Shown: positions 1 through 64,000 of the stretch, in pieces
Layout: every line of letters begins with the position of its first letter
Numbering within the stretch: the first letter of the stretch is position 1
NCBI GenBank assembly: GCA_004211905.1
Contig: SHBP01000009.1
Span: forward strand, 1-64,000
Direction: 5' to 3'
Length of the DNA stretch: 64,000 nucleotides
From: SAR92 clade bacterium
GTDB taxonomy: Bacteria; Pseudomonadota; Gammaproteobacteria; Pseudomonadales; Porticoccaceae
Program-made: the position numbers and the translations under genes
The notes under the pieces: generated by a model
The model's input: the letters and a program-made list of their open reading frames with translations, nothing else
Databases searched by the model: none
What the model was told of the DNA's origin: nothing

Positions 1-327
1 TGCATAGCCATGGTCTACAGTATCTCCAAAACTGGAAACAATGCGCTCTGAACCAGTAGGGGTCATGCAGGTCACCATCAGGCGATACTCGGGGTATTGT
101 TGTTGTAGAGATTTAACCAAAGGCACTGCGGCAAGAGTTTCTCCAACAGATACTGCATGGAGCCAAATAGCGGGCAGCTCTGTGTTTAGCCGTTGGCTAA
201 AGCCAAAGCGCTCCGGCCATCGGCGCAGATAATTGGGAGCCTTGAGGCCTCGCCACAACAATCGCAATCCTATTGCCGGCAATAAGCAATAGAAAAATAC
301 TGAATATATAAACCTAGGTAGGCTCAA
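1..327 (-). CDS. waaA: 3-deoxy-D-manno-octulosonic acid (Kdo) transferase, N-terminal part
   Basis: Reading the minus strand gives 109 codons that run off the left edge of the window. The product begins with a membrane anchor (about residues 5-23, FIYSVFFYCLLPAIGLRLLW), then the WaaA-type segment YLRRWPERFGF and AIWLHAVSVGE, followed by the donor-domain start MVTCMTPTGSERI. WaaA transfers Kdo from CMP-Kdo to lipid A precursor at the inner membrane. The start is TTG at 327: an in-frame TAA lies two codons upstream and an AAGGTG ribosome site lies 6 bases before it, so no ATG is available. It is divergent from the LTA-synthase-like gene. The C-terminal three quarters are outside the window. Confidence 0.88.
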   Translation of the reverse strand, partial: MSLPRFIYSVFFYCLLPAIGLRLLWRGLKAPNYLRRWPERFGFSQRLNTELPAIWLHAVSVGETLAAVPLVKSLQQQYPEYRLMVTCMTPTGSERIVSSFGDTVDHGYA

Positions 328-573
328 ATGTTACACCTTATAACTGGCAGAGTTAAAATCTATCCTTGAGTAAGACTGTTCAAACTAGCCCGTTTCCAAT
401 TTTGACAAGATAGCAGAATTCTTTATTAACCACGAATGATAACCGTCATGAACGAATAATTTTTGGATAAGCAGGTTGCAATGAAACGTGTTATCTTTGG
501 AGTAATGAGTGACAGAGCAAGTTAGAGTTCTGGATCATAGATTATTGTATAAAGTACTGAACACGGCTATTTG

Positions 574-2619
574 ATGGCACAAAGTAATTTGACTGACTTT
601 AATACCAACACAAATTCGATCGTCTACTTGCGAATTTTGACCTCTCTAACATTCCTTATAATGCTGTGCTGTTTAATTTTATTTCTGGCCAGATTAGGAA
701 CATGGTTTGCTTATGCGCAGCCAGAAAGTATTAGCCAAAGTAGTGATCTTTGGCGGGCGCTTTGGACAGGTTTTCGCTTTGATTTAGCCATCTTGATTAG
801 ACTTGCCATACTTGGAATACTCGTTAGCATCGTTTGTATTCCTCTGCCATTCCCTCTAGCAAAAATTATATGGGTATTAAACTACCTCCTTGGTGGGTTA
901 ATCATCACTTTAGTTATCTGGTTAGCCATGGCTAACTTCTCATACATTGGCTTTTTCAATAGGCCAATCGATAGCTTTGCCTTTAGCGGTATGAACTATG
1001 GTGCGGAAACTATATGGCCTACGGTAACCAGCATTGAAGCTTTTGAATTAAGAGTAGCCTTATGCATTGTCGTTACCTGGGTATCTTTTTGGTTGTGTCT
1101 TCGAGTAACTAAAAGAGTAACGAGCTTAATAAAGACCATTAAAATGGGAAAATTATCTTTCATCACATTTGCCATCTTTATACCCCTCATGATCATGTCC
1201 ATTCTAGGCAGGGGGACAGTGTCGACATTTCCTCTATCCTATAGACATCTTGTAGTTTCCTCTGAGGCAGCAATAAACAACCTCGTCCCCAATGGAATTG
1301 TCGCACTTTATTATGGTTACAAGGAATTTAAGGAGTCAAAAAGAATCGAGCCAGCCACTGAGTCGGAAGGCCGCAAACTATTTCAGGCCTTTTATGGCTA
1401 TCCGGCGACAGATGACGAACTGTTCCCCCAGTTTTTCACGCACACTAAACAGTCAAAATTTTTGGAAGATAACCCTCCCCATGTGGTACTTAACTTAGTT
1501 GAGAGTATGGCCAACACATTGTTAACCACGGATTTTAGTGGTGACGTTAATCTCGCGGGAGAACTTCAAAAACATCTCAAGGACGACTATTATTTTAAGC
1601 GATTTTTACCCGCTCATGATGATACTCAAAAATCTTTGGTGAGTTTGCTGGTGAATACAGAATATAGCGCTATTAGCCACTCTAGGCATCAGACTGTTCC
1701 ACTTAAGACTTCGGCCGCAAGAATATTTAAGAATGCGGGATACAGAACCGTCTTTGTTTACGCTGGTTTTGAGGGTTTATCCAATCGCAGTAATTACTTT
1801 AAAACCCAGGGATTTGATGTGTTTATTGGGGCACATCAACTGACTGATCTTTACCCAGCAATGCAACCCAGCGTTTGGGGAGGTGAAGATCAATTTGTCT
1901 TTGATGAAGTCTACAAGCATCTCACAAATTCCGTAGAAGGGAACCAACCATTGTTTATTGTGACCCTTACGGTCACTAACCACCCCCCATACACGCTTCC
2001 GCTACAGGAAACTTTGACGCTTCCCAAAAAACCTCAGCAATTACTAGCGCGCTTACAAGATTTACCTGAAGAGTCACTGGATACCTATCTTTACACAAAT
2101 GATCAACTAGGACAGTTCATCAGCAGAATCAAAGATAGCTCGCTAAAGCAAAAAACTATTATTGCCGTAACTGGAGATCATGCTATTCGCGGTATGCGAT
2201 TTAATGACGAAGAACGTCTTCATGAAATCAGTGTGCCGTTTTACCTTTATATCCCACAAAACTACAAATCATCTTTTATTCCAGATACCCACCAAATCGC
2301 ATCACACAAGGATATTATGCCCACATTGTATAATACTGCTTTATCTCAGGTAGCCTACCCAAATCTTGGCCGTAACCTGCTGGACCCAACCACTAAAGAT
2401 TCGGTTCATAATTTTGCATCTCACGCAGACTATTTAGTTTATAACGATAAAGCCTACCGGAAAAACAATGAAGTTTTGCTGGCTGGTAAGATCGTCAAGC
2501 CAAATTTCATGCTAACAAAAGATCAGTCCACCGAACCAAAAGAATTAGATCATGCACGATTTTACAGCCCAGTACTCCAATGGCTAACACGATTTCAATT
2601 GCTTGAACCCTCTTCCTGA
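574..2619 (+). CDS. LTA-synthase family membrane phosphoglycerol transferase / sulfatase-fold protein
   Basis: The 681-residue protein has about five N-terminal membrane helices (residues 20-45, 70-92, 98-122, 160-178, 195-213) followed by a large alkaline-phosphatase-superfamily domain. Seen in that domain are the metal-binding start VVLNLVESMA (about 305-314), the Thr in DDTQKSL (about 351) in the place of the catalytic threonine, TVTNHPPY (about 468) and GDHAIRG (about 535). This order fits LtaS/MdoB-like enzymes that move phosphoglycerol or a related group onto periplasmic glycans; in Gram-negatives the acceptor may be osmoregulated glucan or another glycan. TTG at 571 is also in frame, but ATG 574 is preferred. 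The exact substrate cannot be read from sequence. Confidence 0.78.
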   Translation: MAQSNLTDFNTNTNSIVYLRILTSLTFLIMLCCLILFLARLGTWFAYAQPESISQSSDLWRALWTGFRFDLAILIRLAILGILVSIVCIPLPFPLAKIIWVLNYLLGGLIITLVIWLAMANFSYIGFFNRPIDSFAFSGMNYGAETIWPTVTSIEAFELRVALCIVVTWVSFWLCLRVTKRVTSLIKTIKMGKLSFITFAIFIPLMIMSILGRGTVSTFPLSYRHLVVSSEAAINNLVPNGIVALYYGYKEFKESKRIEPATESEGRKLFQAFYGYPATDDELFPQFFTHTKQSKFLEDNPPHVVLNLVESMANTLLTTDFSGDVNLAGELQKHLKDDYYFKRFLPAHDDTQKSLVSLLVNTEYSAISHSRHQTVPLKTSAARIFKNAGYRTVFVYAGFEGLSNRSNYFKTQGFDVFIGAHQLTDLYPAMQPSVWGGEDQFVFDEVYKHLTNSVEGNQPLFIVTLTVTNHPPYTLPLQETLTLPKKPQQLLARLQDLPEESLDTYLYTNDQLGQFISRIKDSSLKQKTIIAVTGDHAIRGMRFNDEERLHEISVPFYLYIPQNYKSSFIPDTHQIASHKDIMPTLYNTALSQVAYPNLGRNLLDPTTKDSVHNFASHADYLVYNDKAYRKNNEVLLAGKIVKPNFMLTKDQSTEPKELDHARFYSPVLQWLTRFQLLEPSS

Positions 2620-2650
2620 CTAGAACAGCTCATTTCAATACTGTAAATAA

Positions 2651-3841
2651 CTAGTGCGCAACCGCAGGAAAATTCTCATCCTTGAATTTGGTCACTGACG
2701 TATTGTCGATAATAGCTTTGAAGCGGCGCTGTATCTCACTTATATGCTCTTCATTAGGAGAGTACCAGGTCTGAGGAATACAATACTCATTGCGCAGATA
2801 AGCAATAAACTTTTCTGTGAGTGGAAGATCGCATTGCCAGCTCTCTATGTTGTTTAGTTCTGTAATAAGCTGTGTTTTTGAAGTGACCGTTTTTGTGATT
2901 CCATCAATGGCATAACAAGCCATTCCGAGGACAATCACGCGTTTATTTAAGAACAACGATTCCATTCCAACGCTAGAATTGATGGTTACCACAGCCTCAG
3001 ATTTTTTAATCAGCTCTGATGTATCTCTGTTACTAAACATAATGCGCTGGCTCTTTTTGTAAAGGTCATCGTAGCGGTGAGGGTCAGATGGGTGCTCTTT
3101 GATAACAAATTTCAGGCTTGGATCATCACAGTTCAATGCTGCAAATTCAACCCATTCATAAAGTTCACGCATGGTTTTAATATGCGGTGAGTTGCATAAG
3201 ATTTGGCTGTCAAAATGAACCTGAAACGGAACAAAGATAAACTTTTCGGGTAAGTATTGATGAAACTTGGATGCTAGTGAATGCGTCCTTTTAAATCGAT
3301 GAAATTTACGCTGCACTAATTTTCGTTCCATTGGGTTTTCAGGGGTCGCTGAATATAAATAATTCCGATAAAACTCCTCTTCCCTGGGAATACTATTGCC
3401 GGCATTTATACCTTTGGGATCAAATGTTGTCGTATTAGGTAACAGCCCATTTTCAAAATGTATGATTGGAATAGAAAGTTTAGCTGCAATATTCTTAAGC
3501 GCTTGCTCTGGCAATCTATGGCCGTTAAAAATTCCGATGCAGCTAGGATCATAATGCTCTATTAGCTTTGAGAATCGCCTGAAAATGTTCTTAAATTTAA
3601 ATCTGTAGTAACTCTCTAACAGAGGCCAAACCCAATTAGGGAAGTTATGTTTAGCTTTTTTCCTTTCCAAATGAAACGCTATACCTTGACTTATTTCGTC
3701 GTCATTCAGATCAAGTTTCTTTGGCCAAAGGAAAGGCTTTAAGGAAAAATCAAATACCTTTGTATCTAAGTCTAATCGTGCTGAAATGAGCAGGAAATAC
3801 TTGAACATTGCTCCTCGCCGGGAGACTAACATTACATCCAT
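2651..3841 (-). CDS. capsule polysaccharide biosynthesis protein, KpsS-like
   Basis: The 396-residue protein carries the family signature HFENGLLPNTT followed by DPKGINAGNS (about residues 147-170), and a C-terminal nucleotide-sugar region with KEHPSDPH and the segment TINSSVGMESL. This pattern belongs to capsule synthesis proteins of the KpsS/KpsC type, which add beta-Kdo to a lipid anchor at the cytoplasmic face. It stands alone: no kpsC, kpsD, kpsM or kpsT is beside it, so it may act on another glycan or lipid. The start at 3841 has no clear ribosome site; an internal ATG at 3808 follows GAGGAG by 3 bases. A CRP-like palindrome lies about 100 bases upstream. Confidence 0.72.
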   Translation of the reverse strand: MDVMLVSRRGAMFKYFLLISARLDLDTKVFDFSLKPFLWPKKLDLNDDEISQGIAFHLERKKAKHNFPNWVWPLLESYYRFKFKNIFRRFSKLIEHYDPSCIGIFNGHRLPEQALKNIAAKLSIPIIHFENGLLPNTTTFDPKGINAGNSIPREEEFYRNYLYSATPENPMERKLVQRKFHRFKRTHSLASKFHQYLPEKFIFVPFQVHFDSQILCNSPHIKTMRELYEWVEFAALNCDDPSLKFVIKEHPSDPHRYDDLYKKSQRIMFSNRDTSELIKKSEAVVTINSSVGMESLFLNKRVIVLGMACYAIDGITKTVTSKTQLITELNNIESWQCDLPLTEKFIAYLRNEYCIPQTWYSPNEEHISEIQRRFKAIIDNTSVTKFKDENFPAVAH

Positions 3842-3942
3842 GAGCGTCTAGCAAATCTATGCGATAATTAATAGCCTTCAAGACTATATATTCGCACGAG
3901 AATAATCTCGATATCGGATGGATTACTATTAAAAAAATGCTT

Positions 3943-3964
3943 TTTTGTGACGCATATCACAATT
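3943..3964 (-). promoter_or_regulatory. CRP/Vfr-like binding site
   Basis: The core TGTGACGCATATCACA at 3946-3961 is a perfect TGTGA-N6-TCACA palindrome flanked by T-rich and A/T bases, as in CRP-family operators. It sits in the 123-base gap between the glycosyltransferase stop and the KpsS-like start, about 105 bases from that start codon. Being symmetrical it has no strand of its own; the KpsS-like gene is the only one it precedes. Function is inferred from consensus match alone. Confidence 0.6.
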
Positions 3965-4720
3965 TTACTGCCAATGATCCTTGATCCAAGTTGCTGGTTT
4001 GAACCGCCGGTACCATTTCCCACTAACGCCAATAATGGCCTCGTGAGGATCAGGCTTTCCATGAAAAACAATCACCCGAGCGTCCTCCGGGATTTCAGTA
4101 TCTCGAGCTGTCAAAAAAGATAGGGGTTTTATGCAGTGGCGCTTAAAACTTCGGCACCAGTGGTCAGGCCAATAAACTAAAGCATTCTTACCCATCAAGG
4201 CTGCAGAAAGATACTCTTGCTCATTACGATGGCGCGCTTTAATCTCTTCAAAAGATGCCTCAAACTCAGATAGAATTTCAGGGTGAGCGCCCACTTCAAA
4301 ACGATAGACTGAGGAATTGCCAGTACCATCTTTTTTAATCCAATCTTTAATAATCATTACTTCACCGGGGTAATCAAAGAGATCATCGAGGCTACCTGTA
4401 ATAATAAGATCAAGATCTAAACAGAGCACTTTCCCTTTCAAATCATAAAGCTCTTCCGCAAAAACAGCGAGCTTGTTCCAACCTCGCTCAGGTCCACCAA
4501 GGTCAACAGATAACTCAGGTAGTGGAAAAGATTCAATATTTTTACTAAGTCCGATATTATCCTCGGTAAGACAGATAAACCGGAAGGGCCGCTGCATATT
4601 TCGCGCAACCATAGAGTAAAGGCGGTTGACGTAGTCAGCTGGATACTTGTTACCCCACTTCATACAAAGCACATTGACTAAGTCATTTGTGGCCAGGTTC
4701 GAATGATGATCTTCACCCAT
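3965..4720 (-). CDS. putative glycosyltransferase with DLD metal motif
   Basis: This 251-residue soluble protein has the look of a GT8-like or related GT-A glycosyltransferase: the N-terminal VNVLCMKWGNKYPADYVNRLY, then FRFICLTED, the metal-binding LCLDLDLIITGSLDDL (about residues 98-113) and a C-terminal VIVFHGKPDPH, where a His may help bind the metal. Such enzymes transfer a sugar from a nucleotide donor. It lies 41 bases after ilvE and 123 before the KpsS-like gene on the same strand, so a role in the same surface glycan is plausible. Donor and acceptor are unknown. A later start at Met20 is possible, since the conserved part begins there. Confidence 0.65.
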   Translation of the reverse strand: MGEDHHSNLATNDLVNVLCMKWGNKYPADYVNRLYSMVARNMQRPFRFICLTEDNIGLSKNIESFPLPELSVDLGGPERGWNKLAVFAEELYDLKGKVLCLDLDLIITGSLDDLFDYPGEVMIIKDWIKKDGTGNSSVYRFEVGAHPEILSEFEASFEEIKARHRNEQEYLSAALMGKNALVYWPDHWCRSFKRHCIKPLSFLTARDTEIPEDARVIVFHGKPDPHEAIIGVSGKWYRRFKPATWIKDHWQ

Positions 4721-4761
4721 GAGATAGATACTCGTATTAGTCTGGTCTATTGAATTGCAAG

Positions 4762-5691
4762 TTACTCAGCGACTGGTGCGAGCCAATTAGCATACTTATC
4801 GTTCGCGCCGCGCACTACATCAAAATAGGCTGCCTGCAACATTTCTGCCACTGGGCCACGCTTACCGGTGCCAACTATGCGCCCATCGTATTCTCGAATA
4901 GGCACCACCTCTGCCGCAGTACCAGTGAAGAAGGCTTCATCACAGATGTACACTTCGTCACGAGTGATGCGCTTTTCACGAACTTCTATCCCATGATCAG
5001 CTGCCAACTTGAAAATAGTATCACGGGTAATACCATCAAGACATGAGGTTAAATCAGGCGTAAAAATAACGCCATCGCGGACCATAAAGAAATTCTCACC
5101 ACTCCCTTCCGCCACATAGCCTTCATTATCTAGCATCATTGCTTCATCACACCCGGAGTCTAATGCCTCCCGCAAAGCTAACATTGAGTTTATATAATTG
5201 CCGCTAGCTTTGGCTTTACACATCGTAATATTCACATGATGTCTAGTATAGGAGGAGGTACGTACTTTAATGCCCGCCTCTAGAGCCTCAGGGTCCATAT
5301 ACGAAGGCCATTCCCAAGCGGCTATACCGACGTGCACCTTTAAATCTTTTGCTCTAAGGCCCATCCCTTCAGAACCCAGAAACACCAACGGTCGAATATA
5401 GGCTTCTTTCAGTTTATTAACATTAACCACTTTGCGGTGAGCGGCATTAATTTCATCCTGAGTAAATGGCACTTCAATTTGAAGAATTTTAGCCGAATTA
5501 AACAGTCGTCTGGTATGGTCTTCAAGACGATATATACAAGTACCGGAGTTATTGTTGTGATAAGCCCGAACCCCTTCAAAGACGGATAAACCATAGTGTA
5601 GTGAGTGCGTCAGAAAGTGGGTTTGCGCATCGCGCCAATCCACGAGTTTGCCATCCATCCAAATAAAGCCATCGCGGTCTGCAAACGACAT
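4762..5691 (-). CDS. ilvE: branched-chain amino acid aminotransferase
   Basis: The 309-residue protein is a class IV PLP aminotransferase that makes leucine, isoleucine and valine from their keto acids with glutamate. Seen are VFEGVRAY (37-44), the PLP lysine K161 in KASGNYINS, the phosphate-binding EGSGENFF and the SGTAAE-like FFTGTAAEVVPI near the end; length matches E. coli IlvE. The ATG at 5691 follows an AGG-containing ribosome site (AGGTAGG). It heads a minus-strand run with the glycosyltransferase. ilvD lies a few kb away on the other strand, so two valine/isoleucine pathway genes are close but not in one operon. Confidence 0.96.
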   Translation of the reverse strand: MSFADRDGFIWMDGKLVDWRDAQTHFLTHSLHYGLSVFEGVRAYHNNNSGTCIYRLEDHTRRLFNSAKILQIEVPFTQDEINAAHRKVVNVNKLKEAYIRPLVFLGSEGMGLRAKDLKVHVGIAAWEWPSYMDPEALEAGIKVRTSSYTRHHVNITMCKAKASGNYINSMLALREALDSGCDEAMMLDNEGYVAEGSGENFFMVRDGVIFTPDLTSCLDGITRDTIFKLAADHGIEVREKRITRDEVYICDEAFFTGTAAEVVPIREYDGRIVGTGKRGPVAEMLQAAYFDVVRGANDKYANWLAPVAE

Positions 5692-6015
5692 CGATTCCTA
5701 CCTCTCTAAATAATAATTGCTGGTTAATCTCGGCGCGGAGTATAGCACTCTGCGCGGTCAACTTGGGCCTGTTGTTACGATTCCGGCTATAAATCAAATT
5801 GAACCATAAATTCAATGCTGGTGGTAGCATGGTTGGAAGCCCTAAATAATCAATCGTTGCAATTTATCGTGGGCTACAGAGATTTTGTTGCTCGAAACCT
5901 TCCTTCAACCTATCAATTACAGTAATTGTGATTTTTTTACCTAAAATCACCGTTATAACTGGCACAAATCACACTTTATATGAACTTATTGGCTCCTGTT
6001 GATTATAATTGCGCC
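5692..6015. other. ilvE/argA divergent intergenic region
   Basis: This 324-base gap must hold the promoters of ilvE (leftward) and argA (rightward). It contains the inverted repeat ATTGAA-N7-TTCAAT at 5798-5816, which resembles an arginine-repressor box but has one base too many between the TGAA/TTCA halves. The part just before argA is T-rich. I see no gene, terminator or riboswitch here; open frames on the minus strand are upstream extensions of reading through from ilvE. Confidence 0.5.
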
Positions 6016-7320
6016 ATGAATACACACAACTACGTCAACTTTTTTAGACAAACGTCTCCGTACATCCATGCTCATCGTGGAAAAACCTTTGTCATTGCTA
6101 TATCTGGTGAGTCTATTTTGGCGCCTAATTTTCACAGTATGATTCATGATATCGCGCTGTTGCAGAGTTTAGGCATGCGAGTGGTGCTGGTTCATGGAGC
6201 GCGACCACAAATTGATCAGCGCCTTCAGCTGTCTGGAATAACTCCTCTATTTGAACAGCATATTCGTGTAACTGACAGTGACACCATGCAATGCGTTAAG
6301 GAATCTGTTGGCTGTACACGACTAATAATAGAAACTGAGCTTTCTATGGGGCTGCCAAACTCACCCATGCATGGATCACATATTCGAGTGATCGGTGGTA
6401 ATTTTATCACTGCCAAGCCCGTCGGTATTCAAGAGGGCATCGATTTTCAGCGGGCGGGACAAATTAGGCGAGTGGACAGTGAGGCAATCAACTATCAGCT
6501 TCAAAGTGGCGCTTTAGTCTTAGTCTCACCGGTTGGCTTCTCTCCTACAGGAGAATCATTCAACTTGAGCTATCAGGATGTCGCTACGAAAATTGCAATT
6601 GATCTTACAGCCGAAAAACTGATTTTAATTAGTCAGCCTAGAGGGGTTGTCGATGGTGATCAACTACTTAGAACGTTATCTCTAGCTCAGGTAGCTGAGC
6701 TACAGGAAACCACGAAAGACTTACAACAAGCTGAGTTATTGAGTGCTGCGTCGCTAGCATGCCATGAGGGTGTTGAGCGAGTCCACATGGTTGGCTATGA
6801 GGAAGATGGAGCGCTACTAGCTGAATTATTTACTCGAGAAGGCAGCGGCACGCTAATCATGAAAGATTGTGAAGAGGTGATTAGACCTGCGACTATTGAA
6901 GACGTGGGTGGGATTCTTAATCTCATCACCCCACTTGAAGAATCTGGAGTACTCGTAAAGCGATCTAGAGAGCTATTAGAGAACGAAATCTCACGATTTT
7001 CAGTGGTCGTCCACCCTGAAGGACTGATTATTGGATGTGCCGCACTTTATCCAACCACCAATAAAGCGGCGGGCGAACTTGCCTGCGTAGCAATCCATGA
7101 AGAGTTTCATGGACAGGGTATTGGCGCTCGCCTTCTAGAGAAAGTCGAATATGATAGTAAGGCTACTGGTATTTCAAACTTACTGGCAATGACGACAAAA
7201 ACTGCCCACTGGTTTATTGAACGAGGATTTATTGAAGTCAAAGTAAGAGATCTGCCAGAAAATAAGCAGTCTATGTATAATTATCGCCGTAATGCGAGGA
7301 TCTTTAGTAAAACAATTTAA
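6016..7320 (+). CDS. argA: N-acetylglutamate synthase (amino-acid N-acetyltransferase)
   Basis: The 434-residue ArgA catalyses acetyl-CoA plus glutamate to N-acetylglutamate, the first step of arginine synthesis. An N-terminal amino-acid-kinase-like domain (about 1-280; HRGKTFVI, LVHGARPQI, VLVSPVGFSPTGE) is followed by a GNAT acetyltransferase domain (about 285-430; HEEFHGQGIGARLL is the acetyl-CoA loop). The ATG at 6016 aligns with E. coli ArgA (FRQTSPYIHAHRGKTFV); an in-frame ATG at 5980 would add 12 residues. Neither start has a strong ribosome site. The kinase fold usually carries the arginine feedback site. argB lies in a separate operon at 31.9 kb. Confidence 0.95.
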   Translation: MNTHNYVNFFRQTSPYIHAHRGKTFVIAISGESILAPNFHSMIHDIALLQSLGMRVVLVHGARPQIDQRLQLSGITPLFEQHIRVTDSDTMQCVKESVGCTRLIIETELSMGLPNSPMHGSHIRVIGGNFITAKPVGIQEGIDFQRAGQIRRVDSEAINYQLQSGALVLVSPVGFSPTGESFNLSYQDVATKIAIDLTAEKLILISQPRGVVDGDQLLRTLSLAQVAELQETTKDLQQAELLSAASLACHEGVERVHMVGYEEDGALLAELFTREGSGTLIMKDCEEVIRPATIEDVGGILNLITPLEESGVLVKRSRELLENEISRFSVVVHPEGLIIGCAALYPTTNKAAGELACVAIHEEFHGQGIGARLLEKVEYDSKATGISNLLAMTTKTAHWFIERGFIEVKVRDLPENKQSMYNYRRNARIFSKTI

Positions 7321-7390
7321 TGATCAACTGTGGCTAAAGTAACTCGCGCCGCTATGATTAATTCAGAATAAAACAGCATGAGAATTTAAT

Positions 7391-9223
7391 ATGCCCAAGT
7401 ATCGCTCACATACTACTACCCAAGGTCGAAACATGGCTGGCGCTCGAGCGCTATGGCGTGCCACGGGCATGAAGGATGATGACTTCAACAAACCTATGAT
7501 TGCCATCGCAAATTCCTACACCCAATTTGTCCCTGGTCATGTTCACTTAAAAGATATGGGCGATCTTGTCGCGGGAGAAGTCGCAAAGGCAGGTGGTATT
7601 GCTAGAGAGTTCCACACGATTGCCGTTGATGACGGCATTGCTATGGGCCACGACGGCATGCTTTACTCGCTTCCGTCTAGGGATGTGATTGCCGACTCAG
7701 TTGAATATATGGTTAATGCCCATTGTGCCGATGCTCTGGTTTGTATATCCAACTGTGACAAAATCACCCCCGGAATGCTGATGGCCGCAATGCGTCTAAA
7801 TATTCCGACTATTTTTGTTTCAGGTGGGCCCATGGAAGCAGGCAAAACCAAGCTAGCTGATCATAATCTAGATCTTGTTGACGCCATGGTTATCGCTGTG
7901 GATGACACTGCCAGTGACGAGAAAGTTGCTGAATATGAGCGCTCCGCCTGTCCCACCTGCGGCTCCTGCTCAGGTATGTTTACTGCGAACTCAATGAACT
8001 GTCTAACTGAAGCTCTAGGGTTATCTCTCCCAGGTAATGGATCGGTTTTGGCAACGCATTCTGATCGACGGGGACTATTCCTAGAAGCGGGTAGAACTAT
8101 CGTCAAATTAGCCAAACAGCATTACGAAAACGACGATTATTCCGTGCTCCCCCGCTCGATTGCAAACTTCCGAGCTTTTGAGAATGCTATGACCTTGGAT
8201 ATATGCATGGGGGGTTCCACTAACACTATTCTGCACTTATTGGCCGCAGTCCAAGAAGCAGGAATTGACTTTGATCTTTCGAATATCGACAAGCTTTCTC
8301 GAGTTGTTCCACAACTGTGTAAAGTTGCCCCCAACACACCGGAATACCATATGGAGGATGTCCATCGTGCTGGCGGTATTATGGGGATTCTGGCCGAACT
8401 GGATCGAGCTGGATTAATTCATGGGGATTTACCTACCGTTCACTCTCCAACCATGAAACAAGCTCTCGAAAAATGGGATGTGGCTGGTAGACCCAGTGAG
8501 GAAGTAAAAACATTCTATAAAGCCGGCCCTGCAGGAATACCTACACAAACAGCATTTAGTCAAAGTACTCGATGGCCTTCGGTTGATGCGGATCGAGAGA
8601 ACGGTTGTATTAGAAATCTTGAGAATGCATTTAGCTTAGAAGGGGGTCTGGCCGTTCTCACTGGAAATCTTGCACCTGATGGTTGTGTTGTAAAAACCTC
8701 TGGGGTAGATGAATCCATTCATGTTTTTGAGGGCCCTGCTTTTATTACCGAGAGCCAAGATGCAGCGGTTGCAGCAATTTTGAATGATGAAGTTGTAGCA
8801 GGTGATGTCGTTATAGTTCGCTACGAGGGACCTCGTGGTGGGCCTGGAATGCAGGAAATGCTTTATCCCACGAGTTATATCAAATCAAAAAATCTTGGTA
8901 AGGCTTGTGCGCTTATTACTGATGGGCGCTTTTCTGGAGGAACGTCGGGGTTATCAATAGGCCATGTTTCACCTGAAGCAGGTGCGGGTGGAAACATTGG
9001 TTTAATTAAAAATGGCGATAGAATTAAAATTGATATTCCCAATAGAACCATTGATGTCTTAGTATCTGACGAAGAGCTAAACCAACGGCGCGATGCACAA
9101 GATAAGATTGGTTGGACACCATTAGAGGATCGGCCAAGAAAGGTAACAGCTGCTCTTAAAGCCTATGCCAAGCTCGCCACTAGCGCAGACAAAGGGGCTG
9201 TGAGAGATCTCTCTCAACTCTAA
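7391..9223 (+). CDS. ilvD: dihydroxy-acid dehydratase
   Basis: IlvD dehydrates 2,3-dihydroxy-isovalerate and its methylvalerate analogue in valine and isoleucine synthesis. The 610-residue length is normal. Iron-sulfur cluster ligands are visible in [12 protein letters not shown] (about 122) and [18 protein letters not shown] (about 189-206), with the C-terminal GPRGGPGM and [10 protein letters not shown] loops near 475-525. It starts 70 bases after argA, probably with its own promoter or as read-through, and ends 33 bases before a strong bidirectional terminator. Confidence 0.97.
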
Positions 9224-9256
9224 GCCCGAAACATTTTAATTAACGAGTTGCAAAAA

Positions 9257-9279
9257 AAAGCCCAGTAAAACTGGGCTTT
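9257..9279. terminator. bidirectional rho-independent terminator
   Basis: A 9-bp perfect stem (AAAGCCCAG / CTGGGCTTT) with a 5-base loop lies between convergent ilvD and the TPR gene. The A-run on its left gives a U-tract for leftward transcripts, and T-rich sequence follows on the right, so it can stop both. Confidence 0.85.
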
Positions 9280-9298
9280 CCTATTATATTGTTTTGTT

Positions 9299-10705
9299 TT
9301 AAGCCTTACTGCAATTAGGCACTGTTGCACCCACATCGCGAAGCTTTTGCAACCGATCACCCTCATAATTTGCGAACTTAATCCACTGCTTAGGGAAACG
9401 CTTTTTCTTTTTAGTATCAGCAGCCTTGACTGACTTATTAAACACCTTAACTGCATCTTTGTAACAGTGGAGGTTTATCAGCGCGCTACCCATTTTGTTG
9501 TAGTTTGAGGCTGTATTCTTGCCTACTCCTTTCCTCTCAGCTTTCAAAGAAGCGCGGTAAGCCTTTTTATCTTGACCAAGATCGAGATATATCGATGCGA
9601 TCCGATACTGCAGTTCTCCTGTATCAGAGAGCTTCGATGCTGCCTCGAATGCCTTCAACGCCTGCGGTAAGTTCTTAGCTTGAAGCCAGGCTTGTCCTAA
9701 AGTTTCAAGATTTTTTGGTGACCTATCTATAATCTCATCAGACATACCCTTTTCCATCACTACCGCAGCACGAAAAGGAACCTCAGCACCGAGATATAGA
9801 TAAGCCAAATTTAACACCTGGCCTTCGGTCTTTAACTCATTATTTAAGTAAACAACGTCGGTTGCTACTAACTGGTCAAGGTCACGCTCTAAAGATCCAT
9901 ACATACCTGCTAGCTGCCGCCAATGACTCCATTTGGGGTAGTGCTTAACAAGTTTTTCGAGAATTGAAGAGACCATAGGTAAATTGTCTCTATCATAATA
10001 AATGACTTTTTGAATATTCCAAAAGCCTTCTTTAGGGAGCAACCCTTTTGCTTCAGCTTCTGCAACACCGATATTAGCCATTTCAAGCGCTTCATCTTTG
10101 CGCTCCAAAAGATGGTAGAGCTGAGCCATCATCAAGCGCTGCTCCGCCCCGACAACAAAGGACCTCTCAGCCCAAATTTCTAGCTGCTCGATAGCTAAAC
10201 TGTACTGCTCAGTTGCTGCGTAAAATTGGCCAAGTGTTAATCGAGTATTCAATCTAAACTCTTCTTCGGCTCCATCACTCTCAACGATTTTTTTGTAATA
10301 GAGAATTGCTGACTTCATGTCATCTAGAGAATAGGAAACATAGCCCTGCATATTCCATACTTGGGTTTGTTCATAAGCAGAGTCACACACTTTCTTGCGA
10401 GACTCGATATTACTTAACATCGCGCGAGCTTCTAACCAAAGGGCGGAAACATCAGCTTTCTCATCTGCCGCTCCGGCAATACCAATTGGTCCTTTCTCCC
10501 CTTGAACTTTATCTAGAGCCTTGGCGCAAGTTTTTCCTACAGATGCTCTCTTGCGAGTTTTTACATCCTTATACTTAGGCTCTTTTTTTTCTTCTGCTGC
10601 AATAACCGAAGAGGCAAGCACTGAATCAGTTGAAATCATAGATACCAAAGATGGCATCAAAAATATCGCCCCCAGTAAAGCCAGAAGTCTTAAATTGTTC
10701 ATCAT
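9299..10705 (-). CDS. TPR-repeat periplasmic protein of the TonB2-type operon
   Basis: The 468-residue protein has an N-terminal signal sequence (MNNLRLLALLGAIFLMPSLV) and then tandem helical TPR-like repeats through most of its length, for example YEQTQVWNMQGYVSYSLDDMKSAILYYKK and LETLGQAWLQAKNLPQALKAFEAASKL. It is the last gene of the six-gene Ton operon, 10 bases after tonB. Proteins of this kind are commonly encoded with TonB2/TtpC systems in marine gammaproteobacteria, where they are thought to support the complex in the periplasm; the precise role is not known. A strong terminator follows. Confidence 0.82.
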   Translation of the reverse strand: MMNNLRLLALLGAIFLMPSLVSMISTDSVLASSVIAAEEKKEPKYKDVKTRKRASVGKTCAKALDKVQGEKGPIGIAGAADEKADVSALWLEARAMLSNIESRKKVCDSAYEQTQVWNMQGYVSYSLDDMKSAILYYKKIVESDGAEEEFRLNTRLTLGQFYAATEQYSLAIEQLEIWAERSFVVGAEQRLMMAQLYHLLERKDEALEMANIGVAEAEAKGLLPKEGFWNIQKVIYYDRDNLPMVSSILEKLVKHYPKWSHWRQLAGMYGSLERDLDQLVATDVVYLNNELKTEGQVLNLAYLYLGAEVPFRAAVVMEKGMSDEIIDRSPKNLETLGQAWLQAKNLPQALKAFEAASKLSDTGELQYRIASIYLDLGQDKKAYRASLKAERKGVGKNTASNYNKMGSALINLHCYKDAVKVFNKSVKAADTKKKKRFPKQWIKFANYEGDRLQKLRDVGATVPNCSKA

Positions 10706-10715
10706 CGCAAGCTCC

Positions 10716-11321
10716 TTATTTAGCCATATTGAAGGTGAATTTATACAACACGTTAGGCACTTCTTGACCGACTCCGTCGATTACTCGAGGGTTATACTTT
10801 AGCTTCGTTGCCGCCTTGACTGCAGCACGACCAAATCCCCAGCCTTCGGGTAATTCCTCCAGCAGCTTTGGATCCCGAACACCACCAGTAGTGGTAATGA
10901 TAACCTCCACTACAGCATACCCTTCTTTTCCACGAGTTTGCGCTCGCCGCGGGTACTGCGGTTGAGGCACATACACGGGAATATAATCAGAATCACGCGA
11001 GAAACTACCCAACCCGACATTCAAATTACCACCAACCACGGGTGCTGCCATGCTTACGGCATTATCTGGAACCTCAAAATCGATTTTGTCTTCTGGGATT
11101 TCTGGTGGCGGGGTTTCTGGTTCATCAGGCTTTTCAACATCTGTCTTCTTCACATTCTCAGTTAACTCACGCTCAACATGCAAGAAATCAGGGATCTTTA
11201 TCGCATCTCCCTCATCCAACTCTTTGCTGCCAGAATCAATTAACTTGAACATTAGGAAAACCAATCCCAACGTCACCATTAATCCAAGCCCAGCAGATAC
11301 TCCAACTCTTAATCCAGTCAT
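10716..11321 (-). CDS. tonB: TonB-family energy transducer (TonB2 type)
   Basis: The 201-residue protein has one N-terminal membrane helix (about 5-27), a short proline/glutamate-rich spacer (KPDEPETPPPEIPEDK, near 64-79) and a C-terminal TonB domain containing PQPQYPRRAQTRGKEGYAVVEV-like sequence. TonB links the proton-driven ExbB/ExbD motor to outer membrane receptors for siderophores, heme, vitamin B12 or glycans. The short spacer is typical of TonB2 rather than E. coli TonB1. It sits 9 bases after exbD. No TonB-dependent receptor gene is next to it. Confidence 0.92.
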   Translation of the reverse strand: MTGLRVGVSAGLGLMVTLGLVFLMFKLIDSGSKELDEGDAIKIPDFLHVERELTENVKKTDVEKPDEPETPPPEIPEDKIDFEVPDNAVSMAAPVVGGNLNVGLGSFSRDSDYIPVYVPQPQYPRRAQTRGKEGYAVVEVIITTTGGVRDPKLLEELPEGWGFGRAAVKAATKLKYNPRVIDGVGQEVPNVLYKFTFNMAK

Positions 11322-11330
11322 TCTATTAAC

Positions 11331-11735
11331 TCAGTCATTTTCTACAGAAATAGCTACCGGAGTGATCCCGATATCGCGAGCGATATCAGCCACTTTGGCT
11401 AGCGATTCAATATTGGACTCATTATCGGCTTGGATAACCATGCCGCCCTTAGGATTTTCATTAAACAAGCGGGTTAAATTAATTTTTAGCGCACTCGCTT
11501 CAACTCGCTTTTTATCGATCCAGTATTCATTAACTTCTGTTACCGCTACCAATATACCGACTTTTTTATATGAATCATCGGTAGTGGTATCAATTTTATT
11601 AACGACCGGCCCCGGCAATTTAATAAAAGTTGCGGTAACAATGAAAAAGATCAACATAATGAAAACCACGTCTAGCATAGGAGTCAGATCAATTGTCTGC
11701 CCTTGCGCCTGTGATTTGCCTGTTCTATTACGCAT
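11331..11735 (-). CDS. exbD: ExbD/TolR-family proton channel subunit
   Basis: This 134-residue protein has a basic N-terminus, one membrane helix (about residues 17-38) that starts with LTPMLDVVFIML, and a small periplasmic domain. Asp22 in the helix is the conserved proton-carrying residue of ExbD/TolR. With ExbB it forms the motor that energises TonB. It lies 43 bases after exbB and 9 before tonB in the same operon. Confidence 0.93.
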   Translation of the reverse strand: MRNRTGKSQAQGQTIDLTPMLDVVFIMLIFFIVTATFIKLPGPVVNKIDTTTDDSYKKVGILVAVTEVNEYWIDKKRVEASALKINLTRLFNENPKGGMVIQADNESNIESLAKVADIARDIGITPVAISVEND

Positions 11736-11778
11736 AGTTTTTTCTCATAGGTGAAGCCATAAATCCGACTTCAGCCAC

Positions 11779-12303
11779 TTAGTGATCCATGATCAAATGA
11801 TCTTCTAGGAGATTCTTTTCCTGCTCAGCAATACGCTCGACATAGGTCATGCCAAACACCCCTGATAGCGCAGCTACCATTCCCGACATGGTCGGTACTG
11901 TTGCTTTAGAAACACCCCCTGCCATTGCTTTGACATCGCCGCCGCCGGTAAACGCCATAACGTCAAACACTGTAATCATTCCCGTCACCGTACCTAGCAA
12001 CCCAAACAAGGGCGCCACAGCAACGAGGGTTTTGATCATCATCATATTAGTATCTATCTCGATACTCACTTCGGAGATTAGTTTTTCTCTAATCTGATGA
12101 GCGTGTTTAGACTTACGTTCTTTTCGCTCCTCCCAACTATCAAGAGCTCTTTGAACGTCAACGCCAACCATAGAACGGAGATACCACATGCGCTCGAAAA
12201 TAAGGGTCCACATGACGAATAGCAGGATGACGATCGCCCAAAGAACGTCGCCTCCTGAATCCATAAATTTACCCATTTCCGCAATCGTATCAACGAAAAA
12301 CAT
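11779..12303 (-). CDS. exbB: ExbB/TolQ/MotA-family proton channel subunit
   Basis: The 174-residue protein has three membrane helices (about 17-38, 88-110, 128-150) and the family segment LVAVAPLFGLLGTVTGMITVF, with Thr residues in the pore-lining helices. It is the short ExbB2-type subunit. Its ATG at 12303 is separated from the stop of the TtpC-like gene by a single base, which suggests translational coupling. It is a second MotA/TolQ/ExbB-domain protein in the operon, beside the TtpC-like one. Confidence 0.92.
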   Translation of the reverse strand: MFFVDTIAEMGKFMDSGGDVLWAIVILLFVMWTLIFERMWYLRSMVGVDVQRALDSWEERKERKSKHAHQIREKLISEVSIEIDTNMMMIKTLVAVAPLFGLLGTVTGMITVFDVMAFTGGGDVKAMAGGVSKATVPTMSGMVAALSGVFGMTYVERIAEQEKNLLEDHLIMDH

Positions 12304-12304
12304 G

Positions 12305-13672
12305 TTAGCGGCCCTCTACTGATCCAGCCACAATACCAGCGCTTTGCTCTTCTAGAACATGCAAAATGCGCTGAGCTTTTCCGTTCACAAGGGTATGCAT
12401 AAGAACCGTTGGAATCGCAACCACCAGACCGAGAACTGTCGTGATCAATGCTTGAGAAATACCACCGGCCATTGCCTTAGGATCTCCAGCACCGAATAAA
12501 GTAATCATCTGGAAGGTAATAATCATACCGGTTACTGTTCCTAGAAGGCCCATTAAAGGCGCCACCATCGATATAACTTTTAGTAGGTTCAGGCCTGATT
12601 CAATCTCGGGACGTTCTTTGAGCACGGCTTCATGCAATTTCAACTCTAAGGACTCTGCATCAAGCTTTGGATTGTCTGCAGCGACCTGCAACACTCGACC
12701 CAATGGGTTGTTAGTGTCTGAGGTGTCAGATTGAAGCTGCGCAGTAACCTGGCTAGACATTCCCATTAAAACAACGAAACGCCATGCGGCTAGAGCAATT
12801 GCGAAAGCAAAGACCGCAGTAATAACATAACCCACAATTCCACCAAAATGCCAACGTTCTACCAATGTTGGAGTATTGATCAAAGCACGCAACAATCCAC
12901 CACCAAGAGGTCCAGTGGGGTCTAAGCCAACCTTAGTGAAGCCAGCAGTCGCTGCTTGCAAATCTGCAGCGCCCGCCTGATGTCCAGCTGGCTGCCGAGC
13001 TAGCTCTGAAACTAATCCAGTGGTCGGGCTGTATTCAAGATACATGCCATTTGCGACAAGGTTATAAGTACCAACTCGCACGACATCCATTTCAGCTTGC
13101 TCACCATTGGCAAGAAGCACTGATCGATTGAAACTGACGATGCGTGAACTCTCAACCATTTCTCGCTGTTGCTCATACCACAACTGCTCAATATCTTCTA
13201 TGGATGGCAAACGAGTATCACTGCTCATCTTGGCAATCAACTCATCAAGAAATTCTGTACGTCCAGGAATCTGCGCACTGACGATCGACTGATTAAGGTT
13301 TGCGCGAATATCACCGGCAGCCCCCGTAAGATGACCAAAGAGCTCTTTAAGAGACCCAAGCCGCTTGTCACGCTGTTCACGGAGCTTAGCAATCTGGATG
13401 TCATTATCTCGAATAGTTTGCTCTAATCGGTCTGAACGACGTTCTTCAGCGGCCTTGGAGTTCTCGGCCTGTTTGAGTAGCTGCGCTTGTTTGCGCTGAT
13501 CGCCCATAAATGTCGCTTCCCGCTGACGAGAATCTGCAGTCTCAGAAATAGACGAGCTTTCAATCATCTGTAGTAACTCATCCAAGCTTTTAGCATCTTG
13601 ACCAAATGCGGGCAAACTGAATGCGGCAACGGCTATAAAGGCCGCAAAAACATTAACAAATTTAGTTTTCAT
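12305..13672 (-). CDS. TtpC-like protein: coiled coil plus MotA/TolQ/ExbB domain
   Basis: The 455-residue product has a signal sequence (1-24), a long charged coiled-coil region (about 45-115, AEERRSDRLEQTIRDNDIQI), a middle periplasmic part, and a C-terminal MotA/TolQ/ExbB membrane domain (about 270-450) with VAPLMGLLGTVTGMIITFQ. This is the architecture of TtpC, the fourth essential component of Vibrio TonB2 systems. It overlaps the DUF3450 gene by 4 bases (ATGA) and is 1 base from exbB, so the three are probably co-translated. The symbol ttpC is used in Vibrio; I leave it blank because orthology was judged by eye only. Confidence 0.87.
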   Translation of the reverse strand: MKTKFVNVFAAFIAVAAFSLPAFGQDAKSLDELLQMIESSSISETADSRQREATFMGDQRKQAQLLKQAENSKAAEERRSDRLEQTIRDNDIQIAKLREQRDKRLGSLKELFGHLTGAAGDIRANLNQSIVSAQIPGRTEFLDELIAKMSSDTRLPSIEDIEQLWYEQQREMVESSRIVSFNRSVLLANGEQAEMDVVRVGTYNLVANGMYLEYSPTTGLVSELARQPAGHQAGAADLQAATAGFTKVGLDPTGPLGGGLLRALINTPTLVERWHFGGIVGYVITAVFAFAIALAAWRFVVLMGMSSQVTAQLQSDTSDTNNPLGRVLQVAADNPKLDAESLELKLHEAVLKERPEIESGLNLLKVISMVAPLMGLLGTVTGMIITFQMITLFGAGDPKAMAGGISQALITTVLGLVVAIPTVLMHTLVNGKAQRILHVLEEQSAGIVAGSVEGR

Positions 13673-14451
13673 TGTGCTGCCTCCGGCGCTGTAATTGGCA
13701 TTTCCATCACGTCCTGAGTATTGAGTTTCTTAGCAATACGAATACCCTGATCAATCGGTCGACGATATTCAGAATCCAGCGTCTCCCAAGAACCAGTAGT
13801 CTTGTTCCAAGCTCCGGACTGAGACTTATCTTTTGTCTGATACATCAAGGCGACTCGACCAATTCGCAGCATATCAACTTCAACTTCCGATCCATCTGCA
13901 TTGATGTCGATCATGTCTCGGTATGACTCTAGAGACAAACTATATTCAGACTCAATATCATAAAGCTCAAGAATTTGGCGGAATTTTTCCGCTGCAGAAA
14001 ATTTGGCGCTATCAAGATTTATATTTAAATCAGCAATTGCATCAAGACGATCGTCTTTCTTAAATGGCATATCGAGCGCAACAAAATCTTCAAGCCCAGC
14101 AAGCATACTAACCATGAGTGGCGTAACGCCTCGCTCAATGACCGTAGCATTAGCAATAGACTCTTTCAGCTCAGCCATCATTACCTTCTGGCTATCAATC
14201 TGACGGTCTAACTGCGAATTATAGACCCGCAAAGATTCGATTTGCTTATTTACCTGTTTGAATTCTTGTAACAGCTCATCAGTTTGATCAGCAATACGAT
14301 CAACCTTGGTCTGCGACGTTTTGGCTGTTTGAACCTTAGCGGCTCCAGCTTTCAGCACATCACTCACTTCAGTTGCCTGAACTGCAGTTGCAGTCAGACC
14401 ACCGACAAGAGCGCTTATAAGTGCCAATGCTTTTAGTGGTTGCTTTTTCAT
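13669..14451 (-). CDS. DUF3450 family periplasmic coiled-coil protein
   Basis: The 260-residue protein has a signal peptide (about 1-26, ending AVQA) and a long helical region (about 45-105) rich in Gln/Glu/Lys, followed by a conserved domain with EVEVDMLRIGRVALMYQT (about 195). It belongs to DUF3450, regularly the first gene of operons with TtpC, ExbB, ExbD and TonB2. It likely works with the coiled coil of the TtpC-like partner in the periplasm, but its biochemical role is not established. GAGGGA precedes the ATG. It opens the operon, with about 300 bases of non-coding DNA upstream. Confidence 0.85.
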   Translation of the reverse strand: MKKQPLKALALISALVGGLTATAVQATEVSDVLKAGAAKVQTAKTSQTKVDRIADQTDELLQEFKQVNKQIESLRVYNSQLDRQIDSQKVMMAELKESIANATVIERGVTPLMVSMLAGLEDFVALDMPFKKDDRLDAIADLNINLDSAKFSAAEKFRQILELYDIESEYSLSLESYRDMIDINADGSEVEVDMLRIGRVALMYQTKDKSQSGAWNKTTGSWETLDSEYRRPIDQGIRIAKKLNTQDVMEMPITAPEAAQ

Positions 14452-14758
14452 GGTTCCCTCAATTTGGGTCTATCAGTTTAATATTCTTACGGCAATTTAG
14501 GACATTGCCTTCGTTCAAGAAACTTTGTGAAGATTTTCTTGGCCGTCCTTTTTAACAGTCTCAACTTTAAGAATCAACACGGTGGGCCGCAAAATGAAGC
14601 TTTCATGCTTTAACCGTAAATTCTGTTACTTAAGGTAACAAATATTTCTTTAAGTTTACTTAGCAGCGTCTATTGAATAGCAATCATTTCTGCATCGATG
14701 GGTCCATCAATTCCTAAGCTAGACTCATCGTCAGAGTTCCTACCTCAGATAAGATAAT
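14452..14758. other. intergenic region between folA and the Ton operon
   Basis: This 307-base stretch should carry the promoter of the leftward Ton operon and the end of the folA transcript. It contains the 17-bp inverted repeat TGTTAC-TTAAG-GTAACA at 14624-14640, about 175 bases upstream of the first Ton gene, a candidate operator. A 25-codon open stretch just after folA has no start codon and no ribosome site. I do not see a Fur box or a clear terminator. Confidence 0.5.
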
Positions 14759-15256
14759 TTAGTCCCGATCCAAAACCAAAAACTGATAGGGATGCTTGTC
14801 AATAGTTTCCGGTAATTTGACGCTAGTTTGAGACCAATTGTTAAGATCGATGTTAGGGAAAAATGCGTCTCCCTCCACATCCGCATCAACCTGTGTTAGG
14901 TAAATTCGATCCGCAAGGTCAAGCGTCATACGATAAATTTGCTCGCCTCCAATCACCATGATTTCGTCAACATCGGCAGCCTCACAGGCTATTTCGCCAG
15001 CCAACAGCGCTTGCTCTACGGACTGCACCACTTCTACACCGTCTGAAATCCACTGAGGGTCTCTGGTGAGAACAATATTAGCTCGACCCGGCAGGGGTCG
15101 ACCAATAGAGTCAAAGGTTTTACGGCCCATAATTAAAGGCTTACCCATGGTTACAGATTTAAAATACTTAAGGTCTTCTGGCAAATACCAAGGGAGTTGA
15201 TTGTTAAGTCCAATCGCGCCATTACGGCTAACGGCAACAATCAGCGATATCTTCAT
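14759..15256 (-). CDS. folA: dihydrofolate reductase
   Basis: FolA reduces dihydrofolate to tetrahydrofolate with NADPH, renewing the cofactor spent by ThyA. The 165-residue protein shows ISLIVAVSRNGAIG, NQLPWYLPEDLKYFK (Trp and acidic Asp of the active site near residues 22-28), GRKTFDSIGRPLPGR and VIGGEQIY. It starts 12 bases after thyA and completes the lgt-thyA-folA run. Length and motifs are standard for the chromosomal type. Confidence 0.96.
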   Translation of the reverse strand: MKISLIVAVSRNGAIGLNNQLPWYLPEDLKYFKSVTMGKPLIMGRKTFDSIGRPLPGRANIVLTRDPQWISDGVEVVQSVEQALLAGEIACEAADVDEIMVIGGEQIYRMTLDLADRIYLTQVDADVEGDAFFPNIDLNNWSQTSVKLPETIDKHPYQFLVLDRD

Positions 15257-15268
15257 AGGATAAGCCTC

Positions 15269-16174
15269 TTAAACAGCAACAGGTGCCGCAATCGGTCCAT
15301 GTGATTGATAGTTTTGCAACTCGAAATCATCAAAGACAAAATCAAACAAACAGGTAACCTGAGGATTAATTTTCATGGTAGGCAAATCAAAGGTTGATCG
15401 CGATAACTGCTCTTCCACCTGATCCATATGATTAAGGTAAAGATGCGCATCACCAAACGTGTGCACAAAATCACCAAGTCCTAAGCCCGAGACCTGCGCG
15501 ATCATCATGGTGAGTATGGCATAGGACGCTATATTGAAGGGCACCCCGAGAAACACATCAGCACTGCGCTGGTAGAGCTGACAACTTAATCTCCCGTTCA
15601 CCACATAAAACTGAAATAAACTATGGCAGGGGGGCAACCCAGACTTGACCATGACAGGAATGTCCTGTGGATTCCAAGCTGAAACAATTAATCTTCTGGA
15701 GTCTGGATTACTCTTGATGTCTTCTATTAATTGGGTCAACTGATCAACTCCCCCAAAATTTCGCCACTGCTTCCCGTAAACGGGGCCGAGATCACCATAT
15801 TGCGCAGCAAAGTCGCTGTCAGTTTTAATTTTTTCGATAAACTCTTTCATCACTGCGCGCCACTCGGGCGAATACTTTTTTAAGGAACTGTCTTGGCCTG
15901 TCTCCCTTAGCCAATTTTGATAAGGCCAGTCATTCCATATTCCCACACCATTTTCTACAAGGTAACGAATATTGGTGTCACCGCGAATGAACCACAATAG
16001 TTCATGCAAAATAGATTTTAGGTGTACTTTTTTGCTCGTTACCAAAGGAAATCCAAGGGCCAAATCAAAACGCATCTGGTGTCCAAAAATACTCACTGTC
16101 CCAGTACCGGTGCGATCTTCTTTTTTAACACCGTGATCTCGAATATGGCGAACTAAATCTAAATATTGTTGCAT
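15269..16174 (-). CDS. thyA: thymidylate synthase
   Basis: ThyA methylates dUMP to dTMP using methylene-tetrahydrofolate. The 301-residue protein has the nucleophile Cys183 in [12 protein letters not shown], the arginine pair [12 protein letters not shown] that binds phosphate, and the C-terminal folate-closing tail ending AAPVAV. It is longer than the 264-residue E. coli enzyme because of an extra segment at about residues 86-125, which is common in a second ThyA length class. Its ATG shares one base with the lgt stop (TAATG), so it is translationally coupled. Confidence 0.96.
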
Positions 16175-16989
16175 TAGGAGCGCTCACTCTTAAGTAATCC
16201 TTGAACACTTTTCCGCATCAGCCATAGCCCCACAATAATCATAGGGATACACAGAGTTTGTCCTCTGGTCATCCAATTAAACGATTCGAGCAGCGCCGAT
16301 TGGCCCGAAAACTGTGCATCTGGCTGTCGTACGAATTCAACACAAAATCGAAATACGCCATATAGAATCAAGAACAGACCTCCAACTTCTCCGCGCAAAC
16401 GAGGTTTGCTGGCAAACCAGTTGATAATCAGGAATAAGACAAGCCCCTCTAAAGCTGCCTCATACAGCTGCGATGGGTGCCTTGGTAATAATTCGGGATC
16501 AGCGGGGAACACCATAGCCCAAGGCACATCGGTCGGCCTTCCATAAAGCTCTTGACCAATAAAGTTACCGAAGCGGCCAAACATAAGACCAGTAGGCACT
16601 AGCGGTGCTGCAAAATCACCCAAGCTGAGAAAGGAAATTTGATATTTTCGACTATAGATAAGTATTGCTATAACAACACCCATTAACCCGCCATGGAAAG
16701 ACATTCCACCCTCCCAAATACGAATCAACATAGCGGGGTCTGCCAGCCACTTGTCGGCACTGTAAAAAAACATGTAGCCAATACGGCCGCCTAAGATGAC
16801 GCCCCAGGCTCCATAAACAATGAGATCTTCCACCTGATTCTTTTTGATCGGGGACCATGGCCGCTGGCTATTGCGCAGCGCTAAACGCCAAGCAACAAGA
16901 AATGCCAAAAGGTACATAACGCCATACCAATGAATCTGCAACGGTCCGATAGATAAGGCCACGGGATCTATAGATGGGTAAGACAACAT
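16174..16989 (-). CDS. lgt: phosphatidylglycerol-prolipoprotein diacylglyceryl transferase
   Basis: Lgt is an inner membrane enzyme that adds diacylglycerol from phosphatidylglycerol to the lipobox cysteine of prolipoproteins. The 271-residue protein has about seven membrane helices, the HGG-containing MSFHGGLMG segment (about 93-101) and the Lgt signature [17 protein letters not shown]. It is followed by thyA with a one-base overlap. The product would modify lipoproteins such as the small one encoded at 35.8-36.0 kb. Confidence 0.96.
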
Positions 16990-17095
16990 TAGAAGGAGCT
17001 TCTCTTAAGTATTCAGGAATATGATCATAGCGGTTTCTGTCCGTTACTGCCAAGAATGATGACAGAGAAAAGGAGAAATAGTTATACTGTTTTGT

Positions 17096-17878
17096 ATGTG
17101 TTTACTTGCCGTTGCTTTTCGTATGCATTCCGATGCGCCGCTGATTGTCATCTCTAATAGAGACGAATTTTATGAACGTCCAACGCTCCCAATGCATTGG
17201 TGGACTGACGAGGCAATTCTTGCAGGTCGAGATCAACAAGCAAAGGGTACCTGGCTTGGGATATCGAAAAATGGACGCTTTGCTGCAGTGACGAACTTTC
17301 GTAATATTCGGCGTGATGCCATGCCACAAACTAAGTCTCGCTCTCGCGGCGAACTGGTTACTGGGTTTCTTTCTTCAACTAGGGATGTGCATCAGTGGGC
17401 AAGCTCGCTTAATAGTTCTTTGTCGGATTATGATGGATTTAATTTGATGATTTTTGATGGCATAACTTTACTCTATGTCAATAATCAAGGTGATCCTGTA
17501 CAAGTACTTGAGCCGGGAGTTTATGCCCTTAGCAATCATCGCTTGGACAGTCCTTGGCCCAAGGTAGATTATGCTCGAGAGCAACTAGAAAGAGTATTAT
17601 CCGCAGACACTATAAATCAAGCCACCTTACCTACATTGCTAAATACTCTCGCTCTAGAAAAGACTTATGCGCCTCATCTGCTCCCCGATACGGGTATTAC
17701 TGTGGAATGGGAAACACTTCTTTCATCGCCCTTTATCATCTCAGAAGGGTATGGTACTCGCGCTGCAACAGCTATAATAATATCTCCCGAAGGAAAGGTG
17801 AGCGCGGCAGAACAAGGTTTTGAAAATGGAGAAAAACTGGGTTTTAATCAGTTTGACTATCAAATCCTAGGCAATTAA
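17096..17878 (+). CDS. NRDE family (TANGO2-like) protein
   Basis: The 260-residue protein begins MCLLAVAF and has the name-giving NRDE in VISNRDEFYERP (about 20-23), followed by WLGISKNGRFAAVTNFRN and TRSRGELVTGFL-type sequence. The family has an Ntn-hydrolase-like look with the conserved Cys at position 2, but its reaction is unsettled; the eukaryotic TANGO2 has been linked to heme and lipid handling. The ATG at 17096 is fixed by the conserved MC start. It is divergent from lgt, and its last 12 bases overlap the end of ptsP on the other strand. Confidence 0.9.
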   Translation: MCLLAVAFRMHSDAPLIVISNRDEFYERPTLPMHWWTDEAILAGRDQQAKGTWLGISKNGRFAAVTNFRNIRRDAMPQTKSRSRGELVTGFLSSTRDVHQWASSLNSSLSDYDGFNLMIFDGITLLYVNNQGDPVQVLEPGVYALSNHRLDSPWPKVDYAREQLERVLSADTINQATLPTLLNTLALEKTYAPHLLPDTGITVEWETLLSSPFIISEGYGTRAATAIIISPEGKVSAAEQGFENGEKLGFNQFDYQILGN

Positions 17879-20176
17879 TTTGGTGCTGTCAGCTCGTGGT
17901 TTCGGGCTTGTTGTTTTGAGCAGTTTAACAACATCCGGCTGTTCAAGAGATTGCGCTAGAAAAGTGATAATTTCCTTTGAACTTGACATTTTTAATGCTT
18001 TCTTAGACAAGAGTTTCGCATCTTTCCTAGATACATTAAGTAATATTGATTTCACTCTTAGCAAGCTGCTTGCACTCATCGAGAAAGTCTCATAGCCCAA
18101 ACCCAAAAGTATCACAGTGCTCAAGGGGTCACCGGCCATCTCTCCACAAATACTAAGCTGGCAATTAACGCTAGAGGCTTGATCATAGATTTGTTTGAGC
18201 GCCCTCAAAACGCTAGGATGTAAAGTATGATACAAATCTGCGACTCTGGGATTATTTCGATCAACAGCCAGTAAATACTGCGTTAAGTCATTCGTCCCAA
18301 CCGACATGAAGTCAACCCGCCGACCGATTTCTTTTACCTGATAAACTGCGGCAGGTACTTCAATCATAGCTCCAATCAAAGGGCGCTTAATCATGTAGCC
18401 CTCTTCTTGGGTTAGCTCCTGATAGGCTCGCTCAATAAGCTGCAAAGCTCGATCAAGCTCAGGAACATTGCTAATCATTGGAAGCATGATACGTAAGTTA
18501 TTAATGCCTTCACTGGCTCGCAACATCGCTCTTATTTGAACCAAAAATATCTCCGGATGATCCAAGGATATTCGAATTCCTCTCCAACCTAAAAATGGAT
18601 TCTCTTCCTCAATAGGGAAATAGGGTAAATCTTTGTCTCCACCAATATCCAGGGTCCTCATGGTCACTGGGCGAGGAGCAAAATCTGAGAGCTGCTCTCG
18701 ATATATTTCTATTTGTTCATCTTCAGTGGGGAAGCTTGCCCTCATTAAGAAAGGAATTTCAGTTCTAAAAAGACCCACAGCTTCCGCGCCACTTTTTAGT
18801 GATCTTGCCGTATCTTGCCTCAACCCAGTATTTACCCACAGGGAAAATCTAATTCCATCAGGTGTGTGGCATGGAGTGTCCCTTAGCTTTTCTAAATCCT
18901 TATTGAACAGCTTCTCTTCTCGCTGGCGTTGCACATAGTGCCGACGAACCGATCGTGTCGCCCTACTTATAACATCACCAGTGGATCCGTCGACGATAAG
19001 CTCTTGTCCTTCTAACTCCGCCCACGGAAGGTTAATCGCCCCCATGACGGTTGGAATACCCAAAGCTCGGCCAACAATGGCCATATGTGAGTTGCTAGAT
19101 CCTTTAAGAGAAATAATACCGACCAAGCGATGAACAGGGATATCTGCTAACGCTGTAGCCGACAAATCTTCACCAACCAACACAATTCTGCGCGGCATCG
19201 GAACTCTATCTTTATCTTTGGCCTGCAAGTATCCAAGTACACGTACACCCAAGTCATTTACATCAGCTGCACGCTCACGCAAGTAAGTGTCATCCATCTT
19301 TTGGAAGGTCCGCACGTGTTTAAGAATTACCGTACTCCATGCACTTGGCGCAGCCTGACCCAGTTTAATCGCAGAGATAACTTCGTTGATGAGCGCCCGA
19401 TCATCAAGCAACCGAATATAGACCTCAAAAAGAGCAAATTCTTCTGCACTTAACTTACCTGATAAACCGTTACCTAAGTTGCGCATGTCTTGCTTCGTAG
19501 CTTTCAGCGCTTCACGAAATAGTTTAACTTCAGCGCTGGGGTTGTCAGTTAGGCGTTCTGGAACCATTTTTAAATCGGAGCTAGATGTGACGAGAACCAC
19601 TCGACCAATTCCTACCCCTGATGAGCTAGGAATACCGGGGAATACCGCCTCTTTACTCTTGCCTCTTCCTGCAGATGCCAATTGGCGTAGGGCTCCTGTT
19701 GCCTCAGCATGAGCTATCGCTCCTGACAATTGCGCACATACAGTGACCACAAACGCTTCTTCTTCAGAAGCAAACCGACGTCGAGTTTCCTGCTGAAGAA
19801 CTAGAACCCCCAATACTTTTCGGTGGTGAATAATTGGGACGCCAAGAAATGAATGAAAGGGCGCCTCACCAGTCTCCTCAAAATAAGCAAAGTTAGGATG
19901 CTGATCTGCATCTTGAAGATTTAGAGGCTCCTCTTTTGCAGCCACTAGCCCTACCAAGCCCTCTCTCATGGCCATGCGCACCTTGCCAATTGATTCTTGG
20001 CGAAGACCCTCTGTAGCCATTAAAACATAGCTCTGGTCCGCTTCATCAAACAGATAGACGGAACAAACCCCTGCGCTCATGGCATCACGTACTTCTTTGA
20101 CGATGATCCCTAAAACTTCCGATAAACTCCGAGCGGAATTTACTTCTTGAACAATCGTACGCAAAGATGACAACAT
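17867..20176 (-). CDS. ptsP: phosphoenolpyruvate-protein phosphotransferase of the nitrogen PTS (EI-Ntr)
   Basis: PtsP takes phosphate from PEP and passes it to NPr, starting the regulatory nitrogen PTS. The 769-residue protein has an N-terminal GAF domain (about 1-160), an EI N-terminal domain, the phosphohistidine domain with His364 in KGSSNSHMAIVGRALGIP, and a PEP-binding barrel (about 440-730; LFRTEIPFLMR, SVGTNDLTQYLLAVDRNN, CGEMAGDP). The ATG at 20176 lies 2 bases after the rppH stop, the usual rppH-ptsP arrangement. The 3' end overlaps the NRDE gene by 12 bases. Confidence 0.97.
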   Translation of the reverse strand: MLSSLRTIVQEVNSARSLSEVLGIIVKEVRDAMSAGVCSVYLFDEADQSYVLMATEGLRQESIGKVRMAMREGLVGLVAAKEEPLNLQDADQHPNFAYFEETGEAPFHSFLGVPIIHHRKVLGVLVLQQETRRRFASEEEAFVVTVCAQLSGAIAHAEATGALRQLASAGRGKSKEAVFPGIPSSSGVGIGRVVLVTSSSDLKMVPERLTDNPSAEVKLFREALKATKQDMRNLGNGLSGKLSAEEFALFEVYIRLLDDRALINEVISAIKLGQAAPSAWSTVILKHVRTFQKMDDTYLRERAADVNDLGVRVLGYLQAKDKDRVPMPRRIVLVGEDLSATALADIPVHRLVGIISLKGSSNSHMAIVGRALGIPTVMGAINLPWAELEGQELIVDGSTGDVISRATRSVRRHYVQRQREEKLFNKDLEKLRDTPCHTPDGIRFSLWVNTGLRQDTARSLKSGAEAVGLFRTEIPFLMRASFPTEDEQIEIYREQLSDFAPRPVTMRTLDIGGDKDLPYFPIEEENPFLGWRGIRISLDHPEIFLVQIRAMLRASEGINNLRIMLPMISNVPELDRALQLIERAYQELTQEEGYMIKRPLIGAMIEVPAAVYQVKEIGRRVDFMSVGTNDLTQYLLAVDRNNPRVADLYHTLHPSVLRALKQIYDQASSVNCQLSICGEMAGDPLSTVILLGLGYETFSMSASSLLRVKSILLNVSRKDAKLLSKKALKMSSSKEIITFLAQSLEQPDVVKLLKTTSPKPRADSTKLIA

Positions 20177-20178
20177 TT

Positions 20179-20676
20179 TTATGTTCTCGCCGCCTGCTGC
20201 TCAAAGCGCATATTTGCAGCGGCAAATTCGTGTAAAGCATTGCGATACACGTTTCGTTTAAAAGATACCACGGAGTTTATGGGATACCAGTAGTTGACCC
20301 ATTGCCAGCCATCAAATTCAGGACTACCAGAGGTATCAAAGCAAACCTTTGACGGATCCCCAGTTAGCTGAAGAAAATACCATTTTTGTTTTTGACCGAT
20401 ACATAAAGGCTTTGAATTCTTTCTCTGCATTGATGGAGGTATATGATAGCGAAGCCACTTTTTAGTGCGCTGGATGAGTTTCACATCTGATGACTCTAGC
20501 CCCACTTCCTCATAAAGTTCTCGAAATAAAGCTTGATCGGCGGACTCACCCTTATCAACACCACCTTGGGGAAACTGCCAAGATTGCTGTCCCAGCCTTT
20601 TAGCCAAGAACACCTTGCCTCTACCATCACTAATGACTATGGCAACGTTCGAGCGAAAACCATCTTTATCAACCAC
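20179..20676 (-). CDS. rppH: RNA pyrophosphohydrolase
   Basis: RppH removes pyrophosphate from the 5' end of mRNA and so opens it to RNase E decay. The 165-residue protein has a full Nudix box at residues 38-60 (GGVDKGESADQ then FRELYEEVGL) and the surrounding FPQGGVDKGE and RTKKWLRYHIP expected for RppH. It is the promoter-proximal gene of the rppH-ptsP pair. Confidence 0.96.
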   Translation of the reverse strand: MVDKDGFRSNVAIVISDGRGKVFLAKRLGQQSWQFPQGGVDKGESADQALFRELYEEVGLESSDVKLIQRTKKWLRYHIPPSMQRKNSKPLCIGQKQKWYFLQLTGDPSKVCFDTSGSPEFDGWQWVNYWYPINSVVSFKRNVYRNALHEFAAANMRFEQQAART

Positions 20677-20812
20677 TGTATCTCTTCCTTTAAATTAGTT
20701 ACGTCCTAGCCGATCTATTGTTCCACAGTCTAGGGGCATCAGCAATTTTCTCTTGAGCCATTGTTATATGACCGTTATCCTTCTCCTTACTTGAAACTAA
20801 TTTGGCAAAACG

Positions 20813-21469
20813 ATGGCTTTGGCAATTTTTGATTTAGATAATACCCTTATCGCAGGTGATAGCGATCACAGTTGGGGAGAATTTTTAATTGATCAAAAGA
20901 AAGTCAATCAGTCAGAATACCGGGCAATGAACGATAAATTTCTTGCTGACTATGAAGCAGAAAAATTAGACATATCCGCCTATCTTGAATTTTCTTTATC
21001 TCCATTAATCAATATGACTACCACTGAGTTAAATCAACTTCACGAAAAGTTCATGGCTCAAGTTATTGAACCGATAAAACTATCTCAAGCCAATGAATTG
21101 ATTGAAAAACACCGTCAATCTGGAGATCGGCTATTAGTGATTACCGCCACCAATAGATTAGTTGTCGAGCCAATAATTGAATCATTAGGCATTGATGAAT
21201 TTCTTGCTACCGATCCCGAAATTATCAGCGGCCGTGTTACCGGTAAAATTATTGGCACCCCAACCTTTAGAGAAGGAAAAGTAGAGCGCTTAGAGGACTG
21301 GCTAACGGAAAACGATGAGTCTCTTGAGGGAAGTTACTTTTATAGCGACTCTATTAATGATTTACCTCTTTTACAAAAAGTCGACCATCCTGTCGCTGTT
21401 GATCCAGATGATGCTCTCCATAGAGAGTCAGAACGCAGAGGCTGGTCAATAATATCCCTGCGGAACTAA
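20813..21469 (+). CDS. HAD-superfamily IB phosphatase (SerB-like)
   Basis: The 218-residue protein has the HAD motif [13 protein letters not shown] with nucleophile Asp and acid Asp (about 7 and 9), motif II VITAT (about 111-115) and motif [13 protein letters not shown] (about 183). It belongs to the HAD-IB group related to phosphoserine phosphatase, and the long cap ([18 protein letters not shown]) fits the CicA-like subgroup that commonly sits beside rppH. The substrate is unknown. It is divergent from rppH, and its stop codon overlaps the gcvH stop by 4 bases on the opposite strand. Confidence 0.87.
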
Positions 21470-21855
21470 TCTCCCTCAATGACTAAAAGATACTCATCCG
21501 CATCCATCATATCTTCCAGTTCGTCGATATTGGCCACTTTTACGCGAAAGAACCATCCATCAGCATAGGGTGAGTGATTAACTGTCTCGGGTTCGTCCTC
21601 AAGAGCCGGATTGATCTCAATAACCTCCCCTGATACTGGAGAATAAATATCGGATGCAGCTTTGACTGACTCAACCACAGCAACTTCTGATCCAGCATCA
21701 ATTTCTGTACTCACCTCAGGCAACTCAACATAGACCACATCACCGAGAGCTTCTTGAGCATGATTGGTAATACCAATGACTACTGTTCCATCACTATCCA
21801 ATCTCGCCCATTCATGACTAGATGCATATTTTAATTCTATTGGTAGATCACTCAT
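21466..21855 (-). CDS. gcvH: glycine cleavage system H protein
   Basis: GcvH is the lipoyl carrier that shuttles the aminomethyl arm between the P, T and L proteins. The 129-residue product begins [16 protein letters not shown], aligned with E. coli GcvH, so the in-frame ATG at 21900 is not used. The lipoylated lysine is K65 in [13 protein letters not shown]. No gcvT or gcvP lies beside it, so the rest of the system is encoded elsewhere. Confidence 0.95.
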
Positions 21856-22025
21856 AATTAATTCTCGACAATTAATTTTTAAGACTGCCAACTCCCTCAC
21901 TTCTTATTGTGGGTAATCTGGTAGTCTATTTTTAAGGGTCAATAGTGAAAATGCTACCACCCCATTTGGCAGCAAAATTATGTCAGCACACTTTTACCAA
22001 CGCAACCCACTGAGAACTTATAGTT

Positions 22026-22955
22026 ATGATCCGAGGAATGCTCCACTCCATCGCAATTCTAGTATTGTTACTTTCTACTAAATCTATGGCCGACCAAATC
22101 ATATTAACCAATGGTGATAGCTTACAAGGCACAAAAACTGGAGAAACTGAATCTCACCTATTTTGGCAGTCAGACACCTTTGGGCCTTTAACTATTGTTC
22201 TGGATGACGTGGTGTCTATCAGTGTAGAAACAGAGGTACCTGCACCCGCGATTACTGATCTTTCCAGCGAATTATCTTATGAATCTCTAGAAGGTGCTAT
22301 CGGATTGTCTGGCCTACTTCGCGGCGGCAACGACGATCGCGAGGAGTGGGACGTTTCGGTTAACGTGGCGTGGCGCATTGAGAATATCAGGCACAGAGGG
22401 GATATCCATTATCAAACACGTCAGGAGGAAGATGATCAAGCAGAGGAAAATTATGACTTAGGCTATGCTTTTGACTGGTTTTTTAACGATGACTGGTACT
22501 GGAGCAACGCCGCCTCTTTTGGCGCTAATGATAATCGAGGACTAGATCAATTTTACTCTGTGGGGAGTCTTGTCGGTAAGCAATTTTGGGAAACAGATAA
22601 GGGTGCCTTATCCTTAGAAACCGGACTCACTTGGATCAGTGAAACGTTTATTGTCAGCACGCGAGATCAACGACTTATGCGCGATAAAAAAGATGAAAGA
22701 CTGACGTGGAACTGGACGACTAATTATAAAAAGATGATTTTTGAGAATATTGAATTTTTCCATACTAACCGACTATTGATATCAGTTGAGGATGCAAACA
22801 ACAGCCAATTTAATATCGACATGGGCTTTGACTTTCCCCTAGTCGAAGATTTATTTACAAAAATTGCTCTCAAATGGAATTATGATAATCAGCCTACTGA
22901 AGGAATTGAAAAAATCGATCGTAGCCTTAGCATAGGAGTGAACTACAACTGGTAA
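22026..22955 (+). CDS. DUF481 family outer membrane protein
   Basis: The 309-residue protein has a signal peptide (about 1-22, ending SMA), a short N-terminal domain with IILTNGDSLQGT (a small beta barrel seen before many DUF481 proteins), and a DUF481 region from about 80 to the end made of alternating aromatic beta strands (SWWFNDDWYWSNAASFG-like) that finishes in aromatic Trp at the C-terminus (YNW). This predicts an outer membrane beta barrel with unknown cargo or function. It stands alone, ending 4 bases before the convergent srkA. Confidence 0.8.
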   Translation: MIRGMLHSIAILVLLLSTKSMADQIILTNGDSLQGTKTGETESHLFWQSDTFGPLTIVLDDVVSISVETEVPAPAITDLSSELSYESLEGAIGLSGLLRGGNDDREEWDVSVNVAWRIENIRHRGDIHYQTRQEEDDQAEENYDLGYAFDWFFNDDWYWSNAASFGANDNRGLDQFYSVGSLVGKQFWETDKGALSLETGLTWISETFIVSTRDQRLMRDKKDERLTWNWTTNYKKMIFENIEFFHTNRLLISVEDANNSQFNIDMGFDFPLVEDLFTKIALKWNYDNQPTEGIEKIDRSLSIGVNYNW

Positions 22956-22959
22956 AGCT

Positions 22960-23952
22960 TTAGAGCCTAACTTCAATGGGCGGTTCATTTAGAGCGGCCA
23001 ACTGCTCTCTTAATGAAAGAATATGGTCACTCCAATAGCGTGGTGAATCAAACCAAGAAAATGCACGCGGAAACGCAGGGTCAGACCACCGTCTTGCGAT
23101 CCAAGCACTGTGATGCATAATCCTGAGAGTCCGAAAAACTTCAATAAGCCGCAGTTCTCGATAATCAAAGCTATAGAATTCGTTGTAACCTTCGATTAAT
23201 TCTGCCATCTGGCTTGTCTGTTCATGTCGATCCCCAGAAAGCAACATCCATAGATCTTGGATAGCTGGCGCCATCCTCGCATCATCAAAATCAACAAAGT
23301 GCGGATAATCATCGCGCCATAATATGTTTCCTGAATGACAGTCTCCATGAACACGAATATTATTAATGCTCCCATAGTCACCAAGGATTTGATCAACAGT
23401 ATTAAGGACATCTACCGCCAGTGAATCATATGCAAGACTGAGTTCCCTTGGCATAAATTTTTGGCTGATAAGCTCATACGACTCCCAACCAAAATTACTC
23501 ACATTCAACATAGGGCGATGGATAAACGGCTGAGAGGCCCCAACTCCATGGAACCTTCCAAGTAAGCGTCCAAGAATAAATAAATTGTCCAGATTATCTA
23601 ACTCAGGGGCATGTCCGCCCTTGCGCTCATAGAGTGCAAATCTGAATCCTTGATAATGACTAATACTGGCTCCCTCAGCATTAATCCAGGGGCATACCAC
23701 TGGCAATTCTTGCTCTTGTAACTGAAAGCAGAATTGATGCTCTTCAAAAATCTGATCATCGCTCCAGCGCTCGGGACGATAAAATTTAGCAATCATTGGT
23801 GTTTGCGCTTCAATGCCTATCTGATAAACACGATTTTCGTAGCTATTAAGGGCTAAAAATCGACCATCACAAATAAACCCTTGGCTTTCTACGGCATCGA
23901 TAAGTAGATCAGGAGTAAGCCTATCAAAAGGGTGGCTATTAAGTTCATTCAT
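22960..23952 (-). CDS. srkA: stress response kinase A
   Basis: SrkA (YihE) is a Ser/Thr kinase of the aminoglycoside phosphotransferase fold that protects cells from programmed death in E. coli. The 330-residue protein has the catalytic HGDCHSGNILW (His202, Asp204) and the metal-binding DFDDARM (221-227), plus the start segment GRFLALNSYENRVYQIG. It is followed on the same strand by no further gene; arfB is 5 bases upstream, so a DUF1653-arfB-srkA operon is likely. Confidence 0.92.
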   Translation of the reverse strand: MNELNSHPFDRLTPDLLIDAVESQGFICDGRFLALNSYENRVYQIGIEAQTPMIAKFYRPERWSDDQIFEEHQFCFQLQEQELPVVCPWINAEGASISHYQGFRFALYERKGGHAPELDNLDNLFILGRLLGRFHGVGASQPFIHRPMLNVSNFGWESYELISQKFMPRELSLAYDSLAVDVLNTVDQILGDYGSINNIRVHGDCHSGNILWRDDYPHFVDFDDARMAPAIQDLWMLLSGDRHEQTSQMAELIEGYNEFYSFDYRELRLIEVFRTLRIMHHSAWIARRWSDPAFPRAFSWFDSPRYWSDHILSLREQLAALNEPPIEVRL

Positions 23953-23957
23953 AAGGT

Positions 23958-24374
23958 CTAATCCAGACTCGGTTTCCCACGCATGATTTTCTTTTTACCG
24001 TGCTGAGATTTCTTATCCATTCGCCTCATTTGAGAGCCTCGAGTGGGTTTAGTGGGTCGCCTTGGTTTTGCTGTAAATCCTGCAGTCTGAATAAGCATCT
24101 GTAATCTGGACAATGCCTCTACACGATTTTTGTCCTGACTGCGATAACGCTGAGCTTTAATAACGACAACCCCATCTTTGGAAATACGTTGGTCATTAAG
24201 CTTCAATAATCTTTGTTTGTAAAAGTCTGGTAGTGATGACTGTTGAATATCAAAACGTAAATGAATTGCAGATGAAACCTTATTAACATTTTGTCCGCCC
24301 GGGCCCTGGGCACGTATCGCTGAGAAATCTAGTTCTATCTCAGGGATTGAAACGCCACGAGCAATAAATAGCAT
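23958..24374 (-). CDS. arfB: alternative ribosome-rescue factor B (peptidyl-tRNA hydrolase)
   Basis: ArfB (YaeJ) rescues ribosomes stalled without a stop codon. The 138-residue protein has the catalytic GGQ at 26-28 within AIRAQGPGGQNVNKVSS and a basic C-terminal tail (KKSQHGKKKIMRG) that threads the mRNA channel. The ATG at 24374 overlaps the DUF1653 stop by one base (TGATG); an in-frame TTG three bases upstream is less likely. It replaces or backs up the tmRNA system, which is not seen in this window. Confidence 0.95.
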   Translation of the reverse strand: MLFIARGVSIPEIELDFSAIRAQGPGGQNVNKVSSAIHLRFDIQQSSLPDFYKQRLLKLNDQRISKDGVVVIKAQRYRSQDKNRVEALSRLQMLIQTAGFTAKPRRPTKPTRGSQMRRMDKKSQHGKKKIMRGKPSLD

Positions 24375-24592
24375 CAATCACTTGGCTCAACAAAATTAAA
24401 TCGTGGGACCTGCTGACCATCTACTTCTACAGTCTCTTGAAACATCGTCAAGGGCCTTACCCACATACTGTAATCGCCATACAGTGTTCGATAAACAACT
24501 AGCTGCTCCTGAGTTTCACTATGGGTGGCAACCTCAATCACCTGATAAAGATTACCCTTAAAGTGCTTATATATTCCCTTACTAATACTCAT
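24374..24592 (-). CDS. DUF1653 family protein
   Basis: A 72-residue protein with the DUF1653 pattern: [22 protein letters not shown], then [20 protein letters not shown] and PRFNFVEP at the end. The family is small, cytosolic and of unknown function, often annotated as an uncharacterised conserved protein. It is translationally coupled to arfB by a one-base overlap and starts 11 bases after the FAH gene. Confidence 0.88.
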
Positions 24593-24603
24593 GCTGAACC
24601 ATC

Positions 24604-25272
24604 CTAAGAGGTATAGACCTCAGTTTTAAAATGAAGAAGATCAGATAGGCTTAATGCTAGTCTATCACCACCCTGCAACGGACCAACTCCCGCAGGCGTT
24701 CCTGTTAGAACAATATCCCCCGGTAAAAGTGTAAAAAACTGGCTGATATAAACAAGCAAATCAACAATTGGCATGAGCATGTCTGAGGTGCTGCCATTTT
24801 GTCGAACCTCTCCATTCTGATTCAACATAATCTGCTGAGTCTGCAAATCTCCACATTGACCGATTGAGATAAAGTCTGAGGTAGGACAGGCTCCATCAAA
24901 TGCTTTTGCTTTTTCCCAAGGAAGTCCTTTCTCTTTAAGTTCTTGCTGCAACTCCCTCAGAGTTAGGTCTAAACTAAGTCCTACACCAAGGATTGCATTT
25001 TGCGCTTCCTTTAGGTCACAATTTTTAAGGGTGCTGCCTATGAGTAAGCTCATTTCCGTTTCAAAATGGCACTCTCCATGCACAGAGGGGATTGTTATTG
25101 GATCCGCCATTGGAGATAGCGAGGTACTCGGTTTGATGAACAGTACAGGTGCAGTGGGGACAGGGTTATTTAACTCTCTTGCATGGGCCGCGTAGTTCCT
25201 GCCAACGCAAACAACTTTTCCGATAGGAAGATCCAATTTTCTTCCATCAACAATATGCCTATACATGTGCAT
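24604..25272 (-). CDS. fumarylacetoacetate hydrolase family protein
   Basis: The 222-residue protein shows the FAH fold marks: [18 protein letters not shown] (about 19-36), [11 protein letters not shown], the metal-binding [11 protein letters not shown] (about 68-78) with acidic ligands, and [14 protein letters not shown] near 195. These enzymes hydrolyse or decarboxylate acylpyruvate-like compounds; YcgM-type members act on fumarylpyruvate, acylpyruvates or oxaloacetate. The exact substrate is not readable. Two in-frame ATG starts lie close together (25272 and 25266). Confidence 0.88.
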
Positions 25273-25328
25273 ACAAAGATTCCATTTTCACAATGCAGAA
25301 TAATCACAGTACTCAATCAAGCTGCGAT

Positions 25329-25685
25329 TTAAAAAATAACTGGCTTTCCATCGTTAAGGTATATAGCGCCCTTGGCAATTCTATAGATTAACCAAAGTGT
25401 TACCAATGCCCCACTAAACCACCCAAGCAGAATAATCCATGTCAAAAAAGCAATAAAGGTCCACAACAGCCCATACCAAAAGGTATTCAGCTGCCAACGA
25501 AAGTGACTCTCAATCCAAGTCCCTCGAATGTCATCCATCTTGATATAATTAATAATCATCGCTGCAACAGCGGTAAGTCCGCCGGTTAAAAACCCCAACC
25601 CCAACAACAGGTATACCAGCAGAGCAATATTTTTGTCCTTTTTGTCTTGTAAAGAATTTTCATTCTCTGTCATGGGCTCAATCAT
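25329..25685 (-). CDS. DUF4870-like small membrane protein
   Basis: The 118-residue protein has a charged N-terminus and about three membrane helices (about 22-46, 68-88, 90-108) with the middle loop DDIRGTWIESHFRWQLNTFW that is typical of DUF4870 and similar small membrane proteins. No function is known. A second in-frame ATG at 25673 could be the true start. It lies 24 bases after the FAD dehydrogenase gene and 56 before the FAH gene on the same strand. Confidence 0.78.
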   Translation of the reverse strand: MIEPMTENENSLQDKKDKNIALLVYLLLGLGFLTGGLTAVAAMIINYIKMDDIRGTWIESHFRWQLNTFWYGLLWTFIAFLTWIILLGWFSGALVTLWLIYRIAKGAIYLNDGKPVIF

Positions 25686-25709
25686 TGTTAGTCCTTTATT
25701 GTGATTACG

Positions 25710-27113
25710 CTAGGTTTCAGCTCTATTGAATAACTTTCCTGGGTTCAAAATTCCGTTAGGATCAAATATGTTCTTCACCGAGCGCATTAAATTAATCTCT
25801 GTCTCAGATTTAGAATAATGCAGGTAGTCTTTTTTTAGAAGCCCAACGCCGTGCTCAGCACTTATACTACCTTGATATTTTGATACTAAACGGCCAATTT
25901 TATCACTGACTCCTTTACATTTTTCAGCGAAGACCTCACTGGACAGCTCTTTTGGTTTAAGTATATTGAGATGTAAGTTTCCATCTCCAATATGACCATA
26001 CCAAACGACCTCAAAATTCAAATAATACTGCTCTACTAAATTATCTACTTCCTTAAGGAAATCCGGCATTCGAGACGCGCGCACAGATATATCATTTTTG
26101 TATGGCTGGTAATGCCAGAGCGTCTCAGAGATATCCTCTCTCAGCTTCCACAATTTCTTTGCCTGAGATTCGCTCTGACTAACAATACCCTCTATTACCC
26201 AGCCTTGTTCCACACAATGCTCAAACAGTTCCATTGCTGTATCCAGGATCTGACCACTTTTGGTCTCGAATTCTAAGAGCGCGTAAAAAGGAGCCCGTGT
26301 ATCAAACGGAGCACTGTGCCCTTGATGCTCAACTACCTTATCAAGCGCAAACTGTGAAAAAAATTCAAACGCCAAGAGATTAATTTGACTGTTAAATATT
26401 TTCAGCACATCTAGGATTGCATGGAAGTTATCCACCCCCAGCATTAAGACCACAGACTCTTCAGGTGGCTTGGTTAGTTGAATAGTTGCCTCACAAATAA
26501 CACCAAGAGTACCTTCTGAACCGATAAAGAGATGGCGAAAATCATAACCTGTATTGTTCTTTATCAAGCCATGATTAAAATCTAAAATGTCTCCTGCTCC
26601 AGTTACTACCTTAAGCCCTACCACCCACTCCCGTGTCATACCATAGCGGATAACATTAATGCCGCCAGCGTTCGTCGCTATGTTGCCACCGATCTGGCTC
26701 GACCCAGAAGACGCAAAGTCTACCGGATAAAATAGATCTTCATTAGCAGCAATTTTTTGTAAAGCCTCAGTCACCATCCCGGCCCCGACGGTCACAGTTC
26801 GATCAGTAGAATTAAAATCAAACAACTTGTTTAGGCGATCCATAGCAACAACAATTTCACCGTCTTTGGCTACGGCTCCGCCACTCAAACCGGTACGCCC
26901 CCCAGATGGAACAAGAGCTAAAGAATATTCATTAGCAAGCCAAACAATACTCTGAATCTCTTCAACTGAACCTGGCAAGACAATTAAACTAGGATTTGGC
27001 GTCCAATTTGTGGTTCGATCAATGCCAAAGTGCTGCAAATCCTCTGACGAAGATAGCACGCGATTCTCCCCAACAATTTTCTGGAGGCTGCTAAGAATTG
27101 TCGTGGACAGCAT
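25710..27113 (-). CDS. FAD-binding D-2-hydroxyacid dehydrogenase (GlcD/D-lactate dehydrogenase type)
   Basis: The 467-residue protein has the FAD-binding type 4 domain (about 38-215; PSGGRTGLSGGAV and GGNIATNAGGINVIRYGMTREWV) and a GlcD-type C-terminal domain with HIGDGNLHLNIL and SAEHGVGLLKKDYLHYS. Members oxidise D-lactate, glycolate or D-2-hydroxyglutarate with quinone or another acceptor. No glcE/glcF or other partner subunit is beside it, so it may be a single-subunit enzyme such as D-lactate or D-2-hydroxyglutarate dehydrogenase. The adjacent upstream region contains an unusual inverted repeat. Confidence 0.85.
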   Translation of the reverse strand: MLSTTILSSLQKIVGENRVLSSSEDLQHFGIDRTTNWTPNPSLIVLPGSVEEIQSIVWLANEYSLALVPSGGRTGLSGGAVAKDGEIVVAMDRLNKLFDFNSTDRTVTVGAGMVTEALQKIAANEDLFYPVDFASSGSSQIGGNIATNAGGINVIRYGMTREWVVGLKVVTGAGDILDFNHGLIKNNTGYDFRHLFIGSEGTLGVICEATIQLTKPPEESVVLMLGVDNFHAILDVLKIFNSQINLLAFEFFSQFALDKVVEHQGHSAPFDTRAPFYALLEFETKSGQILDTAMELFEHCVEQGWVIEGIVSQSESQAKKLWKLREDISETLWHYQPYKNDISVRASRMPDFLKEVDNLVEQYYLNFEVVWYGHIGDGNLHLNILKPKELSSEVFAEKCKGVSDKIGRLVSKYQGSISAEHGVGLLKKDYLHYSKSETEINLMRSVKNIFDPNGILNPGKLFNRAET

Positions 27114-27489
27114 CTGATATCCCTTACGTTGCTGGATTTTTACCTAGTAAAGCCGACAGAATAATACCATAAAGATACTTAATCTTAGTCCGGAGTTATG
27201 CTGAACTCGCTCACTAAGATTAGGGATTTCCCTAAAAAGGACGTAATTTGACAAAAAATAGCGCTAAAAAGAGCTTTTTTCACCGTAAAATTAAACAAAA
27301 TTAGCCAAATTGAAAAAAAAACAATACACTGCAGGATTCGTAGATCTAAATATTCGTTAGTTGTTTGCGAAGGATTACGAAAAAGTCTTCCACTCAACGT
27401 TTGTTTTTTGGAAGGTATTGGCTAGCCCCGTGATGAGGCTGGATATTTTTAACGCCTTAAACGGTATAAATTTTTAAAGTGAGGTTATT
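27114..27489. other. regulatory region between FAD dehydrogenase and csp
   Basis: This 376-base gap serves the leftward dehydrogenase gene and the rightward cold-shock gene. It holds a nested inverted repeat at 27180-27223, a short hairpin at 27424-27440 in the presumed csp leader, and much A/T. The last 120 bases or so probably form the long untranslated leader usual for cold-shock genes. I see no coding capacity; the minus-strand open frame at 27185-27397 has no family features. Confidence 0.55.
27180..27223. repeat. nested inverted repeat
   Basis: The outer arms TAATCTTAGT and ACTAAGATTA pair over 10 bp, and inside them GAGTT pairs with AACTC around a 6-base loop (27193-27208). On the minus strand it lies 66-110 bases upstream of the dehydrogenase start; on the plus strand it lies far upstream of csp. 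It could be an operator, a cruciform or a leader hairpin. It lacks a T-tract on either side, so it is not a standard terminator. Confidence 0.6.
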
Positions 27490-27702
27490 ATGTCAGGGGA
27501 AAGAGTTTCTGGCACTGTTAAGTGGTTTAACGACAGTAAGGGTTTTGGATTCATTGAGCAAGAAGGCGGCGGTGACGTATTTGTTCACCACAGCGCAATT
27601 CAAGCTGAAGGTTTCAAATCATTGAAAGAAGGTCAATCAGTAACGATGGAAGTTACTCAAGGTCAAAAAGGCGCTCAAGCAGAGAACGTCATTGCTGACT
27701 AA
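27490..27702 (+). CDS. cold-shock domain protein
   Basis: The 70-residue protein is a single cold-shock domain with both RNA-binding motifs: [15 protein letters not shown] (RNP1, about 8-22) and DVFVHHSAI (RNP2, about 30-38). CspA-like proteins melt RNA structure and antiterminate. The start is preceded by GAGG at 8 bases. The long A/T-rich leader suggests post-transcriptional control. Which of cspA/C/D/E it matches cannot be decided by eye. A strong terminator follows 40 bases after the stop. Confidence 0.95.
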
Positions 27703-27742
27703 TTTCTGCCGCTGTCGCTAGATAGCTGTTAGCAAATTTTTA

Positions 27743-27775
27743 AAAAGCTCCAAATTTATTTGGGGCTTTTTTTAT
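27743..27775 (+). terminator. rho-independent terminator of csp
   Basis: A 12-bp stem (AAAAGCTCCAAA / TTTGGGGCTTTT with one G-U pair) and a 4-base loop are followed by a T-run. It lies 40 bases after the csp stop codon. Confidence 0.88.
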
Positions 27776-27804
27776 GCCTGATCATAAGTAATTCACAATG
27801 CAAA

Positions 27805-27833
27805 AAAAATCCCGCCAACAAGGCGGGATTTTT
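27805..27833. terminator. bidirectional terminator, mainly for rpmB-rpmG
   Basis: A 12-bp perfect stem (AAAAATCCCGCC / GGCGGGATTTTT) with loop AACAA has an A-run on its left and T-run on its right. It can stop leftward transcription from rpmB-rpmG and back up the csp terminator. Confidence 0.88.
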
Positions 27834-27836
27834 GAT

Positions 27837-27875
27837 GTTCCCTGGGGCAGAAGCCCACTCGGACTCGCTGGGAAC
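27837..27875 (-). other. structured 3' segment after rpmG
   Basis: Between the rpmG stop and its terminator the transcript can fold with an outer GTTCCC/GGGAAC stem (27870-27875 with 27837-27842) and an inner GGGC-TTCT-GCCC hairpin. The outer arm includes the first base of the stop codon's complement. It may shield the 3' end or be the start of a small 3'-derived RNA; this is inference. Confidence 0.4.
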
Positions 27876-28042
27876 TACTTGATCTTTGCTTCTTTATAAA
27901 TCACGTGCTTACGGATAGTAGGATCATATTTCTTGATCTCCATCTTTTCCGGCATGTTGCGCTTGTTCTTATCAGTCGTATAAAAATGACCAGTGCCTGC
28001 ACTAGATACTAGACGAATTTTTTCTCTCGCTGATTTAGCCAT
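27875..28042 (-). CDS. rpmG: 50S ribosomal protein L33
   Basis: This 55-residue gene begins [20 protein letters not shown] and ends [11 protein letters not shown], the L33 pattern. It lacks the two CxxC zinc pairs, so it is the zinc-independent form. It starts 11 bases after rpmB with a GGAG ribosome site, in the invariant rpmB-rpmG operon. The position was found by reading the minus strand between rpmB and the terminator. Confidence 0.97.
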
Positions 28043-28053
28043 CAGTAATCTCC

Positions 28054-28290
28054 TTAAACCTTCTCGCCACGAGCTCGAAGCTCGGACAAGACGTTTTCAA
28101 TACCATTTTTATCGATGATGCGCATTCCTTTGGTAGAGACGCGCAATTTAACAAAACGCTTCTCCGCCTCAACCCAAAACCGATGGGTGTGTAGGTTTGG
28201 CTCAAAACGACGACGAGTTCTGTTTTTCGCATGAGATACATTGTTTCCAGCCATTGGGCGCTTGCCTGTGACCTGACATACTCTGGACAT
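28054..28290 (-). CDS. rpmB: 50S ribosomal protein L28
   Basis: The 78-residue protein begins [20 protein letters not shown] and contains [14 protein letters not shown] and [16 protein letters not shown], all L28 features. It lacks the zinc-binding cysteine set of the C+ form. It heads the rpmB-rpmG operon, with a promoter-like sequence about 105 bases upstream. Confidence 0.97.
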
Positions 28291-28395
28291 TTATCCTGCC
28301 TCTAATTCCGATTATTGTCTAAGGAAAACTCCTTTTGACAAAAGTATTCCAAAAAATTAAACCTTGAATTCCGGTGACCTTTCAAGGAGGCGCGT

Positions 28396-28424
28396 TTTAT
28401 ACCAGAAAGCCCTTCCTGAATCAA
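28396..28424 (-). promoter_or_regulatory. sigma-70-type promoter for rpmB-rpmG
   Basis: On the minus strand TTGATT and TATAAA are separated by exactly 17 bases, good matches to the -35 and -10 boxes. The -10 box lies about 105 bases upstream of the rpmB ATG, giving a leader of roughly 100 bases that includes a GGAG-rich segment. Confidence 0.6.
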
Positions 28425-28479
28425 ACGAAAACAGCGTAATCATAACAATTTTGCGACTTATCAAAGATTCTGCACAAGA

Positions 28480-29154
28480 TTACATTTTCCCTTGCTCCGC
28501 TAGGGAAGTTATCTCACCCCGACCGATAATAAAGTGATCTAGTAAAGGAATATCGATTAACCCAAGAGCGGATCTTAGCTTATGGGTTATCGCTATATCT
28601 GAAGAGCTCGGTTCGGCTACCCCCGAAGGATGATTATGGGCCACAATCACGGCGGCGGCGTTTTTACCTAAGGCCAACTTAACAACCTCCCTAGGATGCA
28701 CAGAAGTTTCATTTATACTGCCTTGGAATAACTCGTGATAACTAAGCAGTTGGTGCTTCGAATCAAGCAGTAGCACACTGAAAACTTCTCTTTGATAATC
28801 CCGCATCTGAACAGAGAGATAATCTTCCACCTGTTTTGGAGAAGTGAACACTGAGCCGTTATTTAATTGTTCTTTAAGATAACGCTGGGTTAATTCCAGA
28901 GTAGCCTGCAGTTGACAATACTTTGCAGGGCCTAAGCCCTTAGCAGAACTAAAGCTGTTTTGATCTGCTTTGAGAAGTGGTCCGATGCCGCCAAAACGAT
29001 CCAAAAGCTGGTTAGCTAAGTCTATTGCGCTCACACCAGGCAACCCGGTTCGTAGAAAGATAGCTAATAATTCGGCATCAGTTAGTGCTCCAGCACCATT
29101 CAATAAAAGCTTTTCTCGGGGCCTTTGATCCTTAGGCCAGTGACGTATAGCCAT
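28480..29154 (-). CDS. radC: RadC family (JAMM-fold) DNA repair-associated protein
   Basis: The 224-residue protein has an N-terminal helix-hairpin-helix-like part (about 20-85; GLGPAKYCQL) and the RadC metalloprotease-like domain with VIVAHNHPSGVAEPSSSD (about 170-187), which holds the JAMM metal ligands. Its molecular function is unsettled despite the name. It is divergent from coaBC, the common gamma-proteobacterial order. Confidence 0.94.
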   Translation of the reverse strand: MAIRHWPKDQRPREKLLLNGAGALTDAELLAIFLRTGLPGVSAIDLANQLLDRFGGIGPLLKADQNSFSSAKGLGPAKYCQLQATLELTQRYLKEQLNNGSVFTSPKQVEDYLSVQMRDYQREVFSVLLLDSKHQLLSYHELFQGSINETSVHPREVVKLALGKNAAAVIVAHNHPSGVAEPSSSDIAITHKLRSALGLIDIPLLDHFIIGRGEITSLAEQGKM

Positions 29155-29235
29155 AGTAAGTCCTTATTTATCACTATAGAATTACTGTCTATAATGTTAT
29201 CTTACCTTGCTTAACTTAAGCTGTCTGGACCGAAA

Positions 29236-30444
29236 ATGTGTAGCCTATCAAATAAACGAATAATTCTTGGCGTCACTGGAGGCATTGCGGCATATAAAAG
29301 TGCTGAGGTTGTAAGGCGCCTCCAAGATCTTGGAGCAGAAGTGCGTGTCGTTATGACTCCTGGCGCAGAGGAGTTTCTGCGCCCTCTAACCATGCAAGCA
29401 CTTTCGGGCCATCCTGTGCATACTGGATTGCTGGATGAGAAAGCGGAAGCGGGGATGGGACATATTGAGTTGGCGCGGTGGGCAGATCTACTTCTGATTG
29501 CCCCAGCCAGTGCAGACTTCATTGCGAATATGGTTCATGGCAGAGCAGACAGTCTTTTAGCCGCAATCTATTTAGCAACCCCCGCTAGGGTTGCAATTGC
29601 TCCAGCAATGAACCAAGCCATGTGGAGCCACTCTGCAAGCGTTGAAAATATCAACAATTTAACTCACCGTGGGGTTACTATTATTGGTCCTGAGAGTGGC
29701 TCTCAGGCCTGCGGTGATATAGGTCCTGGTCGAATGGAACAGCCAGATTCTATTATCGAACAAGCTTCAAACTTGTTTAATAGCGGTGTCTTACAAGGGA
29801 AAAAGGTGGTCATCACCGCTGGTCCCACCAGAGAAGCTCTAGATCCAGTCCGATATATCAGCAACCATAGTTCAGGGAAAATGGGGTATGCCCTTGCTAC
29901 TGCCGCCATTGATGCGGGCGCAGATGTCACCCTCATATCAGGCCCAGTAGCTTTATCTATTCCGGAAAGATGCCGGGGAATATTAGTAATGTCTGCCAAA
30001 GAAATGCAGCAAGCCGCTTTAGGGTTTACCGAAGGCGCTGATATATTCATCGCTACTGCAGCTGTAGCAGATTATAGGGCTACATCTATCGCCTCAGAAA
30101 AAATCAAGTCTGGTGATGACAAAATGACCATTAGTCTTGAAAAGAATCCTGACATTGTCAGCTCAGTAGCAAGCACTTTTAAGAATCTCTTTGTGGTCGG
30201 GTTCGCTGCAGAGAGTAACGATGTGGAGACCTATGCGAAAGGTAAGTTAGAGCAAAAGCATCTGGACGCTATTGTAGCCAACGATATATCTCGCACAGAC
30301 ATTGGTTTTAATAGCGATGATAATGAGGTCAGTTGGATTGATACTGATTCAACAATTGCTTTTGGTAAACGAAGTAAAGCCCAACTTGCAAGAGATCTTG
30401 TTGCTCAAATAGCTATCAAAATTAATCCCACACACCTTGACTAA
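29236..30444 (+). CDS. coaBC: bifunctional phosphopantothenoylcysteine decarboxylase / phosphopantothenate-cysteine ligase
   Basis: CoaBC makes 4'-phosphopantetheine for CoA. The 402-residue protein has the flavin CoaC domain (1-185; VTGGIAAYKSAEVV, catalytic His76 in MGHIELARW, APAMNQAMW, and Cys in GSQACGDIGPGRM) and the CoaB ligase domain (190-400; VVITAGPTREALDPVRYISNHSSGKMG and LEKNPDIVSSV). The next gene is algC after 5 bases; the usual neighbour dut is missing. Confidence 0.97.
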   Translation: MCSLSNKRIILGVTGGIAAYKSAEVVRRLQDLGAEVRVVMTPGAEEFLRPLTMQALSGHPVHTGLLDEKAEAGMGHIELARWADLLLIAPASADFIANMVHGRADSLLAAIYLATPARVAIAPAMNQAMWSHSASVENINNLTHRGVTIIGPESGSQACGDIGPGRMEQPDSIIEQASNLFNSGVLQGKKVVITAGPTREALDPVRYISNHSSGKMGYALATAAIDAGADVTLISGPVALSIPERCRGILVMSAKEMQQAALGFTEGADIFIATAAVADYRATSIASEKIKSGDDKMTISLEKNPDIVSSVASTFKNLFVVGFAAESNDVETYAKGKLEQKHLDAIVANDISRTDIGFNSDDNEVSWIDTDSTIAFGKRSKAQLARDLVAQIAIKINPTHLD

Positions 30445-30449
30445 TAATA

Positions 30450-32814
<2,365 letters not shown>

Positions 32815-32815
<1 letters not shown>

Positions 32816-33399
32816 TGGCTGCTAAAAAAGGAGCACGGGCTCAAGAAATTTTGCAGACACTGGCTCGCATGCTAGAAACGTCGAGAGGGCGAATCACCAC
32901 AGCAGCTCTTGCCGCTGAATTAGGAATTTCTGAGGCAGCTTTGTATCGCCACTTCCCCAGTAAAACGCGTATGTATGAAAGTCTTATTGATTTCATCGAA
33001 GAAACCATTTTTGGTCGAGTAAGGAGCATTGTTAGTGATGAACCTGACGCAGTTAATCAATGCTATCGGATACTTAGTTTAGTAATTGCCTTTTGCCAAA
33101 AAAACCCTGGCATTACTCGTATATTAAATGGTGATGCCTTAGCTATCGAGAATGAACGCTTGCACAATCGAGTGGCCCAATTTTTTGATCGTCTCGAGTC
33201 TCAGATTAAACAGGCACTTCGAGAAGCTGAAGTCCGCGACGGTTTAAAGCTAAATGTCCCTGTATCTGTCGCGGCTAATCTAATGCTAGTGACTGTCGAA
33301 GGAAAGATAAGTCAGTTTGTTCGGAGCGACTTTAAAACATCGCCGAATCAGCATTGGGCCGAACAGTGGGCATTAATTACCTCGCGTATTTTTGATTAA
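32815..33399 (+). CDS. slmA: nucleoid occlusion factor SlmA
   Basis: SlmA is a TetR-fold DNA-binding protein that blocks FtsZ assembly over the nucleoid. The 194-residue protein has the helix-turn-helix TTAALAAELGISEAALYRHFPSK (about 27-49, shown in part) and the SlmA C-terminal pattern ANLMLVTVEGKISQFVRSDF. It is translationally coupled to argB by a one-base overlap and is convergent with pyrE, 20 bases away. Confidence 0.95.
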
Positions 33400-33418
33400 G
33401 CGCACGAGACTTGGTCCC

Positions 33419-34066
33419 TTAACTAACACCGTAGGCTGTCCTATACTCTTTTATCGCATTAACCAGATCATTAGAATCTGGCTGTTGCTCAAGATAAATT
33501 AAGATATCATCAATATCGATAATGCTAACAACAGGCAGCGAAAAATCTCTCTCCACTTCTTGAATTGCTGATTCGCTGCCATTGCCACGCTCCTTGCGAT
33601 CCAAACCAATCACTACCCCTGTAGCTGTGGCTCCAGACTGTTCAACCACTGTCATTACTTCTCGTATCGCAGTACCGGCAGTAATAACATCGTCAATAAT
33701 AAGGACTTTACCATTTAACGGTGCTCCTACAAGTGTGCCTCCCTCACCATGTCCCTTTGCTTCCTTTCGATTAAAACAATAAGGGACATCAATATTGTGG
33801 TTGTCCGCAAGAGCGATTGCAGTACTCGCTGCTAATGTAATTCCTTTGTACGCTGGGCCAAAAAGTACATCAAACTCTATACCAGAATCGACTATCGCCG
33901 AGGCATAACAACGGCCCAACTCAGCCAGGGCTCTGCCCTTATAAAACTCTCCTGCATTAAAAAAGTGCGGGGACACTCGCCCAGATTTAAGCGTGAATTT
34001 CCCAAATTTCAGTGCTCCGGCATCCAACGCATTATCAATAAATTGTGTTTTATAGTTTTGTTTCAT
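33419..34066 (-). CDS. pyrE: orotate phosphoribosyltransferase
   Basis: PyrE joins orotate to PRPP in pyrimidine synthesis. The 215-residue protein has [16 protein letters not shown] (about 20-35), and the PRPP loop [14 protein letters not shown] (about 120-133). I choose ATG 34066 because [10 protein letters not shown] aligns with E. coli PyrE; GTG 34075 and ATG 34072 are in frame upstream. It lies 19 bases after rph, a conserved rph-pyrE pair. In E. coli pyrE is attenuated through rph; I see no attenuator in the short gap here. Confidence 0.96.
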
Positions 34067-34085
34067 GGTCATCACTCTAATTGGA

Positions 34086-34805
34086 TTACTGCGCCAGGGC
34101 CATCTGCTGCACTCTTACTAAGTCGGCTACACCTTGCTTCGCTAATTCTAACATTGTGGCCAACTCTTCAGCACTAAAAGGAGCCGCTTCGGCAGTCCCT
34201 TGTACTTCGATAAATCCGCCTTCGCTATTCATTACCACGTTCATATCGGTCTCGGCATTCGAGTCTTCGGCATAATCTAAATCAAGCACCGGCATACCTT
34301 TGTAAACACCAACAGAAACTGAGGCTATCATACCAATGAGGGGGTCGCCTTTGATCGCCTTACTGCGTTGCAAGTGCCGAATTGCGTCAACGAGCGCCAC
34401 ACAGGCGCCCGTAATAGACGCGGTTCTTGTCCCTCCATCAGCCTGAATAACATCACAATCGACATTAATCGTGTGCTCTCCCAGTTGTTTGAGGTCCACC
34501 GCTGCACGTAATGACCTCCCAATGAGCCTCTGGATTTCTTGAGTCCGGCCACTTTGCTTGCCTCTAGCAGCTTCTCTTCCCATACGACTATTCGTTGAAC
34601 GTGGCAGCATACCGTATTCTGCAGTCACCCAACCCTCCCCTTTGCCGCGAAGAAATCTAGGGACACCGTTCTCAACACTCGCAGTACATATCACTTTGGT
34701 ATTTCCAAACTCCACCAAAACTGAGCCCTCTGCATGGCAGGTATAGTCTCTAGTAATCTTAACTTGGCGTAATTGTTCGGGTCGACGGCCACTGGGTCTA
34801 GACAT
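34086..34805 (-). CDS. rph: ribonuclease PH
   Basis: RNase PH trims the 3' ends of tRNA precursors by phosphorolysis. The 239-residue protein begins [13 protein letters not shown], contains [16 protein letters not shown] and the active-site run [24 protein letters not shown] (shown in part), and ends in a complete C-terminus of E. coli length. An in-frame ATG at 34892 would add 29 non-conserved residues. It is upstream of pyrE and divergent from yicC. Confidence 0.96.
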
Positions 34806-34925
34806 AAATTGGATTCCTAAAATGAAGTTAGCAAATATTTTCAGGCGGAAGTGTAGCAAATCTAGCACCCCCGTGGCCGCCTTTGTTACCATGTAGCCAC
34901 TAAATTTTTATCAATTGGAGATGAT

Positions 34926-35789
34926 ATGCCTCGAAGCATGACCGCATTTGCCCGCACTACAGCAGATTTCTCATGGGGATCAGTAACCTGTGAGCTTCGC
35001 TCCGTTAATCATCGATTTTTAGAGCCTAGCTTTAGACTTCCTGAAACATTGCGAGAAATTGAAATGACTTTGCGTGAGTTGGCCCGCAAAAAACTAAATA
35101 GGGGAAAAGTAGATTGCTCGATACAGCTAGCATTTAACAACACTGATGCCTCAGTAAATGCTGATCTAGACTTAGCCAAACGCTATATCGATATTGCCCA
35201 GCAGATTGCCTCTGGAATAGATCAGCCTGCACAAATTTCGCCTTTGGATATCATGCGTTGGCCTGGCATTTTAAAAGATCAAGATGTTGCGTCAGATAGT
35301 CTGCATAAGGCCGCTATTGAAACCTTTAGCGGGGCTATTGATGATCTGCTTGAAGGTCGTCAACGAGAGGGAGATAAATTAGCCGATATGATTGAGCAGA
35401 GACTCATTGGAATCGAAGCTCAGACATCAATTGTTAGAAACCACTTGCCTGAGATTCTCGCCCTCCAGCGCAAGCGCCTAGAAGAAAAAATGGCCGATAT
35501 GGCCGCACAATTGGATCCAGATCGGCTTGAACAAGAGATGGTAATTATTGCTAACCGGTCAGATGTTGATGAAGAGCTTGATCGGCTAGAAGCGCACCTA
35601 GATGAAATTCGCAGAGTACTCAAGAGCAGAGAGTCTATCGGTCGAAGGTTGGATTTTTTAATGCAAGAACTTAATCGTGAAGCCAATACCCTAGGTTCAA
35701 AATCCATTGCAGGAATCACCACACAAGCATCAGTGGAACTAAAAGTGTTAATTGAGCAAATGCGAGAGCAGATCCAGAATATTGAATAA
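34926..35789 (+). CDS. yicC: YicC family endoribonuclease
   Basis: The 287-residue protein begins MPRSMTAFARTTADF and has the YicC N-terminal ELRSVNHRFLEP and the C-terminal DUF1732 segment MQELNREANTLGSKS (about 240). YicC proteins are RNA-cleaving enzymes that affect small-RNA turnover. It is divergent from rph and next to gmk in the usual rph-yicC-gmk order, here interrupted by two opposite-strand genes. Confidence 0.94.
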   Translation: MPRSMTAFARTTADFSWGSVTCELRSVNHRFLEPSFRLPETLREIEMTLRELARKKLNRGKVDCSIQLAFNNTDASVNADLDLAKRYIDIAQQIASGIDQPAQISPLDIMRWPGILKDQDVASDSLHKAAIETFSGAIDDLLEGRQREGDKLADMIEQRLIGIEAQTSIVRNHLPEILALQRKRLEEKMADMAAQLDPDRLEQEMVIIANRSDVDEELDRLEAHLDEIRRVLKSRESIGRRLDFLMQELNREANTLGSKSIAGITTQASVELKVLIEQMREQIQNIE

Positions 35790-35808
35790 TGGTTGGCAAG
35801 CGCAATCT

Positions 35809-36036
35809 CTAATCAGCAGACACTTTTTCAAGATAGCCATGGTCGGCCATACAGTCTGAATAACTGATTTGATTTGCATCGCTGGCGATAATATCTTCAG
35901 CAGGCGGTATGTAAGTAGCTATAGATGAGCATAGTTGACTAACATAGGCTGCCTCTTCCCCAGGATCAAGATCTTTGATCACGCAAGATGTTAGCACTAT
36001 AAATACTGCGGTAACCAAAATGATCTTTTTTATCAT
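35809..36036 (-). CDS. small lipoprotein of unknown function
   Basis: The 75-residue product has a lipoprotein signal: two lysines, a hydrophobic stretch IILVTAVFIV and the lipobox LTSC with Cys18 as the lipidated residue. The remaining 57 residues contain two more cysteines (in SQLCSSI and YSDCMADHG) that could form a disulfide. I do not recognise the family. Lgt at 16-17 kb would act on it. It lies between yicC and the thioesterase, an insertion relative to the yicC-gmk order. Confidence 0.7.
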   Translation of the reverse strand: MIKKIILVTAVFIVLTSCVIKDLDPGEEAAYVSQLCSSIATYIPPAEDIIASDANQISYSDCMADHGYLEKVSAD

Positions 36037-36076
36037 AGTCTCTCCTGTCGTTCAAAGGATCACTCAGAGTAATCCG

Positions 36077-36532
36077 TTACATTAAATTAGAAAAGTCTTT
36101 GACAACGTAATCTCCATCTGCCTCTGCAACAATTTTACCTGCTGTGTCTCTTACCACGATGTGGATTGTAAAATCGTAGCGCCCGGTTGATTCCAAGGCT
36201 TTTTCCATAGCGGCCGCATCATCTGCTGTAAACTCTGTTTCTGCAGTAATATCCGTCATTGCAGGGCGCAAAAACTTGATATTTAAGCCTGCTATTACTG
36301 GCTGGTATTTAGGATCACTAAGGTTATCTGCAGCGATTAAACCGCCGAGGTATTCTGCAGTCATCCACATAGGACCCGCATGCACGATATTGACGTGATT
36401 TTTAGTGTTGTCATTAAGCGGTATTCGAGACCTGTATACCCCGTCTTCAATGCTTTCTACCTGCAAATCTAGAAAAGTGTAAATAGGGCAAGTCTCACGA
36501 GCAATTTGTTGGTAACGCTGTTTTAAATCCAT
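36077..36532 (-). CDS. hotdog-fold thioesterase-like protein
   Basis: The 151-residue protein resembles DUF4442/PaaI-like hotdog proteins: YRSRIPLNDNTKNHVNIVHAGPMWMTAEYLGG (shown in full sequence positions about 32-64; the Asn-His/His-Ala-Gly part lies in the active site) and ADGDYVVKDF at the end. Such proteins hydrolyse acyl-CoA thioesters. The substrate is unknown. It may share a transcript with the small lipoprotein 40 bases downstream. Confidence 0.75.
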   Translation of the reverse strand: MDLKQRYQQIARETCPIYTFLDLQVESIEDGVYRSRIPLNDNTKNHVNIVHAGPMWMTAEYLGGLIAADNLSDPKYQPVIAGLNIKFLRPAMTDITAETEFTADDAAAMEKALESTGRYDFTIHIVVRDTAGKIVAEADGDYVVKDFSNLM

Positions 36533-36757
36533 ACTATCCTCAATTCAATAAATTGCTAGAACAACCGCAATAAAATGCCAGTAATGCATGACTGAGCATA
36601 ACTCTACAGTGATAAACATGCAAAGTAGCCGATGTAATCGGTGTTCAATAACAATTTTTAGTACACTGGTAGCAAGAGATGCACTAACATCTACTAAGCA
36701 GGATCATTAAGATGACGATGAAGCATCTCGACTTTACTATGGGACAAATTAAACGCT

Positions 36758-37366
36758 ATGAAGAAAGGTACGCTTTTTATTATCTCCGCTCCCTCAGGCG
36801 CTGGCAAAACCAGCCTGGTTTCAGAAATCCTCGAGCGAGTTACCAACATTAAAGCGTCTATATCTCATACCACCAGAAAATGTCGCCCCGGAGAAATGGA
36901 TGGAATCAACTACCATTTTGTTGACGAGCCTACTTTTGCCGGCATGGTCAAGAAAAATGCGTTCCTAGAATACGCTGAAGTTTTTGGTAATCACTATGGT
37001 ACCTCTCAAGAGTGGGTTCAACTCACACTCGAGGAGGGAGTCGATGTTATATTAGAAATCGACTGGCAAGGTGCTGAACAAGTGCGGCAGCACTTTTCTA
37101 AAAGCATTAGTATTTTTATTCTCCCTCCCTCAATACAGGCCCTTGAAGATCGACTTAATGATCGCGGGCAAGATAACGCTGACGTTATCCAGCATAGGAT
37201 TGCGGCAGCAAAAGAAGAGATGAGTCACTACGCTGATGCAGACTATTTGGTGGTCAATGATGACTTTGAGTTAGCCAGGTATCAGCTTGAAGCTATAATC
37301 ATCGCCCAAAGGTGTCATCTCGACATTATGAGTGCGGAGCCAATTTTGTCAGATCTTTTATCTTAA
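36758..37366 (+). CDS. gmk: guanylate kinase
   Basis: Gmk converts GMP and ATP to GDP and ADP. The 202-residue protein has the P-loop ISAPSGAGKTSLV (about 9-21), the GMP-binding SHTTRKCRPGEMDGINYHFV (about 36-55), and LEIDWQGAEQVR. It leads the gmk-rpoZ-spoT-ridA group, so GTP supply and ppGpp turnover genes are together. Confidence 0.97.
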   Translation: MKKGTLFIISAPSGAGKTSLVSEILERVTNIKASISHTTRKCRPGEMDGINYHFVDEPTFAGMVKKNAFLEYAEVFGNHYGTSQEWVQLTLEEGVDVILEIDWQGAEQVRQHFSKSISIFILPPSIQALEDRLNDRGQDNADVIQHRIAAAKEEMSHYADADYLVVNDDFELARYQLEAIIIAQRCHLDIMSAEPILSDLLS

Positions 37367-37536
37367 GCTCTTGTTGGGAATACTGAAACACCACGAATAG
37401 GCTCTTAATTTAACCACAACAATCAAGAAGACAATTATTGTCGTAACCCTCTGATTTAGGTAAACTGATGGGTCTGCGCAACGAAAAGTTGCGGTTAATC
37501 GATAAATTACTTTTAAATTACCAAGGTCGGCGCAAA

Positions 37537-37821
37537 ATGGCTCGGATTACAGTAGAAGATTGTTTAGATCACGTTGATAATCGCTTTGAATTAGTGATGG
37601 TTGGCTCAAAACGTGCACGTCAGATAGCAGTAGAAGGGCGTCCAGCACTCATTGATGAAGAAAATGATAAACCGACGGTTATCGCCCTGCGTGAAATTGA
37701 GCAAGGTATAGTCACGGCAGATATCCTTACTGAAGTCCCTCAAGACTATGAGATTTTAGACGCCGAAGAAGTAGCAAACAGCGCAGAAGCGACCGACGTT
37801 CCTCAAGAGCCTGCTGAATAA
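37537..37821 (+). CDS. rpoZ: DNA-directed RNA polymerase omega subunit
   Basis: The 94-residue omega protein begins [21 protein letters not shown] and contains [10 protein letters not shown] and [13 protein letters not shown]-like sequence, all diagnostic. The ATG at 37537 has AAGGTC upstream; an in-frame ATG at 37468 would add 23 non-conserved residues. Omega helps assemble RNA polymerase and forms part of the ppGpp site, matching its place before spoT. Confidence 0.97.
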
Positions 37822-37853
37822 GGCCGATTTAATATTGAGGAGGGTGGACTAAG

Positions 37854-39968
37854 GTGCTTCAAGGGCTGACGGATAAACTCTCTTCATATCTTGATCCAAA
37901 AGAAGTGGATCGGGTGAAACGCGCTTATCACTTCTCTGAAAAATGCCACCATGGGCAGATGCGCCAGAGTGGCGACCCCTACATTACTCACCCACTAGCA
38001 GTTGCTAATATCCTAGCGGACCTCCATATGGATCACGAGAGCCTCATGGCAGCCCTGCTGCATGATGTTATCGAAGATACCGGCGTAAGCAAAGGGCAAA
38101 TAAGCCGTCGTTTTGGTCGCACTGTGGCTGATCTAGTTGATGGCGTCAGCAAGCTGGGCGAAATTGAGTCCGCATCAAGAGCTGAGCAACAAGCAGAAAG
38201 TTTTCAAAAAATGACCCTGGCGATGTCTCGCGATATCCGTGTTATGTTGGTTAAGCTGGCTGATCGGCTCCATAATATGCGCACCTTAGGTGTGCTTTCT
38301 CCAGAAAAACGTCGTCGTATCGCTCGCGAAACAATCGACATTTATGCCCCCATCGCTCAGCGACTGGGCATCAACGATATTCGTTTAGAATTTGAGGACT
38401 TGGGTTTTGCCGCGATGTATCCGTTGCGCCACCGCCGCTTGCGTGAGGCACTAAAAGCTTCACGCAAAAATCGGAAGGAAGTAGTTACTGAAATACACCA
38501 GTCAATAGAAATGCGGTTGGAAAGTGAAGCAATCAACGTTCTAGTTAAGGGACGCGAGAAGCATCTTTGGAGTATCTATTTAAAGATGCGAGAAAAGAAA
38601 AAATCCTTTCGCGATATTATGGACGTTTTTGCTTTTCGCTTGGTAGTAGATAATGTTGATGACTGCTATCGAGCACTGGGGATCGTGCACAATATTTATA
38701 AGCCAGTTCCAGGGGAATTTAAGGACTATATCGCCATTCCCAAAGCTAACGGTTATCAATCTCTGCATACGGTTTTGGTGGGTATGCATGGCGTTATCAT
38801 TGAGGTTCAAATTCGTACGAGAGAGATGGAGGCAATGGCTAATTTTGGAATTGCAGCGCACTGGGAATATAAATCAGGGCGCAACAATGTTGAGGTTAGC
38901 CAACGCAAAGCTGCAAGGTGGGTGCAAGGGCTTCTTGAAATGCAACAGCAAGCGGGTGATTCTCTAGAATTTCTTGAGCACGTAAAAGCTGACCTTTTCC
39001 CTGATGAAGTTTATGTGTTTACGCCGAAAGGAAAAATAGTTGAACTTCCAACCGGTGCTACACCCATCGATTTTGCTTACTCAGTACATACTGGTTTGGG
39101 TGATAGCTGCATCGCGTGTCATGTAGATGGCGAACTAAAGCCGCTATCAGAGCCATTACAAAGTGGTCAAAAAATCGAGATCATTAGCTCAGCCGGAGCT
39201 CAGCCCAATCCAAATTGGTTAAACTTTGTCGTCACAGCAAAGGCCCGCAGCGCTATTCGCCATTTCCTGAAAAACCAACAGCACGATGAATCTGTTGATC
39301 TGGGTAAACGCTTGCTCGACCAGGCACTGGGAAACTTAGGTTCCAGTTATGCCCAATTAAAAAAATCTGAAATTAAACGTCTACTTAAAGAAACAGGTGC
39401 ACCTACTTTTGAGTATGTTTTACAACAGATCGGCTTGGGCAATCGAGTACCTTTCGCAGTTGCCAACATTATGGTACTGCCAAGTAAGCGTAAAGTTTCA
39501 GATGATAAGAAAAACTCAAACCTGCCAGTGGTAATTGACACTTCAGAGGGGCTAATTGTCCAATATGGTCGGTGTTGCCATCCAATACCCGGAGATCCAA
39601 TACTAGGTCACATGTCACCCGGGAAAGGAATTGTTATTCACTTAGAGTCATGTCGCAATCTAAAGGAAATTCGTTTAAATCCCGAAAAGTGTATGCCGTT
39701 GGTTTGGTCATCTGTTGTGAAAGGTGAATTTGCGGTTGAATTAAAAGTAGAGTTCACGCCAGAACGAGGGTTTATTGCAGCCCTAGCGGCGAGAATGACC
39801 GAAGAAGATGCCACCATAGAACATATTAGTGTCACTGAAAAAGATGCTTTTACTAGTATTGTCGATGTCATTCTAACAGTAAGAGATCGTATTCATCTTG
39901 CAGATATTATGCGTAGGGCTCGCAGCTTAAAACCCGTACGTAGAATCTATCGAGTAAAAAATAAATAG
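37854..39968 (+). CDS. spoT: bifunctional (p)ppGpp synthase/hydrolase
   Basis: SpoT breaks down and weakly makes ppGpp. The 704-residue protein has the HD hydrolase domain (about 25-175; YITHPLAVA, LLHDVIEDTG, LADRLHNMRTL), the synthetase domain (about 235-345; GREKHLWSIYLKM, FKDYIAIPKANGYQSLHTVL), a TGS domain (about 385-445; VYVFTPKGKIVELP) and a C-terminal ACT domain. The start is GTG at 37854 with AGGAGG about 10 bases upstream. Both active domains look intact. Confidence 0.97.
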   Translation: MLQGLTDKLSSYLDPKEVDRVKRAYHFSEKCHHGQMRQSGDPYITHPLAVANILADLHMDHESLMAALLHDVIEDTGVSKGQISRRFGRTVADLVDGVSKLGEIESASRAEQQAESFQKMTLAMSRDIRVMLVKLADRLHNMRTLGVLSPEKRRRIARETIDIYAPIAQRLGINDIRLEFEDLGFAAMYPLRHRRLREALKASRKNRKEVVTEIHQSIEMRLESEAINVLVKGREKHLWSIYLKMREKKKSFRDIMDVFAFRLVVDNVDDCYRALGIVHNIYKPVPGEFKDYIAIPKANGYQSLHTVLVGMHGVIIEVQIRTREMEAMANFGIAAHWEYKSGRNNVEVSQRKAARWVQGLLEMQQQAGDSLEFLEHVKADLFPDEVYVFTPKGKIVELPTGATPIDFAYSVHTGLGDSCIACHVDGELKPLSEPLQSGQKIEIISSAGAQPNPNWLNFVVTAKARSAIRHFLKNQQHDESVDLGKRLLDQALGNLGSSYAQLKKSEIKRLLKETGAPTFEYVLQQIGLGNRVPFAVANIMVLPSKRKVSDDKKNSNLPVVIDTSEGLIVQYGRCCHPIPGDPILGHMSPGKGIVIHLESCRNLKEIRLNPEKCMPLVWSSVVKGEFAVELKVEFTPERGFIAALAARMTEEDATIEHISVTEKDAFTSIVDVILTVRDRIHLADIMRRARSLKPVRRIYRVKNK

Positions 39969-39992
39969 TACCAGCAATATAAGGAGAAAGTT

Positions 39993-40376
39993 GTGCCAAA
40001 TAGAGCATTTATACATACCGATAGCGCGCCTGCCGCCATCGGCACATATTCTCAAGCCGTCAAGGTCAATAATACAGTCTATCTTTCAGGCCAGATTCCT
40101 CTCGACCCGCAAACTATGGAACTGGTCAGTGATGATATCTCTGATCAAATCTCTCAAGTTTTTCGTAATTTATCCGCTGTTTGTAAGGCGTCAGGTGGGG
40201 ATTTAAGTAATATAGTGAAACTGAATATTTTTCTCACTGATCTTAGCCACTTCCCTATCGTCAATGAAACCATGGGCCAGTACTTTCATGAGCCCTATCC
40301 GGCAAGAGCTGCCATTGGTGTTCGCGCATTGCCCAAAGGTTCCCAAGTAGAGATGGATGGTATTTTAGTTATCTAG
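39993..40376 (+). CDS. ridA: RidA family reactive enamine/imine deaminase
   Basis: RidA hydrolyses 2-aminoacrylate and similar reactive imines made by PLP enzymes. The 127-residue protein has [20 protein letters not shown] (about 15-34), and the conserved Arg in [23 protein letters not shown]. The start is GTG at 39993 with AAGGAG 6 bases upstream. It follows spoT by 24 bases, the common order. Confidence 0.96.
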
Positions 40377-40717
40377 AATACTAACTCTCGCTCACTTTTT
40401 GAAAGATCCGTTTCGGCTACCAGAGGATCAGGCTGATCATTAAAGAGAGAATTCACTCTAGCCTATTGGGGAATATTTAGAATATAGTCATCTCTAATAA
40501 TGATTTCTGTGATCTGGTTTGCAGAATGGTGCGATCATTAAATCTAAATTACATTTTCGTCAAGCTTCATTTCAACTCCACTCTCAGCCTCATTTCCAAT
40601 GCTTCTAAGCCTATTAAGCTCGCTTTTATATCAAATCTGGTATGTGGTAGATAAATATTATTCATTACTATCATGTGCGTGCTCACTCTAAACTAACGCC
40701 ATACATAGAGGCGCGTA
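40377..40717. other. intergenic region after ridA
   Basis: This 341-base stretch shows no gene of a known family, no strong terminator and no tRNA. A 10-base direct repeat GATCATTAAA occurs at 40435 and 40533. A small open frame begins just after it. It may hold the promoter of that frame. Confidence 0.45.
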
Positions 40718-40846
40718 ATGTTATATCTTTTACTCTTTATAATGGTTTCGCTGAATGGTGTAGCAGTAACAGACATGGACCTTGCTAGACGCAAGCGACA
40801 AGCAAACCATAATATTATCAATGAGCTAATAAACACCGATCAATAA
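40718..40846 (+). CDS. possible 42-residue small membrane or secreted peptide
   Basis: An ATG at 40718 preceded by AGAGG (6 bases away) opens a 42-codon frame ending in TAA. The product has a hydrophobic start MLYLLLFIMVSLNGVAV followed by a strongly charged tail with ARRKRQANHN. This looks like a single-helix membrane peptide or a short signal peptide. It is not similar to anything I know. It ends 5 bases before the stop of the opposite-strand epimerase gene. Coding is unproven; length alone could arise by chance. Confidence 0.4.
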   Translation: MLYLLLFIMVSLNGVAVTDMDLARRKRQANHNIINELINTDQ

Positions 40847-40851
40847 ACTAT

Positions 40852-41709
40852 TTAATGAGAAATCTTATCCGATAGGTTTTTTAGTATTGACGTGTATCCT
40901 TCTCTATAGGAGGGGTATTGGAGTTGATAGCCAGTTTGAAGTAACCTTTTATTGGTGTAGCGCCGAGTTCCGGTACGGGATGAGCTTATCTCTTCAGTCA
41001 AGACAACGTTTAACTTCCCAGCTAACCACTTGCGCACGTCATGTTGTGCCGCGGGCTCACAATCAGTTCCTAAGTAGAGCTTTTCCAGTTTTTGTCCATA
41101 TAAGTATCGATTGACTAAATGAGCCAGAAAACCGGCACAATCGTCACTATGAATACGATTACTCCACTGTTTGGGTTGGGCGGGCCTACCTATACCATTC
41201 TTAACACTGCTCAATAAAGCGAGACGCCCAGGACCATAAATCCCTGAGAAGCGCACGATCGTCAGATCACCGGATATTGCTGTCATGATATCTTCTGCTT
41301 TTTTCAGCGCACGTGCAGAAAAACTCACAGGGTTAGCAGTCGAGTTTTCATCAACCCATGAATTTGTACCTTCACCATAGACGCTTGTACTTGATACCCA
41401 TATGACTAACTTAGGCTGATATTCCGCGTTATTAATTGAACTGACAAGTGCAGCTGCGGTATCCACATAAGCTTTTTGATAGGCCTGCTCAGTGCGCGCC
41501 TCTGGGGTCAATGTAGCAATCACTACATCGAACTCCCGAGAGAAAATACCCGCTAATTCCTTACCATTGGTAAGGTCTCCCTTTAGGGGGGTTATGGAAC
41601 TCGGCAGAAATTGAGGATTGCGCTTTAACCCAAAGCATTTATGCTCTTTAGCCAGTCTCGCTGCGACTCTTTGTCCTATATCTCCACATCCGGCTAACAA
41701 TATTTTCAA
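40852..41709 (-). CDS. NAD(P)-binding epimerase/dehydratase-like protein (YeeZ type)
   Basis: The 285-residue protein starts MKILLAGCGDIGQRVAARLA, a Rossmann GxxGxxG fingerprint, and has the extended SDR features VSSTSVYGEGTNSWVDENS (about 105-123) and VRFSGIYGPGRLALL. YeeZ-like proteins are extended short-chain dehydrogenase-like proteins without an established substrate. The Tyr of the Tyr-x-x-x-Lys catalytic pair is replaced by a Ser-Ala-rich segment (SFSARALKKAE), so activity is uncertain. It is divergent from oxyR, about 60 bases apart. Confidence 0.82.
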   Translation of the reverse strand: MKILLAGCGDIGQRVAARLAKEHKCFGLKRNPQFLPSSITPLKGDLTNGKELAGIFSREFDVVIATLTPEARTEQAYQKAYVDTAAALVSSINNAEYQPKLVIWVSSTSVYGEGTNSWVDENSTANPVSFSARALKKAEDIMTAISGDLTIVRFSGIYGPGRLALLSSVKNGIGRPAQPKQWSNRIHSDDCAGFLAHLVNRYLYGQKLEKLYLGTDCEPAAQHDVRKWLAGKLNVVLTEEISSSRTGTRRYTNKRLLQTGYQLQYPSYREGYTSILKNLSDKISH

Positions 41710-41770
41710 TTAAAATACTCTCTGCGATTAAAATTAGCTATTATAGGTATTCTACCATTAAGAGATAGCC

Positions 41771-42694
41771 ATGACGTTAACTGAACTTCGCTATATTGTA
41801 ACACTCGCACAATGTAACCATTTCGGGCAGGCCGCTGATCGCTGTAATGTGACCCAGCCAACTCTGAGTATAGCGGTTAAGAAACTTGAAGGTGAGCTTG
41901 GTGTCAATATTTTTGAACGGTCAAAAAACAACGTTCAGCTAACGCCAATTGGACAGCAAATAGTTGACCAGTCGCGACGTGTGCTAGAAGAGGCCTCTGC
42001 AATTAAAGACATCGCCAAGTCTGGCATGAATCAACTCAATACACCGCTTCATGTTGGGGCGATCTTCACTATTGGACCTTATTTGTTCCCCCATTTTATC
42101 CCGCCATTGCAAAAATCCACACCCAATATGCCTCTGGTTATTGAGGAGAGCTATACCAGCACCTTGCGCAAGCGTCTGAAAAGCGGGGAAATTGATGTGA
42201 TTCTAATCTCTTTGCCATTTAGCGAACCAGATATTGTAGTTCAGCCGCTCTATGATGAATCCTTTGTCTTGTTGATCCCAAAACATCATCCTCTGGCTAC
42301 GAAAAAAGAGATCGAACAGGCAGATCTAGACAATGAGAATGTCCTTATGATGGGAGAAGGGCATTGCTTTAGGGACCAAGTCATCGAGGCTCTCCCCAAC
42401 ATCAATCGTCATGATAGCCCCCAAGCATCCATTAGAACCAAGGCCGAGGGGAGCTCGATAGAAACTCTATGTCATATGGTGGCTTCTGGGTTAGGCATAA
42501 CAGTATTACCGGAATCTGCGGCTATTGGGGCAAAGGAAAGAAATGATGCCCTAGAGATAAAACCCTTTGCTGGCATTTCGCCATCTCGTACGACAGCACT
42601 GGCCTGGCGTAATAGTTTCCCACGACATAAAGCCGTTGACGCATTGCGTAACGCCATCCTCTCCAGCACGCTGAACGGAACGACCAAAAGCTAA
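41771..42694 (+). CDS. oxyR: OxyR-type hydrogen peroxide sensor, resolving cysteine absent
   Basis: The 307-residue LysR-family protein has the helix-turn-helix NHFGQAADRCNVTQPTLS (about 16-33) and an effector domain matching OxyR. The peroxidatic Cys is at 199 in GEGHCFRDQV, with Thr100, Thr129 and His198 also where OxyR has them. At 208, the resolving Cys of E. coli and Pseudomonas OxyR, this protein has Leu (DQVIEALPN); Cys234 in ETLCHMV is an extra Cys nearby. It shares one base with recG (TAATG), the standard oxyR-recG order. It may still sense peroxide through Cys199 alone or with Cys234. Confidence 0.88.
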   Translation: MTLTELRYIVTLAQCNHFGQAADRCNVTQPTLSIAVKKLEGELGVNIFERSKNNVQLTPIGQQIVDQSRRVLEEASAIKDIAKSGMNQLNTPLHVGAIFTIGPYLFPHFIPPLQKSTPNMPLVIEESYTSTLRKRLKSGEIDVILISLPFSEPDIVVQPLYDESFVLLIPKHHPLATKKEIEQADLDNENVLMMGEGHCFRDQVIEALPNINRHDSPQASIRTKAEGSSIETLCHMVASGLGITVLPESAAIGAKERNDALEIKPFAGISPSRTTALAWRNSFPRHKAVDALRNAILSSTLNGTTKS

Positions 42695-44808
42695 TGACTA
42701 CTTTAGGGCTGCATAGAGTCGGTGTCGAAAGCTTACGGGGAGTCGGTCCACAGCTAGCTGTTAAATTGAAAAAGTTAGGTCTTTATAGCCTTCAAGATCT
42801 ACTTTTTCATTTGCCATTGCGCTACATCGATAGAACACAGATAACTCCAATAGGAGGCGTACAACCACAGTCTGAGGTGGTTATTGAAGGCGAAATACGT
42901 GCTAGCGACGTAGTCTTTGGCCGCAGGCGTAGCTTAGTTTGTCGTCTCCAAGATAATAGCGGGACGACTACATTAAGATTTTTTCACTTTAGTCGAGCAC
43001 AACAAGAACGATTGAAAGCAGGCACCCTGATCAGATGTTTTGGCGAGGCTCGGCGAGGAAAATCTGGCATCGAATTCTATCATCCTGAATATCAGCACCT
43101 TGATAAAGATCGTCCAAAATCACTAGATGACACCCTCACTCCTATATATCCCGCCACTGAGGGGGTAACTCAAACTCGTATTAGGGACCTTTGCTCACAA
43201 GCTCTAAAGAAGCTAGATAATCAATCTATTGACGAACTGCTACCTCCTCTTCCGGAAAGCGGCCTATCCCATCAATTGTCTTTCTCCTTAGTCTCTGCCC
43301 TGAAACTTCTGCACAACCCACCCCCTGGTACCGCCCTAAACTTGCTGGCTTGTGGGGAACATCCCGCCCAACAGCGTCTAGCTGCAGAAGAGTTAGTAGC
43401 TCATAATCTAAGCTTGTTGCGCCTAAGGCAAAGAATTCAACAGCAAAAGGCCCCCGTTCTTAGTGAAGATGTGACAGCTAAAAATGCTTTATTGGAACAA
43501 CTGGGCTTTACCCTTACCTCAGCTCAAAATAAAGTTGCCTCAGAAATAAGTGCAGACATCGCATCCTCTGTGCCTATGCTCCGTCTTGTACAGGGTGATG
43601 TGGGTTCTGGAAAAACCGTTGTCGCTGCTATGGCTGCCGTGCAGGCTATCGCTAATGGATCCCAAGTGGCGTTGATGGCGCCTACCGAAATACTTGCTGA
43701 ACAACATAGAATAAACTTTGAGAAATGGTTTAAGCCTTTGGGTATTAGAATCGCGTGGTTAACTGGAAAGATAAAAGGTAAGGCAAGAGAGGCTCAGTTG
43801 TCTGCTATTGACGATGGCAGTGCCAAGATGATCATTGGAACCCATGCCTTATTCCAAGAAACCGTTTTGTTTAATAATCTCGGGCTGAGTATTATTGATG
43901 AACAACATCGCTTTGGTGTGCATCAAAGGCTTGCTCTTCGACAAAAGGGCTTTGATCCAAATTCGATATTAAGTGGGCATGGTTCAGCACCTCACCAACT
44001 CATTATGACGGCAACGCCAATACCTCGAACCCTAGCAATGAGTGCCTATGCGGACCTTGATTGCTCTGTAATTGATGAATTACCCCCTGGCCGCAAGCCT
44101 GTCGATACGTTGGTACTGAGTACCATCAGGCGAAATGACATCATCGAAAGGGTTCGTGCTTCCTGTCTAGAGGGCAGACAAGCATACTGGGTTTGTACTC
44201 TTATCGAAGAATCAGATGTATTAGAGGCCCAAGCTGCTGAAGTCACTGCTAACGAACTGAAATTACTGCTTCCCGAGCTTTCTATTGGTTTAATCCATGG
44301 GCGTTTAAAGCCAAAAAATAAACTTGAGATTATGGAGGCTTTTAAAAACGGCGCTATTAATCTTTTGGTGGCCACAACCGTTATTGAGGTCGGCGTAGAT
44401 GTTCCCAATGCAAGCTTGATGATTATCGAAAATTCTGAACGTTTGGGCCTATCTCAACTGCATCAGTTGCGTGGACGGATAGGCCGAGGATCACAAGCAA
44501 GTCACTGTGTTTTACTCTACAGCCCACCAATATCTGGAAATGGCAATGCTCGCCTTAAAATAATGCGAGAAACTACCGATGGTTTTAAAATTGCCGAAAA
44601 AGATCTTGAATTGAGAGGCCCCGGTGAGGTGTTAGGTACTCGCCAAACTGGCGATATGCAATTACATATTGCAGATCTACAGCGAGATAGTCATATGCTT
44701 ACTGATATCAAACTCATTGCTGAGTACGTTCTAATCAATCATCCTGACAATGTTGACGGCTTAATCCGTCGCTGGTTAGGCCACAGCGAGAAATACGCCC
44801 AGGCATAA
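42694..44808 (+). CDS. recG: ATP-dependent DNA helicase RecG
   Basis: RecG reverses stalled forks and branch-migrates Holliday junctions. The 704-residue protein has an N-terminal wedge/OB domain (about 60-150; RTQITPIGGVQPQSEVV), Walker A QGDVGSGKTVVAA (about 303), the DEQH box IIDEQHRFGV (about 405) and C-terminal helicase motifs LVATTVIEVGVDVP and QLHQLRGRIGRG. Length is that of E. coli RecG. It is coupled to oxyR by a one-base overlap. Confidence 0.97.
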   Translation: MTTLGLHRVGVESLRGVGPQLAVKLKKLGLYSLQDLLFHLPLRYIDRTQITPIGGVQPQSEVVIEGEIRASDVVFGRRRSLVCRLQDNSGTTTLRFFHFSRAQQERLKAGTLIRCFGEARRGKSGIEFYHPEYQHLDKDRPKSLDDTLTPIYPATEGVTQTRIRDLCSQALKKLDNQSIDELLPPLPESGLSHQLSFSLVSALKLLHNPPPGTALNLLACGEHPAQQRLAAEELVAHNLSLLRLRQRIQQQKAPVLSEDVTAKNALLEQLGFTLTSAQNKVASEISADIASSVPMLRLVQGDVGSGKTVVAAMAAVQAIANGSQVALMAPTEILAEQHRINFEKWFKPLGIRIAWLTGKIKGKAREAQLSAIDDGSAKMIIGTHALFQETVLFNNLGLSIIDEQHRFGVHQRLALRQKGFDPNSILSGHGSAPHQLIMTATPIPRTLAMSAYADLDCSVIDELPPGRKPVDTLVLSTIRRNDIIERVRASCLEGRQAYWVCTLIEESDVLEAQAAEVTANELKLLLPELSIGLIHGRLKPKNKLEIMEAFKNGAINLLVATTVIEVGVDVPNASLMIIENSERLGLSQLHQLRGRIGRGSQASHCVLLYSPPISGNGNARLKIMRETTDGFKIAEKDLELRGPGEVLGTRQTGDMQLHIADLQRDSHMLTDIKLIAEYVLINHPDNVDGLIRRWLGHSEKYAQA

Positions 44809-44882
44809 AAACAGCTCGCTCGGTATAAAATCATTTCATTTTTATGGCAACCTGTTATATTGCAAAAAACTGGAGGCACAGC

Positions 44883-45563
44883 ATGGACTTTAGTAATTCG
44901 ATCTCAAATCTGTTTGGAAAGTCACCGATCAAACCCCTGCAAGAACATATGGCTTTGGTGGTAACCTGCGCTTCCCATCTAGAGCCTTTTTTTGAAGCTG
45001 TTATTGCTAACAAGTGGTCCGAGGCCGGTGGTATCTTCGATACAATTACTGACGATGAAAATCAGGCTGATGATCTTAAGAAACAATTCCGCTTAAACAT
45101 GCCCAAGAGCTTATTTATGCCCGTCTCGCGAGGGGACTTGCTTGGCATTTTGGCCCAGCAAGACAATATTGCTAATACTGCTAAAGATGTTTGTGGCATC
45201 GTATTAGGCCGCCAAATGGATATCCCGTCTTCACTGCAAGCTGACTTTATTGCCTACGTAAAGAGTGCAATTGAAACCTGCGAAAAGGCACGCAAAGCAA
45301 TCGATGAGCTCGATGAGCTCCTTGAAACCGGGTTTACTGGCCAAGAGGTTAAATTCGTTAAAAAGCTCATACGCGATTTAGATGCCCAAGAACAAAAAGT
45401 CGACAAACGAGAACGCAAGTTACGTCATCGTTTGTTTAAGATGGAAGAAGACATTCCACCAGTTCACGTTATGTTTCTCTACAACGTCATTGATAATATT
45501 GGCGCTATAGCAGATACGGCTGAGCAGGTGGGTAATCAGCTTGAACTTCTATTAGCAAAGTAA
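44883..45563 (+). CDS. DUF47 (PhoU-like) phosphate transport regulator
   Basis: The 226-residue protein is helical, has PhoU-like repeats (MALVVTCASHLEPFFEAV and EKARKAIDELDELLETG), and begins MDFSNSISNLFGKSPIKPLQEHM, the usual DUF47 start. GGAGG precedes the ATG at 44883, so the in-frame ATG at 44844 is not used. These proteins pair with Pit transporters and regulate them. The pit gene follows after 21 bases. Confidence 0.9.
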   Translation: MDFSNSISNLFGKSPIKPLQEHMALVVTCASHLEPFFEAVIANKWSEAGGIFDTITDDENQADDLKKQFRLNMPKSLFMPVSRGDLLGILAQQDNIANTAKDVCGIVLGRQMDIPSSLQADFIAYVKSAIETCEKARKAIDELDELLETGFTGQEVKFVKKLIRDLDAQEQKVDKRERKLRHRLFKMEEDIPPVHVMFLYNVIDNIGAIADTAEQVGNQLELLLAK

Positions 45564-45584
45564 TTTTTTAAGAGAACGATTGCC

Positions 45585-46862
45585 ATGGAATTATTCACCG
45601 AATACGGAACAATATTAATTATCCTTGCGGGCGCCTTTGGCTTTTTTATGGCCTGGGGCGTTGGCGCCAATGATGTTGCCAATGCCATGGGTACTTCCGT
45701 TGGCTCTAAAGCGCTAACCATTAAGCAGGCTATTTTAATTGCCATGGTTTTTGAATTTGCAGGTGCCTATCTAGCAGGAGGAGAAGTCACTTCAACCATT
45801 CGTAAAGGTATTGTTGACTCTGACGTTTTTATCGATTCGCCAGACCTCCTCGTTTTCGGCATGCTTTCTGCTCTGCTTGCTGCGGGTACTTGGCTTATGG
45901 TGGCTAGCTTTATGGGTTGGCCGGTATCAACAACGCATTCGATTGTTGGTGCAATCGTTGGCTTTGCTGCTGTTGGTGTATCTACCGATGCGGTTAATTG
46001 GGGTAAGGTTAGTACGATTGTTGCTAGTTGGGTTGTATCACCCGTAATTGCTGGAACTATCTCCTTTGCTATTTTTCGTAGTGTTCAAAATCTTATCTTG
46101 ATTCAGGACAATCCTTTTGAACGTGCCAAAAAATATGCTCCTATGTATATGTTTGCTGTTGGTTTCCTAATGGCAATGGTAACCATTCTTAAAGGGCTGA
46201 AGCACGTATTTAAAGATTTTGGTGTCTCACTGACTTTTGGTGAATCAATAGTATGGGCAATGATGTTTGGTATTTTAGTCGCTATCATTGGTACCTTTTT
46301 ACTGTCTCGAGTCAAACGCAATGAAGAGCTAGAAGTCGGTAATCGGTTCGCTAATGTTGAGCGTGTATTTGCAGTCCTAATGGTATTCACTGCTTGTAGT
46401 ATGGCATTTGCCCATGGATCTAACGATGTTGCTAATGCTGTGGGCCCTTTGGCGGCAGTAGTCAATGTGGTTAGCTCTGGTGGTGATATAGCCGCTAAAA
46501 GCTCAATGCCCAGTTGGATTCTGCTTCTAGGCGGTGCAGGAATCGTAGTTGGTTTAGCAACCTATGGCTTTAAAGTCATGGGTACGATTGGCCGCAAAAT
46601 TACCGAACTGACCCCCAGCCGAGGTTTTGCAGCTGAATTAGGTGCGGCAGCAACGGTAGTGTTTGCTTCAGGAACAGGCTTGCCAATCTCCACAACTCAT
46701 ACTTTAGTAGGGGCCGTACTCGGTGTTGGACTAGCTCGTGGTATTGGCGCACTCAATTTACGGATGATTGGATCAATCTTTTTGTCCTGGGTAGTCACCT
46801 TGCCTGCTGGTGCCGGGTTGGCAATCTTGTTTTTCTTCTTCTTTAAAGGTGTTTTCGGCTAA
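45585..46862 (+). CDS. pit: low-affinity inorganic phosphate transporter, Pit family
   Basis: The 425-residue membrane protein has about ten membrane helices and the two inverted Pit signatures GANDVANAMGTSVGSKAL (near 27-44) and AHGSNDVANAVGPLAA (near 275-290). Pit moves metal-phosphate complexes with protons. With the DUF47 gene it forms a two-gene phosphate module. A bidirectional hairpin terminator follows. Confidence 0.95.
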   Translation: MELFTEYGTILIILAGAFGFFMAWGVGANDVANAMGTSVGSKALTIKQAILIAMVFEFAGAYLAGGEVTSTIRKGIVDSDVFIDSPDLLVFGMLSALLAAGTWLMVASFMGWPVSTTHSIVGAIVGFAAVGVSTDAVNWGKVSTIVASWVVSPVIAGTISFAIFRSVQNLILIQDNPFERAKKYAPMYMFAVGFLMAMVTILKGLKHVFKDFGVSLTFGESIVWAMMFGILVAIIGTFLLSRVKRNEELEVGNRFANVERVFAVLMVFTACSMAFAHGSNDVANAVGPLAAVVNVVSSGGDIAAKSSMPSWILLLGGAGIVVGLATYGFKVMGTIGRKITELTPSRGFAAELGAAATVVFASGTGLPISTTHTLVGAVLGVGLARGIGALNLRMIGSIFLSWVVTLPAGAGLAILFFFFFKGVFG

Positions 46863-46869
46863 AAAATAC

Positions 46870-46906
46870 TAGGGCTCTTAATACTTAATTAAGCCCTACT
46901 GGTTTT
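46870..46906. terminator. bidirectional terminator between pit and small membrane protein
   Basis: The stem TAGGGC/GCCCTA, a 2-base bulge and TTAAT/ATTAA around a 5-base loop is flanked by an A-run on the left (U-tract for leftward RNA) and GGTTTTCT on the right. It separates convergent genes. Confidence 0.7.
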
Positions 46907-46928
46907 CTAAAAGTTCAAAGCTTCCAAT

Positions 46929-47111
46929 CTAATGACTATTATTTCTAGTTTTATTGGGCTTTGATAGAAACACAAAAGGGATCGCCAAAGGTCCAAATAA
47001 AACACCCATCCAGATCCAGAATCGAGCGTCCGCACGACGCTCTTTAGCGATGGTATAACAGACATAAGCACTCGCTAAAGTCGCTAAAAACAAAAGTAAA
47101 ATTAAAGGCAT
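46929..47111 (-). CDS. small two-helix membrane protein, unknown
   Basis: The 60-residue product has two hydrophobic helices (about 2-20 and 31-50) joined by a basic loop KERRADARFW, with FGPLAIPFVFLSKP at the C-terminal end. Similar small hydrophobic proteins occur in marine gammaproteobacteria but I know no function. It lies 11 bases after the PqqB-like hydrolase gene on the same strand and may be co-transcribed. Confidence 0.62.
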   Translation of the reverse strand: MPLILLLFLATLASAYVCYTIAKERRADARFWIWMGVLFGPLAIPFVFLSKPNKTRNNSH

Positions 47112-47122
47112 ATCGAAGTTTC

Positions 47123-48052
47123 CTATAATTTCAGGCGCAAACCGGTGCTCGCGATATTAAACCCCTGAGCGCGGACCTCTTTAGCTTCGTAGCTATTTAA
47201 GTTTAATAGGGGGTTAGTATGGTTCATATGAATAAACCATACTTTCTCTTTTTGCTCTTTAGGTAGCACTGATAAGGTCGCCATGGTTTCGACCACAAAA
47301 GGATGAGGTATTTCTGACATATCACGTCCTGGCAGCTCGTTGCTATCATAAAATGTCGCATCTATTAGAGCGTAGTCTGTTAACTGTATTCGCTCTAAAA
47401 TGTTTTCTTTCCACTGAGACCATTTATTAATATCTGGAATAAAAAGTGCAGTTTTTTTTGGTCCCTCTATTGAATAGCCCACGGTTTCAGAAAATTCATC
47501 TCGGTGGGGCACTAAAAAAGGTGTTACTTTAAGATTGTTTAAAAGTTGAGAGTACTCATTACGCAGTGATACCAAGGATATGTTATTAAGAGCAATTAAC
47601 TGACTCCAAGGTCCATTTCCTCGCAAATACTGCTCCATCTTGGGCATGACATATACGGGGAGCCCATTAGCTCCCATAGCTTCTCTGCCAAGATACATTA
47701 GTCCGGTGTAGTGCCCTATGTGAGCATGGGTGATAAAAATACCATTTAAACTAAAATCATCGCTCGGAGCCTCCTGCTCAAGCATAAAAAGTTGCTCTGG
47801 AAAATCTGGTGTAGCCTCAAAAATATATTTCTTTTTACTAGATGGGTCGATCAAGCCAATGGATGTCGCGCTTATCTTTCTCTCTGGGTCGTTCCACCCG
47901 GGCATACAATGTGGCTTATAACACCCCGCTTGAGGAAAACCAGCATCTTGGGCAACACCTAGTATATAGATATAAGGCGCCCGTTCTTCTGCAAGAACAG
48001 AACCTACCCCGGAAACAAGAAAAATTAAGGCTGCTTTTAATAATGTGTTCAT
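47123..48052 (-). CDS. exported PqqB-like metallo-hydrolase (beta-lactamase fold)
   Basis: The 309-residue protein has a signal peptide (about 1-21, VGSVLA) and then a PqqB-like metallo-beta-lactamase domain: ILGVAQDAGFPQAGCYKPHC (about 30-49), the metal motif ITHAHIGHYTGL (His109, His111, His114), and LFIPDINKW. The usual Asp of HxHxDH is Gly113 here, as in some PqqB-like proteins. No other pqq gene is nearby, so a role in PQQ synthesis is unlikely; it may hydrolyse a small periplasmic substrate. Confidence 0.78.
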   Translation of the reverse strand: MNTLLKAALIFLVSGVGSVLAEERAPYIYILGVAQDAGFPQAGCYKPHCMPGWNDPERKISATSIGLIDPSSKKKYIFEATPDFPEQLFMLEQEAPSDDFSLNGIFITHAHIGHYTGLMYLGREAMGANGLPVYVMPKMEQYLRGNGPWSQLIALNNISLVSLRNEYSQLLNNLKVTPFLVPHRDEFSETVGYSIEGPKKTALFIPDINKWSQWKENILERIQLTDYALIDATFYDSNELPGRDMSEIPHPFVVETMATLSVLPKEQKEKVWFIHMNHTNPLLNLNSYEAKEVRAQGFNIASTGLRLKL

Positions 48053-48100
48053 TAATTGATCTCTTAGCCTCTGAATAAGCTGTCAATTGGAACATATTGT

Positions 48101-48964
48101 CTACTTTGGAATGACAGCATTTCCGTTAGGTTCCCAATCAGGAGGCCCAAAAATATAGCCCAGTACTTCATAAAATGACTTCGCACGTTTTATGTCCCTA
48201 CTCATCGCAAACCAGGTATGAAAGGTAATTGTAATTGGGTTATTTGTACCGATATTTTTAACTAACCCGAAAACAACAGGAGAAGTCTCTTTAACATAAG
48301 TTCCAAACATTCGATCCCATACAATTAATAAATTCCCGTAATTGCTGTCCACATATTCAGGATTAGTGCCGTGATGGACTCTGTGAGTGGAAGGTGTGTT
48401 GAAGATCCCATCCAACCACCCAAGCTTATCGATCCACTGAGTATGGCCAAATACACCCCAAAGTCTTGAAAAAAGAGCCACCACCACGGTAATACTGGGG
48501 TCAAAACCAAGCAGAGGCATGACTATATAAAATGGTGTCTTAGAAATAGGGCCAAACCAGGCTTGCCTGAATGCAACAAAAAAGTTCATCTCCACGCTGG
48601 AGTGATGATTCATATGGATTGCCCATAAAAATCTTACTCTGTGGGCACTGCGGTGATACCAATAAAACACAAAATCGATCATCACTAAAGTCAAAAGCAA
48701 AACCGCCCAGATTGGCATTAAGTCATTAATCGTGAAGACTCTGAACTGGTATATAGAAAAATATAAAACGAGCACTGTACCCTGAATTAACAGAGACATT
48801 ACTACATTCCCTGCTAACAAACCCAAAGTGCCGACTGTATCATTAAGGTCATAAAAATAACGTTTATGATAGGCCGAATAAAGGGCCTCAAGAGCAATAA
48901 GTGTCGCTATAAGCGGCAATCCTACGGCATAAATATTAGAAGTAGTAATTGTTTCCAATGACAC
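48101..48964 (-). CDS. sterol desaturase / fatty acid hydroxylase family membrane enzyme
   Basis: The 287-residue protein has about five membrane helices and the di-iron histidine boxes HRSAH (about 104-108), HMNHHSS (about 117-123) and HRVHH near 194. This superfamily hydroxylates or desaturates lipids using a non-heme di-iron centre. The C-terminal extension resembles other bacterial members of unknown substrate. It lies upstream of the PqqB-like gene; the two may be one transcript. Confidence 0.87.
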   Translation of the reverse strand: MSLETITTSNIYAVGLPLIATLIALEALYSAYHKRYFYDLNDTVGTLGLLAGNVVMSLLIQGTVLVLYFSIYQFRVFTINDLMPIWAVLLLTLVMIDFVFYWYHRSAHRVRFLWAIHMNHHSSVEMNFFVAFRQAWFGPISKTPFYIVMPLLGFDPSITVVVALFSRLWGVFGHTQWIDKLGWLDGIFNTPSTHRVHHGTNPEYVDSNYGNLLIVWDRMFGTYVKETSPVVFGLVKNIGTNNPITITFHTWFAMSRDIKRAKSFYEVLGYIFGPPDWEPNGNAVIPK

Positions 48965-49018
48965 TCTCTCAGAAAATAAAAATACTCTAGATAGTATAAA
49001 CCGAGCCGATGGTTAAAC

Positions 49019-49978
49019 CTAACCCCTAGATTTAAAGTTTAAAACTCCATGATTTTTCTCTAGGGACGTTACTGCTATAGCATCACGGCCAGAATTCTTA
49101 ACTGAGCACATTAGATTATTGGCAGACAAAATTAAATTCTCATAGTGATTTGTTTTATTCGGGTACATGGTCGATAGACCTATGCTAAGCGTGAGAATAG
49201 GTTTAGTGGGTGCATTCTCATTGGGAATCTTAAGATTACGTATATTTTCTACTAATCTTTCCATGACCAACTTTCCACCAATTTGGTCAGTATCGCCCAG
49301 CAAAATCGCAAACTCGTCGCCACCATATCGGGCACAGATGTCCTCTGGACGATTTGCAAGTTGGGAAAAACTAGATGACAAAAACTTAAGGTATTTATCG
49401 CCAATACTGTGGCCGTAGGTATCATTGATCATTTTAAAATGATCGATATCTATAAGCGCCAGTGATAGGGGTGTCTTCGTTCGCACGCTTCTTTTCCATT
49501 GATTACGCAAAAACTCCTCAAAACACCTTCTATTAGCAAGGCCTGTCATTTCATCGGTCCGTGCTAACTTTTCAATTTGTTCTTCTGCTACCTTCCGCTC
49601 CGTAATGTCTTGGTGCGAAATGACTAGAAATTGTGAGCTCTCTACACTAAATCGAGTGACTCGCATCATAAACCAGCGCTGTTCTGTAGGGCCGTCACAC
49701 GGATAATCTAAGTAATAAATATCTTGTTCTGCGCGTGAGACTTTCCTAATCCCCGCGGCCGCTTTTATTGCAAACCTATCATTTTCTCTGGCTGCATCAT
49801 CACAGACCTGCAGATAATTCATACCTACCCAACCTTGATACAGAACTCCAGTACTAGTAGCTCCTAAACTATCCCAACTAGAATTGACATAAATAATCTT
49901 TCCATTTGGCTCTATGACTACAATGCTTTCCGTGGTGGAATCCAGCACAGATTTGACAAAATTATACGAGTTGATCAA
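49019..49978 (-). CDS. PAS-GGDEF diguanylate cyclase
   Basis: The 319-residue soluble protein has an N-terminal PAS domain (about 5-128; SIVVIEPNGKIIYVNSSWDSLG) and a GGDEF domain (about 140-300). The catalytic motif GGDEF is at 219-223, and the inhibitory RxxD site RPED is at 210-213, five residues before it, so product feedback is expected. It should make c-di-GMP. There is no membrane helix and no EAL domain. A CRP-like palindrome lies about 140 bases upstream. Confidence 0.92.
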   Translation of the reverse strand: MINSYNFVKSVLDSTTESIVVIEPNGKIIYVNSSWDSLGATSTGVLYQGWVGMNYLQVCDDAARENDRFAIKAAAGIRKVSRAEQDIYYLDYPCDGPTEQRWFMMRVTRFSVESSQFLVISHQDITERKVAEEQIEKLARTDEMTGLANRRCFEEFLRNQWKRSVRTKTPLSLALIDIDHFKMINDTYGHSIGDKYLKFLSSSFSQLANRPEDICARYGGDEFAILLGDTDQIGGKLVMERLVENIRNLKIPNENAPTKPILTLSIGLSTMYPNKTNHYENLILSANNLMCSVKNSGRDAIAVTSLEKNHGVLNFKSRG

Positions 49979-50118
49979 AAGTCGTTACCTTAGAAATTGG
50001 CAGCATAAGCAGCAAGTAATAAAAAAGCGTTGCCTTTATCAGACGATTAATGAAATTGCGTTCTAACGATAGACCTTAAGAATCTACTTTGAAGTAAAAC
50101 TAGCGAAGTCTGTGTTTA

Positions 50119-50140
50119 AAATGTGATGTTAGTCACGTTT
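50119..50140. promoter_or_regulatory. CRP/Vfr-like site upstream of diguanylate cyclase
   Basis: The core TGTGATGTTAGTCACG (50122-50137) matches TGTGA-N6-TCACA with one mismatch, and the flanks AAA and TTT agree with the extended CRP consensus. It lies 140 bases upstream of the GGDEF gene start and about 80 bases beyond the fba stop. Function is inferred. Confidence 0.55.
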
Positions 50141-50216
50141 TCACGACAATATTTTTTTCGAAATATATCAAAAAACCTTTTAAATTTTTGACTAGAGCCA
50201 CTTGAGCTATACAATT

Positions 50217-51281
50217 TTAGGTTATTTTGGGATCTAATTCCCCCGATAGATAGCGTGCGGTCATAGTTTCCAAGTTTAAAATATCTAGCTTGGAAGCTTT
50301 TCCTGCGGTTTCAAATGCTTCGTATCTAGCCACAGCGATGTCTTTCATAGCGGTGACAGTCTCTTTGAGATAAGCGCGAGGGTCAAAAGCTGCAGGGTTC
50401 TCTGCTAAGAATCGGCGTACTGCTCCAGTAGATGCTAGCCTTAAATCAGTATCAATATTTATTTTTCTGACGCCATGCTTAATTCCTTCACAAATTTGGT
50501 TCACGGGCACACCATAGGTTTCAGGAATTTCGCCACCAAACTTATTAATAATTTCTAACCACTCTTGTGGAACGGAAGATGAACCGTGCATGACTAAGTG
50601 TGTTGATGGAATGCGCTGGTGTATTGATTTAATTCTATCAATAGCGAGAATATCGCCGGTTGGTGGTCGACTAAATTTATAGGCGCCGTGAGATGTGCCA
50701 CAGGCAATGGCAAGCGTGTCTACCTGAGTCTTTGCAACGAAATCTGCTGCCTCCTCTGGATCTGTGAGCATTTGCTCATGAGAGAGGGTTCCCTCAGCAC
50801 CAACGCCGTCTTCCTCACCAGCTTGTCCGGTTTCTAGAGAACCAAGGCAACCAAGCTCTCCCTCCACTGAGACGCCACAAGCATGTGCCATCTCAACAGT
50901 CCGTCGGGTAACATCTACATTGTAGTCATAGCTAGATGGGGTTTTACCATCTTCCTCTAAAGAGCCATCCATCATTACAGAGGTAAATCCAAGTTGGATT
51001 GAGCGCTGACAAACAGCTGGGCTGGTACCGTGATCTTGGTGCATACACACAGGGATATGTGGCCACTCTTCAACAGCGGCTTGAATTAAATGTCTCAAGA
51101 AAGGCGCGCCAGCGTACTTTCTAGCACCAGCAGAGGCTTGCACAATAACGGGACTGTCAGTTTGGTCCGCTGCCAACATAATAGCGCGCATTTGTTCGAG
51201 ATTATTGACGTTAAACGCCGGTACGCCGTAATTATGTTCTGCAGCATGATCTAGCATTTGTCTGAGTGAAATAAGCGCCAT
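50217..51281 (-). CDS. fba: class II fructose-bisphosphate aldolase
   Basis: Fba splits fructose-1,6-bisphosphate to DHAP and G3P using a zinc ion. The 354-residue protein is of the Calvin-subtype class [26 protein letters not shown] (zinc His), [12 protein letters not shown], and GTSHGAYKF, with [12 protein letters not shown] near 280. The ATG at 51281 follows AAGGAG at 7 bases; the in-frame TTG 6 bases upstream is not needed. It ends the tkt-epd-pgk-fba operon. Confidence 0.96.
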
Positions 51282-51340
51282 TGGCAATCTCCTTTCTGTC
51301 TTTCAATGTAATTCTAGTTTTAGGTTTAAATTCTCTATTT

Positions 51341-52510
51341 TTAAACTACTTGTTCCGCTCGATTCTGCAATATTGCGACAGCTGGGAGCTGTTTTCCTTC
51401 AACATATTCTAAAAATGCGCCGCCGCCAGTAGAAATATATGACACCTGGTCTGCGATATCATATTTATCAACAGCGGCCAAGGTATCTCCGCCGCCTGCA
51501 ATAGAGAACGCATCACTATCGGCTATAGCTCTGGCTAATATTTGTGTACCCTGACTAAACTGCGGGAACTCAAAAACTCCAACAGGGCCATTCCATATAA
51601 TTGTGCCCATGGTTGTAATCATTTCAGCCAATTGTTTAGCCGATTCAGGTCCGATATCAAAAATCATATCATCTTCCTCCACATCATCAACTAACTTTAC
51701 AACAGCTTCCGCAGTCTCAGAAAACTCTTTACCGACGATAACATCAGAGGGTATTGGGATATTAACTTTCGACATAAGCGCCTGTGCTGCGGGTATTAAA
51801 TCGGCCTCAAAAAGAGACTTGCCCACGGGCTTTCCTGCTGCAGCAAGAAACGTGTTTGCAATCCCACCGCCGACAATCAACTGATCGACCTTATCTGCCA
51901 AGCTTTCCAGCACCATTAACTTAGTAGATACTTTAGAGCCACCAACAATGGCTGCAACGGGGGGTGTTGGATTGGCCAGGGCCTGCTCTAACGCATCTAA
52001 CTCATTAGCTAAAAGTGGCCCAGCACATACCGATGGTGCATATTTAGCAACTCCATGCGTTGAAGCTTGGGCTCGATGTGCTGTCCCAAAAGCATCCATT
52101 ACGAAAATATCACAAAGCTCAGCGTAAGCCTGAGCCAAACTATCTGAGTTGCTTTTTTCACCAATGTTAAATCGCACGTTTTCTAACATCACTAGGCGAT
52201 GATTATTGACGATACTCCCATCTTTCCAGTCTTTTATGAGGTGTACCTTTTGGTCAAGTAATTTCCCTAAATAATTAGCAATAGGAGCCAAGCTAAATTC
52301 GGTGCTAAATTCGCCTTCGATAGGTCTTCCCAGGTGAGACATGACAATCACCTGCGCCCCATTATCAAGCGCATATCGAACGGTGGGTACCGCAGCTTTT
52401 AATCGCGCCGCACTGGTGATTTGGCCCTCTTTAAGTGGAACATTCAGATCTTCACGAATCAGGACTCGACGCCCCCTCAAATCTAGGTCAGTCATCAGTT
52501 TTACTTTCAT
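51341..52510 (-). CDS. pgk: phosphoglycerate kinase
   Basis: Pgk transfers phosphate between 1,3-bisphosphoglycerate and ADP. The 389-residue protein has [13 protein letters not shown] (about 17-29), [31 protein letters not shown] and the C-terminal [12 protein letters not shown] (about 345). Length is normal. The start is embedded in a run of a 7-base repeat on the upstream side (see the repeat entry), where the ribosome site must lie. Confidence 0.97.
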
Positions 52511-52541
52511 TTACCCTTTATCCTTTATCCTTTATCCTTTT
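52510..52541 (-). repeat. heptamer tandem repeat at the pgk ribosome binding region
   Basis: On the plus strand a 7-base unit TTTATCC is repeated three times perfectly and once with one change (TTTACCC), ending at the pgk start codon. On the mRNA strand this reads GGATAAA three times, then GGGTAAA, with the last A joined to the pgk ATG. Each unit offers an AAAGG/AAGGA ribosome-binding core at a different distance from the start. Confidence 0.85.
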
Positions 52542-52568
52542 GGATTTTCAATCTCTATTAGTAAAGTG

Positions 52569-53594
52569 TTAACCTACTGTTTTAAATAATGTAGACCAAT
52601 AGCGAAGAGTATCTAACATGCGATTGGCATAACCCCATTCGTTATCAAACCAAATCAAAACTTTAACCAGTTTGTTTTGGCTCACCCTAGTCTGACTAGC
52701 ATCGACAATTCCACTGCGCGGGTCATGGTTAAAGTCACATGAAGCAAGCGGCTCTTCAGTATACCCAAGGACATAAGTCAAATATCCCGCGCTTGCATTA
52801 GCTAAAGCCCGATTAACGATATCCACATCAACCTTGTTATTCAGCATAATGGATAAATCAATTGCAGATACATTTGCCGTAGGAACTCTCATTGCTTGTG
52901 CCTGAAATCGTCCCTTCATCTCTGGAAGTAAACGGTCTATCCCAAGGGCAAGTTGTGTATCGACAGGAATAATAGACTGCATTGCGCCTCTTGTTTTGCG
53001 CAGATCCGTATGATGATAAGCGTCAATAACTGGTTGATCATTCATTGCTGAGTGGATGGTAGTAATCACGCCGCCATCGACGCCAAAAGAATCGTTAAGG
53101 ACACTAATCACAGGCACTACACAATTCGTCGAGCAGGATGCACTGGATATAATAGTTTCATGCCCACTTAAAACCTGATGGTTAATCCCATAGACGATAG
53201 TTGCATCAACATTCGGCTCAGCAGGTTGAGAAAAAAGAACTCGCGTAGCACCAGCCCTTCTATGGATTTCGGCCGTTGAACGATCATTAAAAGTTCCACT
53301 GCACTCTAAAACTACATCAATACCAAAATTCGCCCAAGGTAACTGATTGAGATCTTCTTGATGACAAATTTGGATGACATCCTCATTCACCAATAGCTTA
53401 TCTTGTTGCCAATCAACTGTCCCTGGGAACCTTCCGTGGGTCGAGTCATAACGTGTTAGGTGTGCTATGGTCTTGGTTTCTGCAGGCTCATTAATCGCAA
53501 CGACCTGAACCCACTGCCTGGCATTTGATTCGTATAGAGCCCGCAAGACTGAGCGCCCTATACGACCATAACCATTAATGGCGACTCGTAGCAC
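52569..53594 (-). CDS. epd: erythrose-4-phosphate dehydrogenase (GapB type)
   Basis: The 341-residue protein has the GAPDH fold: [15 protein letters not shown] (about 5-19), catalytic Cys in SSASCSTNC (about 152), [18 protein letters not shown] and [13 protein letters not shown]. The [14 protein letters not shown] segment and gene order epd-pgk-fba match E. coli Epd rather than GapA. Epd oxidises erythrose-4-phosphate toward pyridoxal phosphate. Assignment between Epd and GAPDH activity rests on similarity. It shares one base with tkt. Confidence 0.9.
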
Positions 53595-55588
53595 TAGCCA
53601 ATTGCCTCCAAGACATTCGCAACAACGTTTTCTACCGTAAAGCCAAACTCATTCATTAGCTCGCCGCCTGGAGCAGACTCACCAAAGCTACGCATACCGA
53701 CTACTCGACCATCAAGGCCTACAAATTTATGCCAATAATCTGCGTGTAATGCCTCTACCGCAACCCTTGCTCTTACTGCTGGGGGTAGCACTGAATCTTG
53801 ATAATCTGGTTCTTGGGCAGAAAATATTTCAGCACAGGGCATAGAAACTACGCGAGTGCTAATGCCTTTCGCCGCCAATGTATCTGCGGCCTGCATCGCT
53901 AATTCAACTTCTGAACCAGTAGCAATAAGAATCGCCTGTGGATCAGCGAAGTCCTTTAACACATAGCCACCACGAGCTATCGCCGCAACCTGTTCGTCGC
54001 TTCGTGACATTGGTGTAAGGCCCTGCCGGCTAAACACAAGCGCACTTGGCCCATTTTGATTTTCGATGGCACTTTTCCAGCATACGGCCGACTCAACTGT
54101 ATCGCATGGACGCCAAGTGTTTAAGTTGGGGGTTGAGCGCAAAGCGCTAAGTTGCTCAACTGGCTGGTGAGTCGGGCCATCCTCGCCTAAACCAATAGAG
54201 TCATGGGTATAAACGAATATGCTCTGCTGCTTCATAATAGCAGCCATTCGCACAGCATTGCGCGCATATTCCATGAACATTAGAAAAGTAGCACCGTAAT
54301 TAATGAATCCACCATGCAACGCAATACCATTCATCATTGCGCTCATACCAAACTCGCGAACGCCATAATAAATATAATTACCATCAGCATTGTCTGCGCT
54401 GATGTCTTTTGATCCAGACCAGATAGTTAAATTAGAGCCTGCTAAATCAGCTGAACCACCAAGTAGTTCAGGTAGTAACGGGCCATAGGCATTCAAACAA
54501 TTTTGTGATGCTTTTCGAGAGGCTACTTTTTCCATTTTAGCCTGGCAATCAGCTATATATGCATCTGCTTTCTCACCGAAATCGGTAGGGAGTTGGCCAC
54601 TTGTGCGTCGTTCGAATTCAACGGCAAGGTCAGGGAATTCCTTCCGATAAGCATCTAATTGCTCATTCCAAGATGATTGGGCGGAAGCTCCTCTCGCAGA
54701 GGCATCCCATCCTTCGTAGATGTCGCTGGGAATCTCAAAAGGCGCATGAGCCCAGCCCAATTGCTCGCGAGCTAGCAGAATTTCGTCTGCACCCAGTGGT
54801 GCGCCATGACAATCTTCCTTTCCTTGCTTGTTTGGAGAACCAAATCCAATAATGGTCTTGCAACAAATCAGAGTAGGCTTATTCGGCTCACCTCGGGCAA
54901 CCTCGATAGCCGCCTTTATCGCAGCACTGTCATGGCCATCAATATCAGTAACCACCTGCCACCCGTAAGCCTCAAAGCGAGCCGGAGTATCATCGCTAAA
55001 CCAACCTTCAACCTCACCGTCGATAGAAATACCATTATCATCATAAAAAGCGATTAACTTACCGAGCGCTAAGGTTCCAGCCAAAGAGCACACCTCATGA
55101 GAAATACCTTCCATCAGGCAACCATCGCCAAGAAATGTGTAGGTCTGATGATCAACAATATTGTGTCCTGGGCGATTAAACTGAGCAGCCAACACCTTCT
55201 CTGCTAAAGCCATACCAATTGCGTTGCTAATTCCTTGGCCAAGGGGCCCTGTGGTCGTCTCTACGCCCGGCGCATAACCATACTCCGGATGACCTGGAGT
55301 TTTTGAATGTAACTGCCGAAAGTTTTTGATTTCTTCAATCGGTAATTCATATCCTGTCAGATGCAAAAGGGAATACAAAAGCATCGAGCCATGACCATTA
55401 GATAGAACGAAGCGGTCCCGATTAACCCAATCAGGATCAGCTGGATTATGAACAAGGTAATCATTCCAAAGTACTTCAGCGATGTCTGCCATCCCCATTG
55501 GAGCTCCTGGGTGGCCACTTTTAGCTTGTTGTACAGCGTCCATACTGAGCGCACGGATAGCATTAGCGAGGTCTCTACGTGAGGCCAT
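53594..55588 (-). CDS. tkt: transketolase
   Basis: Tkt moves two-carbon ketol groups in the pentose phosphate pathway. The 664-residue protein has the TPP site [13 protein letters not shown] (about 155-167) and [10 protein letters not shown], the substrate His in TGHPEYG-like [10 protein letters not shown], and the C-terminal domain. It heads the leftward tkt-epd-pgk-fba operon, divergent from the ArsR/methyltransferase gene. A TATAAT box lies at 55687-55682 on the minus strand. Confidence 0.97.
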
Positions 55589-55653
55589 GAATTTTTACTC
55601 CTAAAGGGAAAATTAGAGTCAGTTATTGTCTCTCAGACAGCCTTATCAGTAAA

Positions 55654-55670
55654 CCGATATTCGTTATCGG
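55654..55670. repeat. short inverted repeat in the tkt leader
   Basis: CCGATA and TATCGG pair around a 5-base loop, 65-82 bases upstream of the tkt ATG and downstream of the minus-strand TATAAT box. It would form a hairpin in the tkt leader RNA. Confidence 0.45.
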
Positions 55671-55713
55671 CATGCAGGATAATTATAGAGCTCAGGAAAA
55701 TCTTATATTCTTT

Positions 55714-55743
55714 TTGATATATAAAAATATTTTGATATATCAA
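55714..55743. promoter_or_regulatory. candidate operator of the ArsR/methyltransferase regulator (SahR-like)
   Basis: Two copies of TTGATATAT lie 18 bases apart; the second is part of the perfect palindrome TTGATATATCAA (55732-55743). The pair sits between tkt and the ArsR-type gene, 23 bases before that gene's ATG and across its likely promoter. ArsR/SahR proteins bind palindromes of the ATATC/GATAT kind, so this is a fair candidate for self-control and control of the SAM-cycle operon. Confidence 0.55.
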
Positions 55744-55765
55744 GCCTCCATGATACCATGCCGGC

Positions 55766-56752
55766 ATGTTATCCAACGTCGAATTTGAAAAAGAGTCCCG
55801 GTCTGCTACGGACACCAGTGCTATTACCGCCCTGTGTAAAGCTGCGGGAGATCCGTTGCGTATGCAGATATTAAAAGTATTACAACAAAATGCTTATGGA
55901 GTCCTAGAATTATGCGGTGTTTTTGATATTCGTCAGTCAGCGATGAGTCATCATTTGAAAATTCTTGCCAACGCGTCTCTTGTCGCAACACGCAGAGAGG
56001 GCACTTCTATATTTTACCGCCGAAATGAGCTAAATCCTGACCCCGATTTACAGAACCTGCAGGATAGTCTTTTTCAGACCATTGATTTAGCGGCTCTTGA
56101 CTTAGATTACACCAATCGCCTAGCTGCCATTAATGCAGATCGCTCTGCAGCTTCAGTGGCATTTTTTAATCAAAATGCTGACCGATTCGAACAAAATCAA
56201 GACTTGATTGCCAGTTGGTCGGACTATGGCGAAAGTATTGAAGAATTTTTACCAAGGTATGCTACGGGCCGCCACTCCGCTTTAGAAATTGGTCCGGGAT
56301 ATGGTCAGTTTTTAAAGGCTCTTGCCTCTGTCTTTGATAAGGTTACTGCGCTAGATAACTCGGAAGAAATGCTAGAGCAGTCCATTGCGAGAGCCTCCGC
56401 GCAAGGGCTTCAAAATATAGAATATGTTATTGGCGATACTCAACAGGCTTTAAATCAAGGTACTAAATATGATTTAGTTTCCCTAAATATGGTGTTACAC
56501 CACAATCCAACGCCTGCCGATATTATGAGCGATTGCGCTAAGTTGCTGAATAAAAACGGCGTTTTAATTATTACAGATCTATGTGCCCATGATCAGGAGT
56601 GGGTTAAAGATTCCTGCGGTGATATCTGGCTTGGCTTTGAGCCTGAAGCTCTAACTCGTTGGGCTGAATCCGCGGGCTTAAAAGAAGGTAGTAGCCTTTA
56701 TCTTACACAACGTAACGGGTTCCGCATCCAGTTACGCCAATTCAGTTTATAA
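55766..56752 (+). CDS. ArsR-family regulator fused to SAM methyltransferase (SahR-like)
   Basis: The 328-residue protein has an N-terminal winged helix (about 20-95; ALCKAAGDPLRMQILKVLQ and DIRQSAMSHHLKILANASLV) and a C-terminal SAM-dependent methyltransferase domain (about 140-320; HSALEIGPGYGQFLKAL is motif I and YDLVSLNMVLHH follows). In proteobacteria such proteins regulate the SAM cycle and are found next to metK. The methyltransferase part may bind SAM or SAH as an effector rather than act as an enzyme. No strong ribosome site is seen before the ATG at 55766. metK starts 23 bases after it. Confidence 0.88.
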   Translation: MLSNVEFEKESRSATDTSAITALCKAAGDPLRMQILKVLQQNAYGVLELCGVFDIRQSAMSHHLKILANASLVATRREGTSIFYRRNELNPDPDLQNLQDSLFQTIDLAALDLDYTNRLAAINADRSAASVAFFNQNADRFEQNQDLIASWSDYGESIEEFLPRYATGRHSALEIGPGYGQFLKALASVFDKVTALDNSEEMLEQSIARASAQGLQNIEYVIGDTQQALNQGTKYDLVSLNMVLHHNPTPADIMSDCAKLLNKNGVLIITDLCAHDQEWVKDSCGDIWLGFEPEALTRWAESAGLKEGSSLYLTQRNGFRIQLRQFSL

Positions 56753-56775
56753 AAAAGTTAATTTAAGGAAATTTT

Positions 56776-57930
56776 ATGTCTACTTATAATGTATTTACGT
56801 CAGAGTCTGTTTCTGAAGGACACCCTGATAAAATGGCTGATCAGATTTCTGATGCCGTTGTTGACGCTATTATCTCAGATGATCCAGACTCTAGGGTCGC
56901 AGTAGAAACTATGGTGAAAACCGGGATGACCATCATAGCTGGGGAGGTAAGAACAGATACCTATGTTGACCTCGAAGAAGTCGTTCGCAACGTTATTACA
57001 GATATTGGTTATAACAATTCTGAAGTCGGCTTTGATGGAAATACCTGTGCAGTGTTAAATGCCATCGGAAAACAGTCGAATGATATAGCCCAAGGTGTTG
57101 ACGCTGGTGAGAACAAAGATATTGGCGCAGGAGACCAAGGCCTAATGTTTGGATATGCGACCAACGAAACCTCGGTGCTGATGCCGGCACCTATCTACTA
57201 CTCCCACCTGTTGGTAAAGCGGCAAGCTGAAGTGCGTAAAAATGGCACTCTCCCCTGGTTACGGCCCGATGCTAAAAGCCAGGTGACCCTTCGTTATGAC
57301 CAAGGCAAGCCTGTGGCCATTGATGCCGTTGTGCTTTCGACCCAACATTCTCCAGATATTTCTTTGGGCGATTTACAAGAAGCGGTTCGATCTGAAATTA
57401 TCGCCCCTATTTTGCCAGAAGAGTGGCTACATGAAGGAACCCAATATCACATAAATCCGACCGGTCAGTTTATTATTGGTGGCCCAGTGGGTGATTGTGG
57501 TCTAACTGGCCGCAAAATTATCGTCGATACCTATGGAGGTATGGCTCACCATGGCGGCGGTGCTTTTTCTGGAAAAGATCCTACCAAGGTTGATCGCTCT
57601 GCGGCCTACGCCGGTCGCTATGTGGCAAAGAATATCGTTGCTGCTGGTCTTGCTGATCGTTGTGAAATTCAGATTTCCTACGCCATAGGTGTTTCTGAGC
57701 CCACCTCTATTAGCTTAGATACCTATGGTACGGGTAAACTTTCAGAGGACGAAATCTCCAATCTAGTTCGAGAGCACTTTGATCTTCGCCCAAGCGGCCT
57801 TATTCAGATGCTGGATCTACGCCGGCCAATTTACCAAGCTACCGCTGCCTATGGCCACTTTGGTCGCGAAGAGGAAAACTTTACTTGGGAAAATACCGAC
57901 AAAGTAGCGCTTCTGAAAAAAGCGCTGTAA
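56776..57930 (+). CDS. metK: S-adenosylmethionine synthase
   Basis: MetK makes SAM from methionine and ATP. The 384-residue protein has [14 protein letters not shown] (about 9-22), [12 protein letters not shown] (about 116-127), and [16 protein letters not shown] (about 259-274). AAGGAA precedes the ATG at the right distance. It is in a run with the ArsR-type regulator before it and ahcY after it. Confidence 0.98.
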
Positions 57931-57984
57931 GTAACAACAAACAACGTTTATTAGCTTTAATATTAATACATAAGGAACTACATA

Positions 57985-59349
57985 ATGACTGCATTCGACG
58001 ACTATAAGGTTGCCGATATCTCTCTTGCCGATTGGGGTAAGAAGGAAATCTCTATCGCTGAATCTGAAATGCCAGCACTAATGGCGCTACGTGAAAAATA
58101 TCGCGCCGAACAACCCCTAGAAGGAGCGCGGATTCTAGGGTGTATTCATATGACCATTCAGACTGCTGTTCTTATTGAAACGCTAACAGCCTTAGGTGCC
58201 GAGGTACGATGGACCTCCTGTAATATTTTCTCAACTCAAGACCATGCAGCAGCAGCTGTGGCCGCTAATGGCACACCTGTTTTTGCTTGGAAAGGAGAGA
58301 CAGAAGAAGAATATGAGTGGTGCCTAGAACAACAGGTTTTGAAAAATGGTGTGCCCTGGAATGCCAATATGGTTCTTGATGATGGTGGTGACTTAACTTC
58401 ACTCTTACACCAAAAATACCCAGAAGTATTAAAATCTGTCCATGGTGTTACAGAAGAAACTACCACTGGTGTGCACCGTCTCTATGAGATGCTTGAGTCA
58501 GGTGAACTCAAAGTCCCTGCCATCAATGTTAATGACTCTGTAACAAAATCTAAATGCGACAATAAATATGGATGTCGTCACAGCCTCAATGATGCGATTA
58601 AGCGCGCCACTGATCACTTATTATCAGGTAAAAAAGCTGTGGTGGTCGGCTATGGTGACGTGGGGAAGGGTTCTGCTCAATCTCTGCGCCAAGAAGGCAT
58701 GATTGTTAAAGTAACAGAAGTTGATCCCATTTGTGCTATGCAGGCCTGTTTAGATGGTTTTGAGATTGTCTCAACCTACAATGATGGGGAAGTCTCTAAA
58801 GGTGTAAATACCGAGCTGCTCGCAAATACTGATTTGTTGGTTACCAGCACTGGTAACTACAACGTATGTGGTTCAGACGTATTGCGCGCGCTAAAAAGTG
58901 GTTGCGTAGTTTGTAATATCGGTCACTTTGATAATGAAATCGACACAGCATTTATGCGTGAGAACTGGCAGTGGGAAGAGATCAAGCCCCAGGTTCACAA
59001 AATTTATCGTGACAAAGAAGCTAATGACCATCTTCTTTTACTCGCTGAAGGACGGCTAGTAAATCTTGGTAATGCTACCGGGCACCCCAGTCGTATCATG
59101 GATGGTTCATTTGCCAACCAAGTATTGGCTCAAATTGATCTTTATAAGCGTCAATTTGCGGCGCAAGACGTAACTACCCAGGCTGAGATGTTGCGAGTTG
59201 AAGTTCTTCCTAAACATCTTGATGAAGAAGTAGCTCGACACATGGTGAATGGTTTCGGAGGTGTGATGACTAAGCTCACCCAAGAGCAAGCCGACTACAT
59301 CAACGTACCTGTTGAAGGTCCGTATAAAGGTGATAGCTACAAGTACTAG
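57985..59349 (+). CDS. ahcY: adenosylhomocysteinase
   Basis: AhcY splits S-adenosylhomocysteine to adenosine and homocysteine, removing product inhibition of methyltransferases. The 454-residue protein has [21 protein letters not shown], the NAD loop [13 protein letters not shown] (about 225), GHFDNEID and the conserved C-terminal DSYKY. It starts 54 bases after metK. No SAH riboswitch can fit in that gap. A strong terminator follows. Confidence 0.98.
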
Positions 59350-59368
59350 TTATTTTAGCGCTGTCCTC

Positions 59369-59405
59369 AAACCCCTGGTTTCTATTTTGGGATCAGGGGT
59401 TTTTT
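59369..59405 (+). terminator. rho-independent terminator of metK-ahcY
   Basis: A 9-bp stem (AAACCCCTG / CAGGGGTTT) around a 16-base loop is followed by a T-run. It lies 20 bases after the ahcY stop codon. Confidence 0.85.
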
Positions 59406-59478
59406 ATGTTTAGATTAAAGTGCAGATTTATTCTCATTTTTATCGTAACCTTGGCATCTAGATTAAGGATTACTCAGC

Positions 59479-60210
59479 ATGCGCGTACCGCGACTCTATA
59501 CCGCACAGCCGTTAAAAACTAATACTCTTGTTCACTTGGATAAGGATGCTAGTCGCTACCTCGGGTCTGTCCTACGCATGTCCAAAGGCCAATCGGTCGT
59601 CTTATTTAACGGGCAGGGTGGTGAATTTCAAGGGGAGCTAGTCAACCTGACTAAAAACCAAGCGACTGTTTCTGTTGTCCAATCTAAGACTGAAGACCGG
59701 GAGTCTCCTCTCAAAGTGCATTTAGTGATTGGCATTTCTCGTGGAGAGCGAATGGATTGGGTGGTACAAAAAGCCACAGAGCTTGGCGTTACCGAAATCA
59801 CTCCTGTCTTCACAGAACGCACGGAGGTGAAATTATCCGGCCCTAGATTAGAGAAAAAACAACATCATTGGCAACAAATTGCCATCAGTGCCTGCGAACA
59901 ATCTCATCGTAATATTGTCCCAATTGTTCATGGCTGTTCTGCTCTCTCATCTTTGCTTGAGGTTAACTTAGAGGGATTCAAAATAGTTTTGCACCATCGC
60001 ACAGATACAAAATTGCACGCGATGGACAAACCTAATCAAAGAGTTATTCTACTGGTAGGCCCAGAGGGTGGACTATCTGATAATGAAATTAAGCTAGCGG
60101 AAAGCAAAGACTACAACCCGCTGATGTTAGGTCCAAGAGTATTGCGGACTGAAACAGCTCCACTAGCAGCTATTAGCATCATGCAATCCCTATGGGGAGA
60201 TATGGGCTGA
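59479..60210 (+). CDS. rsmE: 16S rRNA (uracil-1498-N3)-methyltransferase
   Basis: RsmE methylates N3 of U1498 in 16S rRNA using SAM. The 243-residue protein has the N-terminal RNA-binding part (RVPRLYTAQP) and the SPOUT knot domain with WVVQKATELGVTEI, VGPEGGLSDNEI (about 194) and LGPRVLRTETAPLAA (about 219-233), which is the SAM knot. Its SAM use fits its place after metK-ahcY. Its 3' end overlaps a possible upstream start of the protease gene. Confidence 0.97.
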   Translation: MRVPRLYTAQPLKTNTLVHLDKDASRYLGSVLRMSKGQSVVLFNGQGGEFQGELVNLTKNQATVSVVQSKTEDRESPLKVHLVIGISRGERMDWVVQKATELGVTEITPVFTERTEVKLSGPRLEKKQHHWQQIAISACEQSHRNIVPIVHGCSALSSLLEVNLEGFKIVLHHRTDTKLHAMDKPNQRVILLVGPEGGLSDNEIKLAESKDYNPLMLGPRVLRTETAPLAAISIMQSLWGDMG

Positions 60211-60275
60211 TCAAACCAACGACGCTAAAATGTAATAAAAGCCTCCTAACGAAACAACGTGTTGGTAGGTTGTAT

Positions 60276-61088
60276 GTGAATAGCGTTATTTGCCTGCTAC
60301 TAACATTTTGTGCCTGCGCCGTAGGCGCTATTTTCGGAGACGGTAATCCTAAAAACGGGATTGAAGATCAGCGTCAATTAGCACCCGCTGAAATATTACA
60401 ATCGGTAGGTACCATTTATTGCGATGGCGCGCTCCGTGGCACTGCTACTCATGTTTCTCTGTCCTCTATTGCTCCATCTAGTAGAAGCTCAATAATCTTA
60501 ACCGCCGCCCATGTTATCTATCACAAAACAACTGGGATACTATTTGAAACCTGCGTTTATCGGCCACAGGGTAAACGTTTGAGCTCTATCGACTTTCTTA
60601 AGATCTCTCCCCATGATTTTAAACCTCAATCAAAGAATAAAATCCAGCAGGCTAGCCAAGACATTATTTTTGTCACTCTGCAGAAAAAATTAAGGGGCTC
60701 TGGCTTAATTTTGCAGGAAGTAGAAGACACCGATAACCAGCTGCTGTTGATTGGCTATAATCAAAACCAAGACCAAATCAGTATCAGTAGAGACTGTGGG
60801 CAATTTACTTCTGAAAGTTATGAAACCGATCTTTTGCTTTTACACAACTGTGATGCTGGCAGAGGAGCTTCGGGAGGACCCATACTGGATGCAAGATCAG
60901 GCTCCGTTATCGCTGTTCATGGTGGCACATTTCTTATTAACAGCAGTGAAAATAACCCTTTCGGTGCTATGCAAGGGGCAATTGCAGATCCCGAAGTTCT
61001 TATTAATCAGGGACGCAAAATTGACTCAGATGTGATCGCTCAGCTCAAGCGGTTTATTGCATATCCTTCCAAGAATTCTCAAAATTAA
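60276..61088 (+). CDS. secreted trypsin-like serine protease
   Basis: The protein has a hydrophobic signal (VNSVICLLLTFCACAVGA) and a trypsin-fold domain with the catalytic His in LTAAHVI (His79), Asp in QASQDIIFVTL (Asp129) and Ser in GRGASGGPI (Ser199). The Gly/Ala-Ser-Gly-Gly motif is the usual one. I choose GTG 60276, with GGTAGG 6 bases upstream; an in-frame ATG at 60192 inside rsmE would give 298 residues but a poor signal. The LTFC stretch could be a lipobox. It is not similar to DegP (no PDZ). Its last 35 bases overlap fabY on the other strand. Confidence 0.8.
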   Translation: MNSVICLLLTFCACAVGAIFGDGNPKNGIEDQRQLAPAEILQSVGTIYCDGALRGTATHVSLSSIAPSSRSSIILTAAHVIYHKTTGILFETCVYRPQGKRLSSIDFLKISPHDFKPQSKNKIQQASQDIIFVTLQKKLRGSGLILQEVEDTDNQLLLIGYNQNQDQISISRDCGQFTSESYETDLLLLHNCDAGRGASGGPILDARSGSVIAVHGGTFLINSSENNPFGAMQGAIADPEVLINQGRKIDSDVIAQLKRFIAYPSKNSQN

Positions 61089-62943
61089 ATTCGATTTCAC
61101 GGCTAAATCCAGGAATATTAATTCCTTCTTCTGTAATAGATACTGCCTTCTCATCTATCAGGGCTTCGCCAAACCGATAGATAACGTTTAAGCTCCCTCT
61201 GTCGGCTTGCTCCGCATAATCAGCAGCGCATCTACGAGTACCTTCGCGCCGATTTAAGTATTCAGGGAAACTAGCTTCATGGCGGTGCGCTAACATAGCA
61301 TTGGTTTTATCTGCCGATAGAACAACGGCTGTGGCATTGTTACCACCAAACCCTTTAGAGTTAATAAAGGCTACCTGCATGGGTTCTGCACCGACATCGA
61401 TATCTTTAAGGGCGAAAGTAAGCTGCTCTTGCTGCACATCCTCAGCAATCTCTGAAACCGTTTTTATTCCAGGGATCAATCCATATTTAAAGGTCCCCAG
61501 TGAGGAAATTAACTGATCACCACTTGCTGCTGCTATGGTATGGCCCACGTAGGCTTTCACCGCAGTGACGGGCCATTCAGTAATATCAAATGCCTTCGCC
61601 ACTCGACTAATTAATTCAGACTCTGTCACCCGGTTCGCAGGAGTGCTAGACCCATGCGCGTGCACAAAACTATGCTTTTGTACGGTTTCTTTACCCACAA
61701 TATTCACCGCAGCAGCGACCGCCTTCGCAAACGAAATATAATTACCCACGCCGGGCGCTGAAATGGATTTTTTAATTCCATCAGCATTAATAAATACCTC
61801 AGGCACAGCTCCGTGAATGTCAGCACCCAACTCTATTGCCAGTTGGTCATCCATTAACACAATATATTGAGCGGCTTCTGACAGAGTAAACCCACAATTC
61901 TCGCCAAAGGGTCTGCTAGCCCGCCGCCAATCGGGTATTTCTGACTTATCGATTTTACAAAGATTATCGTCGCTTCCAAGAGCACTCATATTGGAAAACC
62001 CTTCTGACATCTCGGGCGTAATTGGCGCTTCCGCATTACCAACTATCGCGATACGTCGTCGTCCAGTGCGAATATCTCGAACGGCGCCATGTAAGGTATA
62101 CAGAAAGCTAGCACAGGCTCCTGTTGTAGCTTCAGTATGGCCAACACTGCCAAGAATGTAAGCGTTAACAAAATCTGCCGGCATAGAATTTAAACCGAGA
62201 GCTGCCTGTTTTGCTGTAGTCCGCTCTCCTTTTAAACGAGCCTGAAATAAACCCGCCATGCCTTCTTCATCGATTTGACCAAAGACACTTGAAGAATAAA
62301 CACCGATTTGATCGGGTCTGACTTTGTCTACTACTGAGTCCCAAGGAATACCCATAGAATGAATTGCATCACTGACACCAAGCAGTGCCATTTGTAATCC
62401 CCTTGGATGAAATCGAGAATTGTAATGCTCTGACGGGTTAAATCCTCGTGGAAGCTGTCCCGCCGCTTTAGCTGCTAGCTCATAGTGTGAGGAGACCAAA
62501 AACTCTGCATTACCTGCAGTGGTTACCTCAACCTTGCCATCACTAAGCTCCCGAATGGCCCATCCATCGGGGAGTTGTTTAGGCACGTCACGTTTAAGCA
62601 TGACAAATACAGCTTGGTGATCTAAAAAATCAGTTTTTCGGTGGCTAGACAAGTTATCGGCATCAAAATGCTCAATTTTGCGTACTAGGGTGCCATCAAT
62701 AACGGCTTTCTTATAATTATCGGCCACTAATGCTGCGTCAAGAATATTACCTCCAGAATCCGTGTACCCCTCGCTCCCGGCAGTTACCAGCCCCATTAAA
62801 CATGCTAGGCTAACGATGGTCTGTCGCTGTTGCTCTTCAGGTAAAGACTCTAAAATCATGCGCCTAAATGCTTGATGGGAAGAACTACGCCCCGCGGCAT
62901 TAAACCCCCCGAAACCAACAATTACCGGCAATGCATCAGACAT
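61054..62943 (-). CDS. fabY: beta-ketoacyl synthase FabY (acetoacetyl-ACP synthase type)
   Basis: The 629-residue protein closely follows Pseudomonas FabY, a long ketoacyl synthase that makes acetoacetyl-ACP from acetyl-CoA and malonyl-ACP to start fatty acid synthesis. It begins VIVGFGGFNAAGRSS, and has the active-site Cys277 in TGACASFLY, His430 in HAHGSSTPANR and His468 in AYVGHTIA, with INSKGFGGNNATAVVL following. Length fits FabY and not the 400-residue FabB/F. It is divergent from the GlxA-type regulator. Confidence 0.92.
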   Translation of the reverse strand: MSDALPVIVGFGGFNAAGRSSSHQAFRRMILESLPEEQQRQTIVSLACLMGLVTAGSEGYTDSGGNILDAALVADNYKKAVIDGTLVRKIEHFDADNLSSHRKTDFLDHQAVFVMLKRDVPKQLPDGWAIRELSDGKVEVTTAGNAEFLVSSHYELAAKAAGQLPRGFNPSEHYNSRFHPRGLQMALLGVSDAIHSMGIPWDSVVDKVRPDQIGVYSSSVFGQIDEEGMAGLFQARLKGERTTAKQAALGLNSMPADFVNAYILGSVGHTEATTGACASFLYTLHGAVRDIRTGRRRIAIVGNAEAPITPEMSEGFSNMSALGSDDNLCKIDKSEIPDWRRASRPFGENCGFTLSEAAQYIVLMDDQLAIELGADIHGAVPEVFINADGIKKSISAPGVGNYISFAKAVAAAVNIVGKETVQKHSFVHAHGSSTPANRVTESELISRVAKAFDITEWPVTAVKAYVGHTIAAASGDQLISSLGTFKYGLIPGIKTVSEIAEDVQQEQLTFALKDIDVGAEPMQVAFINSKGFGGNNATAVVLSADKTNAMLAHRHEASFPEYLNRREGTRRCAADYAEQADRGSLNVIYRFGEALIDEKAVSITEEGINIPGFSREIEFNFENSWKDMQ

Positions 62944-63014
62944 ACGTTAAGTCTCTAATATTTTAAAAGGGCTAGTCTAAAAGCAATATTAATCAAATTC
63001 TTTTGTATTTTAGC

Positions 63015-63043
63015 CATTATATTTAATTAAATGGTCATTATAT
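63015..63043 (+). promoter_or_regulatory. direct-repeat operator candidate before the GlxA-type gene
   Basis: CATTATAT occurs at 63015 and again at 63036, exactly 21 bases apart (two helical turns), and the palindrome ATTTAATTAAAT lies between them at 63021-63032. AraC-family proteins bind such in-phase direct repeats. The site is 18 bases before the regulator ATG and 72 beyond fabY's start, so it could serve both. Confidence 0.5.
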
Positions 63044-63060
63044 GTTAAATTCGTTCTATT

Positions 63061-64000
63061 ATGGCCTTCAACCTCACATTGCTACTCTGCGATAACATGC
63101 TTGTTTCTAGCAGCACCCTAGCAGCTGAAATTTTTAATTTTGCCCAAGCAATGGCAAAAGCGGACCGCAATGACACCCAAGAAGTAATAATTCGAAGAGT
63201 TAGTGCAGATGGCTTGCCCGTTCAAACCTCATCTGGATTCGAACTAGCACCAACTCATGATGTTAACACTGTCTTTCCCAGTGATTTAATTCATGTGCCC
63301 GCACTTTGGAGAAACCCAAGACCTGTCGTTCGAAAGCACCATCAATATATACCTTGGCTTCAACAACAACATCAGCAAAATAGCGCTATCACTGCAGTGG
63401 GTACCGGCGTCTGTTTCGTCGCCGAAGCCGGACTATTAGATGATAAACTAGCAACAACTCACTGGCACTACTTTGATGCGCTGCAGAGAGACTACCCAGC
63501 CGTTCGTCTAAATCGGGAGCATTTTACGACCCAAGATAATAATATCTATTGTGCTGCTAGCATCAATGCAATGGCGGAGTTAATGATGCATCAGGTGGAG
63601 AGGTATTTCGGCCGCATTATTTCTCGCCAAGCGCAACGAAATTTTTTCCACGAAATTCGGAATATTGCTAATCCCGTGGATTTTAGCGATATGAAACAAA
63701 AACCACACAGTGACGAAGCCATCGTACAAAGTCAGATTTGGATACAGGATAATTTGAATAAACCCATAGCTATTCCAGATTTAGCAAAGCAATTTGGTTT
63801 GACCACGCGCACATTTAATCGTCGATTTAAGAATGCCGTTGGCAGTACTCCCAACAACTATCTGACCGAAATAAGAATGACATTCGCGTGTGATTTACTT
63901 AAAAATACAGACTTATCTATTGTCGATGTGGCCAGCTATAGTGGCTATCCGGAGGCAAGTTGGTTCTCCTCAAGATTTCGACAATGGTCTGGTAACAGTC
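63061..64000 (+). CDS. GlxA-family AraC-type transcriptional regulator, 3' end truncated by window
   Basis: From ATG 63061 the frame stays open to the window end, 313 codons. The N-terminal part (about 1-185) is a DJ-1/PfpI-like domain with the strand-elbow GTGVCFVAEAGLLD (about 120), and the C-terminal part (about 230-313) is an AraC helix-turn-helix: IAIPDLAKQFGLTTRTFNRR and SIVDVASYSGYPEASWFSS. These proteins act as activators with an effector-binding N-domain. It is divergent from fabY with 117 bases between starts. The last few residues lie outside. Confidence 0.88.
   Translation, partial: MAFNLTLLLCDNMLVSSSTLAAEIFNFAQAMAKADRNDTQEVIIRRVSADGLPVQTSSGFELAPTHDVNTVFPSDLIHVPALWRNPRPVVRKHHQYIPWLQQQHQQNSAITAVGTGVCFVAEAGLLDDKLATTHWHYFDALQRDYPAVRLNREHFTTQDNNIYCAASINAMAELMMHQVERYFGRIISRQAQRNFFHEIRNIANPVDFSDMKQKPHSDEAIVQSQIWIQDNLNKPIAIPDLAKQFGLTTRTFNRRFKNAVGSTPNNYLTEIRMTFACDLLKNTDLSIVDVASYSGYPEASWFSSRFRQWSGNS

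Follow-up and report, generated by a model that had tools for sequence, protein, structure and literature searches.

The window, i.e. the whole stretch of 64,000 nucleotides analysed here from a SAR92 clade bacterium, carries an oxyR gene whose product lacks the resolving cysteine of classic OxyR. The gene stands between a divergent epimerase-like gene and recG, and the locus has the following features.

39993..40376, plus strand: ridA-like gene, part of the conserved neighbourhood (Pfam Ribonuc_L-PSP)
40852..41709, minus strand: NAD-dependent epimerase-like gene, transcribed away from oxyR and belonging to the conserved neighbourhood (Pfam Epimerase)
41710..41770, no strand: intergenic stretch between oxyR and the divergent epimerase gene
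41771..42694, plus strand: oxyR, LysR-type peroxide regulator without Cys208, 307 aa (open reading frame, Pfam, structural relative, predicted model with fold match)
42068..42070, plus strand: Thr100, peroxide site, codon ACT
42155..42157, plus strand: Thr129, peroxide site, codon ACC
42362..42364, plus strand: His198, peroxide site, codon CAT
42365..42367, plus strand: Cys199 (peroxidatic), codon TGC, first residue of predicted helix 199-207
42392..42394, plus strand: Leu208, codon CTC, site of the resolving cysteine in classic OxyR
42470..42472, plus strand: Cys234, codon TGT, within predicted helix 230-238, equivalent to E. coli R228
42694..44808, plus strand: recG helicase, its start overlapping the oxyR stop by one base (Pfam); marker of the orthologous oxyR locus

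Both HTH_1 and LysR_substrate matched the window OxyR above the Pfam cut-off, which makes it a LysR-type transcriptional regulator, and its best solved relative is P. aeruginosa OxyR (4x6g). The codons of the window bear out what an earlier note had read from the sequence, namely a 307-residue OxyR that has T100, T129, H198 and C199 as classic OxyR does, with Leu (CTC) instead of Cys at residue 208. In the alignments, L208 stands opposite C208 of the P. aeruginosa, N. meningitidis and E. coli OxyR chains. The note had placed the stretch from residue 199 to 208 at 42364-42393, which is the right site but one base off from 42365-42394. The extra Cys234 that it described is present as well (TGT at 42470-42472) and aligns opposite R228 of E. 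coli, counting the E. coli numbering from its C199. The DNA-binding domain has two further cysteines, C15 and C25. P. aeruginosa OxyR (PDB 4x6g, 4y0m) differs from the window protein in having Cys208 for Leu208 and Arg for Cys234, and in lacking three residues that the window protein has shortly past position 208. E. coli OxyR (PDB 1i69, 1i6a; 35% and 32% identity) shares the LysR fold and the peroxide site but works through the classic C199-C208 disulfide switch. Against the NCBIfam OxyR equivalog NF008361, the window OxyR scored 229.9 bits, below the cut-off of 329; two 2-Cys relatives (255.7 and 247.1 bits) and the kat-linked 2-Cys type described below (224.9 bits) also failed, so this cut-off does not separate 1-Cys from 2-Cys types. 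The window genome (2.28 Mb, 38 contigs, 90.9% complete) has one close OxyR, its ten further LysR matches being only 22-31% identical to it. Relatives at 72-95% identity come from records named SAR92, HTCC2207, Porticoccaceae, Cellvibrionales and Pseudomonadales, and the 95% identical OxyR, from another genome (L029, NYWV01000027.1, titled Porticoccaceae), likewise lacks Cys208.

A search of 112 genomes of the window's family returned 58 matches at E<=1e-60. Two of them, in G043 and G044, keep Cys208 and were not counted among the orthologues: their genes (L115, L116) fall outside the family clade, their coordinates place them close to katG or catalase, and the flanks examined (L145, L149) contain no recG. 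Among the remaining 56 orthologues, residue 208 is Leu in 48, Met in three, Ile in three and Phe in two, and in none is it Cys. Counting this residue in relatives had been proposed in the earlier note, and the count establishes a clade-wide trait. H198, T129 and R273 (E. coli R266 by alignment) are each kept in 56/56 orthologues, and C199 and T100 in 55/56 each, with one Ser at either position. recG adjoins oxyR in all 39 family loci with flanks long enough to judge, those of the other 17 being too short.

We then compared these genes with those of the order, where a search of 390 genomes gave 271 matches, 13 of them from the window's family. Of the 258 matching genomes outside the family, 52 were read at one locus each, giving Cys208 in 49, Ser in two (L026, L131) and Asp in one (L199). 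recG adjoins oxyR in 45/52 of these loci, 42 of the 45 having Cys208. The window OxyR is the recG-linked orthologue of the order, as it adjoins recG and the tree places it among the order's 2-Cys OxyRs. In this tree of 105 rows, which was built quickly, with no bootstrap and no inferred root, the 55 different family proteins form one clade (SH-aLRT 100), and residue 208 changes four times and residue 234 three times across the whole tree. Nearly all outgroups have Cys208, which argues for loss rather than gain, and on the tree Cys208 appears to have been lost once, at the base of the window's family. The three other-family loci without Cys208 (L026, L131, L199) look like separate losses. The stretch after residue 208 (window 42395-42406) is conserved as well: Pro209 is found in 56/56 family orthologues, and Asn212 in 47/56 versus 2/52 in other families of the order. 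The dN/dS ratio is 0.084 for the window gene against its nearest relative, with values of 0.019-0.186 in nine other pairs, and the window oxyR is under purifying selection. The OxyR without Cys208 is real, clade-wide and under selection.

Some SAR92 genomes carry a canonical OxyR with C199 and C208 at their katG loci (L178, L186, L187, L188). This kat-/peroxiredoxin-linked 2-Cys OxyR is, like the window protein, an OxyR-type LysR regulator, found in sister genomes, but it is only ~30% identical to the window protein, and both C199 and C208 are present at each of the 25 loci read (L224-L248). In the genus, 11/12 members of this second type lie within 0.7 kb of a katG (four) or 1-cysPrx_C (seven) domain match. 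The window genome carries the 1-Cys type only.

To look for operators, we scanned the 420 bases preceding the KatG domain for the 37-base OxyR consensus and scored the hits against dinucleotide shuffles. The set comprised 28 regions. They came from 22 genomes with katG and the 1-Cys OxyR but no second type; the one other such genome, G090, was left out. An OxyR-type box was found at p<=0.05 in 9/28 regions, with a combined p of 1.6e-8. This significance is overstated, as sites recur among related genomes and the sequences of three divergent katG pairs (G083, G085, G096) overlap. The other 19 of the 28 katG regions showed no significant OxyR-type box. The nine genomes belong to four genera (G039, G059, G069, G087, G093, G094, G107, G108, G109), and fresh shuffles returned the identical nine regions (combined p 6e-7, overstated for the same reasons). 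Seven altered patterns (one reversed, three with changed spacings and three permuted) were found in 0-3 of the 28 regions. The test was not blind, as some of the regions tested are those in which the pattern had first been noticed: in one of the first looks, 6/15 regions from 1-Cys genomes reached p<0.05, and three were significant among the 12 added after the first looks. In the 1-Cys relatives that have katG, putative OxyR-type operators are found upstream of this gene at a frequency above chance. G108 is the only one of the nine box genomes with another OxyR-like gene (E<=1e-40). In three of them, G109 (L087), G108 (L089) and G039 (L111), the box accompanies an OxyR in which C199 is the only regulatory-domain cysteine. 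Among genomes with only the 2-Cys type, 0/16 katG regions were significant, which shows merely that this consensus does not fit those genomes. Not part of these counts are two genomes carrying both types (p 0.04 and p 0.37) and one carrying neither type (p 0.10).

The window itself gave no signal above chance. No clear operator was seen by eye in the oxyR promoter (41710..41770), and the five sites within six mismatches in the window are not above the 2-8 found in five shuffles. Real OxyR boxes often deviate from the consensus by more mismatches, so the lack of a 37-bp box within three mismatches in the window's own genome says little. A search of this genome (91% complete) returned no KatG, catalase or 1-cysPrx_C peroxiredoxin match, whereas AhpC-TSA matched ten times, nine of them above the cut-off, and CCP_MauG once. 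Across genomes, OxyR showed no significant co-occurrence with KatG or catalase. The 1-cysPrx_C peroxiredoxin was found in 46/58 OxyR-positive versus 16/54 other family genomes, with G043 and G044 counted as positive, and within the genus the difference was not significant (19/31 versus 10/19). The family-level association probably stems from shared ancestry.

Taken together, we favour with moderate confidence the explanation that the window OxyR is a functional single-cysteine OxyR that senses peroxide through oxidation of C199. Peroxide would react with Cys199 inside the conserved T100/T129/H198 pocket. With no Cys208 at hand, the oxidised Cys199 would remain a sulfenic acid or react with a small thiol to give a mixed disulfide. 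This modification, rather than an intramolecular disulfide, may shift the regulatory domain, and the shifted OxyR could tune transcription by binding at OxyR-type operators, such as those upstream of katG in relatives. Any target of OxyR in the window organism itself is one that we infer. The sensing pocket is kept in 55-56 of the 56 orthologues while residue 208 is never Cys, which speaks for this explanation, and C199 is the sole regulatory-domain cysteine in five orthologues (L081, L087, L089, L105, L111). The others carry further regulatory-domain cysteines such as C234, C272 or C304, the window protein having C234. Of the three options raised in the earlier note, which also named a C199-C234 pair and tuning to other oxidants, a sulfenic or mixed-disulfide form of C199 fits best. 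Counted against it is that C25 is retained just as strictly, in 56/56 orthologues. OxyR mutants of N. meningitidis also count against it: C208A is reported to repress without being able to activate, while C199S does neither (PMC2881104), so C199 could be kept for structure. The C208Y and C208G changes taken up below weigh on the same side, as do the katG regions that lack a box and the absence of KatG, catalase and 1-cysPrx_C matches and of a box from the window genome.

The window OxyR is likely a 1-Cys variant, as C199 is kept and C208 absent, and by analogy D. radiodurans OxyR (DR0615) offers one distant described precedent for the likely mechanism. That protein, too, has the sensing cysteine but not the other member of the classic pair, and the retained cysteine is reported to be needed for H2O2 sensing and to form sulfenic acid (PMC2225504). 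According to the same paper, D. radiodurans oxyR failed to complement an oxyR mutant of E. coli. It is described there as having one cysteine in all, and the window protein adds C15, C25 and C234, a difference drawn from the published description only. A later paper states its authors' division of OxyR into 2-Cys and 1-Cys classes (PMC3260234). A literature search by title, which covered few subscription papers, returned none on SAR92 OxyR.

Another explanation, which we hold only tentatively, is that the SAR92 lineage evolved a replacement switch after the loss of Cys208. Here, Cys234 on a neighbouring helix would act as a new resolving cysteine and form a disulfide with Cys199 under peroxide. 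Residue 234 is Cys in 28, Ser in three and Arg in 25 of the 56 family orthologues. Cys234 occurs in 28/31 orthologues of the window's genus (SAR92 clade), the other three having Ser (L014, L019, L081), and all 25 orthologues of the family's other genera have Arg234. Since Cys234 is restricted to the window's genus within the family, its origin postdates the loss of Cys208. That C234 arises only after this loss and is then retained agrees with a rewired switch. So does its position, as E. coli R228, its equivalent in the alignment, lies four residues, or one helical turn, past L224, which is reported to pack against C199 (PMC2881104); C234 may thus lie closer to C199 than the 18 Å between C199 and C208. 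However, L014, L019 and L081 have Ser234 yet keep C199, L114 has C234 yet Ser199, and the sister orthologues have Arg234. The more distant L218 (G167, another family) holds C199, C208 and C234 together, along with C211, and has no recG in the flanks examined. The distribution (Arg234 in 25/56 orthologues, with Cys208 lost at the base of the family) excludes C234 as a general replacement of C208, so the C199-C234 pair suggested in the earlier note fails for the family and is a possibility inside the SAR92 genus.

SAR92 bacteria live in sunlit seawater, where peroxide arises photochemically. It is conceivable, though doubtful, that without Cys208 the regulator is mostly decoupled from peroxide, being either constitutively active or a fixed repressor, which would be useful under such a steady supply. 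The substitutions C208Y and C208G have been postulated to make OxyR of E. coli and Vibrio natriegens constitutive, and the Arg201 changes R201C and R201S of E. coli OxyR are listed alongside such activating changes (PMC7038661). Residue 208 is hydrophobic in 56/56 family orthologues, and 15 of the 56 have Gly201 instead of Arg201, all of them from genus g23 (L088, L090-L097, L099-L102, L104, L106). The window OxyR, however, keeps R201, and a redox-blind protein would have no need of a pocket whose C199 is conserved in 55/56, unless C199 is structural.

We consider it unlikely that the window gene represents an old OxyR that is being displaced by the kat-/peroxiredoxin-linked 2-Cys type and now either answers another signal or is in decay. 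The two types seldom share a genome: in the genus, two genomes have both, 29 the 1-Cys type only, ten the 2-Cys type only and nine neither (Fisher p 3.7e-4), and in the family the counts are four, 52, 21 and 35 (p 1.9e-4), but these p-values ignore shared ancestry and the genomes are incomplete. The loss of C199 in one lineage (L114) would fit such a displacement. Against it, dN/dS stays at 0.02-0.19 in ten pairs, and OxyR boxes persist upstream of katG in 1-Cys genomes. The nine SAR92-genus genomes with neither type at the thresholds used are G008, G012, G014, G018, G049, G052, G056, G060 and G071, of which G018 is a single contig of 98% completeness.

It is very unlikely that sensing has moved to Cys25 of the DNA-binding domain. 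Mycobacterial OxyS is, likewise, a peroxide-responsive LysR regulator of katG that has no C199-C208 pair; it is reported to answer H2O2 via Cys25 of its DNA-binding domain, its other three cysteines being dispensable (PMC3260234), and we compared it with the window protein by description only. The strict conservation of C25 in the family agrees with such a move. But C25 is nearly invariant in 2-Cys OxyR too, so it is conserved whether or not C208 is present, and the C199 pocket is kept. As to a sequencing or assembly error at codon 208, its probability is practically nil, since the 56 orthologues without Cys208 each come from another genome and reflect neither a read error nor a chance event.

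In a family of mostly marine bacteria, OxyR has thus kept its sensing cysteine and replaced the textbook partner cysteine, and it probably relies on one cysteine alone to sense peroxide. It has been disputed whether the C199-C208 disulfide is essential to OxyR or whether modifying a single thiol suffices (PMC2225504, PMC2881104). A whole family without Cys208 but with the sensing site, several of whose members have candidate katG operators, makes this dispute testable on natural proteins. The Arg234, Cys234 and Ser234 orthologues provide a ready-made series for tests of a replacement disulfide; a C199-C234 switch, if true, would be a second evolutionary solution and might avoid the large unwinding of the C199-C208 helix. 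One SAR92-genus orthologue, L114 (G063:C22:42740-43740), has Ser199 (GHSFRDQ) and C234 as its sole regulatory-domain cysteine, and is a natural OxyR without the sensing cysteine.
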